Numbered from the stretch's first letter, positions 1 to 64,000 are shown. The stretch: 64,000 bases of DNA from Bdellovibrio reynosensis (GCF_022814725.1 NZ_CP093442.1:2542001-2606000); one strand, 5' to 3'. The notes: generated from the sequence alone by a model not told the origin. Numbers and translations: made by a program.

Positions 1-974
1 TTCAAGACCAATTTCTTAAAACGATCCCAGGATTAGAAAACGTGAAGGTCGTTCGTTACGGTTATGCCGTTGAGTATGACTATATAGAACCAACGCAAAT
101 CTGGCATCGCTTAGAAACCAGAACGATTCGTCAGCTTTTCCTAGCTGGTCAAATTAACGGAACTTCTGGTTATGAAGAAGCAGCTGCACAAGGTTTTGTT
201 GCCGGCGTAAATGCTGCGCACTCTGTTTTAGGAAAAGAAGAATTCATTCTTGGTCGCGATGAAGCCTACATCGGCGTACTTATCGATGATCTTGTGACTA
301 AGGGAACCCGCGAACCTTATCGCATGTTCACTTCGCGTGCTGAACACAGACTTGTTCTAAGAGAAGATAATACTATCGATAGATTAGGTGCTATTGCTGC
401 GAAAATCGGTATTGTAAATGATCAGTCATTACAACTACTGGAAGGCTTGCAAGAAAAACGTAAGAATTTGCTTGGAAAATTGCGCACAGAAAAGATTTAT
501 CCAACCAAAGATGTGCAGGAACTTCTTACGAAAATTCCGACTCCAGAACTAACAAAGTCTTTAACTTTTGAAGAGTTACTGCGACGTCCTGAAATTGTTT
601 GTTCACATCTAGAACAATTCGGTTTTGTCGTTGATAGCGATCCAAATGTTAGTGAACCAGTCGAAATTGAAGTAAAATACTCTGGTTACGTAAAAAGACA
701 GATGGAACTTATCAATCAGTCGAAACGCCTGGAAGAAATGTTACTTCCAGACACTTTGATTTATGCGGATGTACGCGGTCTTTCGAATGAAGAGAAGGAT
801 AAGCTGCAACGCGTTAAACCACGTACCTTAGGCCAAGCTCAACGCATAAGCGGGGTAAATCCTTCAGCTATTCAAGCGATCATGATACATCTTAAAGGAC
901 ATAAGAAAATCAAGGAGATCGAACTTGAAGGACAACAAGGAGCAAGAAGCCCCGGTCATATTTTGGCGGATTAA
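1..974 (+). CDS. mnmG: tRNA uridine-5-carboxymethylaminomethyl(34) synthase MnmG, C-terminal part
   Basis: Partial gene: the frame is already open at base 3 and the start lies upstream of the window. MnmG (GidA), with MnmE, installs the cmnm5 group on U34 of tRNAs using FAD and tetrahydrofolate. The visible part carries the family's typical 'FLAGQINGTSGYEEAAAQG' stretch near the FAD domain, 'PYRMFTSRAEHRLVLREDN', and the C-terminal helical domain ending in 'RISGVNPSAIQAIMIHLK'. Its 3' end overlaps rsmG by 50 bases in another frame. mnmG followed by rsmG and parAB is the classic arrangement close to a replication origin. Assignment is secure; only the N-terminal half is missing. Confidence 0.96.
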   Translation, partial: QDQFLKTIPGLENVKVVRYGYAVEYDYIEPTQIWHRLETRTIRQLFLAGQINGTSGYEEAAAQGFVAGVNAAHSVLGKEEFILGRDEAYIGVLIDDLVTKGTREPYRMFTSRAEHRLVLREDNTIDRLGAIAAKIGIVNDQSLQLLEGLQEKRKNLLGKLRTEKIYPTKDVQELLTKIPTPELTKSLTFEELLRRPEIVCSHLEQFGFVVDSDPNVSEPVEIEVKYSGYVKRQMELINQSKRLEEMLLPDTLIYADVRGLSNEEKDKLQRVKPRTLGQAQRISGVNPSAIQAIMIHLKGHKKIKEIELEGQQGARSPGHILAD

Positions 975-1590
975 CGAGTGGTTCCCGGATTTAAGTCCTG
1001 CGGTCAAAGCTAGTCTAAAGACCTATCACGATGAACTTATTAAGGCCAATCGTACGCTAAATCTTATTTCGCCAAAGACCATCTTTGTGGGTGATGCCAT
1101 CCACTTTGCTGATTCTATTTTATCTTCAAAAACTATCTTTGGCTCTAATTCTAAGATCGACCAGATCTATGACTTCGGAAGCGGCAACGGCTTTCCGGGT
1201 CTGGTGTTTGCGATCTTGTATCCCCAGGTAAAAGTAGTCCTTGTCGAGAGTGATTCAAAGAAGTGTGAATTCCTTAAGGGTATGGCTGCGACTTTAAAGC
1301 TTTCGAATGTTACGGTCGAATGTAAGAACGTGGACGCTTTGCCGGATGGTTCTGTTCGCTACGCTATGGCCCGCGGCTTTTCTAGTATTTCAAAGACAAT
1401 TCTAGTTGCAAGAAAATCAATGCCTAAAGGCGGGATCTTTTATCACATCAAGGGCGAAGAGTGGGGGATGGAAGTCAGCGAGATCCCGACACAGCTTTGT
1501 TCAATCTGGAGTCCCGCTTTAGCCGGAGAATATAAACTTCCGATCGGCCAAGTTAAATTTTCTATCGTTAAAACAGAGAAAATTGCCTAA
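925..1590 (+). CDS. rsmG: 16S rRNA (guanine(527)-N7)-methyltransferase RsmG
   Basis: GidB/RsmG, the SAM-dependent enzyme that methylates G527 of 16S rRNA; 221 residues, the usual size. The SAM-binding glycine motif is visible as 'DFGSGNGFPGL' near residues 88-98, followed by 'VVLVESDSKKCEFLK', the acidic end of strand 2. The start is a TTG at 925, preceded by AAGGAG at 912-917 with a 7-base spacer, so the gene begins inside mnmG and the two are translationally linked. It ends exactly at base 1590, and a parS palindrome begins at the very next base. Confidence 0.95.
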   Translation: MKDNKEQEAPVIFWRINEWFPDLSPAVKASLKTYHDELIKANRTLNLISPKTIFVGDAIHFADSILSSKTIFGSNSKIDQIYDFGSGNGFPGLVFAILYPQVKVVLVESDSKKCEFLKGMAATLKLSNVTVECKNVDALPDGSVRYAMARGFSSISKTILVARKSMPKGGIFYHIKGEEWGMEVSEIPTQLCSIWSPALAGEYKLPIGQVKFSIVKTEKIA

Positions 1591-1606
1591 TGTTCCACGT
1601 GGAACA
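1591..1606. promoter_or_regulatory. parS centromere site 1
   Basis: Perfect 16-base palindrome TGTTCCACGTGGAACA, differing from the general bacterial parS consensus (TGTTTCACGTGAAACA) only by the symmetric change in each arm. ParB-family proteins load here and slide as CTP clamps to form the segregation complex. It lies between the stop codon of rsmG and the stop codon of the convergent lipoprotein gene, so it occupies the whole intergenic gap. An identical copy is 504 bases downstream, just before parAB. Confidence 0.93.
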
Positions 1607-2101
1607 TTAATGTCCTGATGGAGCGGGTGCAGAACCCGCTTTTTCATTTCCCAAACCCGCTTGTTTTATTCTTTCTTGTACATCCCAGGTTCTTTTTGCT
1701 TTTCTTAAGCGTTCTTCGGCCTGGTAAGAATCCCACTCTTTTGGATCGGGCCATGTTTCGCCTTTTTTAAACGCCGCCAGGTAAGATTTCTTTGAATCCC
1801 GGGCGCGAGCCTTTTTCTTTAGTTCTAAATACTGCTTTTCTTGCAAAAGCTTCGTGAGTCTCTCTTTTGATTCTCTTACGCGCTTTTGGGCGTACTTAAT
1901 TTGACCTGTTTGGGGAACAACGTCTGCTAAAGTCTTTTCGTGATCAGCAAGGGTCTTTTGTTCGCCCGCAATAGCTACATCTGTAGCTTTTAATTCAGCC
2001 TCAATAGCCGAATGAATAGGATCGCGCAGCTCCGGGTTTTTTTCGGGCTTATTACACGCCAATAGGCACAAACTGATGATGATTAGACTGATTATTCTCA
2101 T
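1607..2101 (-). CDS. Small predicted lipoprotein with charged helical body
   Basis: Unrecognised protein of about 164 residues. The start at 2101 is preferred to the longer frame from 2149, because MRIISLIIISLCLLAC is a textbook lipoprotein signal with lipobox LLAC, and because the extra upstream codons would translate the parS palindrome itself. The mature part is rich in Lys, Glu, Ala and Gln with heptad-like spacing, probably a long helix or coiled coil, and ends Pro/Ala/Ser-rich. It is the only gene opposing the rsmG-parAB direction and is bracketed by two parS sites. No function can be assigned; envelope location is inferred from the lipobox. Confidence 0.72.
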   Translation of the reverse strand: MRIISLIIISLCLLACNKPEKNPELRDPIHSAIEAELKATDVAIAGEQKTLADHEKTLADVVPQTGQIKYAQKRVRESKERLTKLLQEKQYLELKKKARARDSKKSYLAAFKKGETWPDPKEWDSYQAEERLRKAKRTWDVQERIKQAGLGNEKAGSAPAPSGH

Positions 2102-2110
2102 AAAACCAAT

Positions 2111-2126
2111 TGTTCCACGTGGAACA
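2111..2126. promoter_or_regulatory. parS centromere site 2
   Basis: Second perfect copy of TGTTCCACGTGGAACA, identical to the one at 1591-1606. It sits about 100 bases upstream of the parA start and just upstream of the chosen start of the opposing lipoprotein gene, so ParB binding or spreading here could also affect the promoters of both genes. Confidence 0.93.
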
Positions 2127-2229
2127 TCGGCATTTTGAATGAAAAACATAAGGTGTGGCGCAGTAAAACTAGTCTTTCCGCTTGAAAACTTTTCAAAAAC
2201 GCAGGACTTTTAAACCTCAAGGAGGAAAA

Positions 2230-3063
2230 ATGGCAAAAACGATCTGCATAGCAAATCAAAAGGGCGGAGTTGGTAAGACAACTACCTCTGTGAACCTCTC
2301 TTCTGCTCTGGCTACTCTAGGTAAGCGAGTACTCTTGATCGATATGGATCCTCAAGGGAATGCTTCAAGCGGTTTGGGTATCAAACGCTACGAAAGCCAG
2401 GATAATAATAGCTACCACGTACTCATCGGCGAAAAGACTCTGACCGAGGCTACTCAGAATACTTCAAATGGCAACTTGAAGATATCCACGGCTAATCCTG
2501 ACCTAGTTGGTGCAGAGATTGAGCTTGTTGATATGCCGCAGCGCGAATATCGTCTAAAGCAGGCGATTGCAACCGTAGCTGATCAATATGATTTCGTATT
2601 GATCGATTGTCCTCCATCTTTAGGTCTTTTAACTTTAAATGCGTTGAATGCTGCTGACTCTTTCCTGGTTCCACTTCAGTGTGAGTACTATGCACTTGAG
2701 GGGCTTAGTCAGCTTTTGAATACTGCAGGACTAATCAAAAAGAATTTGAATCCTCAGTTGCATATTGAAGGCATCGTTTTGACTATGTTTGATGTGCGCA
2801 ATAACTTGAGTCATCAAGTAGTCACTGAAATCAAAAATCATTTTGGCGAGAAAGTTTTTAACGCCATCATTCCAAGAAATGTGCGCCTCAGCGAGGCACC
2901 TAGCCATGGTCAATCCATCCTTGAATACGACAGCAAATCCGTAGGTGCGATCCGATATTTGGAGCTAGCTAAGGAAGTTATTGCTCGTTCAGAGCAAAAA
3001 GTGACTCCTGAAGTGGCGCCAAAGGCAGAACAACATGCTTACGAAGGGGAAGTAAATGTCTGA
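2230..3063 (+). CDS. parA: Chromosome-partitioning ATPase ParA
   Basis: ParA/Soj ATPase that forms nucleoid-bound dimers and moves ParB-parS complexes. The deviant Walker A motif KGGVGKTT is at residues 11-18, followed by the Walker A' strand 'LLIDMDPQGNAS' and Walker B 'VLIDCPPSLGLL'. ATG at 2230 was chosen over an upstream in-frame codon at 2182 because it follows GGAGG at 2221-2225 and begins directly with the conserved 'AKTICIANQKGG'. This gives 277 residues, with an extra C-terminal Lys/Glu-rich tail of roughly 25 residues. The stop overlaps the parB start by 8 bases, so the two are probably co-translated. Confidence 0.96.
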   Translation: MAKTICIANQKGGVGKTTTSVNLSSALATLGKRVLLIDMDPQGNASSGLGIKRYESQDNNSYHVLIGEKTLTEATQNTSNGNLKISTANPDLVGAEIELVDMPQREYRLKQAIATVADQYDFVLIDCPPSLGLLTLNALNAADSFLVPLQCEYYALEGLSQLLNTAGLIKKNLNPQLHIEGIVLTMFDVRNNLSHQVVTEIKNHFGEKVFNAIIPRNVRLSEAPSHGQSILEYDSKSVGAIRYLELAKEVIARSEQKVTPEVAPKAEQHAYEGEVNV

Positions 3064-4078
3064 TATTGCTGTTGAATCAACAAACAAAAAGAAGGGTCTT
3101 GGCCGCGGCTTAGGATCTTTATTGGGCGGACCTGCACCAGCAGATATCCCAGTAGCAAAACCAACAGTTGAAGTAAAAGCACCCATCGCTCCTCCCGTAA
3201 CAGCAGCGACCGCAACGACGACTATTCAAAATCCAACTCCAGCACCTGCTCCGGTAGCCCCTCCCGTGGATCCGGAAAGCAAAATCTGGAAGGTGGGAAT
3301 TGATAAACTTCAATCTGGCCAGTATCAACCGCGCCAGCATTTTGAAAAAGAGCCGCTTCAAGAGCTTGCTCAGTCTATTAAAGAAAACGGAATCCTCCAG
3401 CCGATCGTGGCTCGCCGTACGACTTCAGGAAAGCTTGAAATCGTAGCCGGTGAACGCCGTTGGAGAGCTGCTCAACTAGCGGGCTTGCATGAAGTTCCAG
3501 TTATCCTTAGAAGTTTCACAGACAAAGAAGCCCTTGAATTAGCCATTGTTGAGAATATTCAACGTGAAGATTTGAATCCAATTGAAGAGGCAGAAGGATA
3601 TTCTCGCCTAATCTCTGAGTTCAAATTGTCGCAACAGCAAGTAGCTGAAAAGGTGGGAAGAGATCGTGCGACTGTAGCCAATGCAGTTCGCCTATTATCT
3701 TTGCCTGAAGAAGTTAAAACCATGATTTCTGAAAACACCCTTTCAGTAGGTCATGCGAAGGTTCTTCTTTCTTTGCCTGAACAGAAAAAACAAATCGAAT
3801 TAGCGAAAAAAGTGGTGAACGAAAAAATCGCGGTTCGTAAGTTAGAAAAAATGGTTCAAGCCATCGTAAAAGGTGACGAAGAAGAGTTAGAAGTACCAAC
3901 TTTCGATTCAAACGTAACTCAGCGTCTAATTTCTGGATTAAGCGATGAGCTGCAAAAGATCCTGGGAACAAAAGTGAACATTGATTATTCCAACTCAAAA
4001 GGTAAAATCAGTATTCATTTCTATTCTGACGACGAACTTACGCAGTTTGTAGATAGGCTTAAAGAAGGATGGCAGTAG
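3056..4078 (+). CDS. parB: Chromosome-partitioning protein ParB
   Basis: ParB/Spo0J CTPase clamp that binds parS and spreads. It has an N-terminal ParA-interacting basic segment (KKKGLGRGLGSLLGG), then a Pro/Ala/Thr-rich linker of about 60 residues, the ParB/Srx CTPase domain with 'GQYQPRQHF' and 'VAGERRWRAAQLAG', then the helix-turn-helix 'LSQQQVAEKVGRDRATVANAVRLL' region and a C-terminal dimerisation domain. At 340 residues it is longer than many ParBs because of the linker. It overlaps parA by 8 bases and the bactofilin gene by 10 bases, making a three-gene coupled unit. Two cognate parS sites lie upstream. Confidence 0.96.
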   Translation: MSDIAVESTNKKKGLGRGLGSLLGGPAPADIPVAKPTVEVKAPIAPPVTAATATTTIQNPTPAPAPVAPPVDPESKIWKVGIDKLQSGQYQPRQHFEKEPLQELAQSIKENGILQPIVARRTTSGKLEIVAGERRWRAAQLAGLHEVPVILRSFTDKEALELAIVENIQREDLNPIEEAEGYSRLISEFKLSQQQVAEKVGRDRATVANAVRLLSLPEEVKTMISENTLSVGHAKVLLSLPEQKKQIELAKKVVNEKIAVRKLEKMVQAIVKGDEEELEVPTFDSNVTQRLISGLSDELQKILGTKVNIDYSNSKGKISIHFYSDDELTQFVDRLKEGWQ

Positions 4079-4434
4079 CATTTCCTCCCTCACTTCAAGA
4101 AGATCATCTTTCTGGTCATGTGACTGCAATCCTTGACCAGGGGACTCATTTCGAAGGAAAGCTCAGTTTTGAAGGCACCGTGCAAATCGGCGGGGACTTT
4201 AAAGGGGAAATCTTCACCAAAGACACTATCGTAATTAATGAGGGCGCCACCGTGTTAGCCCAAATTGAAGCCGATACTATTGTTATTAGCGGCCGGGTTG
4301 AAGGAAATCTTTTTGCCCGTCGCCGAGTTATTATGCACCCTCCCGCAATTTTTAAAGGTACTGTTACATCCCCAAGTTTACGCATAGATGAAGGCGTCGT
4401 ATTTGAGGGTGCGTCCTATATGCCTAAGTCCTAG
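4069..4434 (+). CDS. Bactofilin (polymer-forming cytoskeletal protein)
   Basis: 121-residue bactofilin. A short flexible N-terminal tail is followed by a repetitive right-handed beta-helix core of about 100 residues with regularly spaced Gly, Val and Ile ('GKLSFEGTVQIGGDFKGEI', 'IVINEGATVLAQIEADTIVISGRVEGNLF'). Bactofilins polymerise without nucleotide and scaffold envelope or nucleoid processes. The ATG overlaps the end of parB by 10 bases, with AAAGAAGG just upstream inside parB. Known myxobacterial bactofilins bind ParA/ParB at the poles, so its position as third gene of a parAB operon suggests a role in anchoring the segregation machinery. That role is inferred from context only. Confidence 0.88.
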   Translation: MAVAFPPSLQEDHLSGHVTAILDQGTHFEGKLSFEGTVQIGGDFKGEIFTKDTIVINEGATVLAQIEADTIVISGRVEGNLFARRRVIMHPPAIFKGTVTSPSLRIDEGVVFEGASYMPKS

Positions 4435-4463
4435 GCAAGAACATTATCAGTTAGAAATACGTC

Positions 4464-4491
4464 TTGACCCCCTGCTAGCTCGAATGCTAAT
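4464..4491 (+). promoter_or_regulatory. Possible sigma70-type promoter of the atp operon
   Basis: TTGACC at 4464-4469, a 16-base spacer and GCTAAT at 4486-4491 (five of six -35 bases and four of six -10 bases match consensus) in the 93-base gap between the bactofilin gene and atpF'. AGTAGGGA lies close before the atpF' ATG at 4528. Moderate support only; read-through from parAB is equally possible. Confidence 0.4.
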
Positions 4492-4527
4492 TCCGAAGCA
4501 CAAAAAACTAGTAGGGATTTCAACTAA

Positions 4528-4959
4528 ATGGACATTTTTGGACAACTAGGTATCAATACCACAGCAGCCTTCCAGTTCGTTCTTTTCGCTATTGCATTGA
4601 TCTTTCTTAGCAAAGTTGTGTTCGCACCATATGCGCACGCTTTAGAAGAAAGACAAAACAGAACCAAAGGGGGCGAAGACCTTGCTTTGGAATATCAAAA
4701 CAAATCTATCGAATTAACTAGTAAGTACGAAGCGGGTGCACGCCAGCTTAATGCTGAAATCAAAACGATCGTTGATGGCGCAAAATCTGCGGCTAACAAA
4801 GACTATGAATTACTGGTAAGCAAAGCTCGCGCTGAAGCTGAAAAGTTAGTTCATGACAACCGCACGCAAATCACTACATCGGTTCAAGCGGCAACTGCAG
4901 AGTTAAAAACTCAAGTTCCAAATGTGGCGATGTCTATCACTAAAAAGTTATTAACATAA
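4528..4959 (+). CDS. ATP synthase Fo subunit b'
   Basis: One of two adjacent b-type stalk subunits of the F1Fo ATP synthase. A single N-terminal membrane helix (about residues 13-33, 'AAFQFVLFAIALIFLSKVVF') is followed by a long charged amphipathic helix rich in Lys, Glu and Ala that forms half of the peripheral stalk; 143 residues, in the range for b'. It is the first gene of the cluster and lies 14 bases before the second b gene. Genes for a (atpB) and c (atpE), which often stand here, are absent. The b/b' label follows gene order and could be swapped. Confidence 0.85.
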   Translation: MDIFGQLGINTTAAFQFVLFAIALIFLSKVVFAPYAHALEERQNRTKGGEDLALEYQNKSIELTSKYEAGARQLNAEIKTIVDGAKSAANKDYELLVSKARAEAEKLVHDNRTQITTSVQAATAELKTQVPNVAMSITKKLLT

Positions 4960-4973
4960 GGTAGGGCTTCATC

Positions 4974-5522
4974 ATGAAATTGCTTTTAAACCTTTTCATC
5001 ATCCTAGCTCCTGCGGCAGTTTTCGCAGCTGGCGGCGCACACGGCGAAGGTGTACCTAAAGTAGTTATCTATCAATTGATCAACGTAACTATTTTGGTTG
5101 CTGGTCTTATTTATTTCACAAAAGATTCTGTGGTTTCTTTCTTCTCTGGAAGAAAAGCAGCTTACTTAGAAGCAGCTCAAAAATCTGCATTCGCTCGTGA
5201 GCAAGCTGAAAAAGAATTCGTAGAAATCAAACACAAGCTTGAGACTCTTGAAAACACTCGTGCCGAGTCTTTGAAAAAAGCTGAAACTCATTCTGCAGAA
5301 CTAAAAGCGCAAATCATGGCTGAAGCTGCAGAAGTTAGTAAACGCATCCGCCAAGATGCAGAGCTAACAGTGAAGCTTGAGGTGCAACGCGCACAAACTG
5401 AGCTTCGCGAACAATTATTAAAAGATTCATTAGAAGCAGCTCGCACCGTTATGACTAAAGATCTTGGTTCTAACGACCAACAAAAGTTGCAAAAAGAATT
5501 CATCAATCACCTCGGAGTATAG
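4974..5522 (+). CDS. atpF: ATP synthase Fo subunit b
   Basis: Second b-type stalk subunit, 182 residues. Unlike the first, it begins with a signal-peptide-like stretch (MKLLLNLFIILAPAAVFAAGG), then a short Gly/His-rich segment and a second hydrophobic helix ('VVIYQLINVTILVAGLIYF') before the long helical stalk domain 'GRKAAYLEAAQ...'. This extra leader is seen in b subunits of several delta-proteobacteria-like lineages. The stalk ends in 'LLKDSLEAARTVMTKDLG'. A short gap of 3 bases separates it from atpH. Confidence 0.9.
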   Translation: MKLLLNLFIILAPAAVFAAGGAHGEGVPKVVIYQLINVTILVAGLIYFTKDSVVSFFSGRKAAYLEAAQKSAFAREQAEKEFVEIKHKLETLENTRAESLKKAETHSAELKAQIMAEAAEVSKRIRQDAELTVKLEVQRAQTELREQLLKDSLEAARTVMTKDLGSNDQQKLQKEFINHLGV

Positions 5523-5525
5523 GCG

Positions 5526-6074
5526 ATGAGAGCCAGCGAAGTTTCTAAAAGATACGCCAAAGCATTTTTGGCAGTCGTAAAACAAAAGGGCACGCACTCT
5601 AAAGCATTTGCAGAGCTGCAAGCCGTAGCTCAAGCATTCGCTAGCGATGCTTCAGTGAAAAGTTATTTTGAAAATCCAATGATCAGCTCTGACCAAAAAG
5701 TGACTGCGGTAAAAGCGGCTCTTACTGGTAAAAGCGTGTCTGAAGAAGTGATGAACACCATCGTTCTTTTGGCTGAAAAAGGTCGTTTGGAAGCTCTTGA
5801 GCAAGTTGTTCTTGCTGTCCAAGAATTATTGGACATCGAAGAAGGCGTGACTCGTGGGGTAGTTCAATCTGCTCAGCCTCTGTCAGCTGAAGCACAAAAA
5901 GATATCGAAGGTAAAATCAGTAAGGTTCTTAATAAGAAGATCGTATTGACTTACACACAAGACCCTAAGCTTTTGGGCGGCGTAGTTGCCCATGTTGGCG
6001 GATGGACTTTCGATGACAGCATCGACACACACTTAAAAAAATTGAATGAAGAATTAAACAGGAGAGCCAACTAA
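5526..6074 (+). CDS. atpH: ATP synthase F1 subunit delta
   Basis: 182-residue delta/OSCP subunit joining the peripheral stalk to the top of the F1 head. The N-terminal helical bundle starts with the typical '[11 protein letters not shown]', and the C-terminal part carries '[12 protein letters not shown]' and the conserved ending '[21 protein letters not shown]', which fits the family's signature. It sits between atpF and atpA with only 2 to 3 bases on each side, consistent with stoichiometric co-expression. Confidence 0.95.
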
Positions 6075-6076
6075 CA

Positions 6077-7603
6077 ATGGAAACACAAATTCGTGCTGAC
6101 GAAATCAGTCGTGTTCTCAAAGAACAAATCAATCAATACAACAAAAAGATTGAAGTAAGCGAAACAGGTAGCGTTCTTTCCGTAGGGGACGGTGTTGCCC
6201 GTATTTACGGTCTTGAAAATGCAATGGCCGGTGAACTAGTAGAGTTCCCAGGTGAAGTATTCGGGATGGTATTGAACCTTGAAGAAGGTCACGTGGGCGT
6301 GGTTATCTTCGGTGAAGACCGTCACATTAAAGAAGGCGACACTGTTAAGAGAACAAAGAAAATCGTTCAAGTTCCAGTTGGTGAAGCTCTTCTTGGTCGC
6401 GTAGTTGACGCTCTTGGAAACCCAATCGACGGTCGCGGTGCTATCAACACACCTCACAGCCGCGTAGTTGAATTAAAAGCTCCTGGTATCGTTTACCGTC
6501 ATCCAGTTGAAGAACCTCTTCAAACTGGTATCAAGGCGATCGATGCTCTTGTACCAATCGGCCGTGGCCAACGTGAGTTGATCATCGGTGACCGTCAAAC
6601 TGGTAAAACAGCAATCGCGGTTGACACTATCATCAATCAAAAAGGTCAAAACGTTCAGTGCTTCTACGTAGCTATCGGTCAAAAACAATCGACTGTTGCT
6701 CTAGTGGTTGAAAAATTGCGTGCAGCGGGTGCTCTTGAGTACACGACTATCATCGCAGCGAATGCATCTGATCCAGCTCCACTTCAATTCTTGGCTGCAT
6801 ACTCTGGTACTGCAATGGCTGAGTACTTCCGTGATACTGGCAGACATGCTCTTATCGTATACGATGATTTGACGAAACAAGCTCAAGCTTACCGTCAAGT
6901 TTCCTTGCTACTTCGCCGTCCTCCAGGACGTGAAGCGTACCCAGGGGACGTATTCTATCTTCACAGCCGTTTGTTAGAGCGTGCTTCTAAATTGTCTGCT
7001 GATAAAGGTGGCGGTTCATTGACTGCTCTTCCAATCATCGAGACACAAGCGGGCGATATCTCTGCTTACATTCCTACAAACGTTATCTCTATCACTGACG
7101 GTCAGATCTTCCTTGAATCAGACTTGTTCTATAAAGGTATCCGTCCAGCGATCTCTGTAGGTAAATCAGTATCGCGCGTAGGTGGTGCGGCTCAAATCAA
7201 AGCGATGAAACAAGTTGCGGGTTCTATGAAACTTGAACTTGCTCAGTTCCGCGCGATGGAAGCTTTCGCAGCGTTTGCTTCTGACTTGGATAAAGCAACT
7301 CAACAACAATTGGCGCGTGGTCGTCGTCTTGTTGAAGTTCTTAAACAAGGTCAATACTCTCCAGTAAAAGTGGAAGAGCAAATCGCTATGATCTTCGCAG
7401 CGAACAACGGTTTCGTGGACGCTTATCCAGAGACTGACGTTAAAAAATACGAAAAAGAACTTATGGACTTCTTGCGCAGCAAGCACCCAGAAATTCTTAA
7501 AACTATTAGCGAGAAAAAAGCTATTGCTGACGACACTAAGAAAACTCTTCTTAATGCTCTTGGCGAGTTTAAAGCAATCTTCCAACCTTCTGTTAAGAAG
7601 TAA
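6077..7603 (+). CDS. atpA: ATP synthase F1 subunit alpha
   Basis: 508 residues, full length. It contains the beta-barrel N-terminal domain, the non-catalytic nucleotide site with P-loop GDRQTGKT (about residues 170-177), '[31 protein letters not shown]', and the alpha-specific '[17 protein letters not shown]'. Forms the alpha3beta3 hexamer with AtpD. GGAG lies about 12 bases before the ATG, inside atpH. Codon use is more GC-rich than the YcaO operon later in the window, as expected for a highly expressed housekeeping gene. Confidence 0.98.
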
Positions 7604-7615
7604 TTTGGTGCTTAA

Positions 7616-8500
7616 ATGGCAAGTTTGAAGGATATCCGGGCTCGAATTGAGTCCACTAAAAACACCCAGCAGATCACGAAAGCTATGAAGCTCGTGTCTG
7701 CTGCGAAGTTGAGAAAGGCGCAGAATAACATCGTTAATATGCGTCCTTATGCTCTAACTTTGCGTAAGGTGATTGCGGATATCGCTGTGACTAACAAGGT
7801 GACGCATCCTTTGATGGAGACTAAGGCTCAGGTAAAAAATGTTTTACTTGTGGTTATTAGTTCTGACAGAGGTCTTTGCGGAGCCTTCAACAGCAATATC
7901 AACAAATTCACTGAGAACTACATTAACGAGAACAAAAGCAAGCTAGAGAAAATCGATTTCTTGTTCGTAGGTCGTAAGGCCCACGACTATTTCGCTAAGA
8001 GAGGCATCAAGGCAGTTGATTACATCACCAAGCTTGATAAAGACATCTCTTACGAACTGGCTTCTAAAGTCGCAAATCGCGTGATGAATGATTACCTTGA
8101 AGGTTCATACGACGAAGTTCGTATCATTCATAACGAATTTAAATCTGCTATTTCTCAGTCTGTTGTTTGTGAAACTCTTCTTCCAATCAATATGGAATTA
8201 AGCGCTTTCAACACAGAAGCTGAACAAACTGCAGCGTTCTCAGTAGATATGATTTTCGAACCAGCTCCAGAGAAGATTGTTGCACAACTTCTTGAAAAGC
8301 ATTTCGACCTTCAAGTTTACAGAACTATGTCTGAGTCTGTTGCCGGTGAACATGGTGCTCGTATGAGCGCGATGGAAAACGCGACAAACAATGCGCGTGA
8401 TATGATCAACAAACTCACGCTGACATACAATAAATTGAGACAAGAAAAAATCACTACAGAATTGACTGAAATCGTATCGGGCGCGGAAGCGCTTAAATAG
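7616..8500 (+). CDS. atpG: ATP synthase F1 subunit gamma
   Basis: 294-residue central rotor shaft. The N-terminal helix opens with 'LKDIRARIESTKNTQQITKAMKLVSAAKLRKAQ', the family signature; a Rossmann-like middle domain includes 'VVISSDRGLCGAFNSNI', and the C-terminal helix is 'ALKSEATNNARDMI'-like ('SAMENATNNARDMINKLTL'). The ATG is 12 bases after the atpA stop, without a strong Shine-Dalgarno sequence ('TTTGGTG' only), so translation may be coupled to atpA. Confidence 0.97.
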   Translation: MASLKDIRARIESTKNTQQITKAMKLVSAAKLRKAQNNIVNMRPYALTLRKVIADIAVTNKVTHPLMETKAQVKNVLLVVISSDRGLCGAFNSNINKFTENYINENKSKLEKIDFLFVGRKAHDYFAKRGIKAVDYITKLDKDISYELASKVANRVMNDYLEGSYDEVRIIHNEFKSAISQSVVCETLLPINMELSAFNTEAEQTAAFSVDMIFEPAPEKIVAQLLEKHFDLQVYRTMSESVAGEHGARMSAMENATNNARDMINKLTLTYNKLRQEKITTELTEIVSGAEALK

Positions 8501-8508
8501 GGAGCTGA

Positions 8509-9918
<1,410 letters not shown>

Positions 9919-9978
9919 TCCTTGCTCTTCCTCACAAGGGCAGGCTGATTTTCAGCTTGCCTGTTGAAAGGCTGAGAT

Positions 9979-10392
9979 ATGTTTAAATTAACTATCGTGA
10001 CTCCGGAAAAGCGCATCCTAGTAGGCCAAGAGGTTGAAGAGGTGACTGTTCCTGCATTCAAGGGAGAGCTTAACATTCTTCCTGGTCACGCGCCTTTGAT
10101 CACGACACTTGAAACTGGCGTGATGAAATGGAAACTTAAAGGAAAAGAAAAGCAAGAAATCGCAGTTATCAGCTGGGGTTATTGCCAAGTAAGTCCTGAA
10201 GGCGTGAACATTCTAGCGAACATCGCTGAATTGCCAGAAGAGATTGACGTTGAAGCAGCGAAAGCTTACTTAGCTGACTCTGAGAAAAAAGTGATGAATG
10301 AATCCATCACTGACGAAGAGTGGACTGAGTATCAACGTGAATGGGCAAGAGCACGCGCGAAAATCGACGTGGGTTCTAGCTTAAAGAAGTAA
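9979..10392 (+). CDS. atpC: ATP synthase F1 subunit epsilon
   Basis: 137-residue epsilon subunit. The N-terminal beta-sandwich has 'LTIVTPEKRILVGQEVEEVTVPAFKGELNILPGHAPLIT', the standard epsilon sequence, and the C-terminal two-helix region carries 'EAAKAYLADSEKKV'. Regulates ATPase activity and links gamma to the c-ring. It is the last gene of the operon and is followed within 30 bases by a rho-independent terminator. Confidence 0.96.
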   Translation: MFKLTIVTPEKRILVGQEVEEVTVPAFKGELNILPGHAPLITTLETGVMKWKLKGKEKQEIAVISWGYCQVSPEGVNILANIAELPEEIDVEAAKAYLADSEKKVMNESITDEEWTEYQREWARARAKIDVGSSLKK

Positions 10393-10419
10393 TCAGAAAT
10401 TTAAATTTTGATTTGAATG

Positions 10420-10452
10420 AAAGGCTCCTGAAAAGGGGCCTTTTGTTTTTTT
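10420..10452 (+). terminator. Rho-independent terminator of the atp operon
   Basis: AAAGGCTCC..GGGGCCTTT hairpin (one mismatch) around a TGAAAA loop, followed by the T-rich run TTGTTTTTTT, 28 bases after the atpC stop. Confidence 0.85.
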
Positions 10453-10484
10453 GTCGAGAAGCGCGGATTATGCGTGGATAGTTC

Positions 10485-12155
10485 CTATCGAAGGACATAG
10501 TGGGACGTATTGGCGTTTAATATTTCATCTAAATGCTGAGCGACCTTTTTGCCAGAATCCTTGTGGTTAAAATAGAGCTGCAGAACTTTGCGGTAACCCT
10601 TCCCTTCGTTGAATAAACGCGGGGAACCTAGGTTTACGACGATCAAAGTGCCTCTTAGGTCTTCGGACAAGGCTTTTACGGTTGTTGCTGTTTTAGGGCC
10701 AGTGACGGCGATTACAGAGGCAGGACAATTTTCTTTATTGATCCAAGCCGTGATTTCTTCAGAAGTACTTTTAGCGCTTAATAGTAGAACCTTGGTTTCT
10801 TTCTTAGCGGTCTTTTTAAATGAACTATTAAAAGTGGAAGACGGCGACAGCACGCAGACTTTTGAAATCGAAGAGGGTGTGCGCTCTTTGGTTTGCTGTT
10901 CCCGAGCTATCAAATTTGTTTTTAAGTTTTGATCTAAGATATTTTCTTCCACTTTTGCATAACTTTTCGAAGTCATGACGGGACCAGCAAGCAGGGAAGG
11001 TTGATGCGGATTTCTGCGATACAGATTTGCGAAGGCTTTTACCGTAAGAATACGGCTTAGTTTTTTATTAAGATCCGTTTCTGGAAGTTCGTTATTTTTA
11101 ACCGCAGCTTTCACAAAATCAAAAGCCTTTGCTTGATCTTCAAACGACCAAGTTAACATCACGACATCAGCGCCAGCCTGCAAAGCCTTCAAAGCCGCAG
11201 CTTCTGGTCGCAATAGCTGTTTTGAACCTTGCATCTGTAAGTCATCAGTCACTACAAGGCCTGCGAATTTCATTTTCTCACGAAGTAAGACTGTAGATAT
11301 CTCTTTGGAAAAACTCGCGGGCTCATTGCTTTTATCAAGAGCGGGATAAATTAAATGCGACAGCATCACTGCGATGTTTTCACCTAACGAATTGTAAGCT
11401 TCAAAAGGTTTTAGATCTCGCGATTGCAGAGTTTCAAGCGAAGATTTATTCATCACCACACTATGATGAGGATCCGCCTTCAGGTTTCCAGTTCCCGGAA
11501 AATGTTTTGCTGTAGGAATCACGCGCGCTTTTAAAAGACCTTTAGAATAAGCCACACCAATCTCACCAACTATTTTTGGATTCGCGCCAAAAGATCGAAC
11601 TCCAATAAAACTTCCCGTCAGCGGATCAGAAACATCAAGCACAGGTGCAAGGTTCATATTAAAACCCACTTCGCGCAGGAAAAGACCGGTTTGATAACCC
11701 ATCTCTTCGGCTAAGAGTGGCGACTGCGTTTGTCCAATCGCAAGGGCATTCGGTGGGGCAGGCTTAATTGGCAGACGCGACACTGTGCCACCTTCTTGGT
11801 CAATGGCAATTAACGGTGGCAGCTTCGTATAAAGATAACTTTTGCGGTAAAGCTGGTTATTCAGATCGCGAATCTGTTCACCAGAAGTGATATTGCGTTT
11901 AAATAAAAGAAAGGAACCCGGTTTATACTCAGATAAGAACTTTTCAAGATCCGGTCCGATTTCTTTTTGCGGAAAGCCGATGATAAAAAGTTGTCCTACT
12001 TTTTCTTCAAGGCTCATCTGCGCGATTTTTTCGGTGATAATTTTTTGAAGATTTGGTGCAGTCTTGGACTCAGAAGCTAGAACAAGGTGGGGAAATAAAA
12101 ATATCAGCAGACTAAGACTAAAATTCTGAATGATTTCCCTGATATACTTACCCAT
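10485..12155 (-). CDS. Exported NagZ-like beta-N-acetylglucosaminidase (GH3)
   Basis: Glycoside hydrolase family 3 enzyme, expected to remove N-acetylglucosamine from muropeptides or other glycans. Residues 1-27 form a signal peptide ending VLASES. The barrel domain follows: 'EKVGQLFIIGF', 'LIAIDQEGGTVSRL', 'AKHFPGTGN' with a downstream Asp-x-His-His (the catalytic loop of NagZ enzymes), and the nucleophile motif 'VTDDLQM' near residue 305. After about residue 370 there is an extra domain of roughly 185 residues, absent from the cytoplasmic enterobacterial NagZ (about 340 residues). The signal plus the C-terminal domain resemble secreted Gram-positive NagZ. Periplasmic or outer location, possibly acting on own or prey peptidoglycan, is inference. 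Confidence 0.85.
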   Translation of the reverse strand: MGKYIREIIQNFSLSLLIFLFPHLVLASESKTAPNLQKIITEKIAQMSLEEKVGQLFIIGFPQKEIGPDLEKFLSEYKPGSFLLFKRNITSGEQIRDLNNQLYRKSYLYTKLPPLIAIDQEGGTVSRLPIKPAPPNALAIGQTQSPLLAEEMGYQTGLFLREVGFNMNLAPVLDVSDPLTGSFIGVRSFGANPKIVGEIGVAYSKGLLKARVIPTAKHFPGTGNLKADPHHSVVMNKSSLETLQSRDLKPFEAYNSLGENIAVMLSHLIYPALDKSNEPASFSKEISTVLLREKMKFAGLVVTDDLQMQGSKQLLRPEAAALKALQAGADVVMLTWSFEDQAKAFDFVKAAVKNNELPETDLNKKLSRILTVKAFANLYRRNPHQPSLLAGPVMTSKSYAKVEENILDQNLKTNLIAREQQTKERTPSSISKVCVLSPSSTFNSSFKKTAKKETKVLLLSAKSTSEEITAWINKENCPASVIAVTGPKTATTVKALSEDLRGTLIVVNLGSPRLFNEGKGYRKVLQLYFNHKDSGKKVAQHLDEILNANTSHYVLR

Positions 12156-12209
12156 ACGACTAGAATATCATCGCGCCTTTACGAAGATAGGCGAGATTTG
12201 AGAGTTAGC

Positions 12210-12959
12210 ATGAATTTGCACCAAAGTCTTAGATCAATAGTTCCTTTCCTTTTTCTAATTCTATGCTCTTCATTTGCTTTTGCCGAGGAAGCAGTAGTGC
12301 CTGCCACAGATACCAAGCAACCACTTGTTGAGGTCGAGGTTTATCAGGATTACTTGGCACCGTATAAGGAAAGAAGAGAAAACCACGGTTCCTACGTGAC
12401 GCTGGGATACGAAAGCTTAGAGTTAAAAAATTATATCTCAGCCATAGATGCAAAAACTTATGGGGATATGTTTGGCACCGCTCCGATTGCGTTGATGTAT
12501 TTAGGTGTAGATTATAAATACAATTTCGCCCTTGGTTCCTTAGCCTTCGGTATCCAATACGGTAAGGGCAATGTAACCGGAGAAGACAGCGGCGAAGAAA
12601 GAACCATGGATGTTACAAAGACGGGTGTAGGGTTCAAGTTCACACTAGACATGATTATGAACGAGCCCATCGTAGCACCCTATATCGGCTTAAATATCTG
12701 GAAGATGACAATCGCCGAAACAAACCCCACAACAAGTTTTTCCGCCGAGACCCAAATGGGCATGAACTACACGGTAGGATTGCTATTGCAACTTGATTGG
12801 CTAGATTATGAAACTGCCAAAAATACGACGTTCAATTGGGGACTAGAAAACACATTCATCGACGTCTATGCTACAAAATACGCTAAGACCAACGCCACTG
12901 ATGATGCGAACACTGAAACCGACATGATTTACGGTGGTGCCCTTCGCTTGGAATTTTAG
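12210..12959 (+). CDS. Predicted outer-membrane beta-barrel protein
   Basis: Unrecognised protein of about 249 residues. The signal peptide 'SIVPFLFLILCSSFAFAEE' is followed by alternating polar/hydrophobic strands ('GSYVTLGYESLEL', 'IALMYLGVDYKYNFALGSLAFGIQYG') and a C-terminal strand ending in Phe ('YGGALRLEF'), the usual BAM recognition ending. These features fit a small outer-membrane barrel. An in-frame TTG at 12198 would add four residues; ATG at 12210 is preferred because the signal peptide starts there, but the ribosome site is weak. Its stop touches the stop of the opposing transporter gene with no spacer. Confidence 0.72.
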   Translation: MNLHQSLRSIVPFLFLILCSSFAFAEEAVVPATDTKQPLVEVEVYQDYLAPYKERRENHGSYVTLGYESLELKNYISAIDAKTYGDMFGTAPIALMYLGVDYKYNFALGSLAFGIQYGKGNVTGEDSGEERTMDVTKTGVGFKFTLDMIMNEPIVAPYIGLNIWKMTIAETNPTTSFSAETQMGMNYTVGLLLQLDWLDYETAKNTTFNWGLENTFIDVYATKYAKTNATDDANTETDMIYGGALRLEF

Positions 12960-14234
12960 TTACTTAAAGGCTTGAGGATACTTTTCAGCAATAAATCCGG
13001 CAAGCTCCTCATTTGGTTTAGTCAAAAAAGTATTCAAAAATGGTACGAGGAAAATTAGTGGAAACAATAGTATTGCCGTAATTCCACTTGAAGCAATGAC
13101 TGTGCTAGCCCCATACTTTTCAACAAGCCCGCCGGCCATGCTAATCCCAATGGGAAGCGTCCCAGACATAAAAACGCCTATGAATGTAAAAATTCTTCCT
13201 ACGTATTGCGCTGGGATAGCAACTGAGATCTTTGTTTGAAATTGAATGTTCAACCAGGACATAAAAATCATTGAGGCAAAAAGAACTACCACACCGATCG
13301 CTAAACTTTTACTGAAGCCTAAAAGGAAGATGCTTGCGCCGGCCAAGATAAACGAAACGACCCAAAGCAATCTACCCGGAAGCATTTTTTGTCCATTGCC
13401 CAATGTAACTGCACCAACCATAGCACCAATACCCAGTGCAGATTCAACAACACCTAAATTCCAGGCAGGAAGCATGCGTTCCTTAAGGATTAGAACAGGC
13501 AAAGTTACGTGAAGATGAGAAAACATGAATTGAAAAGTTGCCGATAAAAGTAATGCATGAAAAATCACTTTTGCCTGAAAAAGGGATGAAAATCCTGCGT
13601 GCAAGTCTTTCCACCAGAGAGCAAACGATTCTTTTGAAGTTAATGAGGTTTTACTAAGGATGGGACCTTTTAATTCAAGTAGGGAGTTGAAAAGTAGGGC
13701 AAAACCATAAGAGGCAATATTAAAAAGCACAGCCATCGCCGGACCATATAAACCAAGAATGGTTCCTGAAACTGCAGGATTGACGAAGCTTTTTAGACCT
13801 GAAAACACCTGAGCGGTTTGCATACCCGAAGGAAGATCTTTTTCACTCACCAGAAATTTAGTAAGCCCTGCAACCGAAGACTCAAAACCCGCAGTGAAAA
13901 TAGCGCCAAGACATGAAATAAAAACTAAAGCAGAAATATTAAAATAATCAAAGTGCATCATTAGGAACACAGATAGTGACGTGAAAAGCCTTAATACATC
14001 ACAAAGAATCATAATCGCTTTTCTTGAATATCGGTCTACCAAAGGCGCAATTAAGGGCGGCAAAAAAATCTGAATCGCGGCAACGGGTGCTAAGATCATT
14101 GAAAATTGCAGCGCGGATCCAGACTTTTGCAAAACCCACCAGGATAGTGCGATGTAAGCAGTCACATCACCAAGAGAAGAAACCAGCTGCCCGATATTAT
14201 AATAAAAAAAGTTTTTACCTAATTTAGAATTCAC
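12960..14234 (-). CDS. MFS transporter (drug/siderophore exporter type)
   Basis: 424 residues with about 12 hydrophobic helices. 'VDRYSRKAIMILCDVLRLF' after helix 2 is the cytoplasmic loop 2-3 motif of the major facilitator superfamily, and 'GRIFTFIGVFMSGTLPIG' lies late in the second half. The arrangement resembles the EntS/MFS_3 group of exporters; the substrate cannot be read from the sequence. Starts with GTG at 14234, preceded by AAAGGA with a suitable spacer. Convergent with the outer-membrane protein gene, stop against stop. Confidence 0.85.
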   Translation of the reverse strand: MNSKLGKNFFYYNIGQLVSSLGDVTAYIALSWWVLQKSGSALQFSMILAPVAAIQIFLPPLIAPLVDRYSRKAIMILCDVLRLFTSLSVFLMMHFDYFNISALVFISCLGAIFTAGFESSVAGLTKFLVSEKDLPSGMQTAQVFSGLKSFVNPAVSGTILGLYGPAMAVLFNIASYGFALLFNSLLELKGPILSKTSLTSKESFALWWKDLHAGFSSLFQAKVIFHALLLSATFQFMFSHLHVTLPVLILKERMLPAWNLGVVESALGIGAMVGAVTLGNGQKMLPGRLLWVVSFILAGASIFLLGFSKSLAIGVVVLFASMIFMSWLNIQFQTKISVAIPAQYVGRIFTFIGVFMSGTLPIGISMAGGLVEKYGASTVIASSGITAILLFPLIFLVPFLNTFLTKPNEELAGFIAEKYPQAFK

Positions 14235-14247
14235 AGAAATTCCTTTA

Positions 14248-14382
14248 ATGGTTTGGTCTGAAGAGAAAAAGCCAGTTAGTCAAAAATTTCTAACCAACTC
14301 AGTACAAGCAATAGGTATGCTAGATTTCGAAGAACTCATTTCGCACTACAGCTTTAGCAATGCCCAGGAAATCCTGATTTAA
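14248..14382 (+). CDS. Possible 44-residue small protein
   Basis: Short open frame in the 268-base gap between the MFS gene and the Cys-rich exported protein gene. It begins MVWSEEKKPVSQKFL and ends SNAQEILI, with plausible amphipathic composition, but there is no Shine-Dalgarno sequence before the ATG and no recognisable domain. It may be chance or a remnant. The rest of the gap (14383-14502) holds an AT-rich stretch and nothing else convincing. Confidence 0.22.
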   Translation: MVWSEEKKPVSQKFLTNSVQAIGMLDFEELISHYSFSNAQEILI

Positions 14383-14502
14383 ATAAAAAGTCCTTATTTT
14401 AGGATATTGCCGCTTACCGGAAGCCATTTAAATCGAGTTGAAAAGCAAGGTGGGTGGCCCTGCAATTGCTCAGATACCTTTGGGCTATTGAAAGGGCTGT
14501 CG

Positions 14503-15177
14503 ATGAATTCAATTAAAAATTATGGATCTTTAATAATGTTCCTGTGGGTTTTTCTTAGCGCGGCAGCTGCCGCTGGCGATGCCTGCCGCACCCCCAGTCC
14601 GAAACAGTGTGGCTTTTACCGAAGCTGCGTTGAAACTAAGTATAATTGCGGAGGCCAAGGATATCCCATTGCATACGGTGAAAAATACTGTGAACGATTT
14701 CTAAGTCTTACTTATAAGGACTTATCACTTAAGGGCATACAGTGGAGAGATGCAACGTTGGTCTGCCTTCAAAATCAAATATCCAATCTTTTATATAGTT
14801 CAAACAACGTTAGAACGTGTGGCGATTTAAAAGCATTTGCGTTTGATACCCATGCCGGATGCTACACTCAAAAAGGCAATTCGATTTGTGATCTTAGCTA
14901 CGATGAAATGACGACTATCGGAAATACCGTCGATGTCGGTGACGTTATGACGATCAATGGCGTGTCGCAAATTTTCAGTGTTCTAAAAACTTGCTACAGT
15001 CCATGGAAAAAAGAGTTAGTTCTTTTAAGATCAAAACAAGCAGCGCTAAAGTCTAACGTGATGGTATTCTCAATGAATCACTATGGCGACGAAAGAAATG
15101 TAAAAGAACTTGAAAAAATTGAAATTCAAATTCATCAGCTAGAAAAAAAGATGGAGCTAATCAATGAAGTCCCTTAA
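14503..15177 (+). CDS. Cys-rich exported protein, possibly stanniocalcin-like
   Basis: About 224 residues from the ATG at 14503, which follows GAAAGGG and opens directly into a signal peptide (helix ending AAAAAGDAC). An upstream in-frame ATG at 14407 would put 32 unlikely residues ahead of it. The mature part has about ten Cys in a pattern 'CGFYRSC', 'YGEKYCERF', 'WRDATLVCLQ', 'RTCGDLKAFAFDTHAGCY', 'SICDLS', then one later Cys and a charged C-terminal helix. The helix-Cys spacing (CLQ, then CY, then SIC) recalls the stanniocalcin fold, known mainly from eukaryotes; this is a visual resemblance, not proof. It overlaps the next gene by 14 bases. Disulfides imply a periplasmic or secreted location. 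Confidence 0.6.
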   Translation: MNSIKNYGSLIMFLWVFLSAAAAAGDACRTPSPKQCGFYRSCVETKYNCGGQGYPIAYGEKYCERFLSLTYKDLSLKGIQWRDATLVCLQNQISNLLYSSNNVRTCGDLKAFAFDTHAGCYTQKGNSICDLSYDEMTTIGNTVDVGDVMTINGVSQIFSVLKTCYSPWKKELVLLRSKQAALKSNVMVFSMNHYGDERNVKELEKIEIQIHQLEKKMELINEVP

Positions 15178-15577
15178 TAAATTGAAGTTAATCAGATCAC
15201 TATTAACTGCAACAGCAGGCGCATTGATTTATCTAAGTATCTTCGGATTGGCTGATAACAACTTCATTAAGTGGTGGTTTATTCCATCAACCTTAGCCGG
15301 TACCATTTCATGGGCATACCTAACAGCATTATCGAAAAAGCCATGGTGGGTCTATATCGTCGCAAATATCGCAACAGTATGGATTGTATTCGTGGCATTA
15401 ATGGTAACACCCCTTAGCAACGCACCAAAACATTATACAGACATCTCCGCAATCATCGTTCTTGGGGGACTTGGTACGTTGGTGTTCTTTAGACAGATTC
15501 TTATTATTATGCCGATATATGTTTTGGTTGATTGGTATTTAACCAGAAACAATCAAAATTCTGATGGAAAAATTTAG
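15164..15577 (+). CDS. Small integral membrane protein
   Basis: 137 residues with four hydrophobic segments (about residues 11-28, 40-53, 60-80 and 95-125), containing 'WWFIPSTLAGTISWAYLTAL' and 'KPWWVYIVANIATVWIVFVAL'. No known family recognised. The ATG lies 14 bases inside the preceding Cys-rich gene, so the pair is probably co-translated and may act together in the envelope. Confidence 0.65.
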   Translation: MKSLNKLKLIRSLLTATAGALIYLSIFGLADNNFIKWWFIPSTLAGTISWAYLTALSKKPWWVYIVANIATVWIVFVALMVTPLSNAPKHYTDISAIIVLGGLGTLVFFRQILIIMPIYVLVDWYLTRNNQNSDGKI

Positions 15578-15640
15578 ACGTAAAAGACTCTATGATATCT
15601 GTGATTTTTTGATCGAATAATAAATTCATGCGAGTTTAAA

Positions 15641-16774
15641 TTAGAGAGTGTCTTTAAGACTCGCACTACTATTAAAGGTTAATGACACCTGAGTGCCAAT
15701 GCCGGGCTTTGAAACTACTTTACATGAACCATTCCACGCCTCCATTTGCCGAAATGTCGAGTACAGACCGATACCATTTCCATTATTCTTCGTAGTGATT
15801 TCCTTTTTTCCAATAGTTTCTAGCACATCTCCGGAAATACCAACTCCATAGTCGGTAATAGTAATTAAGGTTCTATCGGAAAAACAATTGATGGCTATTA
15901 CTACGCTTTTATGTTGGTCACTAGCTTCAACAGAATTATTAACAAGGTTGGAAATTATTCTGGTTAGACTTTCGGGTTCTATTTCCAGCAACACCTCCTC
16001 GTTATCAGTTCTAAGCTCAAAGTTAAAGTCTGCATAAAGCGCGGTCTTCTCTCGCAAAAGATTTTTAATAATAGGGACTATGTTTATTTTTTTTGTGTGT
16101 GATTCGCCGGGAAAATCTGACTGTTTACTGAGAGTATCCTTTTTGTACTGAATAAGTAGGTCATCAGCTATGGCGTTGATTCTTGTAACGACGGCAGAGA
16201 TAATATCAGTTGAACCTGCAATAGATGTTTTTGCCGTAACAATAGCATTCAAGGCGCTTAGAGGTGATCTTATATCATGTGCCAAACGTCGAGCCATAGA
16301 CTCTGCGACCACAGCATTTTTGAGTTTGATTTGAACCCGAATTTCAGCATCGATTTTTTTCCTTTCGAAGTAGAAAAAAATCAAAATAACCATGAACAAG
16401 ATAAGTGCGAAAGTCAAAATTAAGTACAGGATATTTAAAACATTGTACTGGAAAATAAACTTTAGATCGTAAAGATTCAGCTCTATTCGTATATCGAATT
16501 TTGAGGCTTGGCCCATCTTGAAAAGCTGACTGTTAGTATTTTCAATGATCTCGACCATCGAAAATACGCTGGGGATAACCGGATGAATTACTCTCTGAAC
16601 GCTCCTTAGATCATGCGTAACTGCGAAATTGTATACTGAGTTGCTTATCGAAATCGCAAACTCTTGCTTTTTGTTCGAAATAGTTATTAGCACTGAACCT
16701 ATGACCACTAATAATAGTGAGAGGTAAAGAACAGTAACTTTTAAAAGCAATCTTTTTGTAAGTCGATCAATCAT
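15641..16774 (-). CDS. Membrane-bound sensor histidine kinase
   Basis: 377 residues. Two membrane helices (about residues 9-29 and 114-136) bracket a periplasmic sensor loop of about 85 residues. They are followed by the phospho-acceptor helix 'ARRLAHDIRSPLSALN' with the H-box His, and a HATPase domain with N-box 'IISNLVNNSVEAS', G1 'DYGVGIS' and G2 'GNGIGLYSTFRQ'. All kinase motifs look intact. It is the last gene of the YcaO operon, 3 bases after the ycaO-like stop. No response regulator gene adjoins it, so its partner lies elsewhere. It is AT-rich like its operon partners. Confidence 0.88.
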   Translation of the reverse strand: MIDRLTKRLLLKVTVLYLSLLLVVIGSVLITISNKKQEFAISISNSVYNFAVTHDLRSVQRVIHPVIPSVFSMVEIIENTNSQLFKMGQASKFDIRIELNLYDLKFIFQYNVLNILYLILTFALILFMVILIFFYFERKKIDAEIRVQIKLKNAVVAESMARRLAHDIRSPLSALNAIVTAKTSIAGSTDIISAVVTRINAIADDLLIQYKKDTLSKQSDFPGESHTKKINIVPIIKNLLREKTALYADFNFELRTDNEEVLLEIEPESLTRIISNLVNNSVEASDQHKSVVIAINCFSDRTLITITDYGVGISGDVLETIGKKEITTKNNGNGIGLYSTFRQMEAWNGSCKVVSKPGIGTQVSLTFNSSASLKDTL

Positions 16775-16777
16775 TTA

Positions 16778-17773
16778 TTACCTAAGCGGATGAGGAAATA
16801 GGTTTAGATCTATAAAATTTAAATTTTTATTATTAGAAAATAGGCGTAGTCGGCCGAGATTGATGTCATTAGGCTTTGGTATACCAAGGTAAAGCGATTG
16901 GAGATCTTTACATTTAGCTTGCGCAAACTTTAAAGGCGCAGACTTTAAATCACTGAATCCAGTTTCCAAAATGCTATACTGTATTGTATCAACTTTAAAA
17001 TTTTTTGGCGGTATCAGAGCATTGGGCTCAGTATTAAAATATTCTGCGATCGAATTATAGAAATCCAAATTTAGGGCAAGATTACCGTGATCCAAGAAAG
17101 TCGGCGAATCGATCTTTGAAAAATCGTCTATTGTAATATTATTTATTGTTGTAGGGTGGAAAATTATATTTGAAGCCTGCCTAAAACATTCGATCAGTGA
17201 TTTCTCAAGCGATTTTGTTCGATCCGTAGATGACCCCAAGCCTATCTCAATACCAAAAGGAACTTTGAAATTAATTCCAAATAACGCTGTAGCATAAACA
17301 CCCACTCCGTTAATTTCGCCCAAAAAATAACTTTTTGTTTTAAGAAGGTTTCTTGAGATCTCAGTAAAAAATAAATCATATTCTTTCTTTAAAACAGTCG
17401 GCAGCGGAATTTCATAATATGGTTTTTTTGTTAAATAATGAGATAGAAACAAATCACGTTCAATTAATTCCGAACAAGCAGCTGTTTTAGCCTCTGATAT
17501 GCTTAGATGTGCTGCGACGCCATTTGAAGTGTCAATGTGGTTATGTGTGAGAACCGAACGTTCGATTGCTTCCGCTGTCGCCTTATTAATAGCAATGCTT
17601 TTATCTTTGTCAGTTCCTCTTCCGGAAAAAAACCGACCTTCAGATTGAATTGTAACTTCACAATCATGGATATCAATTCCCCAAAGCTGGGGCCAATTAA
17701 GCACCTTAACTTTAAAATCGATTTTCTCTTGATTGATAAGCGTCCAAATAGCTAATTCATTTTCACTTGCCAT
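16778..17773 (-). CDS. Stand-alone YcaO-domain protein
   Basis: 331 residues. YcaO enzymes use ATP to activate peptide backbone amides, making azolines, thioamides or amidines in RiPPs and modified proteins. The ATP/Mg-binding features are visible: 'ATAEAIER' (E68, E71, R72), 'GVAAHLSISEA' followed by 'ELIERD' (E102, E105, R106), and 'LIECFRQ' (E195, R198). The last residues are FPHPLR, recalling the Pro-rich C-terminus of azoline-forming YcaO proteins, though shortened. It is shorter than E. coli YcaO (about 586) and typical cyclodehydratases (about 400 or more). No partner E1-like, TfuA or dehydrogenase gene lies nearby. It starts 22 bases inside the solute-binding gene. Substrate unknown. 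Confidence 0.82.
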   Translation of the reverse strand: MASENELAIWTLINQEKIDFKVKVLNWPQLWGIDIHDCEVTIQSEGRFFSGRGTDKDKSIAINKATAEAIERSVLTHNHIDTSNGVAAHLSISEAKTAACSELIERDLFLSHYLTKKPYYEIPLPTVLKKEYDLFFTEISRNLLKTKSYFLGEINGVGVYATALFGINFKVPFGIEIGLGSSTDRTKSLEKSLIECFRQASNIIFHPTTINNITIDDFSKIDSPTFLDHGNLALNLDFYNSIAEYFNTEPNALIPPKNFKVDTIQYSILETGFSDLKSAPLKFAQAKCKDLQSLYLGIPKPNDINLGRLRLFSNNKNLNFIDLNLFPHPLR

Positions 17774-19305
17774 AAATTATATGTCGCACTGAGCCTCGTC
17801 ATTTCAACACGAATATCCTTTTTATGAATCACTGTATATGGGGATACGCTATGAGGATACATGGCAACCTTTTTAAGGAAGCTGAAGTGTAATTCATTTA
17901 CTAATGCTAGCGACCTTTCGGGCGACTTTTCTTTTATGAAAGCGTCCAACCACATCTTCCCCTCATGGGCTGATAGTCCAAAATTTAGTTGCGAAAAATT
18001 ATAACTGAGAAGGGAGTAATCAGTGTCAAAGGCTACATCCGTGACGCCACTAAAAACATCGCCAGGCCGGTCCTCTGGCGCATAAGATAAATACCCTTTG
18101 TCGAGTAAATATGGTTCAAAATATGAGTTGATATCAAAAAAATTGCCCCAGTTTTTTATTAAACTTTTGCTTGCTAGAAATTCCATTTTTCGCTTGGGAT
18201 GAAACTTTTGTCCGTAATCAGCAGCATCCAAACGCATTTTTTCAATTTGTTCAAGTTGGTCGGTTGTTAATGATCCAGCTGAGGCAAACTGAAAAAACTG
18301 CATGGTGTTTTGGCTGCCGTAGTTAACGATATTTTGCTTTCTTCTGTTCTCGACAAATTTAAAAGCAGCGTAAGCTCTCTCTTCCGGAGTAAAGTCGTGC
18401 ATTGCTTTCAGATTAAAGAAGATTGTACTTACTTTGATTGGCTCTGTTGCAAAAATTGTGAAGTCGTTATGATCCTCAAAAAGGTTATTTAGCATTTTTG
18501 GCATGTAACTAAAATCTGGGCCAATTATATCGATCTTGTCTTCTCGTACCAAATCGACAATTGAATTATAATCGTACGGAACCATTTGAATAAGCTGGGG
18601 CATGTCTTCAGAGTAGAGCTGGGAAGTCATATTCGCTCGCAGCACTATTTTTCCATCAGATGAATCTTTATCTACGTAATAAGCACCAGAAGTATTTCTG
18701 AAATCAGTTATTTCTAATGATAGGGGATCGACAGAATTTTCAGGTATAATTCGATGGTCAGGCGAAGATAGAAGTGGAATCAAAATTTTTCCGAGATATT
18801 CTTCAACTGGAGTAATTATCAAAGTATCTTCAATGATTTTTAACCCAGGGCACTCGTCTGAAATCTTTTTACCATCCCAGTTAGGGCAAAGGATTCTCGC
18901 CGTGTCGCCATGTGTATTGTTTTTATCTAATATAAGGCGTTTCAACGAAAATAGAGCATCTGCCGCCCCTACGGGTTTACCGTCGACCGATCTAAATCCT
19001 CTTTTAAATTCGATGTGAAGACTTCCGTTGCGCCAATAAAATTTGCTAGCCAATCCCGGAACATAATTTCCATCATTATCTACGTCAATAATTGGACTAT
19101 ACAGGTTCATTAATAGTAACGCGTCTGAGGCACTGTGGATTCTTCTAGTGTCAAGAGATCTGGCTGATGATTTATGCGCTGTTGCTGCCCTTAGAATACG
19201 GTTGCTAATTTTGGTGCTTGTCATCTTTATACCCAAAGACAAAAAAATGCCTGCAGTTAGCAGGCACGTAAGAATAATAATTTTGCGAATCGTAAATGGA
19301 TTCAT
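17752..19305 (-). CDS. Membrane-anchored solute-binding protein, family 5 (peptide-binding type)
   Basis: 517 residues. An N-terminal hydrophobic segment ('IIILTCLLTAGIFLSLGI') acts as an uncleaved anchor or signal. The body resembles extracellular SBP family 5 (OppA/DppA/SgrR): 'YSPIIDVDNDGNYVPGLAS', 'FKRGFRSVDGKPVGAADALFSLKRL' and 'IIDFRNTSGAY'-like 'EITDFRNTSGAYYV'. Such domains bind peptides or similar ligands. No ABC permease or ATPase gene adjoins it, so it may sense or capture rather than feed a local importer. ATGA overlap with the small exported protein gene upstream and 22-base overlap with the YcaO gene downstream. Confidence 0.82.
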   Translation of the reverse strand: MNPFTIRKIIILTCLLTAGIFLSLGIKMTSTKISNRILRAATAHKSSARSLDTRRIHSASDALLLMNLYSPIIDVDNDGNYVPGLASKFYWRNGSLHIEFKRGFRSVDGKPVGAADALFSLKRLILDKNNTHGDTARILCPNWDGKKISDECPGLKIIEDTLIITPVEEYLGKILIPLLSSPDHRIIPENSVDPLSLEITDFRNTSGAYYVDKDSSDGKIVLRANMTSQLYSEDMPQLIQMVPYDYNSIVDLVREDKIDIIGPDFSYMPKMLNNLFEDHNDFTIFATEPIKVSTIFFNLKAMHDFTPEERAYAAFKFVENRRKQNIVNYGSQNTMQFFQFASAGSLTTDQLEQIEKMRLDAADYGQKFHPKRKMEFLASKSLIKNWGNFFDINSYFEPYLLDKGYLSYAPEDRPGDVFSGVTDVAFDTDYSLLSYNFSQLNFGLSAHEGKMWLDAFIKEKSPERSLALVNELHFSFLKKVAMYPHSVSPYTVIHKKDIRVEMTRLSATYNLWQVKMN

Positions 19306-19640
19306 TTCGTCCTAACATCAGTTTCATTACCAGTACAAATTACGCTTTTTGTGGCGTCTAATTGTTCAACTCTTTTCTTATTCAAAAGATCGGTAATGTC
19401 CGTATTTAGGATATAATGACCAGTCGCCGGATCATAGGTTAATTTTCCACCAATGATAAGTTTTTTGAGGACTTCGGCGTCCTGTGAGTGATTGTCTAAA
19501 GTGTTAAGTATTTGGACAATCTCAAATTTTGCCATCCTTTGATCAACTTGAACTATTGCTTGATCTGCTTGGGTAACAGCAGGGGAGCCTAAAGATATCA
19601 AAGAAAGTAAGGAGATAAGTTCGATTCTAGTTAGTTTCAT
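19302..19640 (-). CDS. Small exported protein, first complete gene of the YcaO operon
   Basis: 112 residues with an N-terminal hydrophobic segment ending about SPAVTQADQA, a probable signal peptide. The remainder is helical then beta-like ('GGKLTYDPATGHYILNTDITDLL') and carries one Cys (C102) in a Ser/Thr-containing C-terminal tail 'TKSVICTGNETDVRTK'. The ATG follows AAGGA with a good spacer. The stop overlaps the SBP start as ATGA. It could be a substrate of the YcaO enzyme (small, single Cys near the end) or a periplasmic partner of the SBP and kinase. No family recognised. Confidence 0.62.
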   Translation of the reverse strand: MKLTRIELISLLSLISLGSPAVTQADQAIVQVDQRMAKFEIVQILNTLDNHSQDAEVLKKLIIGGKLTYDPATGHYILNTDITDLLNKKRVEQLDATKSVICTGNETDVRTK

Positions 19641-19720
19641 ATAAAGTTCCTTTCAACATACTCTTCTCTAGCAAGTTTAAGGCCATAAACAATAGTGTCT
19701 TTATGATACTTACCTTGCAC
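19637..19720 (-). pseudogene. Short reading frame, possible remnant of a LivJ-type binding protein
   Basis: The minus-strand frame open from about 19768 reads 'VRILLGSNDSYEDVQG' then 'TIVYGLKLAREEYVERNFI' and stops with TGA overlapping the ATG of the small exported protein (ATGA). This resembles the N-terminal strand and helix of type-1 periplasmic binding proteins of the LivJ kind (I-x-I-G..GL-x-LA-x-EE). The only start in frame is a GTG at 19720 with GAGGA too close to it, so it may be a decayed gene fragment or a tiny leader. Low certainty. The rest of the 279-base gap up to mfd is AT-rich, with no clear promoter. Confidence 0.3.
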
Positions 19721-19919
19721 ATCCTCATAAGAATCATTGCTGCCAAGTAATATGCGAACACTATGTTTTTAGCGTTATATCGAGCTTAAAAGATTGGGTG
19801 TTATGCCTTTAAAGAAAGGTTATTTGAAGCGCAAGGAGCTCATATTTAATCAAAATATCCAAAATTATTTCTCAAGGAATAAAGTAGAATTAAAAATGTA
19901 TTAAAAGATCCAAGAGATA

Positions 19920-22900
19920 TTAAATAAGTTTCAAAAGTTGCTCAAGCTCATCGTGAACTGCTGACCAAGAAATACTCGGCAGCTTAATATTCAATCGATT
20001 ATCCGGCGTCAGAGAGTACTTCTTGCTTTCCCTTACCGCCAATTGAATTACAGTTTCCGGTTTTAACTTCGTTTTTTCTGTGAAGATCAAAGAAACTGAT
20101 TTTACACCAGCGCTGATGTCGCGCACGCCTAGTTCTTTACACTGGCGACGAATCAACATTAGCCCCATCAAGTTTATTGTTGGTTCTGGGATTTGGCCAA
20201 ACTGATCGCGTAGTTCCTCTTCGATGCGATCTAGGTCCTCGTGGGAAGTAATGTCAGCCAATGCTTTGTAGTAACTTAAACGAATTCTGATATCTGCGAT
20301 GTAGTTGTCTGGGATCATCGCTGGAATTCGCAAGTTGATTTCTGGATCTAGTTCCATGTCTTCGATGCTTTCGCCTTTTGCTTCTGCCAAAGCTTCGTTT
20401 AAAAGATCCATGTACAATTCATAGCCTACGGAATTTACGTGGCCAGATTGTTCTTCGCCTAAGATGTTTCCGGTTCCGCGCAATTCTAAATCGTATTGGG
20501 CGATTTTGATTCCGCTTCCTAAAGCAGTGTTTTCTTGGATGATCTTTAAGCGTTCTTGCTGTTCTTTATCTAGCTTGCGATTTCTTGGCATCATCAAGTA
20601 GCAATAAGCGCGGGTTTTACTTCGCCCTACGCGGCCACGTAATTGATACAATTGCGATAAACCAAACATGTGCGCTGAATCGATGAACATCGTATTCGCG
20701 CGCGGCACATCCATGCCGGACTCAACAATCGCCGTACAAATTAAGACATCAATTTCGTGATGGAAGAACGCAAGCATCGCTTTTTCTAATTCATGTTCTT
20801 CCATCTGCCCGTGGGCTACGCGAATGCGGGCCTCGGGAACAATGGCCCGAATCTCATCAGCCAGTCCGTAAATAGATTCAATGCGATTGTGAATAAAGTA
20901 AACCTGACCACCACGCGAAATTTCAGCCGTCACGGCCTTGCGAATTGTTTCTTCGTCAAACTTAGTGACAAACGTACGGGTAGGAAGCCGATCGACAGGA
21001 GCCGTATTAATTAAGCTTAAATCTCGAATACCAACCAGAGCCATATTCAAAGTTCTAGGAATCGGGGTGGCAGACAAAGTCAAAGTATCAACACTGGTTT
21101 TGATCTTCTTAATTTTTTCCTTATGGGTAACGCCGAACTTTTGTTCTTCGTCGATAATCAATAAGCCAAGATCTTTATATTGAATCGCAGAGCCCAATAA
21201 CTTGTGGGTACCAACAATGATATCCACCTTACCATCTTTTAGATCTTGAATAGTCTTTTTAGTTTCAGCCGTAGAAACAAAACGATTCAACACGCGAATG
21301 TCCACCGGCCATCCTTCAAAACGCTTCTTAATGGTTTCAAAGTGCTGGAAAGTTAAAACAGTCGTCGGAGCCAACAAAGCCACTTGCTTGCGCGCTTGAA
21401 CCGCAAAAAACGCCGCGCGCATCGCCACTTCCGTTTTACCAAAACCTACATCACCACAAATCAAACGATCCATTGGTTTAGTCGACAACAAATCTCGGTG
21501 AATATCCGTGATCGCGCGGTTTTGATCGTCGGTCTCTTCATAAGGAAAAGAATTTTCAAAGGTAGTGATCTCGCCCTCGTTCAAACTAAACGGAGGACGG
21601 TGCATTTCCGCGCGTTTCGCATACAAGCTTAATAAGTCAGAAGCAATATCACGAACATGGGCTTTAACTTTTGATTTAGTCTTTTCCCACCCCGTACCAC
21701 CAAGCTTATCTAATATAGAAGTCGGCGAAGCCCCAGAAAACTTCTGCAACTGGCCGACGCGATAAACAGGCAAATACAGCTTATCTTTATCTTTGTAGCC
21801 AATCTGAATGTATTCAGATTCGACTCCGCCGATGTTCATGATCTTTAAGCCTTCGTATTGACCCACGCCGTGTTTAACGTGAACAACTAAATCACCAGGC
21901 TTTAAGTCACCGAATGCCAGGCGCTTGGCCTGCTTTTGAAAATCCTGAGCGCCCGAAGTGTCCCGGGCCCGTTGTTTTTTTCCGTAAAAATCTTCATCGC
22001 GCAAAAAGACGATGCGTTCTTCCTCCAAACGCAAAGCTTCAATCAAGTATCTAGGAATAATATGTACTAAATGGGGATCGGCTTCTTGTTCAGCAAGCCA
22101 AGAATCCCACCGGTATTCATCCTCAGCAGCGCGGGCCGCCTTTAAATCCAACTTATCAAAAACAAGCTTCAACCGTTCAATGTGCGATTGGTTTTTTGTG
22201 CCAATAAAGATGCGGTACCCTTCGCCACGCCAACGATGCAGTTTGTTTGCCGCTGCTTGCAACCACTGTTCAGATCCAACGGCGTTAGCCAAAGCCAAGT
22301 TTGTAAAATCTTGAGTCAAAGCAGTACGATACTCAACCCTGGCGTCTTCGGTGTTTTCATCTTCAAAGTATTCTAATGAAGAAAAATAGATCTCTCGCGA
22401 CCCTGAAGGAAACACTATTTTATCAAAAGGAGTATATAACAAACTAAGCTCAGGCCTAATCACATGGGAAAGGCTTGAAGCATAATCAGCTTTCAGTTCG
22501 GCAGACACTTCATCGGCCCAGCGAGAGATTTCAACGGGATCTAAAAACCAAATATGTAAACCAGAACCAAAATGTTCTACCGGGGAACAAAGGTCGCCGT
22601 AAAAATACGGAAGCAAGAACTCAATTCCAGGAAATGAGTTCTTTAAAACTAAAGAACGAAGCATCTCTTCAGAATCTGATTTATCAACCGGGCGATCACC
22701 TAGAGTTTCACGCACTCGTTGCAACAGGCGCTCGTGGGTTTCATCGCGAAATAAAACTTCGCGCGCCGGGGTTAAACAGAAATTATTCACTTCATCAGAA
22801 CTGCGCTGATCAGAAACATTGAAATGTCTTATCGATTCGATTTGATCGCCGAACAAATCCAAACGCACTGGCGAGTCTTCACAAGGCGGGAAGATATCAA

Positions 22901-23441
22901 CGATACCTCCTCGCAAAGCATACTGTCCTTTATCTTCAACCATCGGCGCTGAAGTATAACCGAGCGAATTTAAATACTCCGCGATGTCTTCAGGAAGTTC
23001 GTCACCAGATTTTAGAATACGCGAATAATCCTTCAGGATTTTCACCGGCATTGTTTTTTGCATCAGCGCGTCAGAATAGGAAATGAAGATTTCACCAGGC
23101 TTTGCGTTTTGCGCTTTTGCTAGAAAACGAATTCGGTCTGAAGTAACTCTCGAGTTTGGATAAAGACCCGAATAAGGCGAAACATCAAACGACGGCAGAA
23201 TATAGCTCTGACGAGTTGGGTCAAAGAACTCTAGAAGCTGCTGAAGTTTTGTCGCTTCTTGCAGACTTCCAACCACAACTAAGTGCGGCAAGCCGTTGAT
23301 TTTTTTAGAGTATGTTTGCGACAAAAAGAAAGCAAGCGCAAGCGGGGAGGCAGCCCCGGTTACTTGAATTTTTCCTCGCGATGTTTCAAAGGCTCTTTCA
23401 AGAATTGTTTCAAGCCTTGTGTGCGTAAGTTCGGCTTTCAT
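19920..23441 (-). CDS. mfd: Transcription-repair coupling factor Mfd
   Basis: About 1173 residues from ATG at 23441; an in-frame GTG at 23510 would add 23 residues but has no ribosome site and precedes a Lys/Arg-rich stretch atypical of the family. Mfd removes stalled RNA polymerase at lesions and recruits UvrA. Visible domains: UvrB-like N-terminal region ('YALRGGIVDIFPP'), RNA polymerase-interacting domain ('PGDLVVHVKHGVGQYEGL'), RecG-like helicase with Walker A 'GDVGFGKTEVAMRAAF', DEEQ box 'IIDEEQKFGV', 'TLSATPIPRTL', and motif VI 'QLRGRVGRS', then the TRCF C-terminal domain. It is divergent from nuoA. Confidence 0.97.
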   Translation of the reverse strand: MKAELTHTRLETILERAFETSRGKIQVTGAASPLALAFFLSQTYSKKINGLPHLVVVGSLQEATKLQQLLEFFDPTRQSYILPSFDVSPYSGLYPNSRVTSDRIRFLAKAQNAKPGEIFISYSDALMQKTMPVKILKDYSRILKSGDELPEDIAEYLNSLGYTSAPMVEDKGQYALRGGIVDIFPPCEDSPVRLDLFGDQIESIRHFNVSDQRSSDEVNNFCLTPAREVLFRDETHERLLQRVRETLGDRPVDKSDSEEMLRSLVLKNSFPGIEFLLPYFYGDLCSPVEHFGSGLHIWFLDPVEISRWADEVSAELKADYASSLSHVIRPELSLLYTPFDKIVFPSGSREIYFSSLEYFEDENTEDARVEYRTALTQDFTNLALANAVGSEQWLQAAANKLHRWRGEGYRIFIGTKNQSHIERLKLVFDKLDLKAARAAEDEYRWDSWLAEQEADPHLVHIIPRYLIEALRLEEERIVFLRDEDFYGKKQRARDTSGAQDFQKQAKRLAFGDLKPGDLVVHVKHGVGQYEGLKIMNIGGVESEYIQIGYKDKDKLYLPVYRVGQLQKFSGASPTSILDKLGGTGWEKTKSKVKAHVRDIASDLLSLYAKRAEMHRPPFSLNEGEITTFENSFPYEETDDQNRAITDIHRDLLSTKPMDRLICGDVGFGKTEVAMRAAFFAVQARKQVALLAPTTVLTFQHFETIKKRFEGWPVDIRVLNRFVSTAETKKTIQDLKDGKVDIIVGTHKLLGSAIQYKDLGLLIIDEEQKFGVTHKEKIKKIKTSVDTLTLSATPIPRTLNMALVGIRDLSLINTAPVDRLPTRTFVTKFDEETIRKAVTAEISRGGQVYFIHNRIESIYGLADEIRAIVPEARIRVAHGQMEEHELEKAMLAFFHHEIDVLICTAIVESGMDVPRANTMFIDSAHMFGLSQLYQLRGRVGRSKTRAYCYLMMPRNRKLDKEQQERLKIIQENTALGSGIKIAQYDLELRGTGNILGEEQSGHVNSVGYELYMDLLNEALAEAKGESIEDMELDPEINLRIPAMIPDNYIADIRIRLSYYKALADITSHEDLDRIEEELRDQFGQIPEPTINLMGLMLIRRQCKELGVRDISAGVKSVSLIFTEKTKLKPETVIQLAVRESKKYSLTPDNRLNIKLPSISWSAVHDELEQLLKLI

Positions 23442-23569
23442 CGGTTCACGTATCCTGCCACGCTTATCGCCTTGTATCCATTCATATTTCTTGGTTTTAA
23501 CCGTCGACACATATATAACTAACTCTGCTTAAATGAAATCCAAATAATAATCCAACTTTGGAGGGTTCA

Positions 23570-23938
23570 GTGCCACTCGGTGGAGTCATATTCATCGTCA
23601 TCTTCATCGCGCTTTTCGGAGCGTTCTTGCTATGGGTTGCAACCAAAACAGGCGGCAAACCTATTTATCACCCGATTAAGTACGAACCGTATGAGTGCGG
23701 TATTCCGGCGCTTGATAAGAAAGACACAAAGGTATCAGTAAAGTACTACCTTACTGCGATCCTTTTCATCTTGTTCGATATCGAGATCATCTTCATGTAT
23801 CCGTGGTCAGTTTCTTTCCGCGAATTCATCGCTGCTGGTAACGGTGGTTTGGTGTTCTTTGCGATGGTTGAATTCATTGCGATCTTTGTATTCGGTTTGT
23901 TCTGGTTAGTTAAAGCAAGAGCCTTGGAGTGGGACTAG
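23570..23938 (+). CDS. nuoA: NADH-quinone oxidoreductase subunit A
   Basis: 122 residues, three membrane helices, with the family motifs 'KYEPYECG' and 'YYLTAILFILFDIEIIFMYPW'. The start is a GTG at 23570: a TTG at 23558 is in frame, but its bases belong to the Shine-Dalgarno sequence GGAGGG (23560-23565), which sits 4 to 5 bases before the GTG. First gene of a run of complex I membrane subunits. The peripheral-arm genes nuoB, C, D, E, F, G and I are not here. Confidence 0.94.
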   Translation: MPLGGVIFIVIFIALFGAFLLWVATKTGGKPIYHPIKYEPYECGIPALDKKDTKVSVKYYLTAILFILFDIEIIFMYPWSVSFREFIAAGNGGLVFFAMVEFIAIFVFGLFWLVKARALEWD

Positions 23939-23941
23939 AAA

Positions 23942-25102
23942 ATGGGAATGGGTAAAGATATTTTCGAAATTACCGTCAATGGTTTAAAACTTATCGTCAT
24001 CTTCTTGATGATGGTTCAAGCAGTTCCATTGCTTGTATGGGTAGAGCGTCGTGGTTCTGCCTTCATCCAAAACCGCCTTGGTCCAAATCGTGTTGGTCCT
24101 TTGGGTTTAATGCAGCTTCTTGCTGATGCCGTGAAGTTCTTAACAAAAGAAAACTTCGTTCCAGATACAGCAAAACCACTTCTGTACTATGCAGCTCCAG
24201 TGTTTGCGTTGATTCCGGGCGCGGTGGCATTTGCCGCGATTCCAATGGCGACACCAATTTTGGTGGATTCATTTGAAATGTTTGGCCAAACATGGGGTCC
24301 TTACACTTTCTTAGTGCAAGGTTACGACATGGGCGTTGGCATCGTATTCATCCTAGGTGTTTCGTCGCTTGCGGCGTACACACTTTTGATGGCGGGTTGG
24401 GGATCAGGCAATAAGTACTCTTTGATGGGTGCTTTGCGTGCTTCTGCTCAAACAATTTCTTACGAACTTGCTTTGGGTCTTTCAATCGTTGGCGTGATCA
24501 TGCTTTATGGAACTTTCAATCTGACTGAAATGACTTTGGCTCAACAAGGTCCATTGCAGTTCGTGTTCATGGGTCACACAGTGACGGGACCAGACTGGTT
24601 GCCAAACTGGGGTATCTTCTATCAACCTCTGGCAGCTCTTTTGTTCTTCACAACAACTTTTGCTGAATCAAACCGTTTGCCATTCGACTTGGCAGAGGGT
24701 GAATCAGAACTAGTTGCGGGTTTCCACACCGAGTACGGCGGTTTCAAATTCAACATGTTCTTCATCGGTGAGTACGGTCACATGATGATCGCTTCTGGTT
24801 TGATGGCTTTATTTTTCTTTGGTGGATTCAGCATTCCAGGTGTGACAGTTGCGGAAGTTCAGCAATGGGCTTCATCTGTAGCGCCAACAGCAGGTAAAGC
24901 AAGTGCGCTAACAGCACTTCTTCACTTCTTATCATTCTTCGTGAAATTTGCTTTCTTCCTTTGGGTTTTCATCTGGGTTCGTTGGACGCTTCCACGCTTC
25001 CGTTATGACCAGTTGATGGACTTCGGCTGGAAAAACCTACTTCCGTGGGCTTTGGCAAATACGATTATCACAGCTTTGATCATCTTCATCGCTGCGAGCT
25101 AG
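23942..25102 (+). CDS. nuoH: NADH-quinone oxidoreductase subunit H
   Basis: 386 residues with about eight membrane helices. Conserved quinone-site loop features: 'ERRGSAFIQNRLGPNRVGPLGLMQLLADAVKFLTKE', 'FAESNRLPFDLAEGESELVAGFHTEYGG' and 'FLWVFIWVRWTLPRFRYDQLM'. Joins the membrane arm to the peripheral arm at the quinone pocket. Begins ATGGGAATG 3 bases after nuoA, so either of two ATGs (23942 or 23948) could be used. Somewhat longer than the E. coli protein (325), partly through an insert around residues 195-215. Confidence 0.96.
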   Translation: MGMGKDIFEITVNGLKLIVIFLMMVQAVPLLVWVERRGSAFIQNRLGPNRVGPLGLMQLLADAVKFLTKENFVPDTAKPLLYYAAPVFALIPGAVAFAAIPMATPILVDSFEMFGQTWGPYTFLVQGYDMGVGIVFILGVSSLAAYTLLMAGWGSGNKYSLMGALRASAQTISYELALGLSIVGVIMLYGTFNLTEMTLAQQGPLQFVFMGHTVTGPDWLPNWGIFYQPLAALLFFTTTFAESNRLPFDLAEGESELVAGFHTEYGGFKFNMFFIGEYGHMMIASGLMALFFFGGFSIPGVTVAEVQQWASSVAPTAGKASALTALLHFLSFFVKFAFFLWVFIWVRWTLPRFRYDQLMDFGWKNLLPWALANTIITALIIFIAAS

Positions 25103-25111
25103 GAGTTTAAC

Positions 25112-25648
25112 GTGTCAGCAGATGCTTTCTTATTTTGGTTCTTGGCGATTGTCACATTGGTTAGCGGTCTTAGTGTGGTTCTTTTATCGAACCCGATTTA
25201 TTCAGCTTTATCACTTGCGATGACAATGGTTGGTATTTCAGCTTTGTTCGTAACCTTAAATGCTTACTTTATCGCCGGTGTTCAGCTAATCGTTTACGCC
25301 GGAGCCGTGATGGTTCTATTCGTAATGGTGATCATGCTTTTCGACTTAAAAACAGATCTTCAAGCTTTCACCCGCGGCAAATTCACTGGAGCAGTTAAGA
25401 TTGCTTCTGTTGGATTGTTAGCTGGTTTGGTTGTGGGTGCGATTGCGATGTCTGTAGGTCTTCTAACTGAAAAAACCACAGACAATATCGTAACTACAGG
25501 CGCAGGCATGGAGTCTACAAAGGCTCTAGGTATGGCGTTGTTCAATAAATATATCTTTGGATTTGAAGCTTTAGGGATCTTGTTACTGGTTATCGCAGTA
25601 GGTGCCGTGGCTTTGGCGCGCAGTAAAGGTGGAACACATGAACACTGA
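25112..25648 (+). CDS. nuoJ: NADH-quinone oxidoreductase subunit J
   Basis: 178 residues, five membrane helices. The NuoJ signature is visible as '[51 protein letters not shown]'-like helices 2 and 3, here described in parts: '[18 protein letters not shown]' and '[11 protein letters not shown]'. Start is GTG at 25112 after AGGAG at the end of nuoH. Its 3' end overlaps nuoK by 11 bases. Confidence 0.94.
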
Positions 25649-25961
25649 TTTTATTAACAACATCGGCCTGACACACTATCTGGTTCTTGCCGCCTTATTG
25701 TTCGTAATGGGTATGGCTGGGGTTCTTCTTCGCCGTAACGTGATCGTTCTTTTGATGTCGGTTGAATTGATGTTGAACTCTGTAAACTTAACGTTTGTAG
25801 CCTTCAGTAAATACTTGGGTCTGATTGATGGGCACATCATGGTGTTCTTCGTAATGACTATCGCCGCTGCAGAGGCGGCGGTGGGCTTGGCCCTAGCCGT
25901 ATCAATCTTTAAACGTTTTAACGAAGTGAACATTCGCTTCTTTGAACACTTAAAAGGATAG
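25638..25961 (+). CDS. nuoK: NADH-quinone oxidoreductase subunit K
   Basis: 107 residues, three membrane helices. '[18 protein letters not shown]' carries the conserved membrane Glu of the proton path, and '[19 protein letters not shown]' the second. ATG at 25638 was chosen over an in-frame codon at 25602, since AAAGGTGG lies just upstream and the family begins at this point. Overlaps the last 11 bases of nuoJ. Confidence 0.95.
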
Positions 25962-25972
25962 GGGAGTCAGCC

Positions 25973-27904
25973 GTGAATTATTCTTTATTAATGGCCCTTG
26001 TGATCCTGACGCCGTTTGTAGGCTTTCTAATCAACGGTCTTCGTTATAAAAAACACTCTGCAAATCTTGCGGGTACAATCGCAACGATCGCAGTGGGTAT
26101 TTCTTTTATCTGCTCTATCATCTTGGTGGCAGACCTAATCAGCCTTCCAGAAGAAACTCGCAAAATTGCAGTAAGCTTCTTTGACTGGATGGCGATTGAT
26201 AAACTTAAAGTCAGCGCAGGATTTGTGATCGACCAAATCAGCGCGATCATGATTTTAGTTATCACGGGTGTTGGTACTTTGATTCACTTGTTCTCTATCG
26301 GGTACATGCACCACGATAAGGGTGCAGCGAAGTATTTTTCTTACTTGAATCTTTTCATCTTCAACATGTTGTTGCTAGTTCTTGGTGATAACTTGCTTGT
26401 GATGTTCGTAGGTTGGGAAGGTGTGGGTCTTTGCTCATACTTACTAATCGGTTTCTGGTTCACGGATAAAGAAAAAGCAGCAGCTGGTATGAAAGCCTTC
26501 GTAACGAATCGTATCGGTGACGCGGCTTTCTTGCTTGGTATGTTTGTTTTGTTCCTGACTTTCGGAACTTTGAATTTCGCTGAACTAAATGCTTTAGCGC
26601 CAACTACTGTTGAGGCTTCTTGGTTGGGTGCTGCGACGTTGGGAACATTGTTCTTGTTCATCGGCGCTACTGGTAAATCAGCGCAAATACCATTGTACGT
26701 TTGGCTTCCAGACGCGATGGCGGGTCCGACTCCAGTATCTGCACTAATCCATGCGGCGACGATGGTTACTGCCGGTGTTTACATGATCGTTCGTTTAAAC
26801 CCAATGTTCATGGCGGCTCCTAATACAATGATGGTTATCGCTATCATCGGTGCGGCGACTGCGGTTTTTGCGGCAACAATCGGTATCACTCAAAACGATA
26901 TCAAAAAAGTTTTGGCATATTCTACAGTTTCACAACTTGGGTATATGTTCCTAGCTTGCGGTGTGGGCGCGTTCGGGGCAGCAATGTTCCACTTGATGAC
27001 TCACGCATTCTTTAAAGCCCTTATGTTCTTGGGTTCAGGTTCAGTGATCCATGCGATGCACGAAGAACAAGACATCCGTAAAATGGGTGGCTTGAAAAAA
27101 TATCTTCCGATCACTCACTTGACGTTCTTCCTGGGTTGGCTAGCGATTATTGGTATGCCGCCGTTTGCTGGTTTCTTCTCTAAAGATGAAATCTTAGCTT
27201 ACGCTTTCAACTCTCCACTAGGTTCACCAGTGCTTTGGGCAATGGGTGCGATCGGTGCAACTTTGACAGCGTTTTATATGACACGCTTAATGGCGCTTAC
27301 TTTCTGGGGTAAAAGCCGTGTACCTAGCGACATTCATCCACATGAATCGCCAGCGTTGATGTTGATCCCACTTATCGTTCTTGGCGTCTTGTCAGTGATC
27401 GGTGGTTGGATTGGTATCCCGCACGTGATTGGTGAATATCTTGGTCACATTCCAAATGTGTGGGAACACTGGTTACATCCTTTGATTAAGCCAATTCCTG
27501 GCTTCCACCATTTGGATGCAGTGACAGAGTTTACACTGATGGGTATTTCAGTAACTTTGGCAGCGATTTCTGCGGCAGTTGCTTACCACTTCTATGTGCG
27601 TTCGCCTGAAACTCCAAACCGCGTGGCTGAAAAAATTAAGCCGATCTACAACGTGGTTTACCACAAGTACTTTGTTGATGAGGGCTACTTCGCATTCATC
27701 ATCAATCCGCTTGTGAATATCAGCCGTAATACTTGGTATTATGTTGATGTGAACTTTATCGACAAAATGACTTATCTTGCGGGCGATTTAGTTCGCGGCA
27801 TGGGTTCTTTTGCTCGCTCTATTCAAACCGGTAATATGCAACAGTACGCGATGTACATCGGTATCGGTGTTGTTGTTGCTCTTTCATTTGTGATCATGAG
27901 GTAA
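25973..27904 (+). CDS. nuoL: NADH-quinone oxidoreductase subunit L
   Basis: 643 residues, about 16 membrane helices, an antiporter-like proton-pumping subunit. Motifs: 'GWEGVGLCSYLLIGFWF' (key Glu), 'GKSAQIPLYVWLPDAMAGPTPVSALIHAATMVTAGVY' region (key Lys), 'AYSTVSQLGYMFLACG'. The C-terminal amphipathic lateral helix region and final anchor ('YIGIGVVVALSFVIM') are present. Starts with GTG at 25973, after GGGGAG. Followed 4 bases later by nuoM. Confidence 0.97.
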   Translation: MNYSLLMALVILTPFVGFLINGLRYKKHSANLAGTIATIAVGISFICSIILVADLISLPEETRKIAVSFFDWMAIDKLKVSAGFVIDQISAIMILVITGVGTLIHLFSIGYMHHDKGAAKYFSYLNLFIFNMLLLVLGDNLLVMFVGWEGVGLCSYLLIGFWFTDKEKAAAGMKAFVTNRIGDAAFLLGMFVLFLTFGTLNFAELNALAPTTVEASWLGAATLGTLFLFIGATGKSAQIPLYVWLPDAMAGPTPVSALIHAATMVTAGVYMIVRLNPMFMAAPNTMMVIAIIGAATAVFAATIGITQNDIKKVLAYSTVSQLGYMFLACGVGAFGAAMFHLMTHAFFKALMFLGSGSVIHAMHEEQDIRKMGGLKKYLPITHLTFFLGWLAIIGMPPFAGFFSKDEILAYAFNSPLGSPVLWAMGAIGATLTAFYMTRLMALTFWGKSRVPSDIHPHESPALMLIPLIVLGVLSVIGGWIGIPHVIGEYLGHIPNVWEHWLHPLIKPIPGFHHLDAVTEFTLMGISVTLAAISAAVAYHFYVRSPETPNRVAEKIKPIYNVVYHKYFVDEGYFAFIINPLVNISRNTWYYVDVNFIDKMTYLAGDLVRGMGSFARSIQTGNMQQYAMYIGIGVVVALSFVIMR

Positions 27905-27908
27905 TGAT

Positions 27909-29465
27909 ATGATCCTGAGTAGCTTAGTTTTCCTACCTCTATTGTTTGCTCTGCTAGTGATGGTTTGGCCGAAATCAAATACGGTCAGACATCTTGCTTT
28001 GGGTTTATCAGTTATCGAATTCTTGCTAAGTCTTGCGATCTTCCGCCAGTACGACGCTAACAGCGCCGGCTTGCAGATGGTTGAACAGTTCATGTGGATT
28101 GAAAGATTCGGAATTCAATACTTCATGGGTATTGACGGGATTTCATTGTGGTTGGTTCTTCTAACTACGTTCCTTACTCCGATCATTATCCTAGCAAGCT
28201 GGTCTTCAATCACCGAAAGAGTTAAAGGTTTCCACGCAGCGATGTTTGTTTTGCAAACAGCGATGATCGGAACATTCTTGGCTCTTGATGCAGTTTTCTT
28301 CTATGTATTCTGGGAATTGTCACTAGTGCCAATGTACTTCATGGTTGGTATCTGGGGTGGTGCTCGCAGAATTTATGCGACAGTAAAATTCTTCATCTAT
28401 ACTTTCGCGGGTTCTGTGATGATGTTAGTTGCGATCATTTATATGATGTACCTAACTCAAGAAGCTACAGGCCAAATGAGCGCAAGTCTTTTGGACTTCT
28501 ATAAATTGCAAATTCCGTTTGTTGGCGGCACGTTCTTTAGCTTGCAAACTCTTTTGTTCTTCGCTTTTGCTTTGGCATTTGCGATCAAAGTTCCGGTATT
28601 CCCACTTCACACATGGTTACCTGATGCCCACGTTGAAGCACCAACTCCAGGTTCAGTCATTCTTGCTGGTGTTATGCTTAAGATGGGTACTTACGGTTTC
28701 ATGCGCTGGGTGATCCCTCTTTTCCCAGAGGCTTCTGAATACTGGGCATGGTTGTTCATGCTTATCGGTGCAGTAGGTATCATTTACGGCGCCTTGGTAG
28801 CGATGGTTCAACCGGATGTGAAAAAACTTGTCGCGTATTCTTCAGTTTCGCACATGGGTTACATCCTGCTTGGTCTTTTTGCTTTCAACGCTTACGGTAT
28901 GGCCGGTGGTTTATACCAAATGTTGAATCACGGTATTTCAACTGGCGCGCTGTTCATTCTGATCGGTATGATCTATGAAAGAACGCATTCCCGTGAAATT
29001 TCTAAATACGGTGGTTTGGCTAGCGCCTTGCCTCTATTCACGATCTTCTTCTTTATCATCACGCTTTCTTCGATTGCGGTTCCGATGACGAACGGCTTCG
29101 TAGGTGAGTTCTTGATTCTTTTAGGAACTTTCCAAGCACAACCAGAATTTGCATACTTTGCAGTAACAGGTGTGGTGCTTGGTGCGGTTTATATGTTGTG
29201 GATGTTTAAGCGCGTGTTCTTCGGTGAAAAAGGGGAGCTTGTCGCTGACGAACATCACCCACTTCATGATTTGAATGCGCGTGAAATCGCAGTTCTTGTG
29301 CCACTGGTTGTCATGGTTTTCTGGATGGGATTATTCCCGAACCATTTCCTTGATTTCTCTAAAGCAAGTATTGATCACTTGGTGAACAACAGAACGAACT
29401 ACAATCTGACTATCGTAGAACCTGGAACGGCCGCTTCAACTCAGGCCGCTCAGGGAGGTAACTAA
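27909..29465 (+). CDS. nuoM: NADH-quinone oxidoreductase subunit M
   Basis: 518 residues, 14 or so membrane helices, antiporter-like subunit. 'FYVFWELSLVPMYFMVGIWGG' holds the conserved Glu, 'KVPVFPLHTWLPDAHVEAPTPGSV' the Lys-containing loop, and 'LVAYSSVSHMGYILLGLFAF' the NuoM signature. The stop TAA shares its last base with the nuoN ATG (TAATG), indicating coupled translation. Confidence 0.97.
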   Translation: MILSSLVFLPLLFALLVMVWPKSNTVRHLALGLSVIEFLLSLAIFRQYDANSAGLQMVEQFMWIERFGIQYFMGIDGISLWLVLLTTFLTPIIILASWSSITERVKGFHAAMFVLQTAMIGTFLALDAVFFYVFWELSLVPMYFMVGIWGGARRIYATVKFFIYTFAGSVMMLVAIIYMMYLTQEATGQMSASLLDFYKLQIPFVGGTFFSLQTLLFFAFALAFAIKVPVFPLHTWLPDAHVEAPTPGSVILAGVMLKMGTYGFMRWVIPLFPEASEYWAWLFMLIGAVGIIYGALVAMVQPDVKKLVAYSSVSHMGYILLGLFAFNAYGMAGGLYQMLNHGISTGALFILIGMIYERTHSREISKYGGLASALPLFTIFFFIITLSSIAVPMTNGFVGEFLILLGTFQAQPEFAYFAVTGVVLGAVYMLWMFKRVFFGEKGELVADEHHPLHDLNAREIAVLVPLVVMVFWMGLFPNHFLDFSKASIDHLVNNRTNYNLTIVEPGTAASTQAAQGGN

Positions 29466-30928
29466 TGAACGCAGCAACTATCGGCTTAAGCGACATCCTG
29501 TTGGTATCACCAATGCTAGCGTTGTTTTTGGTGAGCTTAATCCCAATCACAGCTAAAGTTTTGCGCAATAACCGTGAACAACATCCACTTGTGACTTTGT
29601 CACAAGCTTTGATCGGTATCGTGATCGCAATTGGTTTATTGATTGTTTTCGGCGGTGGCGGAAAAACAGCTTTCAATAACGGTTTGATCTTTGATGGTGT
29701 AACTCAATGGATGGGTATCATTGCTTTAGCATCAGCGGGTGCTGGTATGGTGATGATGTACGAAAATCCATCAACGACAGGAAAACAATTCTCTGAATTG
29801 ATCTTCCTTGCGATGAGCTCTGCGATCGGGATGTTAATCCTTGTTTCGGCTGTGGATCTTTTAATGGTGTTCATCGGCCTAGAGTTAATGTCATTGGCTC
29901 TATATTTGATGATCGGCATGAGCCATGAAGAGAAACTTTCAAAAGAAGCCTCACTTAAGTATTTCATCTTGGGATCTTTTGCTTCAGCGATCTTCTTGTA
30001 CGGTGTTGCATTCATCTTTGGATCTACGGGTGGAACAAACATCCTAAATTTCATGGAAACAGCGGCAGAGCTTGTTCAATCAAGCCGCATGTTCTTATTC
30101 GGTATGACGTTTGTGATCTTGGGCTTCTGCTTTAAGGTTTCAATCTTCCCATTCCATGCTTGGACTCCGGATGTTTACCAAGGTTCTCCAACTCCGCACA
30201 CGGCATTCATGGCTACGGCGGTAAAAACGGTTTCGTTTGCAGCTTTCTTAAGAGTGATTGCGACGAAATCTTTGGTTGGTTCAGATCACCTTTTTGATAT
30301 CTTGCAATGGCTAGCGGTTCTAACAATGATCGTTGGTAATGCGGCTGCGATCATGCAGAACAACTTAAAACGCATGATTGCTTATTCATCTGTTGCTCAC
30401 TCTGGTTACTTATTAATCGGCGTGATCACGGCGGGAGTAAGTGACAGCGGTGCTTTCGGTGCTTCTGGTGTGATCTTCTATCTTCTAGGTTACGGCTTGA
30501 TGACTATCGGTGCGCTAGCAATCGCAAGCATGCTTGAAAAATCTGAAAACCACATCATCAACATCGACGATCTTAGTGGCTTCGCAAAACAAAGACCAAT
30601 GTTAGCTCTTTGCTTAACTGTGTTCTTGTTATCACTTGCTGGTATTCCACCAACACTTGGATTCTTCGGTAAGTTCTATCTATTCAATGCAGCTATCGGA
30701 GAAGGTCTTCTTTGGTTAGCAGTATGGGGTATGTTGAGCTCTGTTATCGCAGTTTATTACTACCTTCGCCCGATCGTTGTTATGTACATGAAAGAAGGAA
30801 ACGCGGAAATCGCGGGTCATTCATTGAATGCAACGACGGTAACAGCGGTAGTTATGGCTTTAGCAATTGTTTTGATGGGCTTTGTTTCTGGCCCGATCTT
30901 CGCGGCAGTAGAAGCAAGTCTTCTGTAA
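29465..30928 (+). CDS. nuoN: NADH-quinone oxidoreductase subunit N
   Basis: 487 residues, 14 membrane helices, antiporter-like subunit. 'DLLMVFIGLELMSLALYLMIG' carries the key Glu, 'FKVSIFPFHAWTPDVYQGSPTP' is the NuoN loop, and 'MIAYSSVAHSGYLLIG' and 'GFFGKFYLF' follow. It closes the membrane-arm operon and is followed by a strong terminator hairpin within 11 bases. Confidence 0.97.
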   Translation: MNAATIGLSDILLVSPMLALFLVSLIPITAKVLRNNREQHPLVTLSQALIGIVIAIGLLIVFGGGGKTAFNNGLIFDGVTQWMGIIALASAGAGMVMMYENPSTTGKQFSELIFLAMSSAIGMLILVSAVDLLMVFIGLELMSLALYLMIGMSHEEKLSKEASLKYFILGSFASAIFLYGVAFIFGSTGGTNILNFMETAAELVQSSRMFLFGMTFVILGFCFKVSIFPFHAWTPDVYQGSPTPHTAFMATAVKTVSFAAFLRVIATKSLVGSDHLFDILQWLAVLTMIVGNAAAIMQNNLKRMIAYSSVAHSGYLLIGVITAGVSDSGAFGASGVIFYLLGYGLMTIGALAIASMLEKSENHIINIDDLSGFAKQRPMLALCLTVFLLSLAGIPPTLGFFGKFYLFNAAIGEGLLWLAVWGMLSSVIAVYYYLRPIVVMYMKEGNAEIAGHSLNATTVTAVVMALAIVLMGFVSGPIFAAVEASLL

Positions 30929-30938
30929 GCGGCGAATG

Positions 30939-30973
30939 AAAAGGGCCCATCTGACTTCGTTGGAGGCCCTTTT
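30939..30973 (+). terminator. Terminator of the nuo operon
   Basis: Perfect 9-base inverted repeat AAAAGGGCC..GGCCCTTTT with a 17-base loop, ending in TTTT, directly after nuoN. Confidence 0.75.
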
Positions 30974-31038
30974 ACTTCTCTCCGACGTAGCTCTGCTCTC
31001 CGCCTCCGTTCCGCAAAAGAACCTCCGCCTCGCATATG

Positions 31039-31087
31039 AACCCTTTTGATTCGCCTTAAACAAGGCCGGTTAAAAGGGTTTTTTTAT
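31039..31087 (+). terminator. Second terminator-like hairpin before the patatin gene
   Basis: Inverted repeat AACCCTTTT..AAAAGGGTT with a 24-base loop, followed by TTTTTATTTT on the plus strand. It lies just after the stop of the minus-strand patatin gene. The T-run is on the plus side, so it backs up the nuo terminator more than it stops the patatin transcript. Confidence 0.6.
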
Positions 31088-31088
31088 T

Positions 31089-32291
31089 TTAAAGGTCGTA
31101 GTGTCTCATGGCGCTAATGCCAGATTTGAATCCGATGCGCACGATGCGTGCTAGGATTTCGGGGCTTAAGCTGAAATGATCGACAAAGAACATTTCATAG
31201 TTTTGCGGGCGCGGGGAGATGTAAATATAATCAACTTCGGGTCTGTAGTTCACACGAGCTCTAATGATTTCAAGTAGTTTCTCGCGATGTTCAGATGGCA
31301 AGTTCATTTGTTTAAAGTATCCATCAACGGCGTTATAGATGCCTTTGATGTCGTTTTTATACTGAATATGACGGGCAATCTTTTGCTGAACCACTTGATA
31401 CAAAGCTTGGTTGGCGATCAATGGAATTCCGTAATCGTGAAGCGAGCCCATTTCTTTCGTGTAGTGATAAGGCTGAATAGAAAAAGAAGAAATAACTAAA
31501 TCAGCCCCATTATCAGCAGCAACGTGAGTTGAAAGAGTGTCGCGAATCTCGCCATCATAATAAAAGAACTCTTTACCATCAGGACGCTTAATTCCGTAAG
31601 GCGCAAACACCGGCGGAAGAGCTGTGGAACAAGCAACGGCATCACTTATGGTTGCATAGTTAATATACTTAGTAGTTTCGGTTTTATAGGATTCAGGGAA
31701 ATTACCAAAGATAGCTTTGCGGGAATGGTTTAACTGAGTTCCGATAACATAAAGCTCAACCCCTAAACGGCTAAAGTCATTGTCTAGCAAAACTTCTTTG
31801 CGCAGATAGCTTTCCATACCTTTAGTGGAAAATAGACCGTTTAGCTTAAGTCCGTTTTTTAAAAGAGATTCAAAGCCTCCAGTAACCAGGGCTTTTTCCA
31901 TCAACGTGCGCGGAATGAATTTCAATAGGCCACTAGAGTTAAGATTAAAAATATCGCGATAAGAAATCGGCTTAAGATAACGAAGATCTGATTTTTCAAA
32001 TGTCGGTGAAGTTCCAGACCCCACTTGAAAGGCGTTAACTAAAGATTCAACTGAATACCCAGCAGCTAAAATGGAAGCGACAAAAGCTCCAGCGCTAGAT
32101 CCGACGTACAAACGGATCGTCATGGGGTCATTTTCATTGGTATTCTGACGCACCATCTCTTTAGTTCCACCGGCGAACTTGAAGCCTTTTTCTTGCAATG
32201 CAAGGCAAACGCCGATGTGAAAAGCAGCGGCCTTAATCCCGCCACCACTAAGAACTAGAGCAATCTTTTTCTTATCACGAATACGTACCAT
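31089..32291 (-). CDS. Patatin-like phospholipase
   Basis: About 400 residues. The oxyanion loop 'LVLSGGGIKAAAFHIGV', the nucleophile elbow 'GSSAG' (Gly-x-Ser-x-Gly) and the catalytic Asp in 'YYDGEIRD' match the Ser-Asp dyad of patatin lipases. There is no signal peptide, so it acts in the cytoplasm or is delivered by another route. Start at 32291 (ATG after AAAGAG) is preferred over a TTG at 32327 lacking a ribosome site. Lipid acyl hydrolases of this family are frequent in predatory bacteria and could act on own or prey phospholipids; substrate unknown. Confidence 0.88.
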   Translation of the reverse strand: MVRIRDKKKIALVLSGGGIKAAAFHIGVCLALQEKGFKFAGGTKEMVRQNTNENDPMTIRLYVGSSAGAFVASILAAGYSVESLVNAFQVGSGTSPTFEKSDLRYLKPISYRDIFNLNSSGLLKFIPRTLMEKALVTGGFESLLKNGLKLNGLFSTKGMESYLRKEVLLDNDFSRLGVELYVIGTQLNHSRKAIFGNFPESYKTETTKYINYATISDAVACSTALPPVFAPYGIKRPDGKEFFYYDGEIRDTLSTHVAADNGADLVISSFSIQPYHYTKEMGSLHDYGIPLIANQALYQVVQQKIARHIQYKNDIKGIYNAVDGYFKQMNLPSEHREKLLEIIRARVNYRPEVDYIYISPRPQNYEMFFVDHFSLSPEILARIVRIGFKSGISAMRHYDL

Positions 32292-32463
32292 CTCTTTAAG
32301 TATTGAATTTTCATGGGAAAGGAGCAAAGAATTCTTTCGCCATTTGATTTTACAGCATGACTAAGGGTTGCGTAGTCAGACAAAAGTCCAGTGAATAGGC
32401 GTTGAATAGCCAGATCAAGGTCCTGAAATTAAAAACTTCTTGAATATGCATTGATTCTAAATT

Positions 32464-32491
32464 TGACAGACCGAAGTCGTGTGATAGTGTT
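32464..32491 (+). promoter_or_regulatory. Possible promoter upstream of the HTH/coiled-coil gene
   Basis: Perfect TTGACA at 32464-32469, followed by a GATAGT-like -10 within 'GTGTGATAGTGT'. The spacer is on the short side (about 14 bases to the best -10 match), so support is moderate. The 241-base gap otherwise holds a GC-richer stretch (32498-32540) with no recognised RNA. Confidence 0.35.
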
Positions 32492-32571
32492 GGCTATGCA
32501 GGCTGAGTAGGGTGACCACCTAACCAAAAGGCTTGCAGAAGCTTTAGCAGAAGCTGAAGTTAGAGGATTTG

Positions 32572-33060
32572 ATGAACGTTGAAACTTATGGTTCTTGGTT
32601 ACCGCTAACGGATTACTCCACTAAATATAAAATTAGTGTGAGCACACTCCGCCGTAGAATCAAAGCCGACGACATCAATTACCGATTTGAAGACGGCAAG
32701 TACTTCATCATGGACGAACCGATGGGTACCCATCAAAGAGTACATCGCCCCTCCCAAGAAAGCGACCTTGCTTTGGTGGGTGCTCATCAAGGAATGATGA
32801 AAGGTAACGACACTATGTCTGCTTCTTCAAAAGATGATTTAAAGGCTCAGGACCTAGATAAATCCGTCAAAGCAAACAAGGATGAGCCGATCCTCACTGC
32901 CGCAAACAAACTTTTAAACGAACTTAAAAAAGCCTACACCCAAATCTTACAAGAAAAGGAAGAACAAATCTTCCAACTCAAAGACGAAGTGTCAGACTTA
33001 AAAACCTTAGTGCGCGTTTTGGAACAAGAAAACGACCGCCTTAAGGGTTTTAAACAATAG
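32572..33060 (+). CDS. Small HTH-type DNA-binding protein with C-terminal coiled coil
   Basis: 162 residues. The N-terminal part 'LPLTDYSTKYKISVSTLRRRIKADDINYRFEDGKYFI' reads as a MerR/excisionase-like winged helix (turn-helix 'KISVSTLRRRI' and wing 'DGKYFI'). A polar linker of about 60 residues follows, then a coiled coil 'LQEKEEQIFQLKDEV' to the end with Leu heptads. ATG at 32572 lies 4 bases after AGAGGA; a TTG at 32569 is in frame but is not needed. It could be a regulator or a nucleoid/polarity adaptor that oligomerises; nothing more can be assigned. Confidence 0.7.
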   Translation: MNVETYGSWLPLTDYSTKYKISVSTLRRRIKADDINYRFEDGKYFIMDEPMGTHQRVHRPSQESDLALVGAHQGMMKGNDTMSASSKDDLKAQDLDKSVKANKDEPILTAANKLLNELKKAYTQILQEKEEQIFQLKDEVSDLKTLVRVLEQENDRLKGFKQ

Positions 33061-33062
33061 AA

Positions 33063-33084
33063 GGCTTTCGGTTTTCCGAAGGCC
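33063..33084. terminator. Hairpin between convergent genes, weak terminator
   Basis: GGCTTTCGG-TTTT-CCGAAGGCC, a 9-pair stem including one G-T pair, 2 bases after the stop of the HTH gene and 20 before the stop of the opposing MFS gene. The following sequence is C/T-rich rather than a pure T-run. Confidence 0.5.
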
Positions 33085-33104
33085 CCCTCCCGTACTTTCT
33101 CTCT

Positions 33105-34412
33105 TTAAATATTTGAATTCTTAGGTCTGGTGAAAAAGGCAAGTATGCCGCACACGACGATCACGCCCAAAGTTATCTGAAGGCCGTGATAGATATCTCC
33201 CGTTTGTTCAAAGTAAGAAGTCGTCATCGTTTGCAAAACAGCACCCAGCAAAATCAAACCAAAATTATAAGTAAAGCCAAAGGCAAGCCCGATATATTGT
33301 TTAGGCATCAGATCACACAATAGAGCGGCTAAACTTGCTTGGCTTAAAGTCAGCAGTATTCCGTAAATAACGATCAATGTGATCATCTCCATATATCGAT
33401 CTTGAACTAGATTGGTAAATTCAAGCCCCTTAAAAAATGGAATAAAAAATAGAGCGCCTAAAATGATACCGCTAAAAACAAATTTTAAGCGCCCATAATT
33501 ATCAGACATCCACCCAAACACCGGAAAAAAAGGCAAGGCAAGCAGGCTTGAAATACCAATGATAAAACTGGATTGGTCTGTACTTAGTTTTAAGACGGGG
33601 CCCATGAAGTAGCCTCTAAAGACGATGAAAAAGAAAAACATCACTCCGGCAGAGGCGGTGACCAACAGTGGAAAGGTTAAAATTCTTTTCATCAAGGGTG
33701 TATCGCCGAAAAAACCATGCAGATGATTTTTAAAGGTTTCAACATTCCATTCAGAAATAGTGTGAGATTTAATATCGGGAAAGTTTTTATCAACATACAT
33801 CGCAATAGGATAAAGAAATCCACAGAAAGCATAAGCTATCCGCCACCCCCAGTGTCCCAATTCCTGCGCGGGAAAAACCAAACGAGTTATTAGAATCAGA
33901 GCGATCGCACTTACATACCCAGCAGGCGCTGACATCTGAAGTAGCGATGTGAATTTCCCTTTTTCATTATCTGGAGAAAGTTGATAAAGGTAAATCAATC
34001 CCAGTGTTGAAGCGCCACCCATAAAAAATCCCTGAACCAATCGTAAAACCATCACTAGAGTGACCGCCAGTTTTGGTCCAAGAATATCCACATCGATAAA
34101 AATAAAGCTAAACGAAACAATCGCCAAAAATTTAAGTGCGCGAACAAAGGCTAATTTCTTTCCACGCAAGTCGGAAAGAGCCCCGTAATACATGCCGCCA
34201 ATGGGGCGAAGAATGAATCCACCCGCATAACTCAAGGAAGAGGCGATGATACCAATATCCCCAGTATCAAGCTGCCCTTTGGAAATTTCTAAAAAGTAAA
34301 TACCTGTCACATAGTAGGCGTAATAGGAAATAAGTGTAGCAAAGCAGGAAAATCCCGCAATGTCCCACAAACCGGTATGTCCACCTGACGTGAGGTTGCT
34401 TTCTTGTTTCAC
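33105..34412 (-). CDS. MFS transporter, metabolite:H+ symporter type
   Basis: About 435 residues and 12 membrane helices. 'GGFILRPIGGMYYGALSDLRGKKLAF' is the loop 2-3 motif with the 'RPIGG' typical of the MHS group (ProP, KgtP), and 'LRLVQGFFMGGASTLGL' the helix 4 motif. Substrates of the group are osmolytes or organic acids; the one here is unknown. The start is either TTG 34415 or GTG 34412; neither has a good Shine-Dalgarno sequence. Confidence 0.85.
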   Translation of the reverse strand: MKQESNLTSGGHTGLWDIAGFSCFATLISYYAYYVTGIYFLEISKGQLDTGDIGIIASSLSYAGGFILRPIGGMYYGALSDLRGKKLAFVRALKFLAIVSFSFIFIDVDILGPKLAVTLVMVLRLVQGFFMGGASTLGLIYLYQLSPDNEKGKFTSLLQMSAPAGYVSAIALILITRLVFPAQELGHWGWRIAYAFCGFLYPIAMYVDKNFPDIKSHTISEWNVETFKNHLHGFFGDTPLMKRILTFPLLVTASAGVMFFFFIVFRGYFMGPVLKLSTDQSSFIIGISSLLALPFFPVFGWMSDNYGRLKFVFSGIILGALFFIPFFKGLEFTNLVQDRYMEMITLIVIYGILLTLSQASLAALLCDLMPKQYIGLAFGFTYNFGLILLGAVLQTMTTSYFEQTGDIYHGLQITLGVIVVCGILAFFTRPKNSNI

Positions 34413-34476
34413 CAAGATATTAAAAAGTGATTATCAAGAAATTGAAAAGACTAATGAGAAATCAAAAGGATCTATG

Positions 34477-35832
34477 TTAAAAAACCGCGGGCAAAAGAAC
34501 GCTGTTTGCTTTGACGATTAAGCGGGGATTGTAGTTACCAACTTCATTCATTGCGGCTCTAGAAAACTGTCGTCTAATTTCGCGAATGTCAGGCTTGCGC
34601 TCGCCCATGCGTCCTTGGCACTGTTGATCCAATTCCCAACACAAACGAACTAACATTGCTTCTTCTAAAAGTTTGTCGGCTCTGGGGCGACGCGGGAAAC
34701 CTTTTTGGTCAACACGCTCATGGCTCTGTAAAATAATTTCTTTAATATTATTAGATAACGGAAGACGACGGGCTAGACATTGATTTAAGCTAAAGATCGG
34801 ATGTTTTTGATATTCCATTCGCTCTTCAGCATTCATTTCATGGGTTCTATTTGTTCGCAACTTTGCTGCAACGGAAGGACTTAATTCCAAATACCCAATA
34901 TCAGCAAGCAACGCACCAATCATCACTTCTGTTGGAGATCCCACCTTTAATGTCGCACTCATAAATCCAGCATAGGCGGCAACTGCCGGAGCTCTTTCAA
35001 TGGAACCATAATCCCCAACAGCAGAACTGCTGATAATGTACCAAGGGTCTTCTAAATCTAATAATGACGAAAGAAGATCAGCAGAGAACTTTTCACAGTG
35101 GGAATAAAGCTCTTTCCCTTTAGCAAAAGTTGCCGGGGTGCTGCGATCAGAAACAAGAAGTGCAAGACTTAAAAACGACTCATTCAATTGACGGAATTTT
35201 TGCCTAGATTTTTGTAAAGCCTCGGCACTGTCTTTTGCGACATAACCAGAAGTGTATTCCTGCCACAAATCCAAGCTTTCTCGTTGCACGTAAAGATCTC
35301 CGGCATTTGAAAACTTCGTTAAGAAATCTTTAGTTAACATTGAGTTTGTATTGAAGACTTTCAAGAAGCGACGATTCAAAGGCATGAAGTGATAAAGCGG
35401 AAATGTCGGGGTGGTGCCCTCAACCAGATCCATTGTCTTCACCGGCACAAATACCGATTTGATCACCTGACTAAGTACGAATTCAGGTTTACTTGAATCA
35501 TAGTATTCTTGTTGCGTGATAATACGTGAAGCGCCTGCTGAAATTGCCATATCCATTTCTTCAGTGCTCATTTTATTGCAGACGACCAGAATATAACTTG
35601 CTGGCGAAACCTGGCGAGCAACGTGCAAGGTGCCAGTAATATCTTTGATATCTTGAGGTTTGCAGAAATCAAAAAGAAGACAGGAAACATTCTTGAACAA
35701 ATTGGATTCCATGAAAAATGCTTCATCGCTGGGATAGGTCATGCATTCAAAAGTAAAAAGACTTCCGACAAGCTCAGCTCGTTGTCGAAAGACGTTACTT
35801 TCTGAAATGATCGCAAGATCCAATGTGCGCAT
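34477..35832 (-). CDS. Receiver-like/degenerate HD-GYP protein A
   Basis: 451 residues from ATG at 35832 (AAGAGGA upstream; aligned with the paralogue's start). Residues 1-125 look like a receiver domain ('DLAIISESNVFRQR', 'CLLFDF', 'AISAGASRIITQQ'). A middle region 'VPVKTMDLVEGT..FPLYHFMP' follows. Residues 280-400 follow the HD-GYP order, but the metal-binding HD is Ala-Asp (A310-D311 in 'LLADIGY'), HHE is 'SHERVDQ' and GYP is GFP (378-380). The first metal His of true HD-GYPs is also not evident. Likely a non-catalytic HDOD/HD-GYP-like signalling protein. The next gene upstream is a clear paralogue. Confidence 0.72.
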   Translation of the reverse strand: MRTLDLAIISESNVFRQRAELVGSLFTFECMTYPSDEAFFMESNLFKNVSCLLFDFCKPQDIKDITGTLHVARQVSPASYILVVCNKMSTEEMDMAISAGASRIITQQEYYDSSKPEFVLSQVIKSVFVPVKTMDLVEGTTPTFPLYHFMPLNRRFLKVFNTNSMLTKDFLTKFSNAGDLYVQRESLDLWQEYTSGYVAKDSAEALQKSRQKFRQLNESFLSLALLVSDRSTPATFAKGKELYSHCEKFSADLLSSLLDLEDPWYIISSSAVGDYGSIERAPAVAAYAGFMSATLKVGSPTEVMIGALLADIGYLELSPSVAAKLRTNRTHEMNAEERMEYQKHPIFSLNQCLARRLPLSNNIKEIILQSHERVDQKGFPRRPRADKLLEEAMLVRLCWELDQQCQGRMGERKPDIREIRRQFSRAAMNEVGNYNPRLIVKANSVLLPAVF

Positions 35833-35943
35833 GCAAATTCCTCTTAACATTAATATTAGTATTACTAAGTTAGTTCCTAAAGGTCCTGGAGGACTAAAGG
35901 CCTACATTTTTCTGCTTTTTAACAAAAATAAATAAGAAATAAA

Positions 35944-37311
35944 TTAACTAAAGATAGGTGAGTTGCGAGGTTGAAGCACACCCAAAGTCTTGCTTAAGAA
36001 TTCGGGGGAGTAGTTGCCTTTTTCTTTCATCGCCGAGTGGGCAAGATCTTCCTTCAACGTTGCAATCTCGGCGCGAATAGCGCCAAAACGAATTTGGCTT
36101 TTTGAATCAAGTTCCCAACACAGTCGCACCAGCATCGCTTCTTCAGCAATTTTATCAGCACGAACTTTGTGGGGGAATCCTGTCTGATCGGTGCGCTCGT
36201 GGGATTGCAAAATGATGGATTTGATAGAGTCAGACAGTGGCAGCTTGCGATTAAGACATTGATTCAAACTAAAAATAGGATGCTTTCTATATTCCATCAA
36301 CTCTTCGGCATTAAGACCCTGAATATCGTTGTTACGAATTTTAAAGGTTGTTGAGGGACTTAAATCTAAATACCCAATATCGGCAAGCAGGGCGCCGATC
36401 ATGACTTCTTCAGGATCACCAATCTTAGCTTGAAGACTTAACAGCCCCGCATAAGCTGCGATGGCTGGGGCGCGTTCTAACGAGCCGAAATCTCCGATCG
36501 AAGAATTATTAACGATAGTCCAAGGATCTGAAATTCCTTTAAGCGCGGTAAGTAGTTCACCACAAAGTTCGCGCACATTTTCATACAATTGGCGACCTTT
36601 GTTAAAAGAAGTTCCGGAACTTTGATCTCCGATAAGCAACGTTAAAATAGTAAAGGAATGATTCAGTTGCAAAAATCTTAAGCGGCACAGGCGCGCCACG
36701 GAAAGTTCGTCTTCTTTAGCAAGGTTTGTAGAATACTTCACCCAAGCATTAAAGGATTCCCGTCTTAAATAAAGCTCGCCAATCGGTTCGTAGCGTTCAA
36801 GAAAATCTTTTCTTACCTTCATGCCGGGTTTGATAACTTTTAGAAAGCGCGAGTTCGCAGGCATTAAATGATAAAGCGGAAAGCTTACTTTCGTGCCTTC
36901 GATAAGATCGCAGGTTTTTACCGGTATGAAAGCTGAGCGAATTGTTTGCGACAAAACGAATTCTGTTTTGCTTGAGGAAAAGAATTCATTTTCTAATAGC
37001 ACAAGTGAAGCTCCGGCTTCCTTGACAGCATTTGACGTGTCAGCCGTGAACATCGATCCAACCACGATGATAAGATAGCTTTCTTTCGCCACTTTTTTAG
37101 CGTCGCGAGTAAGTTCCAAAACGTCATCGGATGTTTTACAAAAACTGCAATCAAGTAAAACACAGGTCACTAATTTATAGGTTTCGTCGCAGAAAAAATT
37201 ATCAACGGTGCTATAGGCCTTATAATCAAAATGAAAATCCTGAGCGAGGAAGTTCGCTCGGTGACGGAATTTCTTATTATCTGAAACGATCGCTAAATCT
37301 AAGACCTTCAT
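35944..37311 (-). CDS. Receiver-like/degenerate HD-GYP protein B
   Basis: 455 residues, same architecture as its neighbour downstream: receiver-like N-terminus ('DLAIVSDNKKFRHR', 'CVLLDCS'), middle region 'IPVKTCDLIEGT..FPLYHLMP', then the altered HD-GYP region with 'LLADIGYLDLSP', 'RKHPIFSLNQCLNRKLPLS', and 'SHERTDQTGFP'. The same substitutions in both copies show they were inherited together and kept, pointing to a non-enzymatic role such as c-di-GMP binding or protein docking. The ATG has no Shine-Dalgarno sequence and follows a small hairpin (37313-37334). A 111-base gap separates the two genes. Confidence 0.72.
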   Translation of the reverse strand: MKVLDLAIVSDNKKFRHRANFLAQDFHFDYKAYSTVDNFFCDETYKLVTCVLLDCSFCKTSDDVLELTRDAKKVAKESYLIIVVGSMFTADTSNAVKEAGASLVLLENEFFSSSKTEFVLSQTIRSAFIPVKTCDLIEGTKVSFPLYHLMPANSRFLKVIKPGMKVRKDFLERYEPIGELYLRRESFNAWVKYSTNLAKEDELSVARLCRLRFLQLNHSFTILTLLIGDQSSGTSFNKGRQLYENVRELCGELLTALKGISDPWTIVNNSSIGDFGSLERAPAIAAYAGLLSLQAKIGDPEEVMIGALLADIGYLDLSPSTTFKIRNNDIQGLNAEELMEYRKHPIFSLNQCLNRKLPLSDSIKSIILQSHERTDQTGFPHKVRADKIAEEAMLVRLCWELDSKSQIRFGAIRAEIATLKEDLAHSAMKEKGNYSPEFLSKTLGVLQPRNSPIFS

Positions 37312-37312
37312 G

Positions 37313-37334
37313 CTGTCTTACAGTCTAAAGACAG
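37313..37334 (-). promoter_or_regulatory. Hairpin immediately before the HD-GYP-like gene B start
   Basis: CTGTCTT (37313-37319) and AAGACAG (37328-37334) form a 7-base stem with an 8-base loop, ending 1 base before the ATG on the minus strand, where a ribosome site would be expected. It may control translation. Confidence 0.4.
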
Positions 37335-37443
37335 GGAATATGAGGGACAAGACTAGGAAGGTAAATTTAGCCTACCGTATTAACTCGTAATGTTTATAAA
37401 GCATTTGGTATTTATGGGTGACTCAGAATGAACATGTGTTCCC

Positions 37444-37482
37444 CTAAAAACAAAAGGGCCAGAATTACTTCTGACCCTTTTT
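37444..37482 (-). terminator. Rho-independent terminator after lon
   Basis: On the minus strand: AAAAAGGGTCAGAAGTAA then TTCTGGCCCTTTT and GTTTTTAGG, a long stem with small mismatches and a T-run, about 40 bases after the lon stop. Confidence 0.8.
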
Positions 37483-37520
37483 CATCGTTTCGGGAGGAGC
37501 GATGTTTTGTTATCTAGAAA

Positions 37521-39923
37521 TTAGGCGGCAAGGCCACGAGATTTCTTAGATTCTTTCTTCACAGGTTTCTTGTCTTGGCCTGTCGCTGTTTTATCAAAAA
37601 CAACTGCAAACACTTCATCAAGATTTTCTGCAAAGATAAAGTTGATCTTATCTTTAAAGACCTTAGGGATATCAGCAAGATCCTTTTTGCAAGCAAGCGG
37701 GATGATGATGTTAGTAATACCTAAGTTCAAAGCAGCTAGACACTTTTCACGGATTCCACCTACCGGTAGAACTCGACCTTGCAAGGTCACTTCCCCAGTC
37801 ATCGCGATATCGTGACGTACTGGAGTTCCTGTCATCAAGCTTACAAGCGCTGTTGTAAGAGTGATACCAGCTGAAGGTCCATCTTTAGGGATAGCACCTG
37901 CAGGCAAGTGAACGTGCACATCATATTTTTCAAAGAAGTCTTCTGGGATTCCCAATTCTTCTTGATGAGCACGAGCGTAAGACATTGCTGCGTGAGCAGA
38001 TTCTTTCATGACGTCGCCAAGTTGGCCCGTCAGTGCAAGATGTCCTTTACCCTTCATTTTCAAAGCTTCGATAGTTAGTACTTCACCGCCAGCAGAAGTC
38101 CATGCAAGACCTTGCACAACACCTACTTGGGAATCAGCAAACTTGTCATCACGTTGGAAACGTGGAGGACCAAGAAGCTCTGGTACTGTATCTGGAGTCA
38201 CTTCAACGAATTTCGTTTCCTCCATAACAACCATTTTAGCGACTTTACGGCAAACAGAACCTACTTCGCGCTCAAGGTTACGAAGACCTGCTTCACGAGT
38301 GTAGCCAGCGATAAGGTATTTGATACCTTCATCAGTAAACTTGATATTTTCTTCAGTGATACCGTTAGCTTCGATTTGTCTTCTGATCAGATGTTTTTTC
38401 GTGATCAATAGTTTATCGTTCTCGGTATAACCAGGGATATTTAAAATTTCCATACGATCGCGTAAAGCTGGTGGGATATTTTCCAACACGTTAGCAGTAG
38501 CGATGAACAACACATTTGAAAGATCGAAATCAACATTCAAATAGTTATCACGGAAGCTTGCATTTTGTTCTGGATCAAGAACCTCAAGCATCGCTGCTGA
38601 TGGGTCACCCCTGAAATCAGAACCTAATTTATCAACTTCATCTAGAACGATAACTGGGTTGTTCGTTTTACATTGGCGAAGAGCTTGGATGATTTTACCA
38701 GGCATTGCACCAACATAAGTTCTTCTGTGACCACGGATTTCCGCTTCATCTTTCACACCACCAAGGGCGATACGGAAGTATTCACGGCCCATTGCTCTAG
38801 CGATAGATTTACCAAGGGAAGTTTTACCTACACCCGGAGGACCCCCGAAGCAAAGGATTGGACCTTTAAGATTTGGCTTAAGTTTACGTACAGCCAAGAA
38901 TTCCATGACACGGTCTTTAGCTTTTTCTAATTCATAGTGATCTTCATCCAAAATTTCTTTTGAACGTTTAAGATCGATGAAATCGTCAGATTTTTTATTC
39001 CAAGGAAGATCCGCCATCCAGTCTAGGTATGTGCGAACCATTGTAGCCTCAGAAGCATCTGGATGCATACGCTCTAAACGACCTAGTTGTTTAAGAGCTT
39101 CTGCTTCTACTTGGGCAGGCATGCCAGCATTAGTTAACTTGTCACGAAGTTCATCCATCTCTTCAGATTTAGAATCACCTTCGCCAAGCTCATTCTTTAT
39201 AGCTTTCATTTGCTCACGCAAGAAGTATTCTCTTTGCGATTTCGACATGTCTTCTTTGCCGCTCGCACGAGTTTTTTGCTGAGTTTGCATAACTTCAAGT
39301 TCTGCAGCCAGGATTTCGTTAACTAGTTTAAGTCTTTCTGTTGCATCAGAAGTCTCAAGAACTTTTTGGGCGTCTTGAACTTTCACACCAAGATTTGAAG
39401 CAATTAGGTCAGCGATACGACCTGGATCAGAAACATCATCCAAAACTAAAAGGATGTCCGGAGAAAGAGGACGGCCAAGAGCGATGATTCTTTCGATATG
39501 CTCTTTAGCTGTTCTGATTAGTGCTTCGTTTTCAACAACAGTTTTTTGTGTTGGTGTTTCTTCGATTTTTTCAACTGCAACTTCAAATGAAGGAGAAGTC
39601 TTAGTGAAATTCTTCACGCGGCCTTTAGCCACACCTTGAATAAGGATTTTTACGCGACCATCAGAAAGTTTTCTCATTCTCATGATCATCGCAACAGTAC
39701 CTACTGTGTAGATATTGTCTGGCGAAGGATTTTCTTCAGTAATGTCCTTTTGTGAAGCCAAAAAGATAAGACGGTTTTTTGCTAAAGCTTCCTCTACTGA
39801 GCGGATAGAAGCATCGCGACCTACAAACAATGGAATGATCATGTAGGGAAATACAACGATGTCTCTCACAGGTAACATGGGAAGGGTCTGTGGGATTTCT
39901 AAAACTTTATCGTCAAAACTCAT
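37521..39923 (-). CDS. lon: ATP-dependent protease Lon
   Basis: 800 residues, full length. LON substrate-binding N-domain ('LPMLPVRDIVVFPYMIIPLFVGR'), AAA+ module with Walker A 'GPPGVGKTSLG' and 'GGVKDEAEIRGHRRTYVGAMPG', and the C-terminal Ser-Lys protease with 'PKDGPSAGITLTTALVS' (catalytic Ser) and a Lys downstream in 'REKCLAAL'. Ends in a Lys-rich tail. GGAGGAG precedes the ATG. Degrades misfolded and regulatory proteins. The upstream gap contains two adjacent inverted repeats (40003-40049) that may regulate it. Confidence 0.98.
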   Translation of the reverse strand: MSFDDKVLEIPQTLPMLPVRDIVVFPYMIIPLFVGRDASIRSVEEALAKNRLIFLASQKDITEENPSPDNIYTVGTVAMIMRMRKLSDGRVKILIQGVAKGRVKNFTKTSPSFEVAVEKIEETPTQKTVVENEALIRTAKEHIERIIALGRPLSPDILLVLDDVSDPGRIADLIASNLGVKVQDAQKVLETSDATERLKLVNEILAAELEVMQTQQKTRASGKEDMSKSQREYFLREQMKAIKNELGEGDSKSEEMDELRDKLTNAGMPAQVEAEALKQLGRLERMHPDASEATMVRTYLDWMADLPWNKKSDDFIDLKRSKEILDEDHYELEKAKDRVMEFLAVRKLKPNLKGPILCFGGPPGVGKTSLGKSIARAMGREYFRIALGGVKDEAEIRGHRRTYVGAMPGKIIQALRQCKTNNPVIVLDEVDKLGSDFRGDPSAAMLEVLDPEQNASFRDNYLNVDFDLSNVLFIATANVLENIPPALRDRMEILNIPGYTENDKLLITKKHLIRRQIEANGITEENIKFTDEGIKYLIAGYTREAGLRNLEREVGSVCRKVAKMVVMEETKFVEVTPDTVPELLGPPRFQRDDKFADSQVGVVQGLAWTSAGGEVLTIEALKMKGKGHLALTGQLGDVMKESAHAAMSYARAHQEELGIPEDFFEKYDVHVHLPAGAIPKDGPSAGITLTTALVSLMTGTPVRHDIAMTGEVTLQGRVLPVGGIREKCLAALNLGITNIIIPLACKKDLADIPKVFKDKINFIFAENLDEVFAVVFDKTATGQDKKPVKKESKKSRGLAA

Positions 39924-40002
39924 ACCGCTCCTCCGCGTAAAATATGCGGGAATTTAGTTTTCTTGGTATGAATCTGATCGGCGTGTAATTGTTTTCGCTG
40001 AA

Positions 40003-40033
40003 TCCAATTTTAGAACAATTCTGAAAAATTGGA
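40003..40033 (-). repeat. Inverted repeat upstream of lon, long AT-rich hairpin
   Basis: TCCAATTTT (40003-40011) and AAAATTGGA (40025-40033) are perfect complements; inside, AGAA and TTCT extend the stem with a 2-base bulge and a CAA loop. It lies 80 bases before lon and directly abuts the palindrome at 40034. No T-run follows on the minus strand, so it is not an obvious terminator. Confidence 0.6.
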
Positions 40034-40049
40034 CTGACATCCATGTCAG
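40034..40049. promoter_or_regulatory. Palindrome CTGACAT-CC-ATGTCAG upstream of lon
   Basis: 7-base arms CTGACAT and ATGTCAG around a 2-base centre, sitting 9 bases after the stop of the zinc DksA-like gene and about 110 bases before lon. Size and symmetry suit a dimeric repressor operator, possibly for lon; alternatively a transcript hairpin. It is not the HrcA CIRCE element. Confidence 0.45.
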
Positions 40050-40058
40050 GACAGGAAT

Positions 40059-40430
40059 TTATTGGAACAAATTAGAATGGCTTTCTTGTTCTTCCATGCA
40101 CTCAATACAAAGGGCTGTGAATGGTCTGGCCTGAAGTCGGCGAGCATTGATCATTTCGCTGCAAGCTTCACATTGGCCGTAGGTCCCGTCAGCAATTTTA
40201 CCTAGTGCTTTTTCAATTGCATAAAGAGCAGTGCGATCACGCTCATGCAAGTGAATAGAAATATTTGTTGTGATATCTAAAGAAGCGATCTCTGCTTCAT
40301 CAGCAACTGATGAAAGATTGGATTGTTCTTCTTTGAACTCGTGTGTCTTATTAAGAATAGAGCTCTTTTGAAATAACAAAGATTCTCTTAAATCTTGTAG
40401 GTCTTTTTCCGAAAGTTCGGTTGCGTTCAT
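40059..40430 (-). CDS. DksA/TraR-family protein with zinc finger
   Basis: 123 residues. Coiled-coil N-terminal region ('SEKDLQDLRESLLFQKSSIL' to 'ALYAIEKALGKIADGTYG'), with the four-Cys zinc finger 'CEACSEMINARRLQARPFTALCIEC' described in parts: CEAC at the front and CIEC at the back. These proteins bind the RNA polymerase secondary channel with ppGpp to reset transcription. ATG at 40430 is preferred (GGGGGGTGAG before it) to one at 40454. The sister gene 128 bases upstream lacks the Cys ligands. Confidence 0.85.
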   Translation of the reverse strand: MNATELSEKDLQDLRESLLFQKSSILNKTHEFKEEQSNLSSVADEAEIASLDITTNISIHLHERDRTALYAIEKALGKIADGTYGQCEACSEMINARRLQARPFTALCIECMEEQESHSNLFQ

Positions 40431-40558
40431 CTCACCCCCCGATATGATGATCATGGCCGAAAGTGGCTTCCTTATTACGGGGGAATGAGATCAAGTCATC
40501 AAAAAAGCACTGCGTGACGCTTTAGTAAGCATGTCCATAGCGCCGTGCTTAAATTCTC

Positions 40559-40930
40559 TTACCGTGCAAATCTACGACTGACTGCTTCTCTTAACTCTGC
40601 GCCTTCAATGCTTAAACGTGTCCATGGAATTGCAAGTAGGCGATCTGCTTCGATTACTTCTTCAGTCTCTTCACAAATTCCGAAAGTGCCTTGTTCGATG
40701 CGGCCTAGTGCCATTTCAATTTCAAGAAGCTGATTTCTCATTCTTTCTTGAGAAACTAAAAAAGAATGTTCTTCGATGTGGGCGACGGATTGATCGGCTT
40801 CGTCTCCGCCTTTTTCTGTATGAACGAGCTCGCGCTGTGCAGTGCGGAAGCGATTAAGGACATCTTGCTTCGCCATTAAAAGTTTCCTGCGACACTCCAT
40901 CATTAAGTTTTCAGATATACGACTCGTCAT
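40559..40930 (-). CDS. DksA-like protein without zinc-binding cysteines
   Basis: 123 residues. The coiled-coil part ('RNQLLEIEMALGRIEQGTFGIC') aligns with the zinc DksA-like protein next to it, but of the four zinc ligands only the first Cys remains ('CEETEEVIEADRLLAIPWTRLSIEGAE'). Such paralogues (compare Pseudomonas DksA2) act when zinc is scarce, without a metal. AAAGGGG lies close before the ATG at 40930. The pair in tandem suggests either differential use by zinc supply or distinct targets; the latter cannot be excluded. Confidence 0.75.
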   Translation of the reverse strand: MTSRISENLMMECRRKLLMAKQDVLNRFRTAQRELVHTEKGGDEADQSVAHIEEHSFLVSQERMRNQLLEIEMALGRIEQGTFGICEETEEVIEADRLLAIPWTRLSIEGAELREAVSRRFAR

Positions 40931-41038
40931 AACTAACCCCTTTCTTCAGATTTAAGCAGCCCCTCGCTGCTCGTGTTCCTAAGACCGGGGACCCCGTGGG
41001 CGGGGTTAAAAAATCGTCATTAAAAAAACTTATGGGCC

Positions 41039-42709
41039 CTATTTGGTAAGGCTAAGGGGAGCCACTTCACCTTTAGATACGGTTAAAGCGGTTAATGGAC
41101 GTTCGATCTCACGATCATTATTCATGCTTAAAGGTCCTAAAGCCCCTGGAAACCGCTTCAGCTGCGTCAGACGCGACGATAGCTCAGTTCGAGTGGTGGC
41201 GCCCGAAGCGACTAACTGACGCAGGATTAGACCCGCATCATAGGCTTGAATTTCAATAAGTGAAGGGTCTTCGTTATAGACACTTTTGTATTCAGCAAAA
41301 AAGCGCGACTTCGTCTGCGCTGCTGGTGAAACGCTATCGACGAAAATTAAATCGTTAACAAAATTGCCTGCGCGACGGGCGACGTCTTTGGTATTCCAAA
41401 GATTTGTTCCTAAAAGTTTTACGTTCTTCACATCGTTATAAGAAAGCATCGCTGCAATCTGGCCCATGGCTTTTACGCTATCGGGGATGAAAATCGCATC
41501 AAAGTCAGTAATCGGCGGCAGCACAGTTTCAATATTCGAATGTCGTGCTGAACGTTTTTTATCAGACTGTTGCAGCTCTTTATTGCGAACAGCGAATTCA
41601 TCCATACGGGCTTCACCATAATAAGTTCCAACTAGACGTTGAATCACTAAGCGAAAGTCAGTCTCCTTGGTAGAATAAATTTGCACCGCTGTGATTTGTC
41701 CACCGCGCGCTAAAACTTCATCCCAAAAGATATTTGTAAACTCAGTGCCGTAAGCATCATTAGGGTAAAGAATTGCAAACTTCTTCATTCCTAAATCTTC
41801 CATGGCTGTTCGAACTAAGGCTCTTACTTGCATGCCGCTTGTAAGTGAATTTCTAAAAATATTAGAACCGATTTCAGTCAGTCCTGAACGTTGGGAAAGA
41901 GCTAACGACGGCACACCTAATTCGTCTGACTTAGCAGCTACTGCGGGAGCGGTTTTACTAAGCAAGCTTCCCACAATCGCAATGACGTTATCTTCTTTCA
42001 CTAAGCGTTCAACCCCACGTCGAGCAGAGTCTGGATTGCCTTCACTATCCATCACAGCTAATTGAAAGCCTGAACCAGGAATATGTAAACCAAGACCCAT
42101 CTCAAGGCCACGCAAAGCGCGTTGACCTTGGGCTGCGTTTTTACCACTTAATGGCAAAACAACTCCGACGACTTCTGATTTAACATTTTTCGCCGCATCC
42201 AAATGAGATATTAAATCCTGAGAGCGTAAAGCTAAATCACTGCCTGGCAAAAACTCGATCACACCATTAAAATACTTTTTAGCTTCAGAAGAATCTTTTC
42301 TTTCTAAAGCTAGTTCGCCTAAGCGAAACATCGCGTGGGCTCTTAGATAACCATAGTCAGAAGAGTCTGCTACTTCTTCTAGCTGCTCATCATTTAATTT
42401 ATTTTCAACTATATCAATTGCATGAAGGCGATGTTTTTCTTGCTCTGCTTTGTTTGGAGCTTGCACAGATTGGTTCACAAGCCCCTTAAGGTATACTAGG
42501 CCATCAACAGGTTTAGCTGGCTCAGCCGGGGCTTCCGCCACAGGTTCTTTTCCAACGGGAGGTTTGGATGGAGTCATTCCACCCATGGTACGAGGTTTTT
42601 TTGTCGTGGCTGCCACCGGAGCTTTAAACGGCGGTCTTTTTTTAGTTGCGACCGTAGTGCAAGAAACTAAAAGGCAAGCACCCATTAACAAAGAAAACTT
42701 CAATGTCAT
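41039..42709 (-). CDS. Periplasmic-binding-protein-like lipoprotein (LpoA/LivJ type)
   Basis: 556 residues. A lipoprotein signal with lipobox 'LLVSC' near residue 16 is followed by a Pro/Lys-rich spacer, a short TPR-like helical part ('[29 protein letters not shown]') and a type-1 periplasmic-binding domain ('[27 protein letters not shown]', '[29 protein letters not shown]'). This TPR plus binding-domain layout is that of LpoA, the outer-membrane activator of class A penicillin-binding proteins, which is the likeliest role; a ligand receptor is the alternative. The start overlaps the dnaJ stop by 4 bases (ATGA). Confidence 0.78.
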
Positions 42710-43707
42710 TTTCTGTTCCTCATGATTTGTGCCACTTTTTCCTGAAAGGCTTTCACCATCGGGGTGGACTCAACAGATTTCGCCAATTCTTCGACGAGTT
42801 CTTTTTGCTTATTCGTTAAATGATCTGGAGTATCGACTAAAACTTTGACCAGCATATCGCCAGAGCCAAAGCCGCCAATCTTCGGAAAACCCTTTCCTTT
42901 AAGACGGAAAGTTTGTCCTGAATGTGTTCCTGGCGGAATACGAATCATCGCTTTGCCAGTCAAAGTTGGTACTTCAACGTTGGTACCGATGATGGCGTCA
43001 GTAAAGCTAATAGGAAGATCCAAGATGACATCATTTTCGTTTCGTTTAAATAACGGATGCTCTTGAATATGCATGATCACATAAAGATCACCAGGGGAGC
43101 TTGCGCCTGAAGGCAGATCTCCTTCACCGGCAAGTTTTAAACGCTGGCCTTCTTTTACGCCTGCGGGAACATTCACAGCAAGCTTTGCTGATTCTTCTTT
43201 GCCCCCACGGTGACGAATGAAGCTGATGATTTTTTCAACCCCTAAAGCGGAATCTTCAAATGAGATATTTAAAGTGTAGCGAAGATCAGTGCCCTTAGCC
43301 TGTTGCTGACGGCGAGTGCGCTGTCCACCAGCGCGACCACCACCAAAAATGTCCCCGAAGACATCACCGAAAATATCCTGGAAGGGGTCACCATGACCAC
43401 CGCCTGCACCGGCCCCAGCAGCACCTGCGCCACCGAAACCGCCAAAGCCACCGAAACCTCCAGGTCCACCGCCGAACCCTTGTTGGGAACCAGCATGGCC
43501 GAACTGGTCATACATTTCGCGTTTCTTGGTATCACTTAGAACATCATAGGCTTCGCTAATTTCTTTGAATTTCTCTTCAGACTTTTTATCACCCGGGTTT
43601 TTATCCGGATGATATTGCATAGCAAGCTTGCGATAAGCTTTTTTTAGTTCATCAGCCGTTGCTGTTCTTGGAACACCCAATATGGAGTAAAAGTCCTTCT
43701 TAGACAA
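42706..43707 (-). CDS. DnaJ-type co-chaperone without zinc finger (class II)
   Basis: 333 residues. J domain with the HPD motif ('[21 protein letters not shown]'), then a Gly/Phe-rich stretch of about 60 residues ('[14 protein letters not shown]'), and two beta-barrel C-terminal domains ('[21 protein letters not shown]', '[18 protein letters not shown]'). The Cys-rich zinc repeats of class I DnaJ are absent, so it is CbpA-like. The start is TTG at 43707, with AGAGGG 6 bases before it. Located between grpE and the LpoA-like gene; dnaK is not in the window. Confidence 0.93.
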
Positions 43708-43719
43708 TCAACACCCTCT

Positions 43720-44247
43720 TTATTCTGGCTTTTTACCAACGACCACTTGTCCTGTGCGGATCACTTTGTCGTGAAGCTTATATGGTTTTTTATAAACCTT
43801 AGAAATATGTCCAGGCGCCACAGCATCTGTAGGCTCGCTACCCAACGCTTCATGAACGGCAGGATCAAAAGCAGCACCGTGAGAAGGAACTTCAGTGACG
43901 TTATGTTTTTGCAGCAGGGACTTTAGTTCCTGAGCGGTCATATCAATACCTTGTTTGAAGGTAGAAATAGTTTCAGCGGTTACGTTCACTTGCAAAGCGC
44001 GTTCGAAATTATCAACCACATCAAGAAGATCACGAATAAAACGCTCGCCACCGTATTTCAGTAAATCACTGCGTTCTTTAACGGCGTTACGTTTATAGTT
44101 TTCAAACTCAGCTCTTAGATAAAGATAATCATTCTTGAACTTCTCTGCTTGCTCTTGAAGCTTTTGAAGATCAGAGGCAGGAGCGGCATCACCTTGCGAC
44201 GAACCTTGTGTTTGGTTTGGATTTTGAGAGTTATTTTCTTCCGACAT
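43720..44247 (-). CDS. grpE: GrpE nucleotide-exchange factor
   Basis: 175 residues. An N-terminal polar disordered part rich in Gln/Asn/Ser is followed by the long coiled-coil helix ('LQEQAEKFKNDYLYLRAEFENYK') and the C-terminal beta-wing ending 'PYKLHDKVIRTGQVVVGKKP', the GrpE signature. Releases ADP from DnaK. First gene of grpE-dnaJ-lpoA-like. Its Shine-Dalgarno sequence AAGGTGGA sits in the 3' arm of a hairpin, a possible thermosensor (see finding). Confidence 0.96.
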   Translation of the reverse strand: MSEENNSQNPNQTQGSSQGDAAPASDLQKLQEQAEKFKNDYLYLRAEFENYKRNAVKERSDLLKYGGERFIRDLLDVVDNFERALQVNVTAETISTFKQGIDMTAQELKSLLQKHNVTEVPSHGAAFDPAVHEALGSEPTDAVAPGHISKVYKKPYKLHDKVIRTGQVVVGKKPE

Positions 44248-44249
44248 GA

Positions 44250-44275
44250 TCCACCTTCGCTAAAGCTACGGCGGA
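44250..44275 (-). promoter_or_regulatory. 5' UTR hairpin sequestering the grpE ribosome site
   Basis: The minus-strand transcript reads TCCGCC-GTA-GC..GC-GAA-GGTGGA just before ATG 44247: a 6-pair outer stem including one G-U pair, a 3x3 internal loop and a small inner stem. The 3' arm holds the Shine-Dalgarno-like AAGGTGG. Upstream, 44304-44329 forms another stem (CCGCC..GGCGG). The same sequence resembles a family of dispersed GC-rich palindromes found in many genomes, so it may be a repeat rather than a switch. Confidence 0.45.
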
Positions 44276-44330
44276 CGGGTCCACCATAGGCTGGCCCCGC
44301 CATAAATTTTACTGGCGGAGAGTAATAACT

Positions 44331-44359
44331 AAGATTGTGTATTCATACGGTATTGTCAA
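44331..44359 (-). promoter_or_regulatory. Possible grpE promoter
   Basis: Perfect TTGACA (44359-44354, minus) with AATCTT 17 bases on as a weak -10. It lies about 85 bases upstream of the grpE ATG, ahead of the structured leader. No sigma32-type sequence or CIRCE element seen. Confidence 0.35.
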
Positions 44360-44386
44360 TGTGCGGAGGTGAAAAGCTTAAAGGGT

Positions 44387-45559
44387 TTAGACGTCTTCAG
44401 ACAAGAATGTAAGTTCTTGAAAAACTCGGTTGCTAAGAACCAGTCCTTCACGCGTGAGATACCAATGCCCAGAGTCATTCTTAACCCAGGATTTTTCTTG
44501 AAGGCGCGCTAAAATACTTAGCACCTTATCGCTGACATTTTGTGGGAATTTGTTTTGAAGTTGCGCCACATTTAGGCCGCGCATAAGACGCATCGAAGTA
44601 TGACAAAAGTCCGTGAGGGCTTGATGCATTTCAAGAATTTCAAATTGGTTTTCAGGAAGGTGTTTTGCGGGGCTAGCGAACTCTTGCCCATCAAAAGCCA
44701 ATATCTGCTTCTGGTAATCGTTGATGTTATTGATGTTCCAGTAACGGGTTCCCCAAGCAGATTCTTTGGAATAACTATGGGAACTTAATCCTAGGGACCA
44801 ATAGGGTTCATCAACCCAATAAAGCATATTGTGTCGTGATTCAAAGCCTGGCAGTGCAAAGTTTGAAATTTCGTACTGCTGAAATCCTTTGGCAGTCAGT
44901 TCGTTGGCAATAATATCAAACATCTCTACTTGCTCTTCTTCCAGCGGACGACCTTTTGAAAGTGGATGTCCATCAGGAACTGTTAAGCAATAGGGGCTAA
45001 TGTGCTTTGCACCTTGTTCGATTGCGATCTTTACGTCGTTTTTCAATCCATCAACAGTTTGGGAAGGTAGGGCAAAAAGAATATCGAAACTGAAATTAAG
45101 ATTGTGCTCCCGCAAAAGGTCCAGCGTTTCCAAAGTTTGTTTTGCTGAATGTTCGCGGTGAACCATTTTTAACAAACGATCATCAAAAGTTTGAGCACCA
45201 ACACTGAATCGGTTCACGCCATTATCAAGATAGATTTTTAACTTTTCTTTGTTGATGGTAGCCGGATTGATTTCAATTGTGATTTCAGTATCCGGTCTAG
45301 TTGTAAACCCAAACCTACCCAGCTCTTTGATAATAGCTACAATAAGATGAGCAGGAATCAGACTTGGCGTTCCTCCACCGAAGTAGATCGTATCAAGACT
45401 TTGTGGTGGATAGTAACGATGCTTCTGGCGGATCTCTTTAAACAGAAGTTCCACGTACTGATCCGGCGGCAAGATTTTACTTTGCTCGTAAGTCGCGAAG
45501 TCACAATAAGTGCAGCGCTGAATACAGTAAGGAATGTGAACGTAGACGCCAAATGCCAT
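44387..45559 (-). CDS. hemW: HemW-like radical SAM protein
   Basis: 390 residues. The N-terminal 'VYVHIPYCIQRCTYCDF' holds the radical SAM cysteines C12, C16 and C19, followed by 'YFGGGTPSLIP' and 'EITIEINP'. The C-terminal HemN-like part carries 'RLMRGLNV'. HemW-type proteins were long annotated as oxygen-independent coproporphyrinogen oxidases but act as heme chaperones. No extra HemN catalytic residues are visible at the N-terminus, so the HemW label is preferred. Start codons of hemW and the divergent M16 gene are only 16 bases apart. Confidence 0.9.
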   Translation of the reverse strand: MAFGVYVHIPYCIQRCTYCDFATYEQSKILPPDQYVELLFKEIRQKHRYYPPQSLDTIYFGGGTPSLIPAHLIVAIIKELGRFGFTTRPDTEITIEINPATINKEKLKIYLDNGVNRFSVGAQTFDDRLLKMVHREHSAKQTLETLDLLREHNLNFSFDILFALPSQTVDGLKNDVKIAIEQGAKHISPYCLTVPDGHPLSKGRPLEEEQVEMFDIIANELTAKGFQQYEISNFALPGFESRHNMLYWVDEPYWSLGLSSHSYSKESAWGTRYWNINNINDYQKQILAFDGQEFASPAKHLPENQFEILEMHQALTDFCHTSMRLMRGLNVAQLQNKFPQNVSDKVLSILARLQEKSWVKNDSGHWYLTREGLVLSNRVFQELTFLSEDV

Positions 45560-45575
45560 GGGAGTTATCTAGAGT

Positions 45576-48176
45576 ATGTCTAAAAAATTTCAACTAAAAA
45601 ACGGTCTTAAAGTCCTTTTCTTAGAAAGTCATAAGTCACCTGTGGTCTCAGTTCAAATGTGGGTGAAAACGGGCTCTGCCGATGAAAAAAAGGGAGAAGA
45701 GGGCATTTCTCACTTTATCGAGCACTTGGTTTTTAAAGGCACCCGCAAGTATGGCGTCGGCGAAATTGCCTCGACAGTGGAAGGTTCTGGCGGGGAGCTA
45801 AATGCCTATACATCCTTTGACCAAACTGTTTTTTACGTCACTATTTCTAAGCAATTTTCTGATGTCGCTTTGGACGTGATCAGCGAAATGATGGGCTTCC
45901 CAACGTTTGATCCAAAAGAAATTGATAACGAGCGTGAAGTTGTTATCGAGGAAATCAAACGCGGGCAAGACAGCCCTGGTCGCCGCGCAAGCCAGCTTCT
46001 TTTCACTAACGTATTTAAAAAACATCCCTATGGTTTACCGGTCATAGGTTATGACAAAGTGATTCGCAAAGTATCTGCGAAGAAAATCTTGGACTACTAT
46101 CATAGCCGTTATGTTCCTTCGAACATGTATCTAGTTATCGCCGGTGATTTCGAATCCAAAGAGATGCGCAAAAAAGTCGACCAGATGTTCGGCGATTTCG
46201 AACCGTATAAACTTAAAAAAGTATCTCGCCCTAAGGAACCAGCGCAAAAAGATATTCGCATCAAAGTCGAACAAGCGAAGTTTGAACAAACAACAGGTTA
46301 TCTTACTTGGCGTATTCCTAATGTAAAACACAAGGACATCGCAGCTCTTGAGGTGCTATCAGCAATCTTGGGGCAAGGTGATTCCTCACGCCTGATGCAA
46401 AGCCTGCGCATTCGTGAGCCTATAACGAATTCAGTTGGATCATTTAGTTATTCCATGCAGGATGACGGTCTTTTTGCTGTTTCATTTAACCTAGAAAAAG
46501 AAAATCTAGGTAAGGCCCTGAACACGCTAATCCCTGAGTTAATCAAAATGATAGAAGAGCCACCAACCGCGGCAGAAGTGCAAAAGGCGATCACTAACTT
46601 CGCTAGCCATGAAGTCTACTCTGTGGAAACTGTGGATAACATTGCCCGTAAAGCGGGAAGTAACGAGTTTTACTATCAAGATCACGACTACTATCGTAAA
46701 TACATGAGACAAGTTTATTCTTTAAAGCCCCTAGATATTCAAAAGGTCGCGAAGAAATATTTGAAACCAGATAATTTTGGTCTTTCACTAATGACTAACA
46801 TGGATAAAAAGGCGGCCGAAAAAATCCTGCGCAGTTTTGCGAAGGACCTAAAAGCCTCTTTAAGCAAAGCTAAGATCGGCCCGAAAAAAGAAAAATTCGT
46901 TGCGAAGAAATTTAAAATTAATACTGAAGCGGTTAAACACACGCCTGAAACTGATAGAATCGTTCTATCATCAGGAGCGACGTTGCTAATTCGCGAGCAA
47001 AAAGACACTCCATACGTTGCAATGAAAGCCGCGTTCCTGGGTGGATTAAGAGTCGAGAACAACAATGAAACAGGTTTAACTGAACTCTTTTCACGCAACT
47101 GGCTTTCAGGATCGAAAAACTTTACTGAAGATGATATCAATCTAAAAGTGGACGAAATGGCAGCAGGTTTTGGCGCCTTTGGCGGCAGAAACTCTGCAGG
47201 TCTTTCAATGGATTATTTATCACCCTTTGAAGATAAGATGCTTGAGGTCTACGCCGACACGCTACTAGCGCCTCAATTCCCTGAAAGTATTTTACAGCGC
47301 GAAAAAGTGGTGATTAAAAATCAAATTAAATCCCGCAACGACAGCCCGGCACAAATTTGCGTTTTAAACTTCATGGAAGAGATTTTTAAGGGTCATCCTT
47401 ATTCTCGCGACCTTATCGGTGATGATAAAAGTATCGATGCAATCACCTCAGCGCAGTTAAAAAAATATTACGAGCGCATCGTTCACGCTAAAAACGTAAC
47501 CTTCTCGGTGGTAGGGGACGTTAATAAAGACAAGTGGGTGAAGGCTTTAGAGGAAATCACTAAACAAATGCCTAAAGGTGAACGTATCACCAATAGCTTT
47601 GAAGTTGCGCCACTTAAGGAAAATAAAAAACGTTTCTACGAACTAAAAAAAGAACAAACCAACATCATTGTTGGTTATCGTGGACTGACGTTGCGCGATC
47701 CAAAACGCTATACGCTTGAAATCATTCAGTCGATTCTAAGCGGGCAGGGCGGAAGATTATTTATCGAACTTCGAGATAAAAACTCCCTAGCGTACTCCGT
47801 TTCCCCTATGCACATGGAAGGTATTGAATGTGGATATTTCGGTGGATATATCGCGTGTTCACCTGAAAAAACGCAAAAAGCTATTCAAATGCTTCATGAT
47901 GAATTTAAAAAATTAGCTGATACAAAAATTAGCGAAGAAGAATTGATGCGCGCACAAAGATACCTGATTGGTCGCCATGATATCGAATTACAAAGAAAGA
48001 GCACGGTTACCAACGCCATCTTGTTCGACGATATTTATGGCCTTGATTATCGTGAAAGCCTTGATGTGGCAGACAAGTATTTTGCAGTGACGGCGGAAGA
48101 CGTCCAAGACTTGGCACAAAAGATCTTTGCACAACCTCATGTGCTTAGTGTGGTTGGCCCAAGCGACGTGAAATAA
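45576..48176 (+). CDS. M16-family zinc metallopeptidase, two-domain (pitrilysin type)
   Basis: 866 residues, two homologous M16 halves fused. The first half has the inverted zinc motif HFIEH (H46, E49, H50) and the third ligand Glu about 75 residues on, in 'EREVVIEEI'. The second half (from about residue 450, 'RIVLSSGATLLIREQKDTP') lacks HxxEH and is the usual inactive partner. Closest to the pqqL/PMPCA-like processing peptidases. No signal peptide is seen, so cytoplasmic action or export without a signal are both open. No terminator is obvious, apart from a weak hairpin at 48211-48250. Confidence 0.9.
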   Translation: MSKKFQLKNGLKVLFLESHKSPVVSVQMWVKTGSADEKKGEEGISHFIEHLVFKGTRKYGVGEIASTVEGSGGELNAYTSFDQTVFYVTISKQFSDVALDVISEMMGFPTFDPKEIDNEREVVIEEIKRGQDSPGRRASQLLFTNVFKKHPYGLPVIGYDKVIRKVSAKKILDYYHSRYVPSNMYLVIAGDFESKEMRKKVDQMFGDFEPYKLKKVSRPKEPAQKDIRIKVEQAKFEQTTGYLTWRIPNVKHKDIAALEVLSAILGQGDSSRLMQSLRIREPITNSVGSFSYSMQDDGLFAVSFNLEKENLGKALNTLIPELIKMIEEPPTAAEVQKAITNFASHEVYSVETVDNIARKAGSNEFYYQDHDYYRKYMRQVYSLKPLDIQKVAKKYLKPDNFGLSLMTNMDKKAAEKILRSFAKDLKASLSKAKIGPKKEKFVAKKFKINTEAVKHTPETDRIVLSSGATLLIREQKDTPYVAMKAAFLGGLRVENNNETGLTELFSRNWLSGSKNFTEDDINLKVDEMAAGFGAFGGRNSAGLSMDYLSPFEDKMLEVYADTLLAPQFPESILQREKVVIKNQIKSRNDSPAQICVLNFMEEIFKGHPYSRDLIGDDKSIDAITSAQLKKYYERIVHAKNVTFSVVGDVNKDKWVKALEEITKQMPKGERITNSFEVAPLKENKKRFYELKKEQTNIIVGYRGLTLRDPKRYTLEIIQSILSGQGGRLFIELRDKNSLAYSVSPMHMEGIECGYFGGYIACSPEKTQKAIQMLHDEFKKLADTKISEEELMRAQRYLIGRHDIELQRKSTVTNAILFDDIYGLDYRESLDVADKYFAVTAEDVQDLAQKIFAQPHVLSVVGPSDVK

Positions 48177-48271
48177 AACACACGGCTTGAGACGTATTTT
48201 TTTGAGACAAAGGCCCAGATAACAAAAAAACAACTAACCGGAATGGGCCTCCAGTTTGTTAAAATAAGAGT

Positions 48272-48907
48272 ATGAGGGATCAAAAGACGACTCCAAAAGT
48301 TGAGCTCTTTGTTAGCCCCGAGGGTTTTTTCCAAGAGCTCGTTCAAGAAGGCCTAAACCAGCGTAAAGTTCAAACTTACCCGGTGGTGGAAACATATCTT
48401 GTGCGTCTATTGCAGCATTACTTAGATGCACGAAACCTATTTGAATCTGATTACGTAAGTGAATCAGGTCAAAAAGCTCCTCAAACTCTGGCAGAGATGT
48501 ATTTAACAGCTCAGAGTGCAGAACCTCCTGTCAAAAATGAAATGCTGAGAAAGCTAGGCGACCGTGCCCTCTATATCAGTGGCTTCTTCGGTGATTCGCT
48601 TTCAAGAAAAGTCGTGGACATTGATTATTATGCGGGGATTGGTGGCGCAGCCTACGCGACCTTGGCTCACCATACAAAAGAAGACACCATGGTCAAAGTT
48701 TACGATACGTTTGCCCGTCGTTTTCAAGACTACGTGGATGTTTTAACTTACATCAGTCATAACTCGTTTATTAAGAGCGATGAAAGTATTCTGCGTCTCT
48801 ATGACCGTTATATGCGCACGGGATCTGAATTAGCTCGTGAAAAGCTTGTAGAGATGGGTGTTCTGGCTCTGTCGCCAGACCAAGTAAAGCTTGGCAAGCA
48901 AGGCTGA
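48272..48907 (+). CDS. Conserved-type hypothetical protein, upstream of tatBC
   Basis: 211 residues, no signal peptide or membrane helix. Mostly helical: 'VVETYLVRLLQHYLDARNLFE', 'ALYISGFFGDSLSRKVVDIDYYAGIGGAAYATLA' (given here in parts), and 'DRYMRTGSELAREKLVEMGVL'. No family recognised by eye. It lies 18 bases before tatB in the same direction, so it may be co-transcribed with Tat components. A function in export is only suggested by location. Confidence 0.65.
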   Translation: MRDQKTTPKVELFVSPEGFFQELVQEGLNQRKVQTYPVVETYLVRLLQHYLDARNLFESDYVSESGQKAPQTLAEMYLTAQSAEPPVKNEMLRKLGDRALYISGFFGDSLSRKVVDIDYYAGIGGAAYATLAHHTKEDTMVKVYDTFARRFQDYVDVLTYISHNSFIKSDESILRLYDRYMRTGSELAREKLVEMGVLALSPDQVKLGKQG

Positions 48908-48925
48908 TTCCTCTATGCTGACGCC

Positions 48926-49255
48926 ATGTTCGGCTTAGGCATGTCTGAAATCATTGTATTGGGAGTTCTTGCTCTGATCGTCATCGGTCCGAAGGAGCTT
49001 CCTGAATTAGCGCGCTCCATCGGCCGCTTTCTTAATGAATTAAAACGAACAACCAATGTGCTTCAAGACGAATTAAAAGAACAAGTTCGTTTAGATCGTC
49101 TAGATCTGCGCGGCGATGAAGCTGTGACCCCACCTTCGATTGATCCAGCAACAACGGGGCATCATATTGCTGCGCCACCTGCTGATCCACAACAAATGGA
49201 ACTAACAGATCAATCTTCCGCTGAAGAAAAAAAAGAAGAGCATAAGCCATCATGA
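48926..49255 (+). CDS. tatB: Twin-arginine translocase subunit TatB
   Basis: 109 residues. 'GMSEIIVLGVLALIVIGPKELPELARSIGRFL' is the single N-terminal membrane helix with the hinge GPKELPE and the amphipathic helix typical of TatA/TatB; the longer, acidic tail and adjacency to tatC favour TatB. No Shine-Dalgarno sequence is evident. Its stop overlaps tatC as ATGA. A separate TatA gene is not in the window. Confidence 0.9.
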   Translation: MFGLGMSEIIVLGVLALIVIGPKELPELARSIGRFLNELKRTTNVLQDELKEQVRLDRLDLRGDEAVTPPSIDPATTGHHIAAPPADPQQMELTDQSSAEEKKEEHKPS

Positions 49256-50007
49256 GAAGCGAAGAATTAGATTCACGAGCGCAATCTCTTTACGAACATC
49301 TGGCAGAACTGCGTAAGCGTCTTATCAATTGCGTACTGATTTTATTGGTAGCAACTTGCGTGTGTTATTACTTCAGCGAACAGATTTTTAATTTTGTCAG
49401 AGCACCCATCGCTCCTTATCTCCCCGGCGGCGGGCTAATTTATACTGGCCCCATGGATAAGTTTGTAGCGCACTTAAAACTTTCTGTGGTCTGCGCGATC
49501 TTGGTTTCTTGTCCGTTTTGGTTGTACCAGGTTTGGAAGTTCGTAGCCCCAGGTCTTTATCAAAAAGAAAAAAGCTACACTTTTGGATTCATCCTTTCGG
49601 GAACAATTCTGTTTTTCCTGGGAACTATGTTTTCCTATTACATCGCTTTACCTATGGCTTTTGAATTCTTAATGAGTTTCGGTGGCACCACAGATAAGCC
49701 GATGATCTCGATTGAAGCCTATATGGGATTTTTCACCCAAATGTGTTTAATGTTCGGGGTTGCATTCGAACTACCACTGATCATTGTTATCTTGGGAATG
49801 ATTGGCTTAGTAAGCCAAAAATTTCTACGTCAAAACCGTCGCTACGCTGTGATGATTTTGGCGATCGTATCAGCCATCATTACTCCACCAGATCTTTTAA
49901 GCATGTCCCTAATGCTTGTTCCAATGGTTCTGCTATATGAGATTTCCGTCATTATCGTGGGAATTTTTGAAAAGAAAAGAACAGCTTCTATAAACGAACG
50001 CGAATAA
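49252..50007 (+). CDS. tatC: Twin-arginine translocase subunit TatC
   Basis: 251 residues with six membrane helices. Conserved 'LYEHLAELRKRLI' at the cytoplasmic N-terminus, 'LYQVWKFVAPGLYQKEK' and 'FGVAFELPLIIVIL' near the substrate site. Forms the receptor for twin-Arg signal peptides with TatB, which it overlaps by 4 bases. Ends in a charged tail. Confidence 0.96.
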   Translation: MRSEELDSRAQSLYEHLAELRKRLINCVLILLVATCVCYYFSEQIFNFVRAPIAPYLPGGGLIYTGPMDKFVAHLKLSVVCAILVSCPFWLYQVWKFVAPGLYQKEKSYTFGFILSGTILFFLGTMFSYYIALPMAFEFLMSFGGTTDKPMISIEAYMGFFTQMCLMFGVAFELPLIIVILGMIGLVSQKFLRQNRRYAVMILAIVSAIITPPDLLSMSLMLVPMVLLYEISVIIVGIFEKKRTASINERE

Positions 50008-50059
50008 TTGCTGACAACCCCTGGTGATTAAGGTGTGCTTTAATACACGGGGGGAACGT

Positions 50060-50752
50060 ATGTCATTTTTAATCGGTTTAATTGCCATGATGGGATTGGC
50101 TCAAGCAGCGGATCCAGCAAAATGCACAGACTTAGTTGAGCGCTACGAAAACACGCAAATTCAAAGAATCTGGGCCGCAGACATTCAATCATGTTTTTTT
50201 TCAATCATTCCGCTAGATGCTTATAAAGATCTTATCTATCGCGACTATATGTTCACTTCAGACGGTGAACTCATGGTGTTTAATTCATTCGGAAGTGGCG
50301 ACGAGTCTTTGACGACAGGTGCACGTGAATTCTATATGTTCCCGCGCCCGGTTGAAGAAATCACTCACAGCTGGGACTTTGATAAACAAGAACTCACGGT
50401 TCAACACGTGACTGGCGATAAATTTATCTTTGATATCCGTAAAGCACGTCTAAAAAGCATGACTCGCGGAAATGTCACAGTGGCTGACTACGTAGAACCA
50501 AAAAACCGTGGCGGAGTTGAGATCTCTAACTTCCAGGGAATTCTTTTTGATGGTGGATTTAAACGCGGAAGTGCGCCGACTGGGAACGGCAATGCGACTT
50601 CTTATTTTAAAGACGTAAATAATAAGTCATGCGCAGTAAAAAACTCTGAAGTATTCAAATACACTTCAGACGGTGATATTCATTTAAAATTTGAATCTGA
50701 CAAGGCGGTCATGGCGTTCATAAAACAACGCTGCCCAGGTTTAAAACTTTAA
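50060..50752 (+). CDS. Exported hypothetical protein
   Basis: About 230 residues. ATG at 50060 follows GGGGGAACGT and opens into a signal peptide ending LAQAAD; an upstream in-frame codon at 50024 would give an implausible basic extension. The mature protein is beta-rich ('YMFTSDGELMVFNSFGSGDES', 'HSWDFDKQELTVQHVTGDKFIF') and has about four Cys that could form disulfides. No family recognised. Downstream a bidirectional terminator separates it from the carboxylase genes. Confidence 0.65.
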   Translation: MSFLIGLIAMMGLAQAADPAKCTDLVERYENTQIQRIWAADIQSCFFSIIPLDAYKDLIYRDYMFTSDGELMVFNSFGSGDESLTTGAREFYMFPRPVEEITHSWDFDKQELTVQHVTGDKFIFDIRKARLKSMTRGNVTVADYVEPKNRGGVEISNFQGILFDGGFKRGSAPTGNGNATSYFKDVNNKSCAVKNSEVFKYTSDGDIHLKFESDKAVMAFIKQRCPGLKL

Positions 50753-50763
50753 TCAGGGAATAA

Positions 50764-50789
50764 AAAAAGGGGCCTAAGAGCCCCTTTTT
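50764..50789. terminator. Bidirectional rho-independent terminator
   Basis: AAAAAGGGGC-CTAAGA-GCCCCTTTTT: a perfect 10-base stem with A-run and T-run on both sides, just after the exported protein gene and before the end of the opposing carboxylase genes. Confidence 0.88.
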
Positions 50790-50842
50790 ACTTCGACAAG
50801 GTCGGAATGAACTTTCTTGATCTGACGAAGTCGGAGTGTGTG

Positions 50843-51370
50843 CTACGGTTCTTCGAACTTGATCAGCACGGCTCCGGATTCAACCGAGTCACCTTGCTTC
50901 ACTTTGATCTCTTTGATTTTTACATCACGAGAAGCGCGCATTTCGTTTTCCATTTTCATCGCTTCCATAATTAAAAGCGGCTTATTGGCCTTCACGATGT
51001 CGCCTTCCTTCGCAAAGATCTCAATAATCTTACCTGGCATCCCGGATTTAAGCTCGTTATCACCACCGAAACCGCCGCCTTTTTTCAATGATTCATGTAG
51101 AAGCATTTCATCATTGAAGACCTTGATTGCGCGGAACGAGTTACGAGTAAACACAGTATATTCAGTGTCTTGACCGATTACGTCGATCAAGTAAGATTTT
51201 CCCTCAAAAAGGAAGCTGATGTACTGCTCGGCCTCTTTATAGTCATTTTTTGAAATGTCGTAGTGAAGCCAGTCTTTGCCTTCTTCTTGCAAAGACACCT
51301 TCCATGAGCTTTTGTGTTCGCTCACGTCGACTTTATACTTTTTCCCTTTAAGTTCTGCTTCAAAATACAT
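50843..51370 (-). CDS. Biotin carboxyl carrier subunit of acyl-CoA carboxylase
   Basis: 175 residues. The C-terminal biotinyl domain carries 'EAMKMEN' with the biotin-accepting Lys K139 and the hinge 'SGMPGKIIEIFAKEGD'. The N-terminal ~95 residues are beta-rich and of unclear relation to the linker domain of propionyl-CoA carboxylase alpha. Third gene of the three-gene carboxylase transcript (carboxyltransferase, biotin carboxylase, carrier), 3 bases after the biotin carboxylase stop. Confidence 0.87.
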   Translation of the reverse strand: MYFEAELKGKKYKVDVSEHKSSWKVSLQEEGKDWLHYDISKNDYKEAEQYISFLFEGKSYLIDVIGQDTEYTVFTRNSFRAIKVFNDEMLLHESLKKGGGFGGDNELKSGMPGKIIEIFAKEGDIVKANKPLLIMEAMKMENEMRASRDVKIKEIKVKQGDSVESGAVLIKFEEP

Positions 51371-51373
51371 CTG

Positions 51374-52876
51374 TTACGTCCTCAATTGAAGTTTGCGGCC
51401 TACGCGCTTCCAGTTGGAAGTCAGATTCAGCTGGCGAACATCTTTGGATTTACGATCGTTATAAGCGGTAATGGCTGCAGCGATCAGGAATACAGGATCT
51501 TCAACTTCTTTGAAAAGTTGTGGTTCGATAACTTCAAAGTTCTTTTCAATGAACTGAGTCGTGTAAGAACCATCTCTGAATTTAGCGTGATCCAAAATCG
51601 TTTTATGAAGAACGATATTGGTTTTAATTCCCGTCAAAACAAACTCCGACAACGCTCTTTGCATTCTGTCGATTGCTTCTTCGCGGTTTTCACCCCAAGT
51701 GATCAATTTAGCGATCATTGGATCGTAGTATATAGGAACTTCATAACCAGGGTAAGCGTAAGAATCCACACGCATAAACGGACCCTGTGGATGGCGGCAG
51801 GCGCGAATCACACCAGGATGTGGTTTATAAGTGATTGGATCTTCAGCGCAGATACGCGCTTCAATAGCATGACCTTTTTGTTTGATGTCTTCTTGTTTGA
51901 AAGACAAAGGTTTGCCAGCAGCTACGTAGATTTGCTCTTTAACCAAGTCAAAACCAGTCACGATCTCTGTGATTGGATGTTCTACTTGCAGACGAGTGTT
52001 CATCTCCATGAAGTAAAAATCTTTAGTCGCATTATCAAAGATAAACTCAATTGTTCCCGCGCCAACGTAATTGATTTGTTTAGCTGCGCGAACAGCCGCT
52101 TCACCCATACGCAAACGAACTTCGTGAGGTACAGAAGGCGACGGACATTCTTCAATAATTTTTTGGTGGCGACGCTGAACAGAGCACTCACGTTCAAAAA
52201 GATGAACATGGTTCCCATGTTTATCGCCGAACACTTGAATTTCGATGTGTTTTGGATCGTTGACGAATTTTTCGATGTAAACAGTTGGATCCGCAAAATA
52301 GTTCTGACCTTCAGAACGGCACGCACGGAAAGCGCTTTCAAGCTCTTCCATCTTGCGCACAACACGCATCCCTTTACCACCGCCACCAGCAGAGGCTTTG
52401 ATGATAACTGGAAGACCGATTTTTTGCGCGATTTCTAAAGCTTGCTCAACCGTGTCTACACCGCCATCGCTGCCGGGAACTGTCGGTACGCCTGCTTTTT
52501 TCATCAACGCTTTTGCAGAAAGTTTATCACCCATCGATTCAATGTTTTGCACTGTAGGACCGATGAAAGTGATACCAGCTGCTTCAAGAGCTTTAGCAAA
52601 GTTCGTGTTTTCAGAAAGAAAACCGTAACCCGGGTGAATTGCATCCACACCTGCTTGCTTCGCCACTTCGATGATTTTTTGATAGTTCAAATAGCTTTCT
52701 TTAGATGGAGAAGGCCCAATGTGATAAGCCTCGTCCGCCAAAAAGACATGCAAAGAATCGCGGTCCGCATCTGAAAATACCGCAACAGAACCGATGCCAA
52801 GCTCACGGCAAGCGCGAGTGACACGGATTGCGATTTCTCCACGGTTGGCGATCAGGATTTTTTTAAACAATGCCAT
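51374..52876 (-). CDS. Biotin carboxylase subunit
   Basis: 500 residues, ATP-grasp fold. N-terminal 'KILIANRGEIAIRVTRACRELGI', glycine-rich 'KASAGGGGKGMRVV', 'DKHGNHVHLFERECSVQRRHQKIIEE' and 'MNTRLQVEHPITE' are the AccC signatures. It carboxylates biotin on the carrier subunit. About 45 residues longer than E. coli AccC through a C-terminal extension. Lies between the carboxyltransferase and carrier genes. Confidence 0.94.
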   Translation of the reverse strand: MALFKKILIANRGEIAIRVTRACRELGIGSVAVFSDADRDSLHVFLADEAYHIGPSPSKESYLNYQKIIEVAKQAGVDAIHPGYGFLSENTNFAKALEAAGITFIGPTVQNIESMGDKLSAKALMKKAGVPTVPGSDGGVDTVEQALEIAQKIGLPVIIKASAGGGGKGMRVVRKMEELESAFRACRSEGQNYFADPTVYIEKFVNDPKHIEIQVFGDKHGNHVHLFERECSVQRRHQKIIEECPSPSVPHEVRLRMGEAAVRAAKQINYVGAGTIEFIFDNATKDFYFMEMNTRLQVEHPITEIVTGFDLVKEQIYVAAGKPLSFKQEDIKQKGHAIEARICAEDPITYKPHPGVIRACRHPQGPFMRVDSYAYPGYEVPIYYDPMIAKLITWGENREEAIDRMQRALSEFVLTGIKTNIVLHKTILDHAKFRDGSYTTQFIEKNFEVIEPQLFKEVEDPVFLIAAAITAYNDRKSKDVRQLNLTSNWKRVGRKLQLRT

Positions 52877-52920
52877 AATTTTTCCTTAATCTAGTCCAGT
52901 TCCACATTCTAGCGTTACCG

Positions 52921-54489
52921 CTACAAAGGAATATTGCCGTGTTTTTTCGCCGGCATGATATCGCGTTTATGTTTAAGCATTTCTAGTGAATCAATGATGC
53001 GTTTACGAGTCATTGCTGGCTCAATAACTTCATCAGTGTATCCAAGCTCTGCCGAAACATATGGATTGCTGAACTTAGCTTCGTATTCAGCAGTTAAGCG
53101 CGCGCGCTCTGCCACTGGATCTTTTGCTTTGTTGATTTCTTCTCTGAAGATAATGCTTACCGCGCCGTCAGCACCCATTACAGCGATTTCTGCAGAAGGG
53201 TAGGCAAGGTTCACGTCAGATCTAAGAAGTTTAGAACCCATAACGATGTAAGCGCCACCGTAAGCTTTACGAGTGATCACAGTGATTTTCGGAACTGTCG
53301 CTTCAGCGTAAGCGTAAAGAAGTTTCGCACCGTGAGTGATGATACCATTCCATTCTTGATCCTTACCAGGCAAGAAACCAGGAACGTCAACGAAGGATAC
53401 CACTGGAATGTTGAAAGCATCACAGAAGCGGATAAAGCGCGCGGCTTTACGGGAAGCTTCGATGTTTAAGCAACCCGCTAGAACATTCGGCTGATTTGCT
53501 ACGATACCAACAGGACGACCGTTGAAACGAGCATAACCTACGATGATGTTTTGCGCGTAGTGCTTGTGAATTTCTAGGAAGTAGCCTTCATCCACGCACT
53601 CAGTGATCACACTTAGCATGTCATAAGGTTTCTTAGGATTTTCAGGAATCAAAGTGTTCAACGCTTCCGTCACGCGATCCGGGCGATCGTTTGTTGGTAA
53701 TACCGGAGCATCATCCAAGTTGTTTGAAGGAAGGAAGTTCATAAGCTCACGAATCAACAATAAGCAGTGCTTATCGTCTTCCGCAGCAAAATGCGCCACA
53801 CCTGATTTTGCAGAGTGTGTGGTCGCCCCACCAAGTTCTTCTTTAGTCACTTCTTCATGAGTCACAGTCTTAATAACATCAGGGCCTGTCACAAACATGT
53901 AGCTTGTGTTTTTAACCATGAAAACAAAGTCAGTGATTGATGGAGAGTAAACCGCCCCACCTGCGCACGGGCCCATGATGGCCGTGATTTGCGGGATAAG
54001 ACCCGAAGCCATTGTGTTGCGAGTAAAGATATCTGCGTAACCACCTAGTGATTCGATACCTTCTTGAATACGCGCACCACCAGAGTCATTGATAGAAATG
54101 AATGGCGCACCATTTTTCATCGCAAGATCCATGACCTTACAGATTTTATTAGCTTGAGTGCGAGACATAGATCCACCAATGACGGTGAAATCTTGAGAAG
54201 AGATATAGACTAATTTTCCGTTGATACGACCGTAACCAGTGATGACACCATCACCAGGTACTACGTTTTTATCCATTCCAAAGTTTGTGCAGCGATGGGA
54301 TACAAAACGATCCATTTCAACAAAGCTACCTGGATCGACAAGAACATCGATACGTTCGCGGGCAGTAAGGCGACCACCTTGTTTATGTTTTGCAACTTTG
54401 GCAGCTCCGCCACCAGCCATTGCAGCTTCATTTCTTTTTTCAAGATCGTTAAGGCGAGCCTGAATGCCAGATGAAATTTCCGTGCTCAT
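52921..54489 (-). CDS. Acyl-CoA carboxylase carboxyltransferase (PccB-like)
   Basis: 522 residues, two crotonase-like halves. '[19 protein letters not shown]' and '[14 protein letters not shown]' (N-half oxyanion) plus '[13 protein letters not shown]' and '[15 protein letters not shown]' (C-half), ending 'KKHGNIPL', the classical propionyl-CoA carboxylase beta ending. The residue that sets acyl size in actinobacterial enzymes is Asp in propionyl-specific PccB ('GGAYDVM') and Ile in acetyl-accepting AccB; here it is Ile. AAAAGGA precedes the ATG. First gene of the carboxylase unit. Confidence 0.9.
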
Positions 54490-54628
54490 ATGATTCCTTT
54501 TTAAGTAGGGGTTGACCCCCTAAAAACCAAGGGCACAATCTACCACGCACTACTTAAGAATCACCTTAAAAACACAGACGCAGAGCATACTTTTTATGCC
54601 CTGCGGAATATGATCTATGTATTTGAAT

Positions 54629-55861
54629 TTACGGAACTAACTGCTTCAGAAGTTGTAAGGCCTTTTGCACGTTTATGCGGCCTCGAGTATTTACTTTAAA
54701 CTCATGCCCTGGATCGACATCCACTGACTGCAAAATAGCTGTCTTAATTTGTGCAGCAGTTGCATTGGGACGAGCGCTCCAAAGAAGGGCTGCAGCACCA
54801 CTGACAAACGGAGCCGCCATACTTGTTCCATCCATGTAAGCCGTAGAGTTACCAGGAATTGTACTTAAGATTCTTTCACCCGGAGCAGCCACGTGGACAT
54901 ACTGAAAACCACTGTTAGACCAAGCAGTCATAAAGTCAGTCACCGAAGAAGCCGCCACCGTGATTTGATTCGCTAAATTAAATGAAGCAGGGAACTCAGG
55001 ATATAAATCGACATCGCGACCATCGTTACCTGCGGCCACAATCACAAGAATTCCTTTTTTCTCTAACTCAATAAAAGTATTTCTTAAAGAGGTCACACAA
55101 GGCGCGCCACCCCAGCTAGCATTGATGATTTTAGCGCCACGATTTGCAGAATACTGCAAAGCTAAAACCGCATCACCTAAAGAACCACCGCCATCGTTAG
55201 CAATAAATTGGGCAGGAATAATTTGCGCTTGCGGAGCAACACCTTCAACTGATCCTTTCGTGTGATCAGCAGCAATGATGCCAGCAACGTGGGATCCATG
55301 GGAACTTGGAGTATCTGAACCACTAGGTACAGAAACAAACACAGCCCCATAATAATCATCGACGACACCGTTTCGATCATCATCAACCCCATTATTAGCA
55401 ACCTCTGCAGTGTTCACTGCAATTCTAGGTGCAAGTTGTGGATGAGTTGTGTCAACAAATGAATCAACCACGGCGACCTTGATGTTTTGGCCATAGATAC
55501 CTTGTGACCAAACGTTTCTTGCGCCGATCATATCTTGACCCCAGCTATCAGAAATTCCAGCGACGCGAACATCATCGGCTTTTTTGATTTGCAGTTGGCG
55601 ATCAAATTCGACAAAGCGGATTTTTTCTAATTGAGGCTCAATAAAATTTTTAGTGAATTCTTCAGCGTTGGCTGCGGATTCAACTGTGAATTTTCCGTCT
55701 TCCCATTGCACGATAAATTTATTTTGAACAGCCTGACCCAAACATGCATTTGAATCTAATGCGCCATTCTCTGGAAATACGGTACTCGCGGACTTTTCGT
55801 TGCTACATGCTGCTAATACAAAGATGCAAGCAACCGCCGAGAGAATCTTCTGAACATCCAT
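54629..55861 (-). CDS. Subtilisin-family serine protease, lipoprotein
   Basis: 410 residues from ATG at 55861, which follows GGGAG with a 5-base gap (a GTG at 55867 is also in frame). Lipobox 'LAAC' puts it on the periplasmic side or outer surface. An inhibitor-like pro-region of about 100 residues precedes the S8 catalytic domain with Asp in 'VAVVDSFVD', His in 'SSHGSHVAGI' and Ser in 'DGTSMAAPFVSGA'; the triad is complete. 'DDDRNGVVDD' looks like a Ca-binding loop. Such proteases are abundant in predatory bacteria; a role on prey protein is inference. Confidence 0.9.
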   Translation of the reverse strand: MDVQKILSAVACIFVLAACSNEKSASTVFPENGALDSNACLGQAVQNKFIVQWEDGKFTVESAANAEEFTKNFIEPQLEKIRFVEFDRQLQIKKADDVRVAGISDSWGQDMIGARNVWSQGIYGQNIKVAVVDSFVDTTHPQLAPRIAVNTAEVANNGVDDDRNGVVDDYYGAVFVSVPSGSDTPSSHGSHVAGIIAADHTKGSVEGVAPQAQIIPAQFIANDGGGSLGDAVLALQYSANRGAKIINASWGGAPCVTSLRNTFIELEKKGILVIVAAGNDGRDVDLYPEFPASFNLANQITVAASSVTDFMTAWSNSGFQYVHVAAPGERILSTIPGNSTAYMDGTSMAAPFVSGAAALLWSARPNATAAQIKTAILQSVDVDPGHEFKVNTRGRINVQKALQLLKQLVP

Positions 55862-56069
55862 GTTCACTCCCTATTGCAGGCTCACAGGTCCCATCATTAG
55901 GACAATGTCAGTGAACCCTTCCGGTTAGCTCTTCGGTAATTATATGTCTTAATTTGAGTCTATTATGGGAAACTGGACCTGATTTAATGTAAGTCAGTGC
56001 AATCGTAGGGATATCCACAACAGCCTTATGGCTAGCGGAAGCTAAGTTATTAAGATTCCTATAAAAAAA

Positions 56070-56885
56070 TTAGAGCTGGCCTATGAACTCGCGCAAGAAA
56101 GAGCTGAATTCAAGCTCTACGCGTTTCGCAGTTTCGGTAACTTCGGTGTGGGAAAGTTTATGGTTTGAAATACCAGCAGCTAAGTTCGTGATGCAACTTA
56201 ATGCCGCCACACGAAGACCTAAATGATTAGCAGCGATTGTTTCAGGCACTGTGCTCATGCCGACAGCCTTACCACCAATAAGTTTTAAATAACGAACCTC
56301 TGCCGGAGTTTCATAAGTAGGACCGCTCACACCACAGTAAATACCTTTGTGATAGCGAGTTCCTTGCTTTTGCAGAAGTTGTTCCATGATGCTGATTAAA
56401 CGTTTGTCGTAAGCTTCAGTCATATCAGGGAAACGTGGACCTAATTCTTTGATGTTGGGTCCCATCAATGGGTTTGTGCCCATAAGATTGATGTGATCTT
56501 CGATGATCATGAAATCACCGGCTTGCATGCTTTCACCAAAGCCACCCGCAGAGTTTGTTAAAATCAAAGTTTCAACACCCAACATTGCTAGTGTACGAAC
56601 TGGGAAAACCACGCTCGACATCGGATGGCCTTCATAGAAATGATTTCTGCCTTGTAAAATCGCGATGGATTGTCCACCCACTTTACCAAAAATCAAATTC
56701 CCAGAATGACCTTCGACCGTAGGAGGGGAGAAGTGCGGGATTTCTTTATACGGAATCGTCGCTTCCACTTCCACATCTTTTACGAAGGCGCCAAGGCCCG
56801 AGCCCAATACCACACCGATCTTCGGTTTTGCCGAAGTTTTTGTGCGGATAAAGCTAACGGTTTCTTGTAAGTCTTCGAGGATCAA
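56070..56885 (-). CDS. punA: Purine nucleoside phosphorylase (trimeric type)
   Basis: 271 residues. 'GVVLGSGLGAF' is the phosphate loop, 'HSGNLIFG' and 'GRNHFYEGH' the phosphate/ribose site, 'LTNSAGGF' and 'CGVSGPTYETPAE' the purine site, 'VGMSTVPE' the Glu-containing base loop. Splits purine (deoxy)ribonucleosides to base and sugar phosphate. Last gene of deoC-deoA-punA, 10 bases after deoA. Confidence 0.92.
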   Translation of the reverse strand: MILEDLQETVSFIRTKTSAKPKIGVVLGSGLGAFVKDVEVEATIPYKEIPHFSPPTVEGHSGNLIFGKVGGQSIAILQGRNHFYEGHPMSSVVFPVRTLAMLGVETLILTNSAGGFGESMQAGDFMIIEDHINLMGTNPLMGPNIKELGPRFPDMTEAYDKRLISIMEQLLQKQGTRYHKGIYCGVSGPTYETPAEVRYLKLIGGKAVGMSTVPETIAANHLGLRVAALSCITNLAAGISNHKLSHTEVTETAKRVELEFSSFLREFIGQL

Positions 56886-56895
56886 TGGAACCTTC

Positions 56896-58215
56896 CTACT
56901 TTAAAATCTTAAGTATCAAACTAGGCTTTGTAATTTTTGGCAAGGAAATATTGATTGCTGATTTAAGCAGCGGAACTGCAGATTGCAAAAGATCTTTATC
57001 ATCACCATGTAAAGTAAAGATGCGATCTCCTGGTTTTACTGCGTCACCAACCTTGACGTGGAACTCTATGCCCGCAGTGGGCGCAATAATACCAGTAGTT
57101 TGCGCGCGGCCTGCGTGAATAATAATTCCCGCGACACCTATGCTTTCTGTATGAAAACCATGCACATGACCTTCGTGTTCCGTAGTTACATCCACCTTGT
57201 GCTTAGGTTTTGGCAAAGCGGCAAGATTGCCACCGTGAATTTGGCAAAGCTCTTCAAATTTTGCCATCGCTTTACCTGACGTTAAAATATCAGAGGCCAT
57301 TTTATATGATTCTTTTTCATCGCGACCAACACCTGCTAACAACAACATGTGAGCAGAAAGTTGCAGACTTAATTCTCGTGTATCTTCGTAAAGATCATAT
57401 CCACCAGGGCCAATGAATTTTTCATTTTTCATGATGGCAACACACTCTTCCACTTCTAAAGAGTTTCCTGCATAGCGGCCCAAGGGTTGATCCATATTAG
57501 TTAAAAGTGAAGTGACCTTTTTCCCGTAGCCGCGAGCAATCGACATTAAATTCAATGCAAGTTCTTCGGCCTGCGCAGAAGTTTTCATAAATGCGCCAGA
57601 ACCATACTTCACGTCTAAAACAAGGCCATCAATCCCTTCAGCTAATTTTTTTGACATGATCGAAGCGCATATCAGCGGCAAACTTTCAACGGTTGCCGTC
57701 ACATCACGAAGTGCATAGATTTTTTTATCAGCAGGACAGATTTCTTTTGTCTGACCGATAAAACAAATCAAATGCTTGCGCACAAGCTCAATAAATTCTG
57801 GCAATGATTTCTGCGTATTAAAACCAGGGATGGATTCTAACTTATCTAATGTTCCACCCGTATGACCTAGGCCACGGCCTGAAATCATGGGAACTGGGAC
57901 ACCAGCTGCAGCAACGATAGGACCAAGAATCAAACTTGTCTTATCACCCACGCCACCGGTTGAATGTTTATCAACTTTAAATCCTGGCACCGTAGAAAAA
58001 TCCACAACTTCACCCGAATGAAGCATCGCCTTGGTTAATGCCAAAGTTTCTTCCGTTGTCATACCTTTAAAGAAGATCGCCATTAATAAAGCAGACATCT
58101 GATAATCAGGAATGTGCCCGCGAGCGTACCCTAAGATAAATTCATTGATGTCTTCATAAGAAAGACTTTCGCCATTGCGTTTGGCTTTAATAATTTCAGC
58201 CGGCAGAAAGTGCAT
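56896..58215 (-). CDS. deoA: Thymidine (pyrimidine-nucleoside) phosphorylase
   Basis: 439 residues. 'VDKHSTGGVGDKTSLILGP' is the phosphate-binding motif of thymidine phosphorylases, followed by 'SGRGLGHTGGTLDKLESIPGF' and 'DVKYGSGAFMK'. Releases deoxyribose-1-phosphate for deoC. The ATG shares a base with the deoC stop (TAATG), showing coupled translation. Confidence 0.94.
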   Translation of the reverse strand: MHFLPAEIIKAKRNGESLSYEDINEFILGYARGHIPDYQMSALLMAIFFKGMTTEETLALTKAMLHSGEVVDFSTVPGFKVDKHSTGGVGDKTSLILGPIVAAAGVPVPMISGRGLGHTGGTLDKLESIPGFNTQKSLPEFIELVRKHLICFIGQTKEICPADKKIYALRDVTATVESLPLICASIMSKKLAEGIDGLVLDVKYGSGAFMKTSAQAEELALNLMSIARGYGKKVTSLLTNMDQPLGRYAGNSLEVEECVAIMKNEKFIGPGGYDLYEDTRELSLQLSAHMLLLAGVGRDEKESYKMASDILTSGKAMAKFEELCQIHGGNLAALPKPKHKVDVTTEHEGHVHGFHTESIGVAGIIIHAGRAQTTGIIAPTAGIEFHVKVGDAVKPGDRIFTLHGDDKDLLQSAVPLLKSAINISLPKITKPSLILKILK

Positions 58216-58877
58216 TAATAACCCCCAGAAACAGTGGCACCTTGAACTAAAGCAACACCAGAGCTTGTGCCTAAGCGGCTTGCTCCAGCATCAATCATCG
58301 CTTTTGCTTGTTGGAGGTCTTTAACTCCACCAGAGGCTTTCACTTCCATTTGATCTTTAACAATTGATTTCATTAATTTTACATCTTCAACCGTGGCACC
58401 ACCGCCGCCAAACCCTGTTGAAGTTTTCACGAAATGCGCGCCCGCTTCTAAAGACAAATTGCAAGCAAGCACTTTGTCATCGTGGCTTAAAAGCGAAGTT
58501 TCGATAATCACTTTCACTTTGCGCCCTTGCGCTGCCTTCACCACCGCTTTGATATCTTCGCGAACATAATCAGTGCGGCGATCTTTTAATGCGCCCACAT
58601 TGATAACCATATCAATTTCTTCAGCACCATTTTTAATTGCCGTCGCAGTTTCAAAGGCTTTGGATTCGGTGTCCATGGCTCCTAAAGGAAAGCCCACAAC
58701 GCAGCAAACTTTGACCGAAGAACCAGAAAGAAGTTTTGCGCAGGTTGAAACATAAGACGTGTTCACACAAACACTAAAGAATTGATGCTCTTTAGCCTCA
58801 GCGCATAGTTTTTCGATCTGCGCCATTTGCGCTTCCGGCTTAAGTAGAGTGTGATCAATATAACGACTTAGTTGCAC
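58215..58877 (-). CDS. deoC: Deoxyribose-phosphate aldolase
   Basis: 220 residues. '[10 protein letters not shown]' opening, '[13 protein letters not shown]', '[19 protein letters not shown]', '[11 protein letters not shown]', catalytic Lys in '[14 protein letters not shown]', and 'KASGGVKD' are all class I DeoC signatures. Converts deoxyribose-5-phosphate to acetaldehyde and glyceraldehyde-3-phosphate. First gene of the minus-strand salvage unit; a phosphopentomutase gene, usually needed between these steps, is not here. Confidence 0.95.
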
Positions 58878-58936
58878 AGGGCACCTCGGAATGATGTAAT
58901 AAGAAAAGTTATCTTAGTTCATTGCAGGAGGCAATC

Positions 58937-59308
58937 ATGACCCCACAGAAGTGGACCTCAGTTTTACTGGCAACATTAGTAATTTTCACTTCTCAAGCCT
59001 CTTATTCGCAGACGGACCGAACTTTAAAGCGCAATGTGGCGATAGTCCTCTTCTCTAGCTTAGGCGGGGCGATCCTGGGTCTAAGTACTCTTTCATTTTA
59101 CGGGGAGCCTCAAGAACATACAGATAACATCACAATCGGTGCTTTGCTTGGTTTTGCTAGTGGCGTGGGGTACGTATCGTATCTTGCATCCCGACCTGCG
59201 CCGCCAAAGTATGAATATTCCCAAGTATTTGATTTGGATCAAAAAAGCAGAAGGGCTGTAGCGTTTGCTAAAGCCCCTCAGATAGTTCAATTTTCCTATG
59301 AATTTTAA
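58937..59308 (+). CDS. Small exported hypothetical protein
   Basis: 123 residues. ATG at 58937 is 5 bases after GGAGG (a TTG at 58922 would lie before it). The signal peptide ends about ASYSQT; two further hydrophobic segments follow ('VAIVLFSSLGGAILGLSTL', 'IGALLGFASGVGYVSYLA'), each Gly-rich as in small pore- or oligomer-forming proteins. No family recognised. Its stop directly abuts the stop of the opposing pilT, with no terminator between. Confidence 0.6.
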   Translation: MTPQKWTSVLLATLVIFTSQASYSQTDRTLKRNVAIVLFSSLGGAILGLSTLSFYGEPQEHTDNITIGALLGFASGVGYVSYLASRPAPPKYEYSQVFDLDQKSRRAVAFAKAPQIVQFSYEF

Positions 59309-60403
59309 TTAGCCCACTTTGGTGCGGGTCGCTTGGGTCGCAGCATTCGGTTGAATCGCTGTGTCGCCACCACCAGCCTGGCCCAAGAAGGTTTTTGCAT
59401 CAGCAGCAGAAACCTTCCCTTTGCGAACCAGATCCTCAATGTATTTTTCAAATAGCACCATGCCTTGGCTTGAACCTGTTTGCATTGCCGAAGCCAATTG
59501 ATGCACTTTTCCTTCGCGAATAAGATTCGAGATGGCTTTTGTATTACGCATGATTTCGTAAGCCGCGACACGACCTTGTCCATCGGCGCGCGAGAAAAGA
59601 GTTTGCGCCACTACGCCACGCAAGCTTTCTGCCAGCATCGTACGGATTTGTTGTTGTTGTCCCGCGGGGAAAACGTCAATGATACGATCGACTGTTTTTG
59701 CAGCACTGTTCGTATGAAGAGTACCAAACACAATGTGACCCGTTTCTGCAGCCGTTAATGCTAAAGAAATAGTTTCAAGGTCACGCAACTCACCCACAAG
59801 CAAAATATCTGGATCTTCACGTAAGGCTGCTTTTAAAGCGTTAGCGAAACTTTTTGTATGACTTCCCACTTCGCGTTGATTCACAAGCGCTTTCAAATTC
59901 GGATGAACAAACTCGATCGGGTCTTCAACCGTGATGATGTGGGCTTCGCGAGTCATATTGATTTGATGAATCATGGCAGCCAAGGTCGTAGATTTACCAG
60001 AACCTGTGGGACCCGTAACAAGAATCAAACCACGATCACAATCAATCATATCCATCACCGCAGGAGGTAAACCTAACTCTTGCGCTGTTTTAATTTTCTC
60101 AGGGATAATACGCATTACTGCGCCAAGTCCTTTACGCTGCATAAAGATATTGCAACGGAAGCGACCAATTCCAGAAAGAGTGTAAGCGAAATCAAGTTCC
60201 CATTTTTCAACGAAGGCTTTCTTTTGTTTTTCAGAAAGAATTTCGAAGAGCAAGCCTTGTACGTCTTGGTTCGTCAATTCACGGTAATTCAAAGGCACCA
60301 TGTTTCCATGCAGTCGAAGGTAAGGAGGCGCGCCGCTTGTGATATGCAAGTCGGAAGCTCCTTGTTCCACCATCAATTTAAACAGTTCATCAATTGTTGC
60401 CAT
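59309..60403 (-). CDS. pilT: Twitching-motility ATPase PilT
   Basis: 364 residues. 'MVEQGASDLHITSG' is the PilT N-domain start; Walker A 'GPTGSGKSTTLAAMI', Asp box 'IITVEDPIE', Walker B 'DILLVGELRD', His box 'HIVFGTLHTNSA' follow; the AIRNLIRE-like element is 'AISNLIREGK'. Powers type IV pilus retraction, needed for twitching and for prey entry in Bdellovibrio-type bacteria. It stands alone, without a nearby pilB or pilU gene. Confidence 0.93.
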   Translation of the reverse strand: MATIDELFKLMVEQGASDLHITSGAPPYLRLHGNMVPLNYRELTNQDVQGLLFEILSEKQKKAFVEKWELDFAYTLSGIGRFRCNIFMQRKGLGAVMRIIPEKIKTAQELGLPPAVMDMIDCDRGLILVTGPTGSGKSTTLAAMIHQINMTREAHIITVEDPIEFVHPNLKALVNQREVGSHTKSFANALKAALREDPDILLVGELRDLETISLALTAAETGHIVFGTLHTNSAAKTVDRIIDVFPAGQQQQIRTMLAESLRGVVAQTLFSRADGQGRVAAYEIMRNTKAISNLIREGKVHQLASAMQTGSSQGMVLFEKYIEDLVRKGKVSAADAKTFLGQAGGGDTAIQPNAATQATRTKVG

Positions 60404-60531
60404 TCGCTTAACCTCTATATTTCTATGATCTTTTCGGCGACAAATGGCTCAATATTAAATATTATTTGCTAAGGGTCTTGTTTCTGGACTAATGAAGTAG
60501 GACAGCATCGCGCACTTGTTAGGAGCTTAGT

Positions 60532-62049
60532 ATGTCAGCAGAAATTTTAATCAATGTCAGGCCTCAAGAAACCCGCGTTGCTTATGTCGATTCTGGTGTT
60601 CTTTCAGATTTAAAAATCGAGCGGAAAACTTCTCCGACGTTGGTGGGGGCTATCCACCGCGGAACAGTGTTAAGAGTTCTGCCGGGGATGCAAGCTGCTT
60701 TCGTAGACATTGGTCTAGACAAAGCAGCATTCCTTTATGTCGGTGATATCCGCGAAGACGTGGATGATGCGTTTCTTTCTGATGTAGACCGCGACGAACC
60801 ATTTCCAGATGGTGATGATGAAAAACTACCGACCCATCACAATAAAACTCCTATCCAAGATCTTTTAAAAGAAGGTCAATCGATTTTAGTTCAAGTCGCA
60901 AAAGATCCATTAGGAACAAAGGGCGCACGTTTAACGACGCATTTATCGCTTCCTGGCCGCTTCGTGGTTTTTTTGCCCACAGTACGTCACTTAGGTATCT
61001 CTCGTCGTATTGAAGATGAAAGTGAACGCGAACGCCTAAGAAAACTTGTACAAAAAATCAATCCATCCGGCGGCGTGATCGTAAGAACTGCCGGGGAGGG
61101 TGCTTCAGAGGAAATGCTGAAAGCCGACATCGAATATTTGGACCGTTTAAGCAAAGAGATCTTTAAAAATTACGAAAAAAAGAAATCTCCAGGCATGGTT
61201 CATACCGAGCTTGATGTTGAGCTGCGCGCACTTCGTGATTTAATGAGTGAAGATGTTACCAGTGTATGGGTGGATAGCGTTGAAATTCACAAAAAAGTCG
61301 TGAAGTTCGTATCGCAGTTCATGCCGAAATATAAGCAGAACATCGTGCTTTATGAAGAACAAAAGCCGTTGTTTGACTTGTACGATATCGATATTGAAAT
61401 TTCTAGATCGATGGAAAGAAAGATCTGGTTAAAGTCTGGCGGTTACATCGTTATCGATGAAGCCGAAGCTTTGGTCGTTATTGACGTAAATACTGGTAAA
61501 TTTGTCGGCAAAAAAGATCTTGAAGACACAATTTTAAAAACAAATTTAGAAGCAGTTAGAGAGATCGCGCACCAACTGCGCATTCGTAACTGTGGCGGCA
61601 TTATTATTATCGATTTTATCGATATGGAAAAAGAATCCCACCGTGAAAAAGTTCTAGAAGCTTTAGCCGAAGAATTGCAGCGCGACCGTGCCCGCACAAA
61701 TATCGTTTCAATGTCCCAACTGGGTTTGGTTGAAATGACTCGTAAACGTATTCGCCCAAGTCTTATTAAAACATTATGTGAGCCATGCAGTTATTGTGAT
61801 GGCAAAGGTTACATCAAAAGAAAATCTACGGTAGCGAATGAGATCTTCCGCGAACTTGAACGTGATGCTGATATGTTAATTAATAAAAAAACCAATGTCG
61901 TAATTCATTGTCACAGCGGTGTTGTTGACTGGATTTATGAAGTTGAAGGTGAAAGCCTTGAAGTTTTAGAGAAGAAACTAGGCCGATCTGTGGCGTTTAA
62001 GATTGAACCCAACTATCACTTAGAACAATACGAAATCTTCTTTGTCTAA
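60532..62049 (+). CDS. rng: Ribonuclease G/E-family endoribonuclease
   Basis: 505 residues, the size of RNase G rather than the longer RNase E. S1 domain ('GTVLRVLPGMQAAFVDIGLDKAAFLYVGDI' region), catalytic DNase I-like domain with 'VVIDVNTGKFVGKKDLEDT' and 'GGIIIIDFIDM' (Mg ligands), the zinc link 'CEPCSYCDG', and a small C-terminal domain. Processes 16S rRNA and mRNAs. TTAGGAGC precedes the ATG. A terminator follows within 3 bases. Confidence 0.92.
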   Translation: MSAEILINVRPQETRVAYVDSGVLSDLKIERKTSPTLVGAIHRGTVLRVLPGMQAAFVDIGLDKAAFLYVGDIREDVDDAFLSDVDRDEPFPDGDDEKLPTHHNKTPIQDLLKEGQSILVQVAKDPLGTKGARLTTHLSLPGRFVVFLPTVRHLGISRRIEDESERERLRKLVQKINPSGGVIVRTAGEGASEEMLKADIEYLDRLSKEIFKNYEKKKSPGMVHTELDVELRALRDLMSEDVTSVWVDSVEIHKKVVKFVSQFMPKYKQNIVLYEEQKPLFDLYDIDIEISRSMERKIWLKSGGYIVIDEAEALVVIDVNTGKFVGKKDLEDTILKTNLEAVREIAHQLRIRNCGGIIIIDFIDMEKESHREKVLEALAEELQRDRARTNIVSMSQLGLVEMTRKRIRPSLIKTLCEPCSYCDGKGYIKRKSTVANEIFRELERDADMLINKKTNVVIHCHSGVVDWIYEVEGESLEVLEKKLGRSVAFKIEPNYHLEQYEIFFV

Positions 62050-62051
62050 AG

Positions 62052-62083
62052 AAAAAGCCTTCATAATCATGAAGGCTTTTTTT
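62052..62083. terminator. Bidirectional rho-independent terminator between rng and the XRE gene
   Basis: AAAAAGCCTTC-ATAATCAT-GAAGGCTTTTTTT: an uninterrupted 11-base stem with runs on both sides, serving rng (plus) and the XRE regulator (minus). Confidence 0.9.
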
Positions 62084-62084
62084 A

Positions 62085-62381
62085 TTACTTTTTCTTTGAG
62101 CCGTTTTCTTTAAGCTTTACATTTTCTGCGCCGAATTTTTGTCGCAAAGTTTTTTCGACACCTTCAAGGTGCGCTTGCAGAATGACTTCAAATAAAGCTT
62201 CTGGATCGATTTTATAAAGCTTAGCGAGGGTTTTAATCACCGGAACAGGTGGTTCAGAAAGTCCTCGTTCCCAATTAGAAATAAATTGAGAAGTATTATA
62301 ACCAAGATGAACCGAAACTTCCTTCTGAGAAAGATTTTGCTTTTCTCTGGAGGCTCGTAAGAAGGTACCACATTTATTCAT
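62085..62381 (-). CDS. XRE-family transcriptional regulator
   Basis: 98 residues from ATG at 62381; a longer frame to 62417 has no better ribosome site, whereas GGAG lies about 10 bases before 62381. The N-terminal Cro/CI helix-turn-helix is clear: 'LSQKEVSVHLGYNTSQFISNWERGLSEPP', with recognition helix 'SQFISNWERG'. A short helical and Lys-rich C-terminal tail follows. Such proteins usually bind palindromes near their own gene; the gap upstream has several (see 62463-62498 and 62670-62687). Confidence 0.85.
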   Translation of the reverse strand: MNKCGTFLRASREKQNLSQKEVSVHLGYNTSQFISNWERGLSEPPVPVIKTLAKLYKIDPEALFEVILQAHLEGVEKTLRQKFGAENVKLKENGSKKK

Positions 62382-62462
62382 TCCAAAAATCTCCGTGCCA
62401 GAAATTGATTTTTGCAAAGAACAAAGCGGGTGTCCACTACAAGGATTTTGTTTAGTCTAAGT

Positions 62463-62498
62463 AAATTTAAATAAAATTTAGATTAATAATTTAAATTT
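62463..62498. repeat. AT-rich inverted repeat
   Basis: AAATTTAAAT (62463-62472) and ATTTAAATTT (62489-62498) are perfect complements with a 16-base spacer, upstream of the XRE regulator gene and in its promoter zone. Confidence 0.55.
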
Positions 62499-62669
62499 TG
62501 TTTTTGAAAATTGCATTTTTCACGCAAAACAACCGGAGACACTTTTTCGTCTTCAAATCCTAAAACCCGCTCTAGCAAAGGAAACTGTGGGTCTCAGATT
62601 TTTTTGAGTGAATAAAGTAAAGTAAATTTCGATGAAAAATCTTGCAGAAAATATCAGTTTAAAATTCAA

Positions 62670-62687
62670 AGTAAAAAATTTTTTACT
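62670..62687. repeat. Perfect 18-base palindrome
   Basis: AGTAAAAAATTTTTTACT. Symmetrical with no spacer, about 170 bases before the exported protein gene. It could be an operator for the adjacent XRE regulator or a weak terminator in an AT-rich tract; composition alone could give it. Confidence 0.5.
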
Positions 62688-62853
62688 AGCGTAGTTCCGG
62701 TTAGTTCATCACTGTTCTTGAGGACGCATGGGTGGGAAAAGTCCTGTTTCAAAATGATTAGTAAACAAAAGCAGAGATAAAAATCTGCGTGATGGCCATC
62801 ACTTCTAGACAAAACACCAGCGCGAAGCTGCTTTTTAATTCCGATATCATATT

Positions 62854-64000
62854 ATGCGTATTCTTTTTTATATCTTCATGCTTGTTAGTTTTTCGTTACC
62901 CGCTTTAAGCCAAGAGCTGAGCGTGGCTTGTTCTGCTTATTTAGATAAGTGCGAAAAAGTTCCAGAACCCTTAAAGCTCGCAGCAGATACCTGCGCCATC
63001 GAACAAAAAATTTCTGGATGTGAAGAGCTGGCGAAAAACGATCCTGAAACTGCTCCCTACATTCGTAAGTGCGACGCTAAGTCCGTTTGTGATCAGGCTG
63101 CCAATAAATCCATAGATCAACTCAAAGGATGCTTTTCAGGCACGGTTGAAATTGCCAAAGAATTTTGGGATGCCATAGGTTCTATCCCTGAGCTTGCCGG
63201 CAAAGGTGCGGATGCCATCAAAGCCTGTTGGCAAAGTGAAGAGTGTAGATCACGAGTCTACGATCATTCCGTAAAAAATGCGGCTTACACAACTATGTTA
63301 GTGAATCCGATTTTGGCTCCGCTAATTTTAATTTATATGCGCAAAACAAATCAGGTTAGCGATGATGACCTTAAAAAGTTAGCTGACGTTTCTGAAAGTC
63401 TTATTAAAAAAGGTAAAGAGTATATAGAGAAGCAAGGAATGAAGCTTGCTTGCTACGATGCTAAGACCCAGGCAGAGATGGTTTGTTATGGTGTTTTTTC
63501 CGTCGTAAATCCTGCAGGAGCAGCAGGGATCTTAGCCAAGACCCCAAAGCTAGCAAAGATCATCAAAGCAGCTGGCAGTTCAACTGGAAAGGCTTCAGAA
63601 GCCACAGTGGATTTGGCAAGGGCAGCAAAACTGACCAATGCAGAGCGAGTTGTCGAAGCGGAAAAGATCACAGGTCGCAAACTGACTCCTGATCAAGAAG
63701 CTGCTTTAATCAAAGCCCACGAAGTCGCAAAAGACACCGGCCGAGGATATGGAAGTTATTCTGCTGCAGACCTTAAAGAGAAATCGGAAATTCTTCGCGC
63801 CGCTGGCTTCAGTGACCAGGAAAGAGATCAGCTTTTACGGCAAGGGATCGCCGGAATGTATAGCAATGCCCAACAAGCCCACGTCTATGCAAACACCGCA
63901 CGCCTTCAGGCCGATAAATTGCGCGTGGCGGGTAAGATTGATGAATCTACTGCCAGTTATAGAAACGCTGCTGATTCATATGAAGTTTATATAAAAGATG
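62854..64000 (+). CDS. Large exported protein, 3' end beyond the window
   Basis: The open frame from ATG 62854 continues to the end of the window, at least 382 residues. Signal peptide MRILFYIFMLVSFSLPALSQ. Next comes a Cys-containing domain (about nine Cys in residues 27-130, e.g. 'CSAYLDKCEKV', 'KCDAKSVC', 'ACWQSEECRS'), a hydrophobic stretch 'TMLVNPILAPLILIYM' near residue 160, a Lys-rich helix, and from about residue 255 'LTNAERVVEAEKITGRKLTPDQ' (20 or so residues, in two halves: LTNAERVVEAEK and ITGRKLTPDQ) followed by TPR-like repeats ('SAADLKEKSEILRAAGFSDQERDQLLRQG'). Function unknown; a large secreted effector or polymorphic-toxin-like protein is possible. Confidence 0.7.
   Translation, partial: MRILFYIFMLVSFSLPALSQELSVACSAYLDKCEKVPEPLKLAADTCAIEQKISGCEELAKNDPETAPYIRKCDAKSVCDQAANKSIDQLKGCFSGTVEIAKEFWDAIGSIPELAGKGADAIKACWQSEECRSRVYDHSVKNAAYTTMLVNPILAPLILIYMRKTNQVSDDDLKKLADVSESLIKKGKEYIEKQGMKLACYDAKTQAEMVCYGVFSVVNPAGAAGILAKTPKLAKIIKAAGSSTGKASEATVDLARAAKLTNAERVVEAEKITGRKLTPDQEAALIKAHEVAKDTGRGYGSYSAADLKEKSEILRAAGFSDQERDQLLRQGIAGMYSNAQQAHVYANTARLQADKLRVAGKIDESTASYRNAADSYEVYIKD

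Follow-up and report, generated by a model that had tools for sequence, protein, structure and literature searches.

A conserved four-gene YcaO operon of Bdellovibrio reynosensis, a candidate modified-peptide signalling module found beside conjugation genes in many relatives

The stretch of Bdellovibrio reynosensis DNA analyzed in this work (64,000 nucleotides, referred to as the window) carries between positions 15641 and 19640 four open reading frames on the minus strand, encoding a small exported protein, an anchored OppA-like binding protein (SBP), a stand-alone YcaO enzyme and a two-helix histidine kinase (Table 1). The gene order and coordinates given in an earlier note on this DNA were confirmed: the small gene overlaps the SBP gene by 4 bases (19302-19305), the SBP gene overlaps the YcaO gene by 22 bases (17752-17773), and a gap of 3 bases (16775-16777) separates the YcaO gene from the kinase gene. 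The operon had also been described as visibly AT-rich, and no other 4-kb stretch of the window is richer in AT, although the figures given then (33% versus 55% GC) overstated the difference; the GC content is 37.4% for the operon and 43.4% for the window outside the island that carries it. A second copy of the operon in the same genome, a conserved C-terminal cysteine, a SagB-type dehydrogenase, a sigma-54 regulator, a link to conjugation genes and the genomic island itself, all described below, were absent from that note.

Table 1 Features of the operon and its surroundings, in window coordinates
Feature	Position	Strand	Basis
Sensor histidine kinase, 377 aa	15641..16774	-	Two membrane helices, H166, HATPase_c; best models ZraS/AtoS
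Stand-alone YcaO, 331 aa, C-terminus ...FPHPLR	16778..17773	-	ATP-binding Glu/Arg motifs intact; fold
Peptide-binding protein (SBP family 5, OppA-like), 517 aa	17752..19305	-	Profile, fold, N-terminal anchor helix 3-29
Small exported protein, 112 aa, candidate RiPP precursor	19302..19640	-	Signal-peptide-like start and C-terminal core TKSVICTGNETDVRTK
Putative core, residues 95-112, with Cys102 (codon 19335-19337)	19305..19358	-	C102 invariant
Sigma-54-type -24/-12 promoter-like site TGGCCTTAAACTTGCT	19670..19685	-	45 nt upstream of small gene
AT-rich island of ~7 kb: operon, MFS transporter and two ORFs without assigned function	12960..19919	.	Congener comparison

The YcaO protein of the window matches PF02624 with 38.8 bits (cut-off 25.7) and contains all the ATP-binding residues ascribed to it earlier (E68/E71/R72, E102/E105/R106, E195/R198). 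Across 16 family members E68, R72, E102, E105, R106 and E195 show no variation, and E71 almost none. The AF2 model (pLDDT 89.9) finds the ATP-bound YcaO 6cib in Foldseek (E 1.4e-9), and the family profile matches MJ1094, McbD, TruD and MusD. The view that this enzyme differs from the housekeeping type was borne out, since the housekeeping model TIGR00702 gave no match with the window protein and the best NCBIfam model was that of the SagD cyclodehydratase, TIGR03604 (30.1 bits, with 50.8 bits for the second copy, both under the cut-off of 219). The labelling of the housekeeping enzyme as S12-type has to be corrected, as E. coli YcaO is now assigned to uL16 thioamidation (PMC13063428); the window protein has the ATP-activating fold in common with it but is shorter and bound in an operon with a candidate precursor. 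The sequence terminates in PHPLR, a partial PxPxP retaining the first two prolines only, the C-terminal motif of azoline-forming YcaOs (cited in PMC12338566). The shorter YcaOs (~265 aa) of many conjugation-linked loci do not have the PHP end, and activity may therefore differ between branches.

An E1-like or ocin-ThiF partner is found neither in the window operon nor as a recurrent gene in the neighbourhoods read, where the only recurrent families are those of the SBP, the histidine kinase, the response regulator, the small ORF, tra genes and recombinases. There is no TfuA among the annotated neighbours in the window, and the module has no linked protease, exporter or E1-like/RRE partner. The earlier statement that E1-like protein, TfuA, dehydrogenase and exporter are all missing nearby holds for the window operon; elsewhere in the genome a SagB-family dehydrogenase gene adjoins the second copy (locus L029). 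The L029 protein, of 332 aa and divergently transcribed, matches TIGR03605 with E 1e-16 and 60.7 bits, under the cut-off of 78.4; a further SagB-family gene adjoins L033. Bottromycin provides a precedent for stand-alone YcaOs that are suspected of forming thiazoline from Cys (PMC4603692). At three other loci of the phylum (L119, L120 and L142) YcaO genes without linked SBP or kinase have a SagB-like gene nearby, and these are possibly conventional azole RiPP clusters.

Taken alone, the window SBP matches SBP_bac_5 weakly (17.1 bits, below the cut-off of 32.4). Its OppA-like identity is nevertheless confirmed, because the family profile matches OppA, MppA and the pheromone receptor PrgZ (4faj, 3.7e-10) and the model displays an OppA fold after the membrane helix (Foldseek to OppA 2z23, E 2.3e-24). 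No lipobox was seen beside the N-terminal anchor helix, no ABC permease gene adjoins the SBP gene in the window, and a search of a plasmid collection for the SBP returned no match. The window kinase has helices at about residues 14-32 and 115-133 enclosing a periplasmic loop of ~80 aa, a phospho-acceptor histidine within the motif AHDIRSP and an HATPase_c domain (60 bits); ZraS and AtoS, its best models, are kinases of sigma-54 activators. Nearly all module kinases likewise have two helices, with a periplasmic loop of about 80-130 residues. Some of those without a linked regulator bear C-terminal extensions that look receiver-like by eye, and a Pfam scan of two of them (L030 and L033) detected no receiver domain. 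We consider it probable that the SBP and kinase sense the peptide made by the operon.

In nearly all of the congeners examined, the homologue of window 12198-12959 comes immediately after mfd; in the window genome the segment 12960-19919 intervenes. Two congeners have ~1.3 kb of different DNA at the mfd site and one further contig was too short to judge. Given the empty site in nearly all congeners, the window operon therefore lies in a horizontally variable island. The island also contains an MFS transporter gene (12960-14234), the product of which resembles macrolide-efflux and EntS exporters, and on the plus strand two overlapping ORFs (14407-15577) for a Cys-rich protein of 256 aa and a hydrophobic one of 137 aa. 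The MFS gene was rejected as a conserved partner of the module: a gene of the same family was seen near the module only at L044, which was treated as chance. No TraC homologue was found in the window genome, and no tra genes or module-type regulator accompany the island copy. Among the ten closest NtrC-like proteins encoded in the genome there was no module-clade regulator for the window kinase. The window copy thus represents a version of the module on a chromosomal island, lacking both conjugation genes and a linked regulator of its own.

The window genome (3.58 Mb, one contig) encodes a second related YcaO at L029, within the same four genes in the same order but diverged (small protein 94 aa, SBP 511, YcaO 331, kinase 414). 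In the SBP tree the window unit and L029 fall into different clades, L029 grouping with the likewise SagB-bearing L033; the second copy is therefore no recent duplication. In a search with a YcaO alignment, relatives were present in 112 of 369 genomes of the phylum, about a third. We read 85 neighbourhoods outside the window. Of the 87 YcaO genes seen, 76 have the SBP gene next door and 75 of these the kinase gene too, far above chance when loci are counted as they are, with relatedness ignored. Two gene orders recur, regulator-small-SBP-YcaO-kinase and YcaO-small-SBP-kinase-regulator. The four genes almost certainly form a conserved unit. This co-occurrence, a test that the earlier note had proposed, upholds the genetic side of the single pathway envisaged there (a peptide modified by YcaO, caught by the binding protein and reported by the kinase), while its chemistry and sensing we still infer. 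Neither of the two outcomes that the note named as refuting its model, chance-level co-occurrence and a housekeeping-type YcaO, was obtained. A contig search with the single window YcaO sequence gave no match; repeated with an alignment of close members it retrieved only records of Bdellovibrionaceae, Bdellovibrionales and Bdellovibrionota and one of Oligoflexia. A literature search restricted to open-licence papers found no published description of the four-gene set. At one locus of a relative (L034:10719-15500, genome G025) a long CRISPR array with a 36-nt repeat GTTCTGATTGGCTCACAGATTCCCATCTGTTATTCT, a 66-nt period and more than 30 units lies just upstream of the module and adjoins cas2-like and cas1-like ORFs.

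An NtrC-like response regulator, composed of a receiver and a sigma-54 activator domain, is linked to the module at 45 loci, and 41 of the 45 proteins belong to one clade. With a matrix built from the consensus, -24/-12 sites (score >=12, within 150 nt of the first gene) were found before 22 of 74 modules versus 29 of 1137 other genes (2.6%; p 3e-15, relatedness ignored), typically ~40 nt upstream of the first gene. No such site precedes the first gene of the second copy. The motif, the NtrC-like partner at 45 loci and the ZraS/AtoS-like kinase together therefore support autoinduction through sigma-54.

At 23 loci, all of them with a response regulator, genes of a conjugative T4SS (TrbC/VirB2, TraL, TraC/VirB4 and others) are located within about 10 kb of the module, a locus counting as conjugation-linked when its fetched flanks contained two or more conjugation genes. 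One element was confirmed to encode the coupling protein TraD/VirD4, VirB9/CagX, VirB8, TrbL/VirB6 and a serine recombinase. A YcaO gene is no more than 15 kb away from TraC in 24 of 150 cases, versus ~1.2 expected from random placement, the count being a lower bound because of draft contigs. On one contig (L155-L158, G195:C7:20000-70000) two T4SS sets occur within about 45 kb, each with a module of different gene order, and on another (L159-L161, G028:C46) tandem tra operons are each followed by a serine recombinase-like gene or relatives, the module standing beside the first. A sigma-54 site points into the putative start of the tra operon at only one of the 23 loci (L137). Sigma-54 control of tra promoters as a general rule was rejected, as tra operons generally have no such sites, and some congener elements possess tra genes and no module; control of transfer is therefore a hypothesis drawn from linkage. 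We put at somewhat under even the chance that the module controls conjugation where the two are neighbours. These same two observations, together with the 52 of 75 SBP-YcaO-kinase loci that have no T4SS genes in the fetched flanks, would also be expected if the module were mere cargo of mobile elements, sensing an environmental or prey-derived peptide unconnected with transfer. Chance carriage does not readily explain why the module stands beside tra operons in both deep clades of the SBP tree, far above random placement, nor why it brings its own candidate ligand gene, and we regard the cargo explanation as credible but rather unlikely.

The candidate ligand is the small protein, which hardly any module lacks. 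It was analyzed at the 64 loci where a small ORF abuts the SBP gene, with 445 short ORFs as controls. A signal-peptide-like start is present in 59 of the 64 versus 94 of the 445, and such a start combined with a C-terminal Cys in 47 versus 26. A Cys occurs within the last 25 residues in 80% of the module ORFs, the shares among control genes being 33% for short and 21% for long ones, and in the preceding 25 residues in 30% of the module ORFs; 13 of the 64 chosen ORFs have no C-terminal Cys. Ile or Val directly precedes this Cys in 30 of 51 proteins, and in an alignment of 15 divergent small proteins the window C102 is the sole invariant column. Examples of such C-termini are ..TKSVICTGNETDVRTK in the window, ..SSGIRCGGVPKPN in L029, ..PNVICVGSQ in L047 and ..GGTICF in L093. 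No difference in variability between core and leader was found in the small proteins. Two precursor-like proteins (L045:5614-6024, 136 aa, and L046:10058-10540, 160 aa) have a leader-like segment duplicated internally.

The pattern of Cys and signal start, the neighbouring YcaO and the SagB gene in two units therefore make up a RiPP-precursor signature, in which the C-terminal Cys is the expected site of modification. We think it quite likely that the small protein is the YcaO substrate, with the C-terminal Cys as the predicted target. Sec-type signal peptides are not commonly known from RiPP precursors, and with no protease, exporter or E1/RRE partner linked and the YcaO truncated at many loci, the small protein could instead remain unmodified and serve the SBP-kinase sensor in the periplasm as an accessory, whether inhibitory or co-sensing, while YcaO acts on another target such as the SBP, the kinase or a ribosomal protein. 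Against this stand the one invariant Cys at an otherwise divergent C-terminus, absent from most control small ORFs, SagB beside two units, and the adjacency of the small gene to the SBP gene in both gene orders; we consider an accessory role distinctly unlikely. That the operon makes and responds to an antimicrobial or prey-directed azol(in)e RiPP, with the SBP and kinase as an immunity or regulatory sensor as in bacteriocin autoregulation, would suit the typical pairing of YcaO and SagB in antibiotic azole RiPPs, the MFS transporter in the island and the predatory lineage of the hosts, but is improbable in view of the single conserved heterocyclisable Cys, the lack of a dedicated exporter or immunity gene recurrent across loci and the nature of the additional partners that do recur, namely a regulator and conjugation genes.

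We therefore return to the reading that we hold to be probable, namely that the operon is a self-encoded signalling module whose YcaO-modified peptide is sensed by the SBP and kinase, linked to conjugation in many relatives. Using ATP, the stand-alone YcaO would modify the small protein close to its single C-terminal Cys. The most likely product is a thiazoline formed by cyclisation, and in the SagB-bearing variants SagB would oxidise this ring to a thiazole. The modified protein would be exported via Sec and its C-terminal piece released. The mature peptide would then be bound in the periplasm by the anchored OppA-like protein which, instead of serving an ABC importer, would relay its state to the adjacent two-helix kinase. 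The kinase would act on the NtrC-like sigma-54 activator, turning on the module's own promoter, and where the module is part of an integrative conjugative element this circuit may well time conjugation too.

Several known systems share parts of this scheme. The pheromone-responsive conjugation of Enterococcus pCF10/pAD1, with the receptor PrgZ/TraC and a Sec-exported peptide precursor (PMC7117660), has in common with the module a family-5 SBP peptide receptor linked to a conjugative T4SS and the Sec-exported precursor, the SBP profile matching PrgZ itself. It differs in being Gram-positive, in using an unmodified peptide and in the route of that peptide, which the receptor delivers to the Opp importer and to a cytoplasmic regulator; in the module the place of these is taken by a YcaO, a kinase in the membrane and a sigma-54 regulator, with the ligand gene in the same operon. 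ICEBs1 of B. subtilis encodes its own exported peptide signal through RapI-PhrI (PMC4010749), in which it resembles the module, but that peptide is unmodified, imported and acts inside the cell, and there is no YcaO, SBP-kinase pair or sigma-54 regulator. The TOMM/LAP azol(in)e pathways and stand-alone-YcaO RiPPs such as bottromycin share the canonical YcaO ATP pocket, a Cys in the presumed core and, in the second copy, SagB; the module departs from them in having no C/E1 partner, a Sec-type precursor, a single conserved Cys, a receptor and kinase in the operon and a linkage to conjugation. The NtrBC, ZraSR and AtoSC systems correspond to it in their kinases and in a response regulator that is a sigma-54 activator, whereas the module kinase has an anchored OppA-like protein and a YcaO as its partners. 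By analogy, the closest functional counterparts of the module would be self-encoded peptide pheromone systems, from which it would differ by its RiPP-type chemistry and by a membrane kinase that takes the place of import.

Peptide signals controlling conjugation are known from Gram-positive bacteria, and RiPPs have been studied mostly as antibiotics. The gene set analyzed here is widespread in Bdellovibrio-like bacteria, as far as we found has not been described before, and appears to make a small, modified, exported peptide; its place beside conjugation genes in many relatives would make it a peptide-signal switch for Gram-negative mobile DNA. More tentatively, it might represent a ribosomal, YcaO-modified sex pheromone of Gram-negative bacteria, with integrative conjugative elements of Bdellovibrionota encoding a heterocycle peptide that is read by receptor, kinase and sigma-54 regulator to time conjugation, and with islands like that of the window as domesticated or free-standing signalling versions. 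If true, this would join the fields of conjugation signals and RiPPs, offer a candidate substrate for many stand-alone YcaO enzymes and reveal a cell-cell signal in a predatory bacterial lineage.
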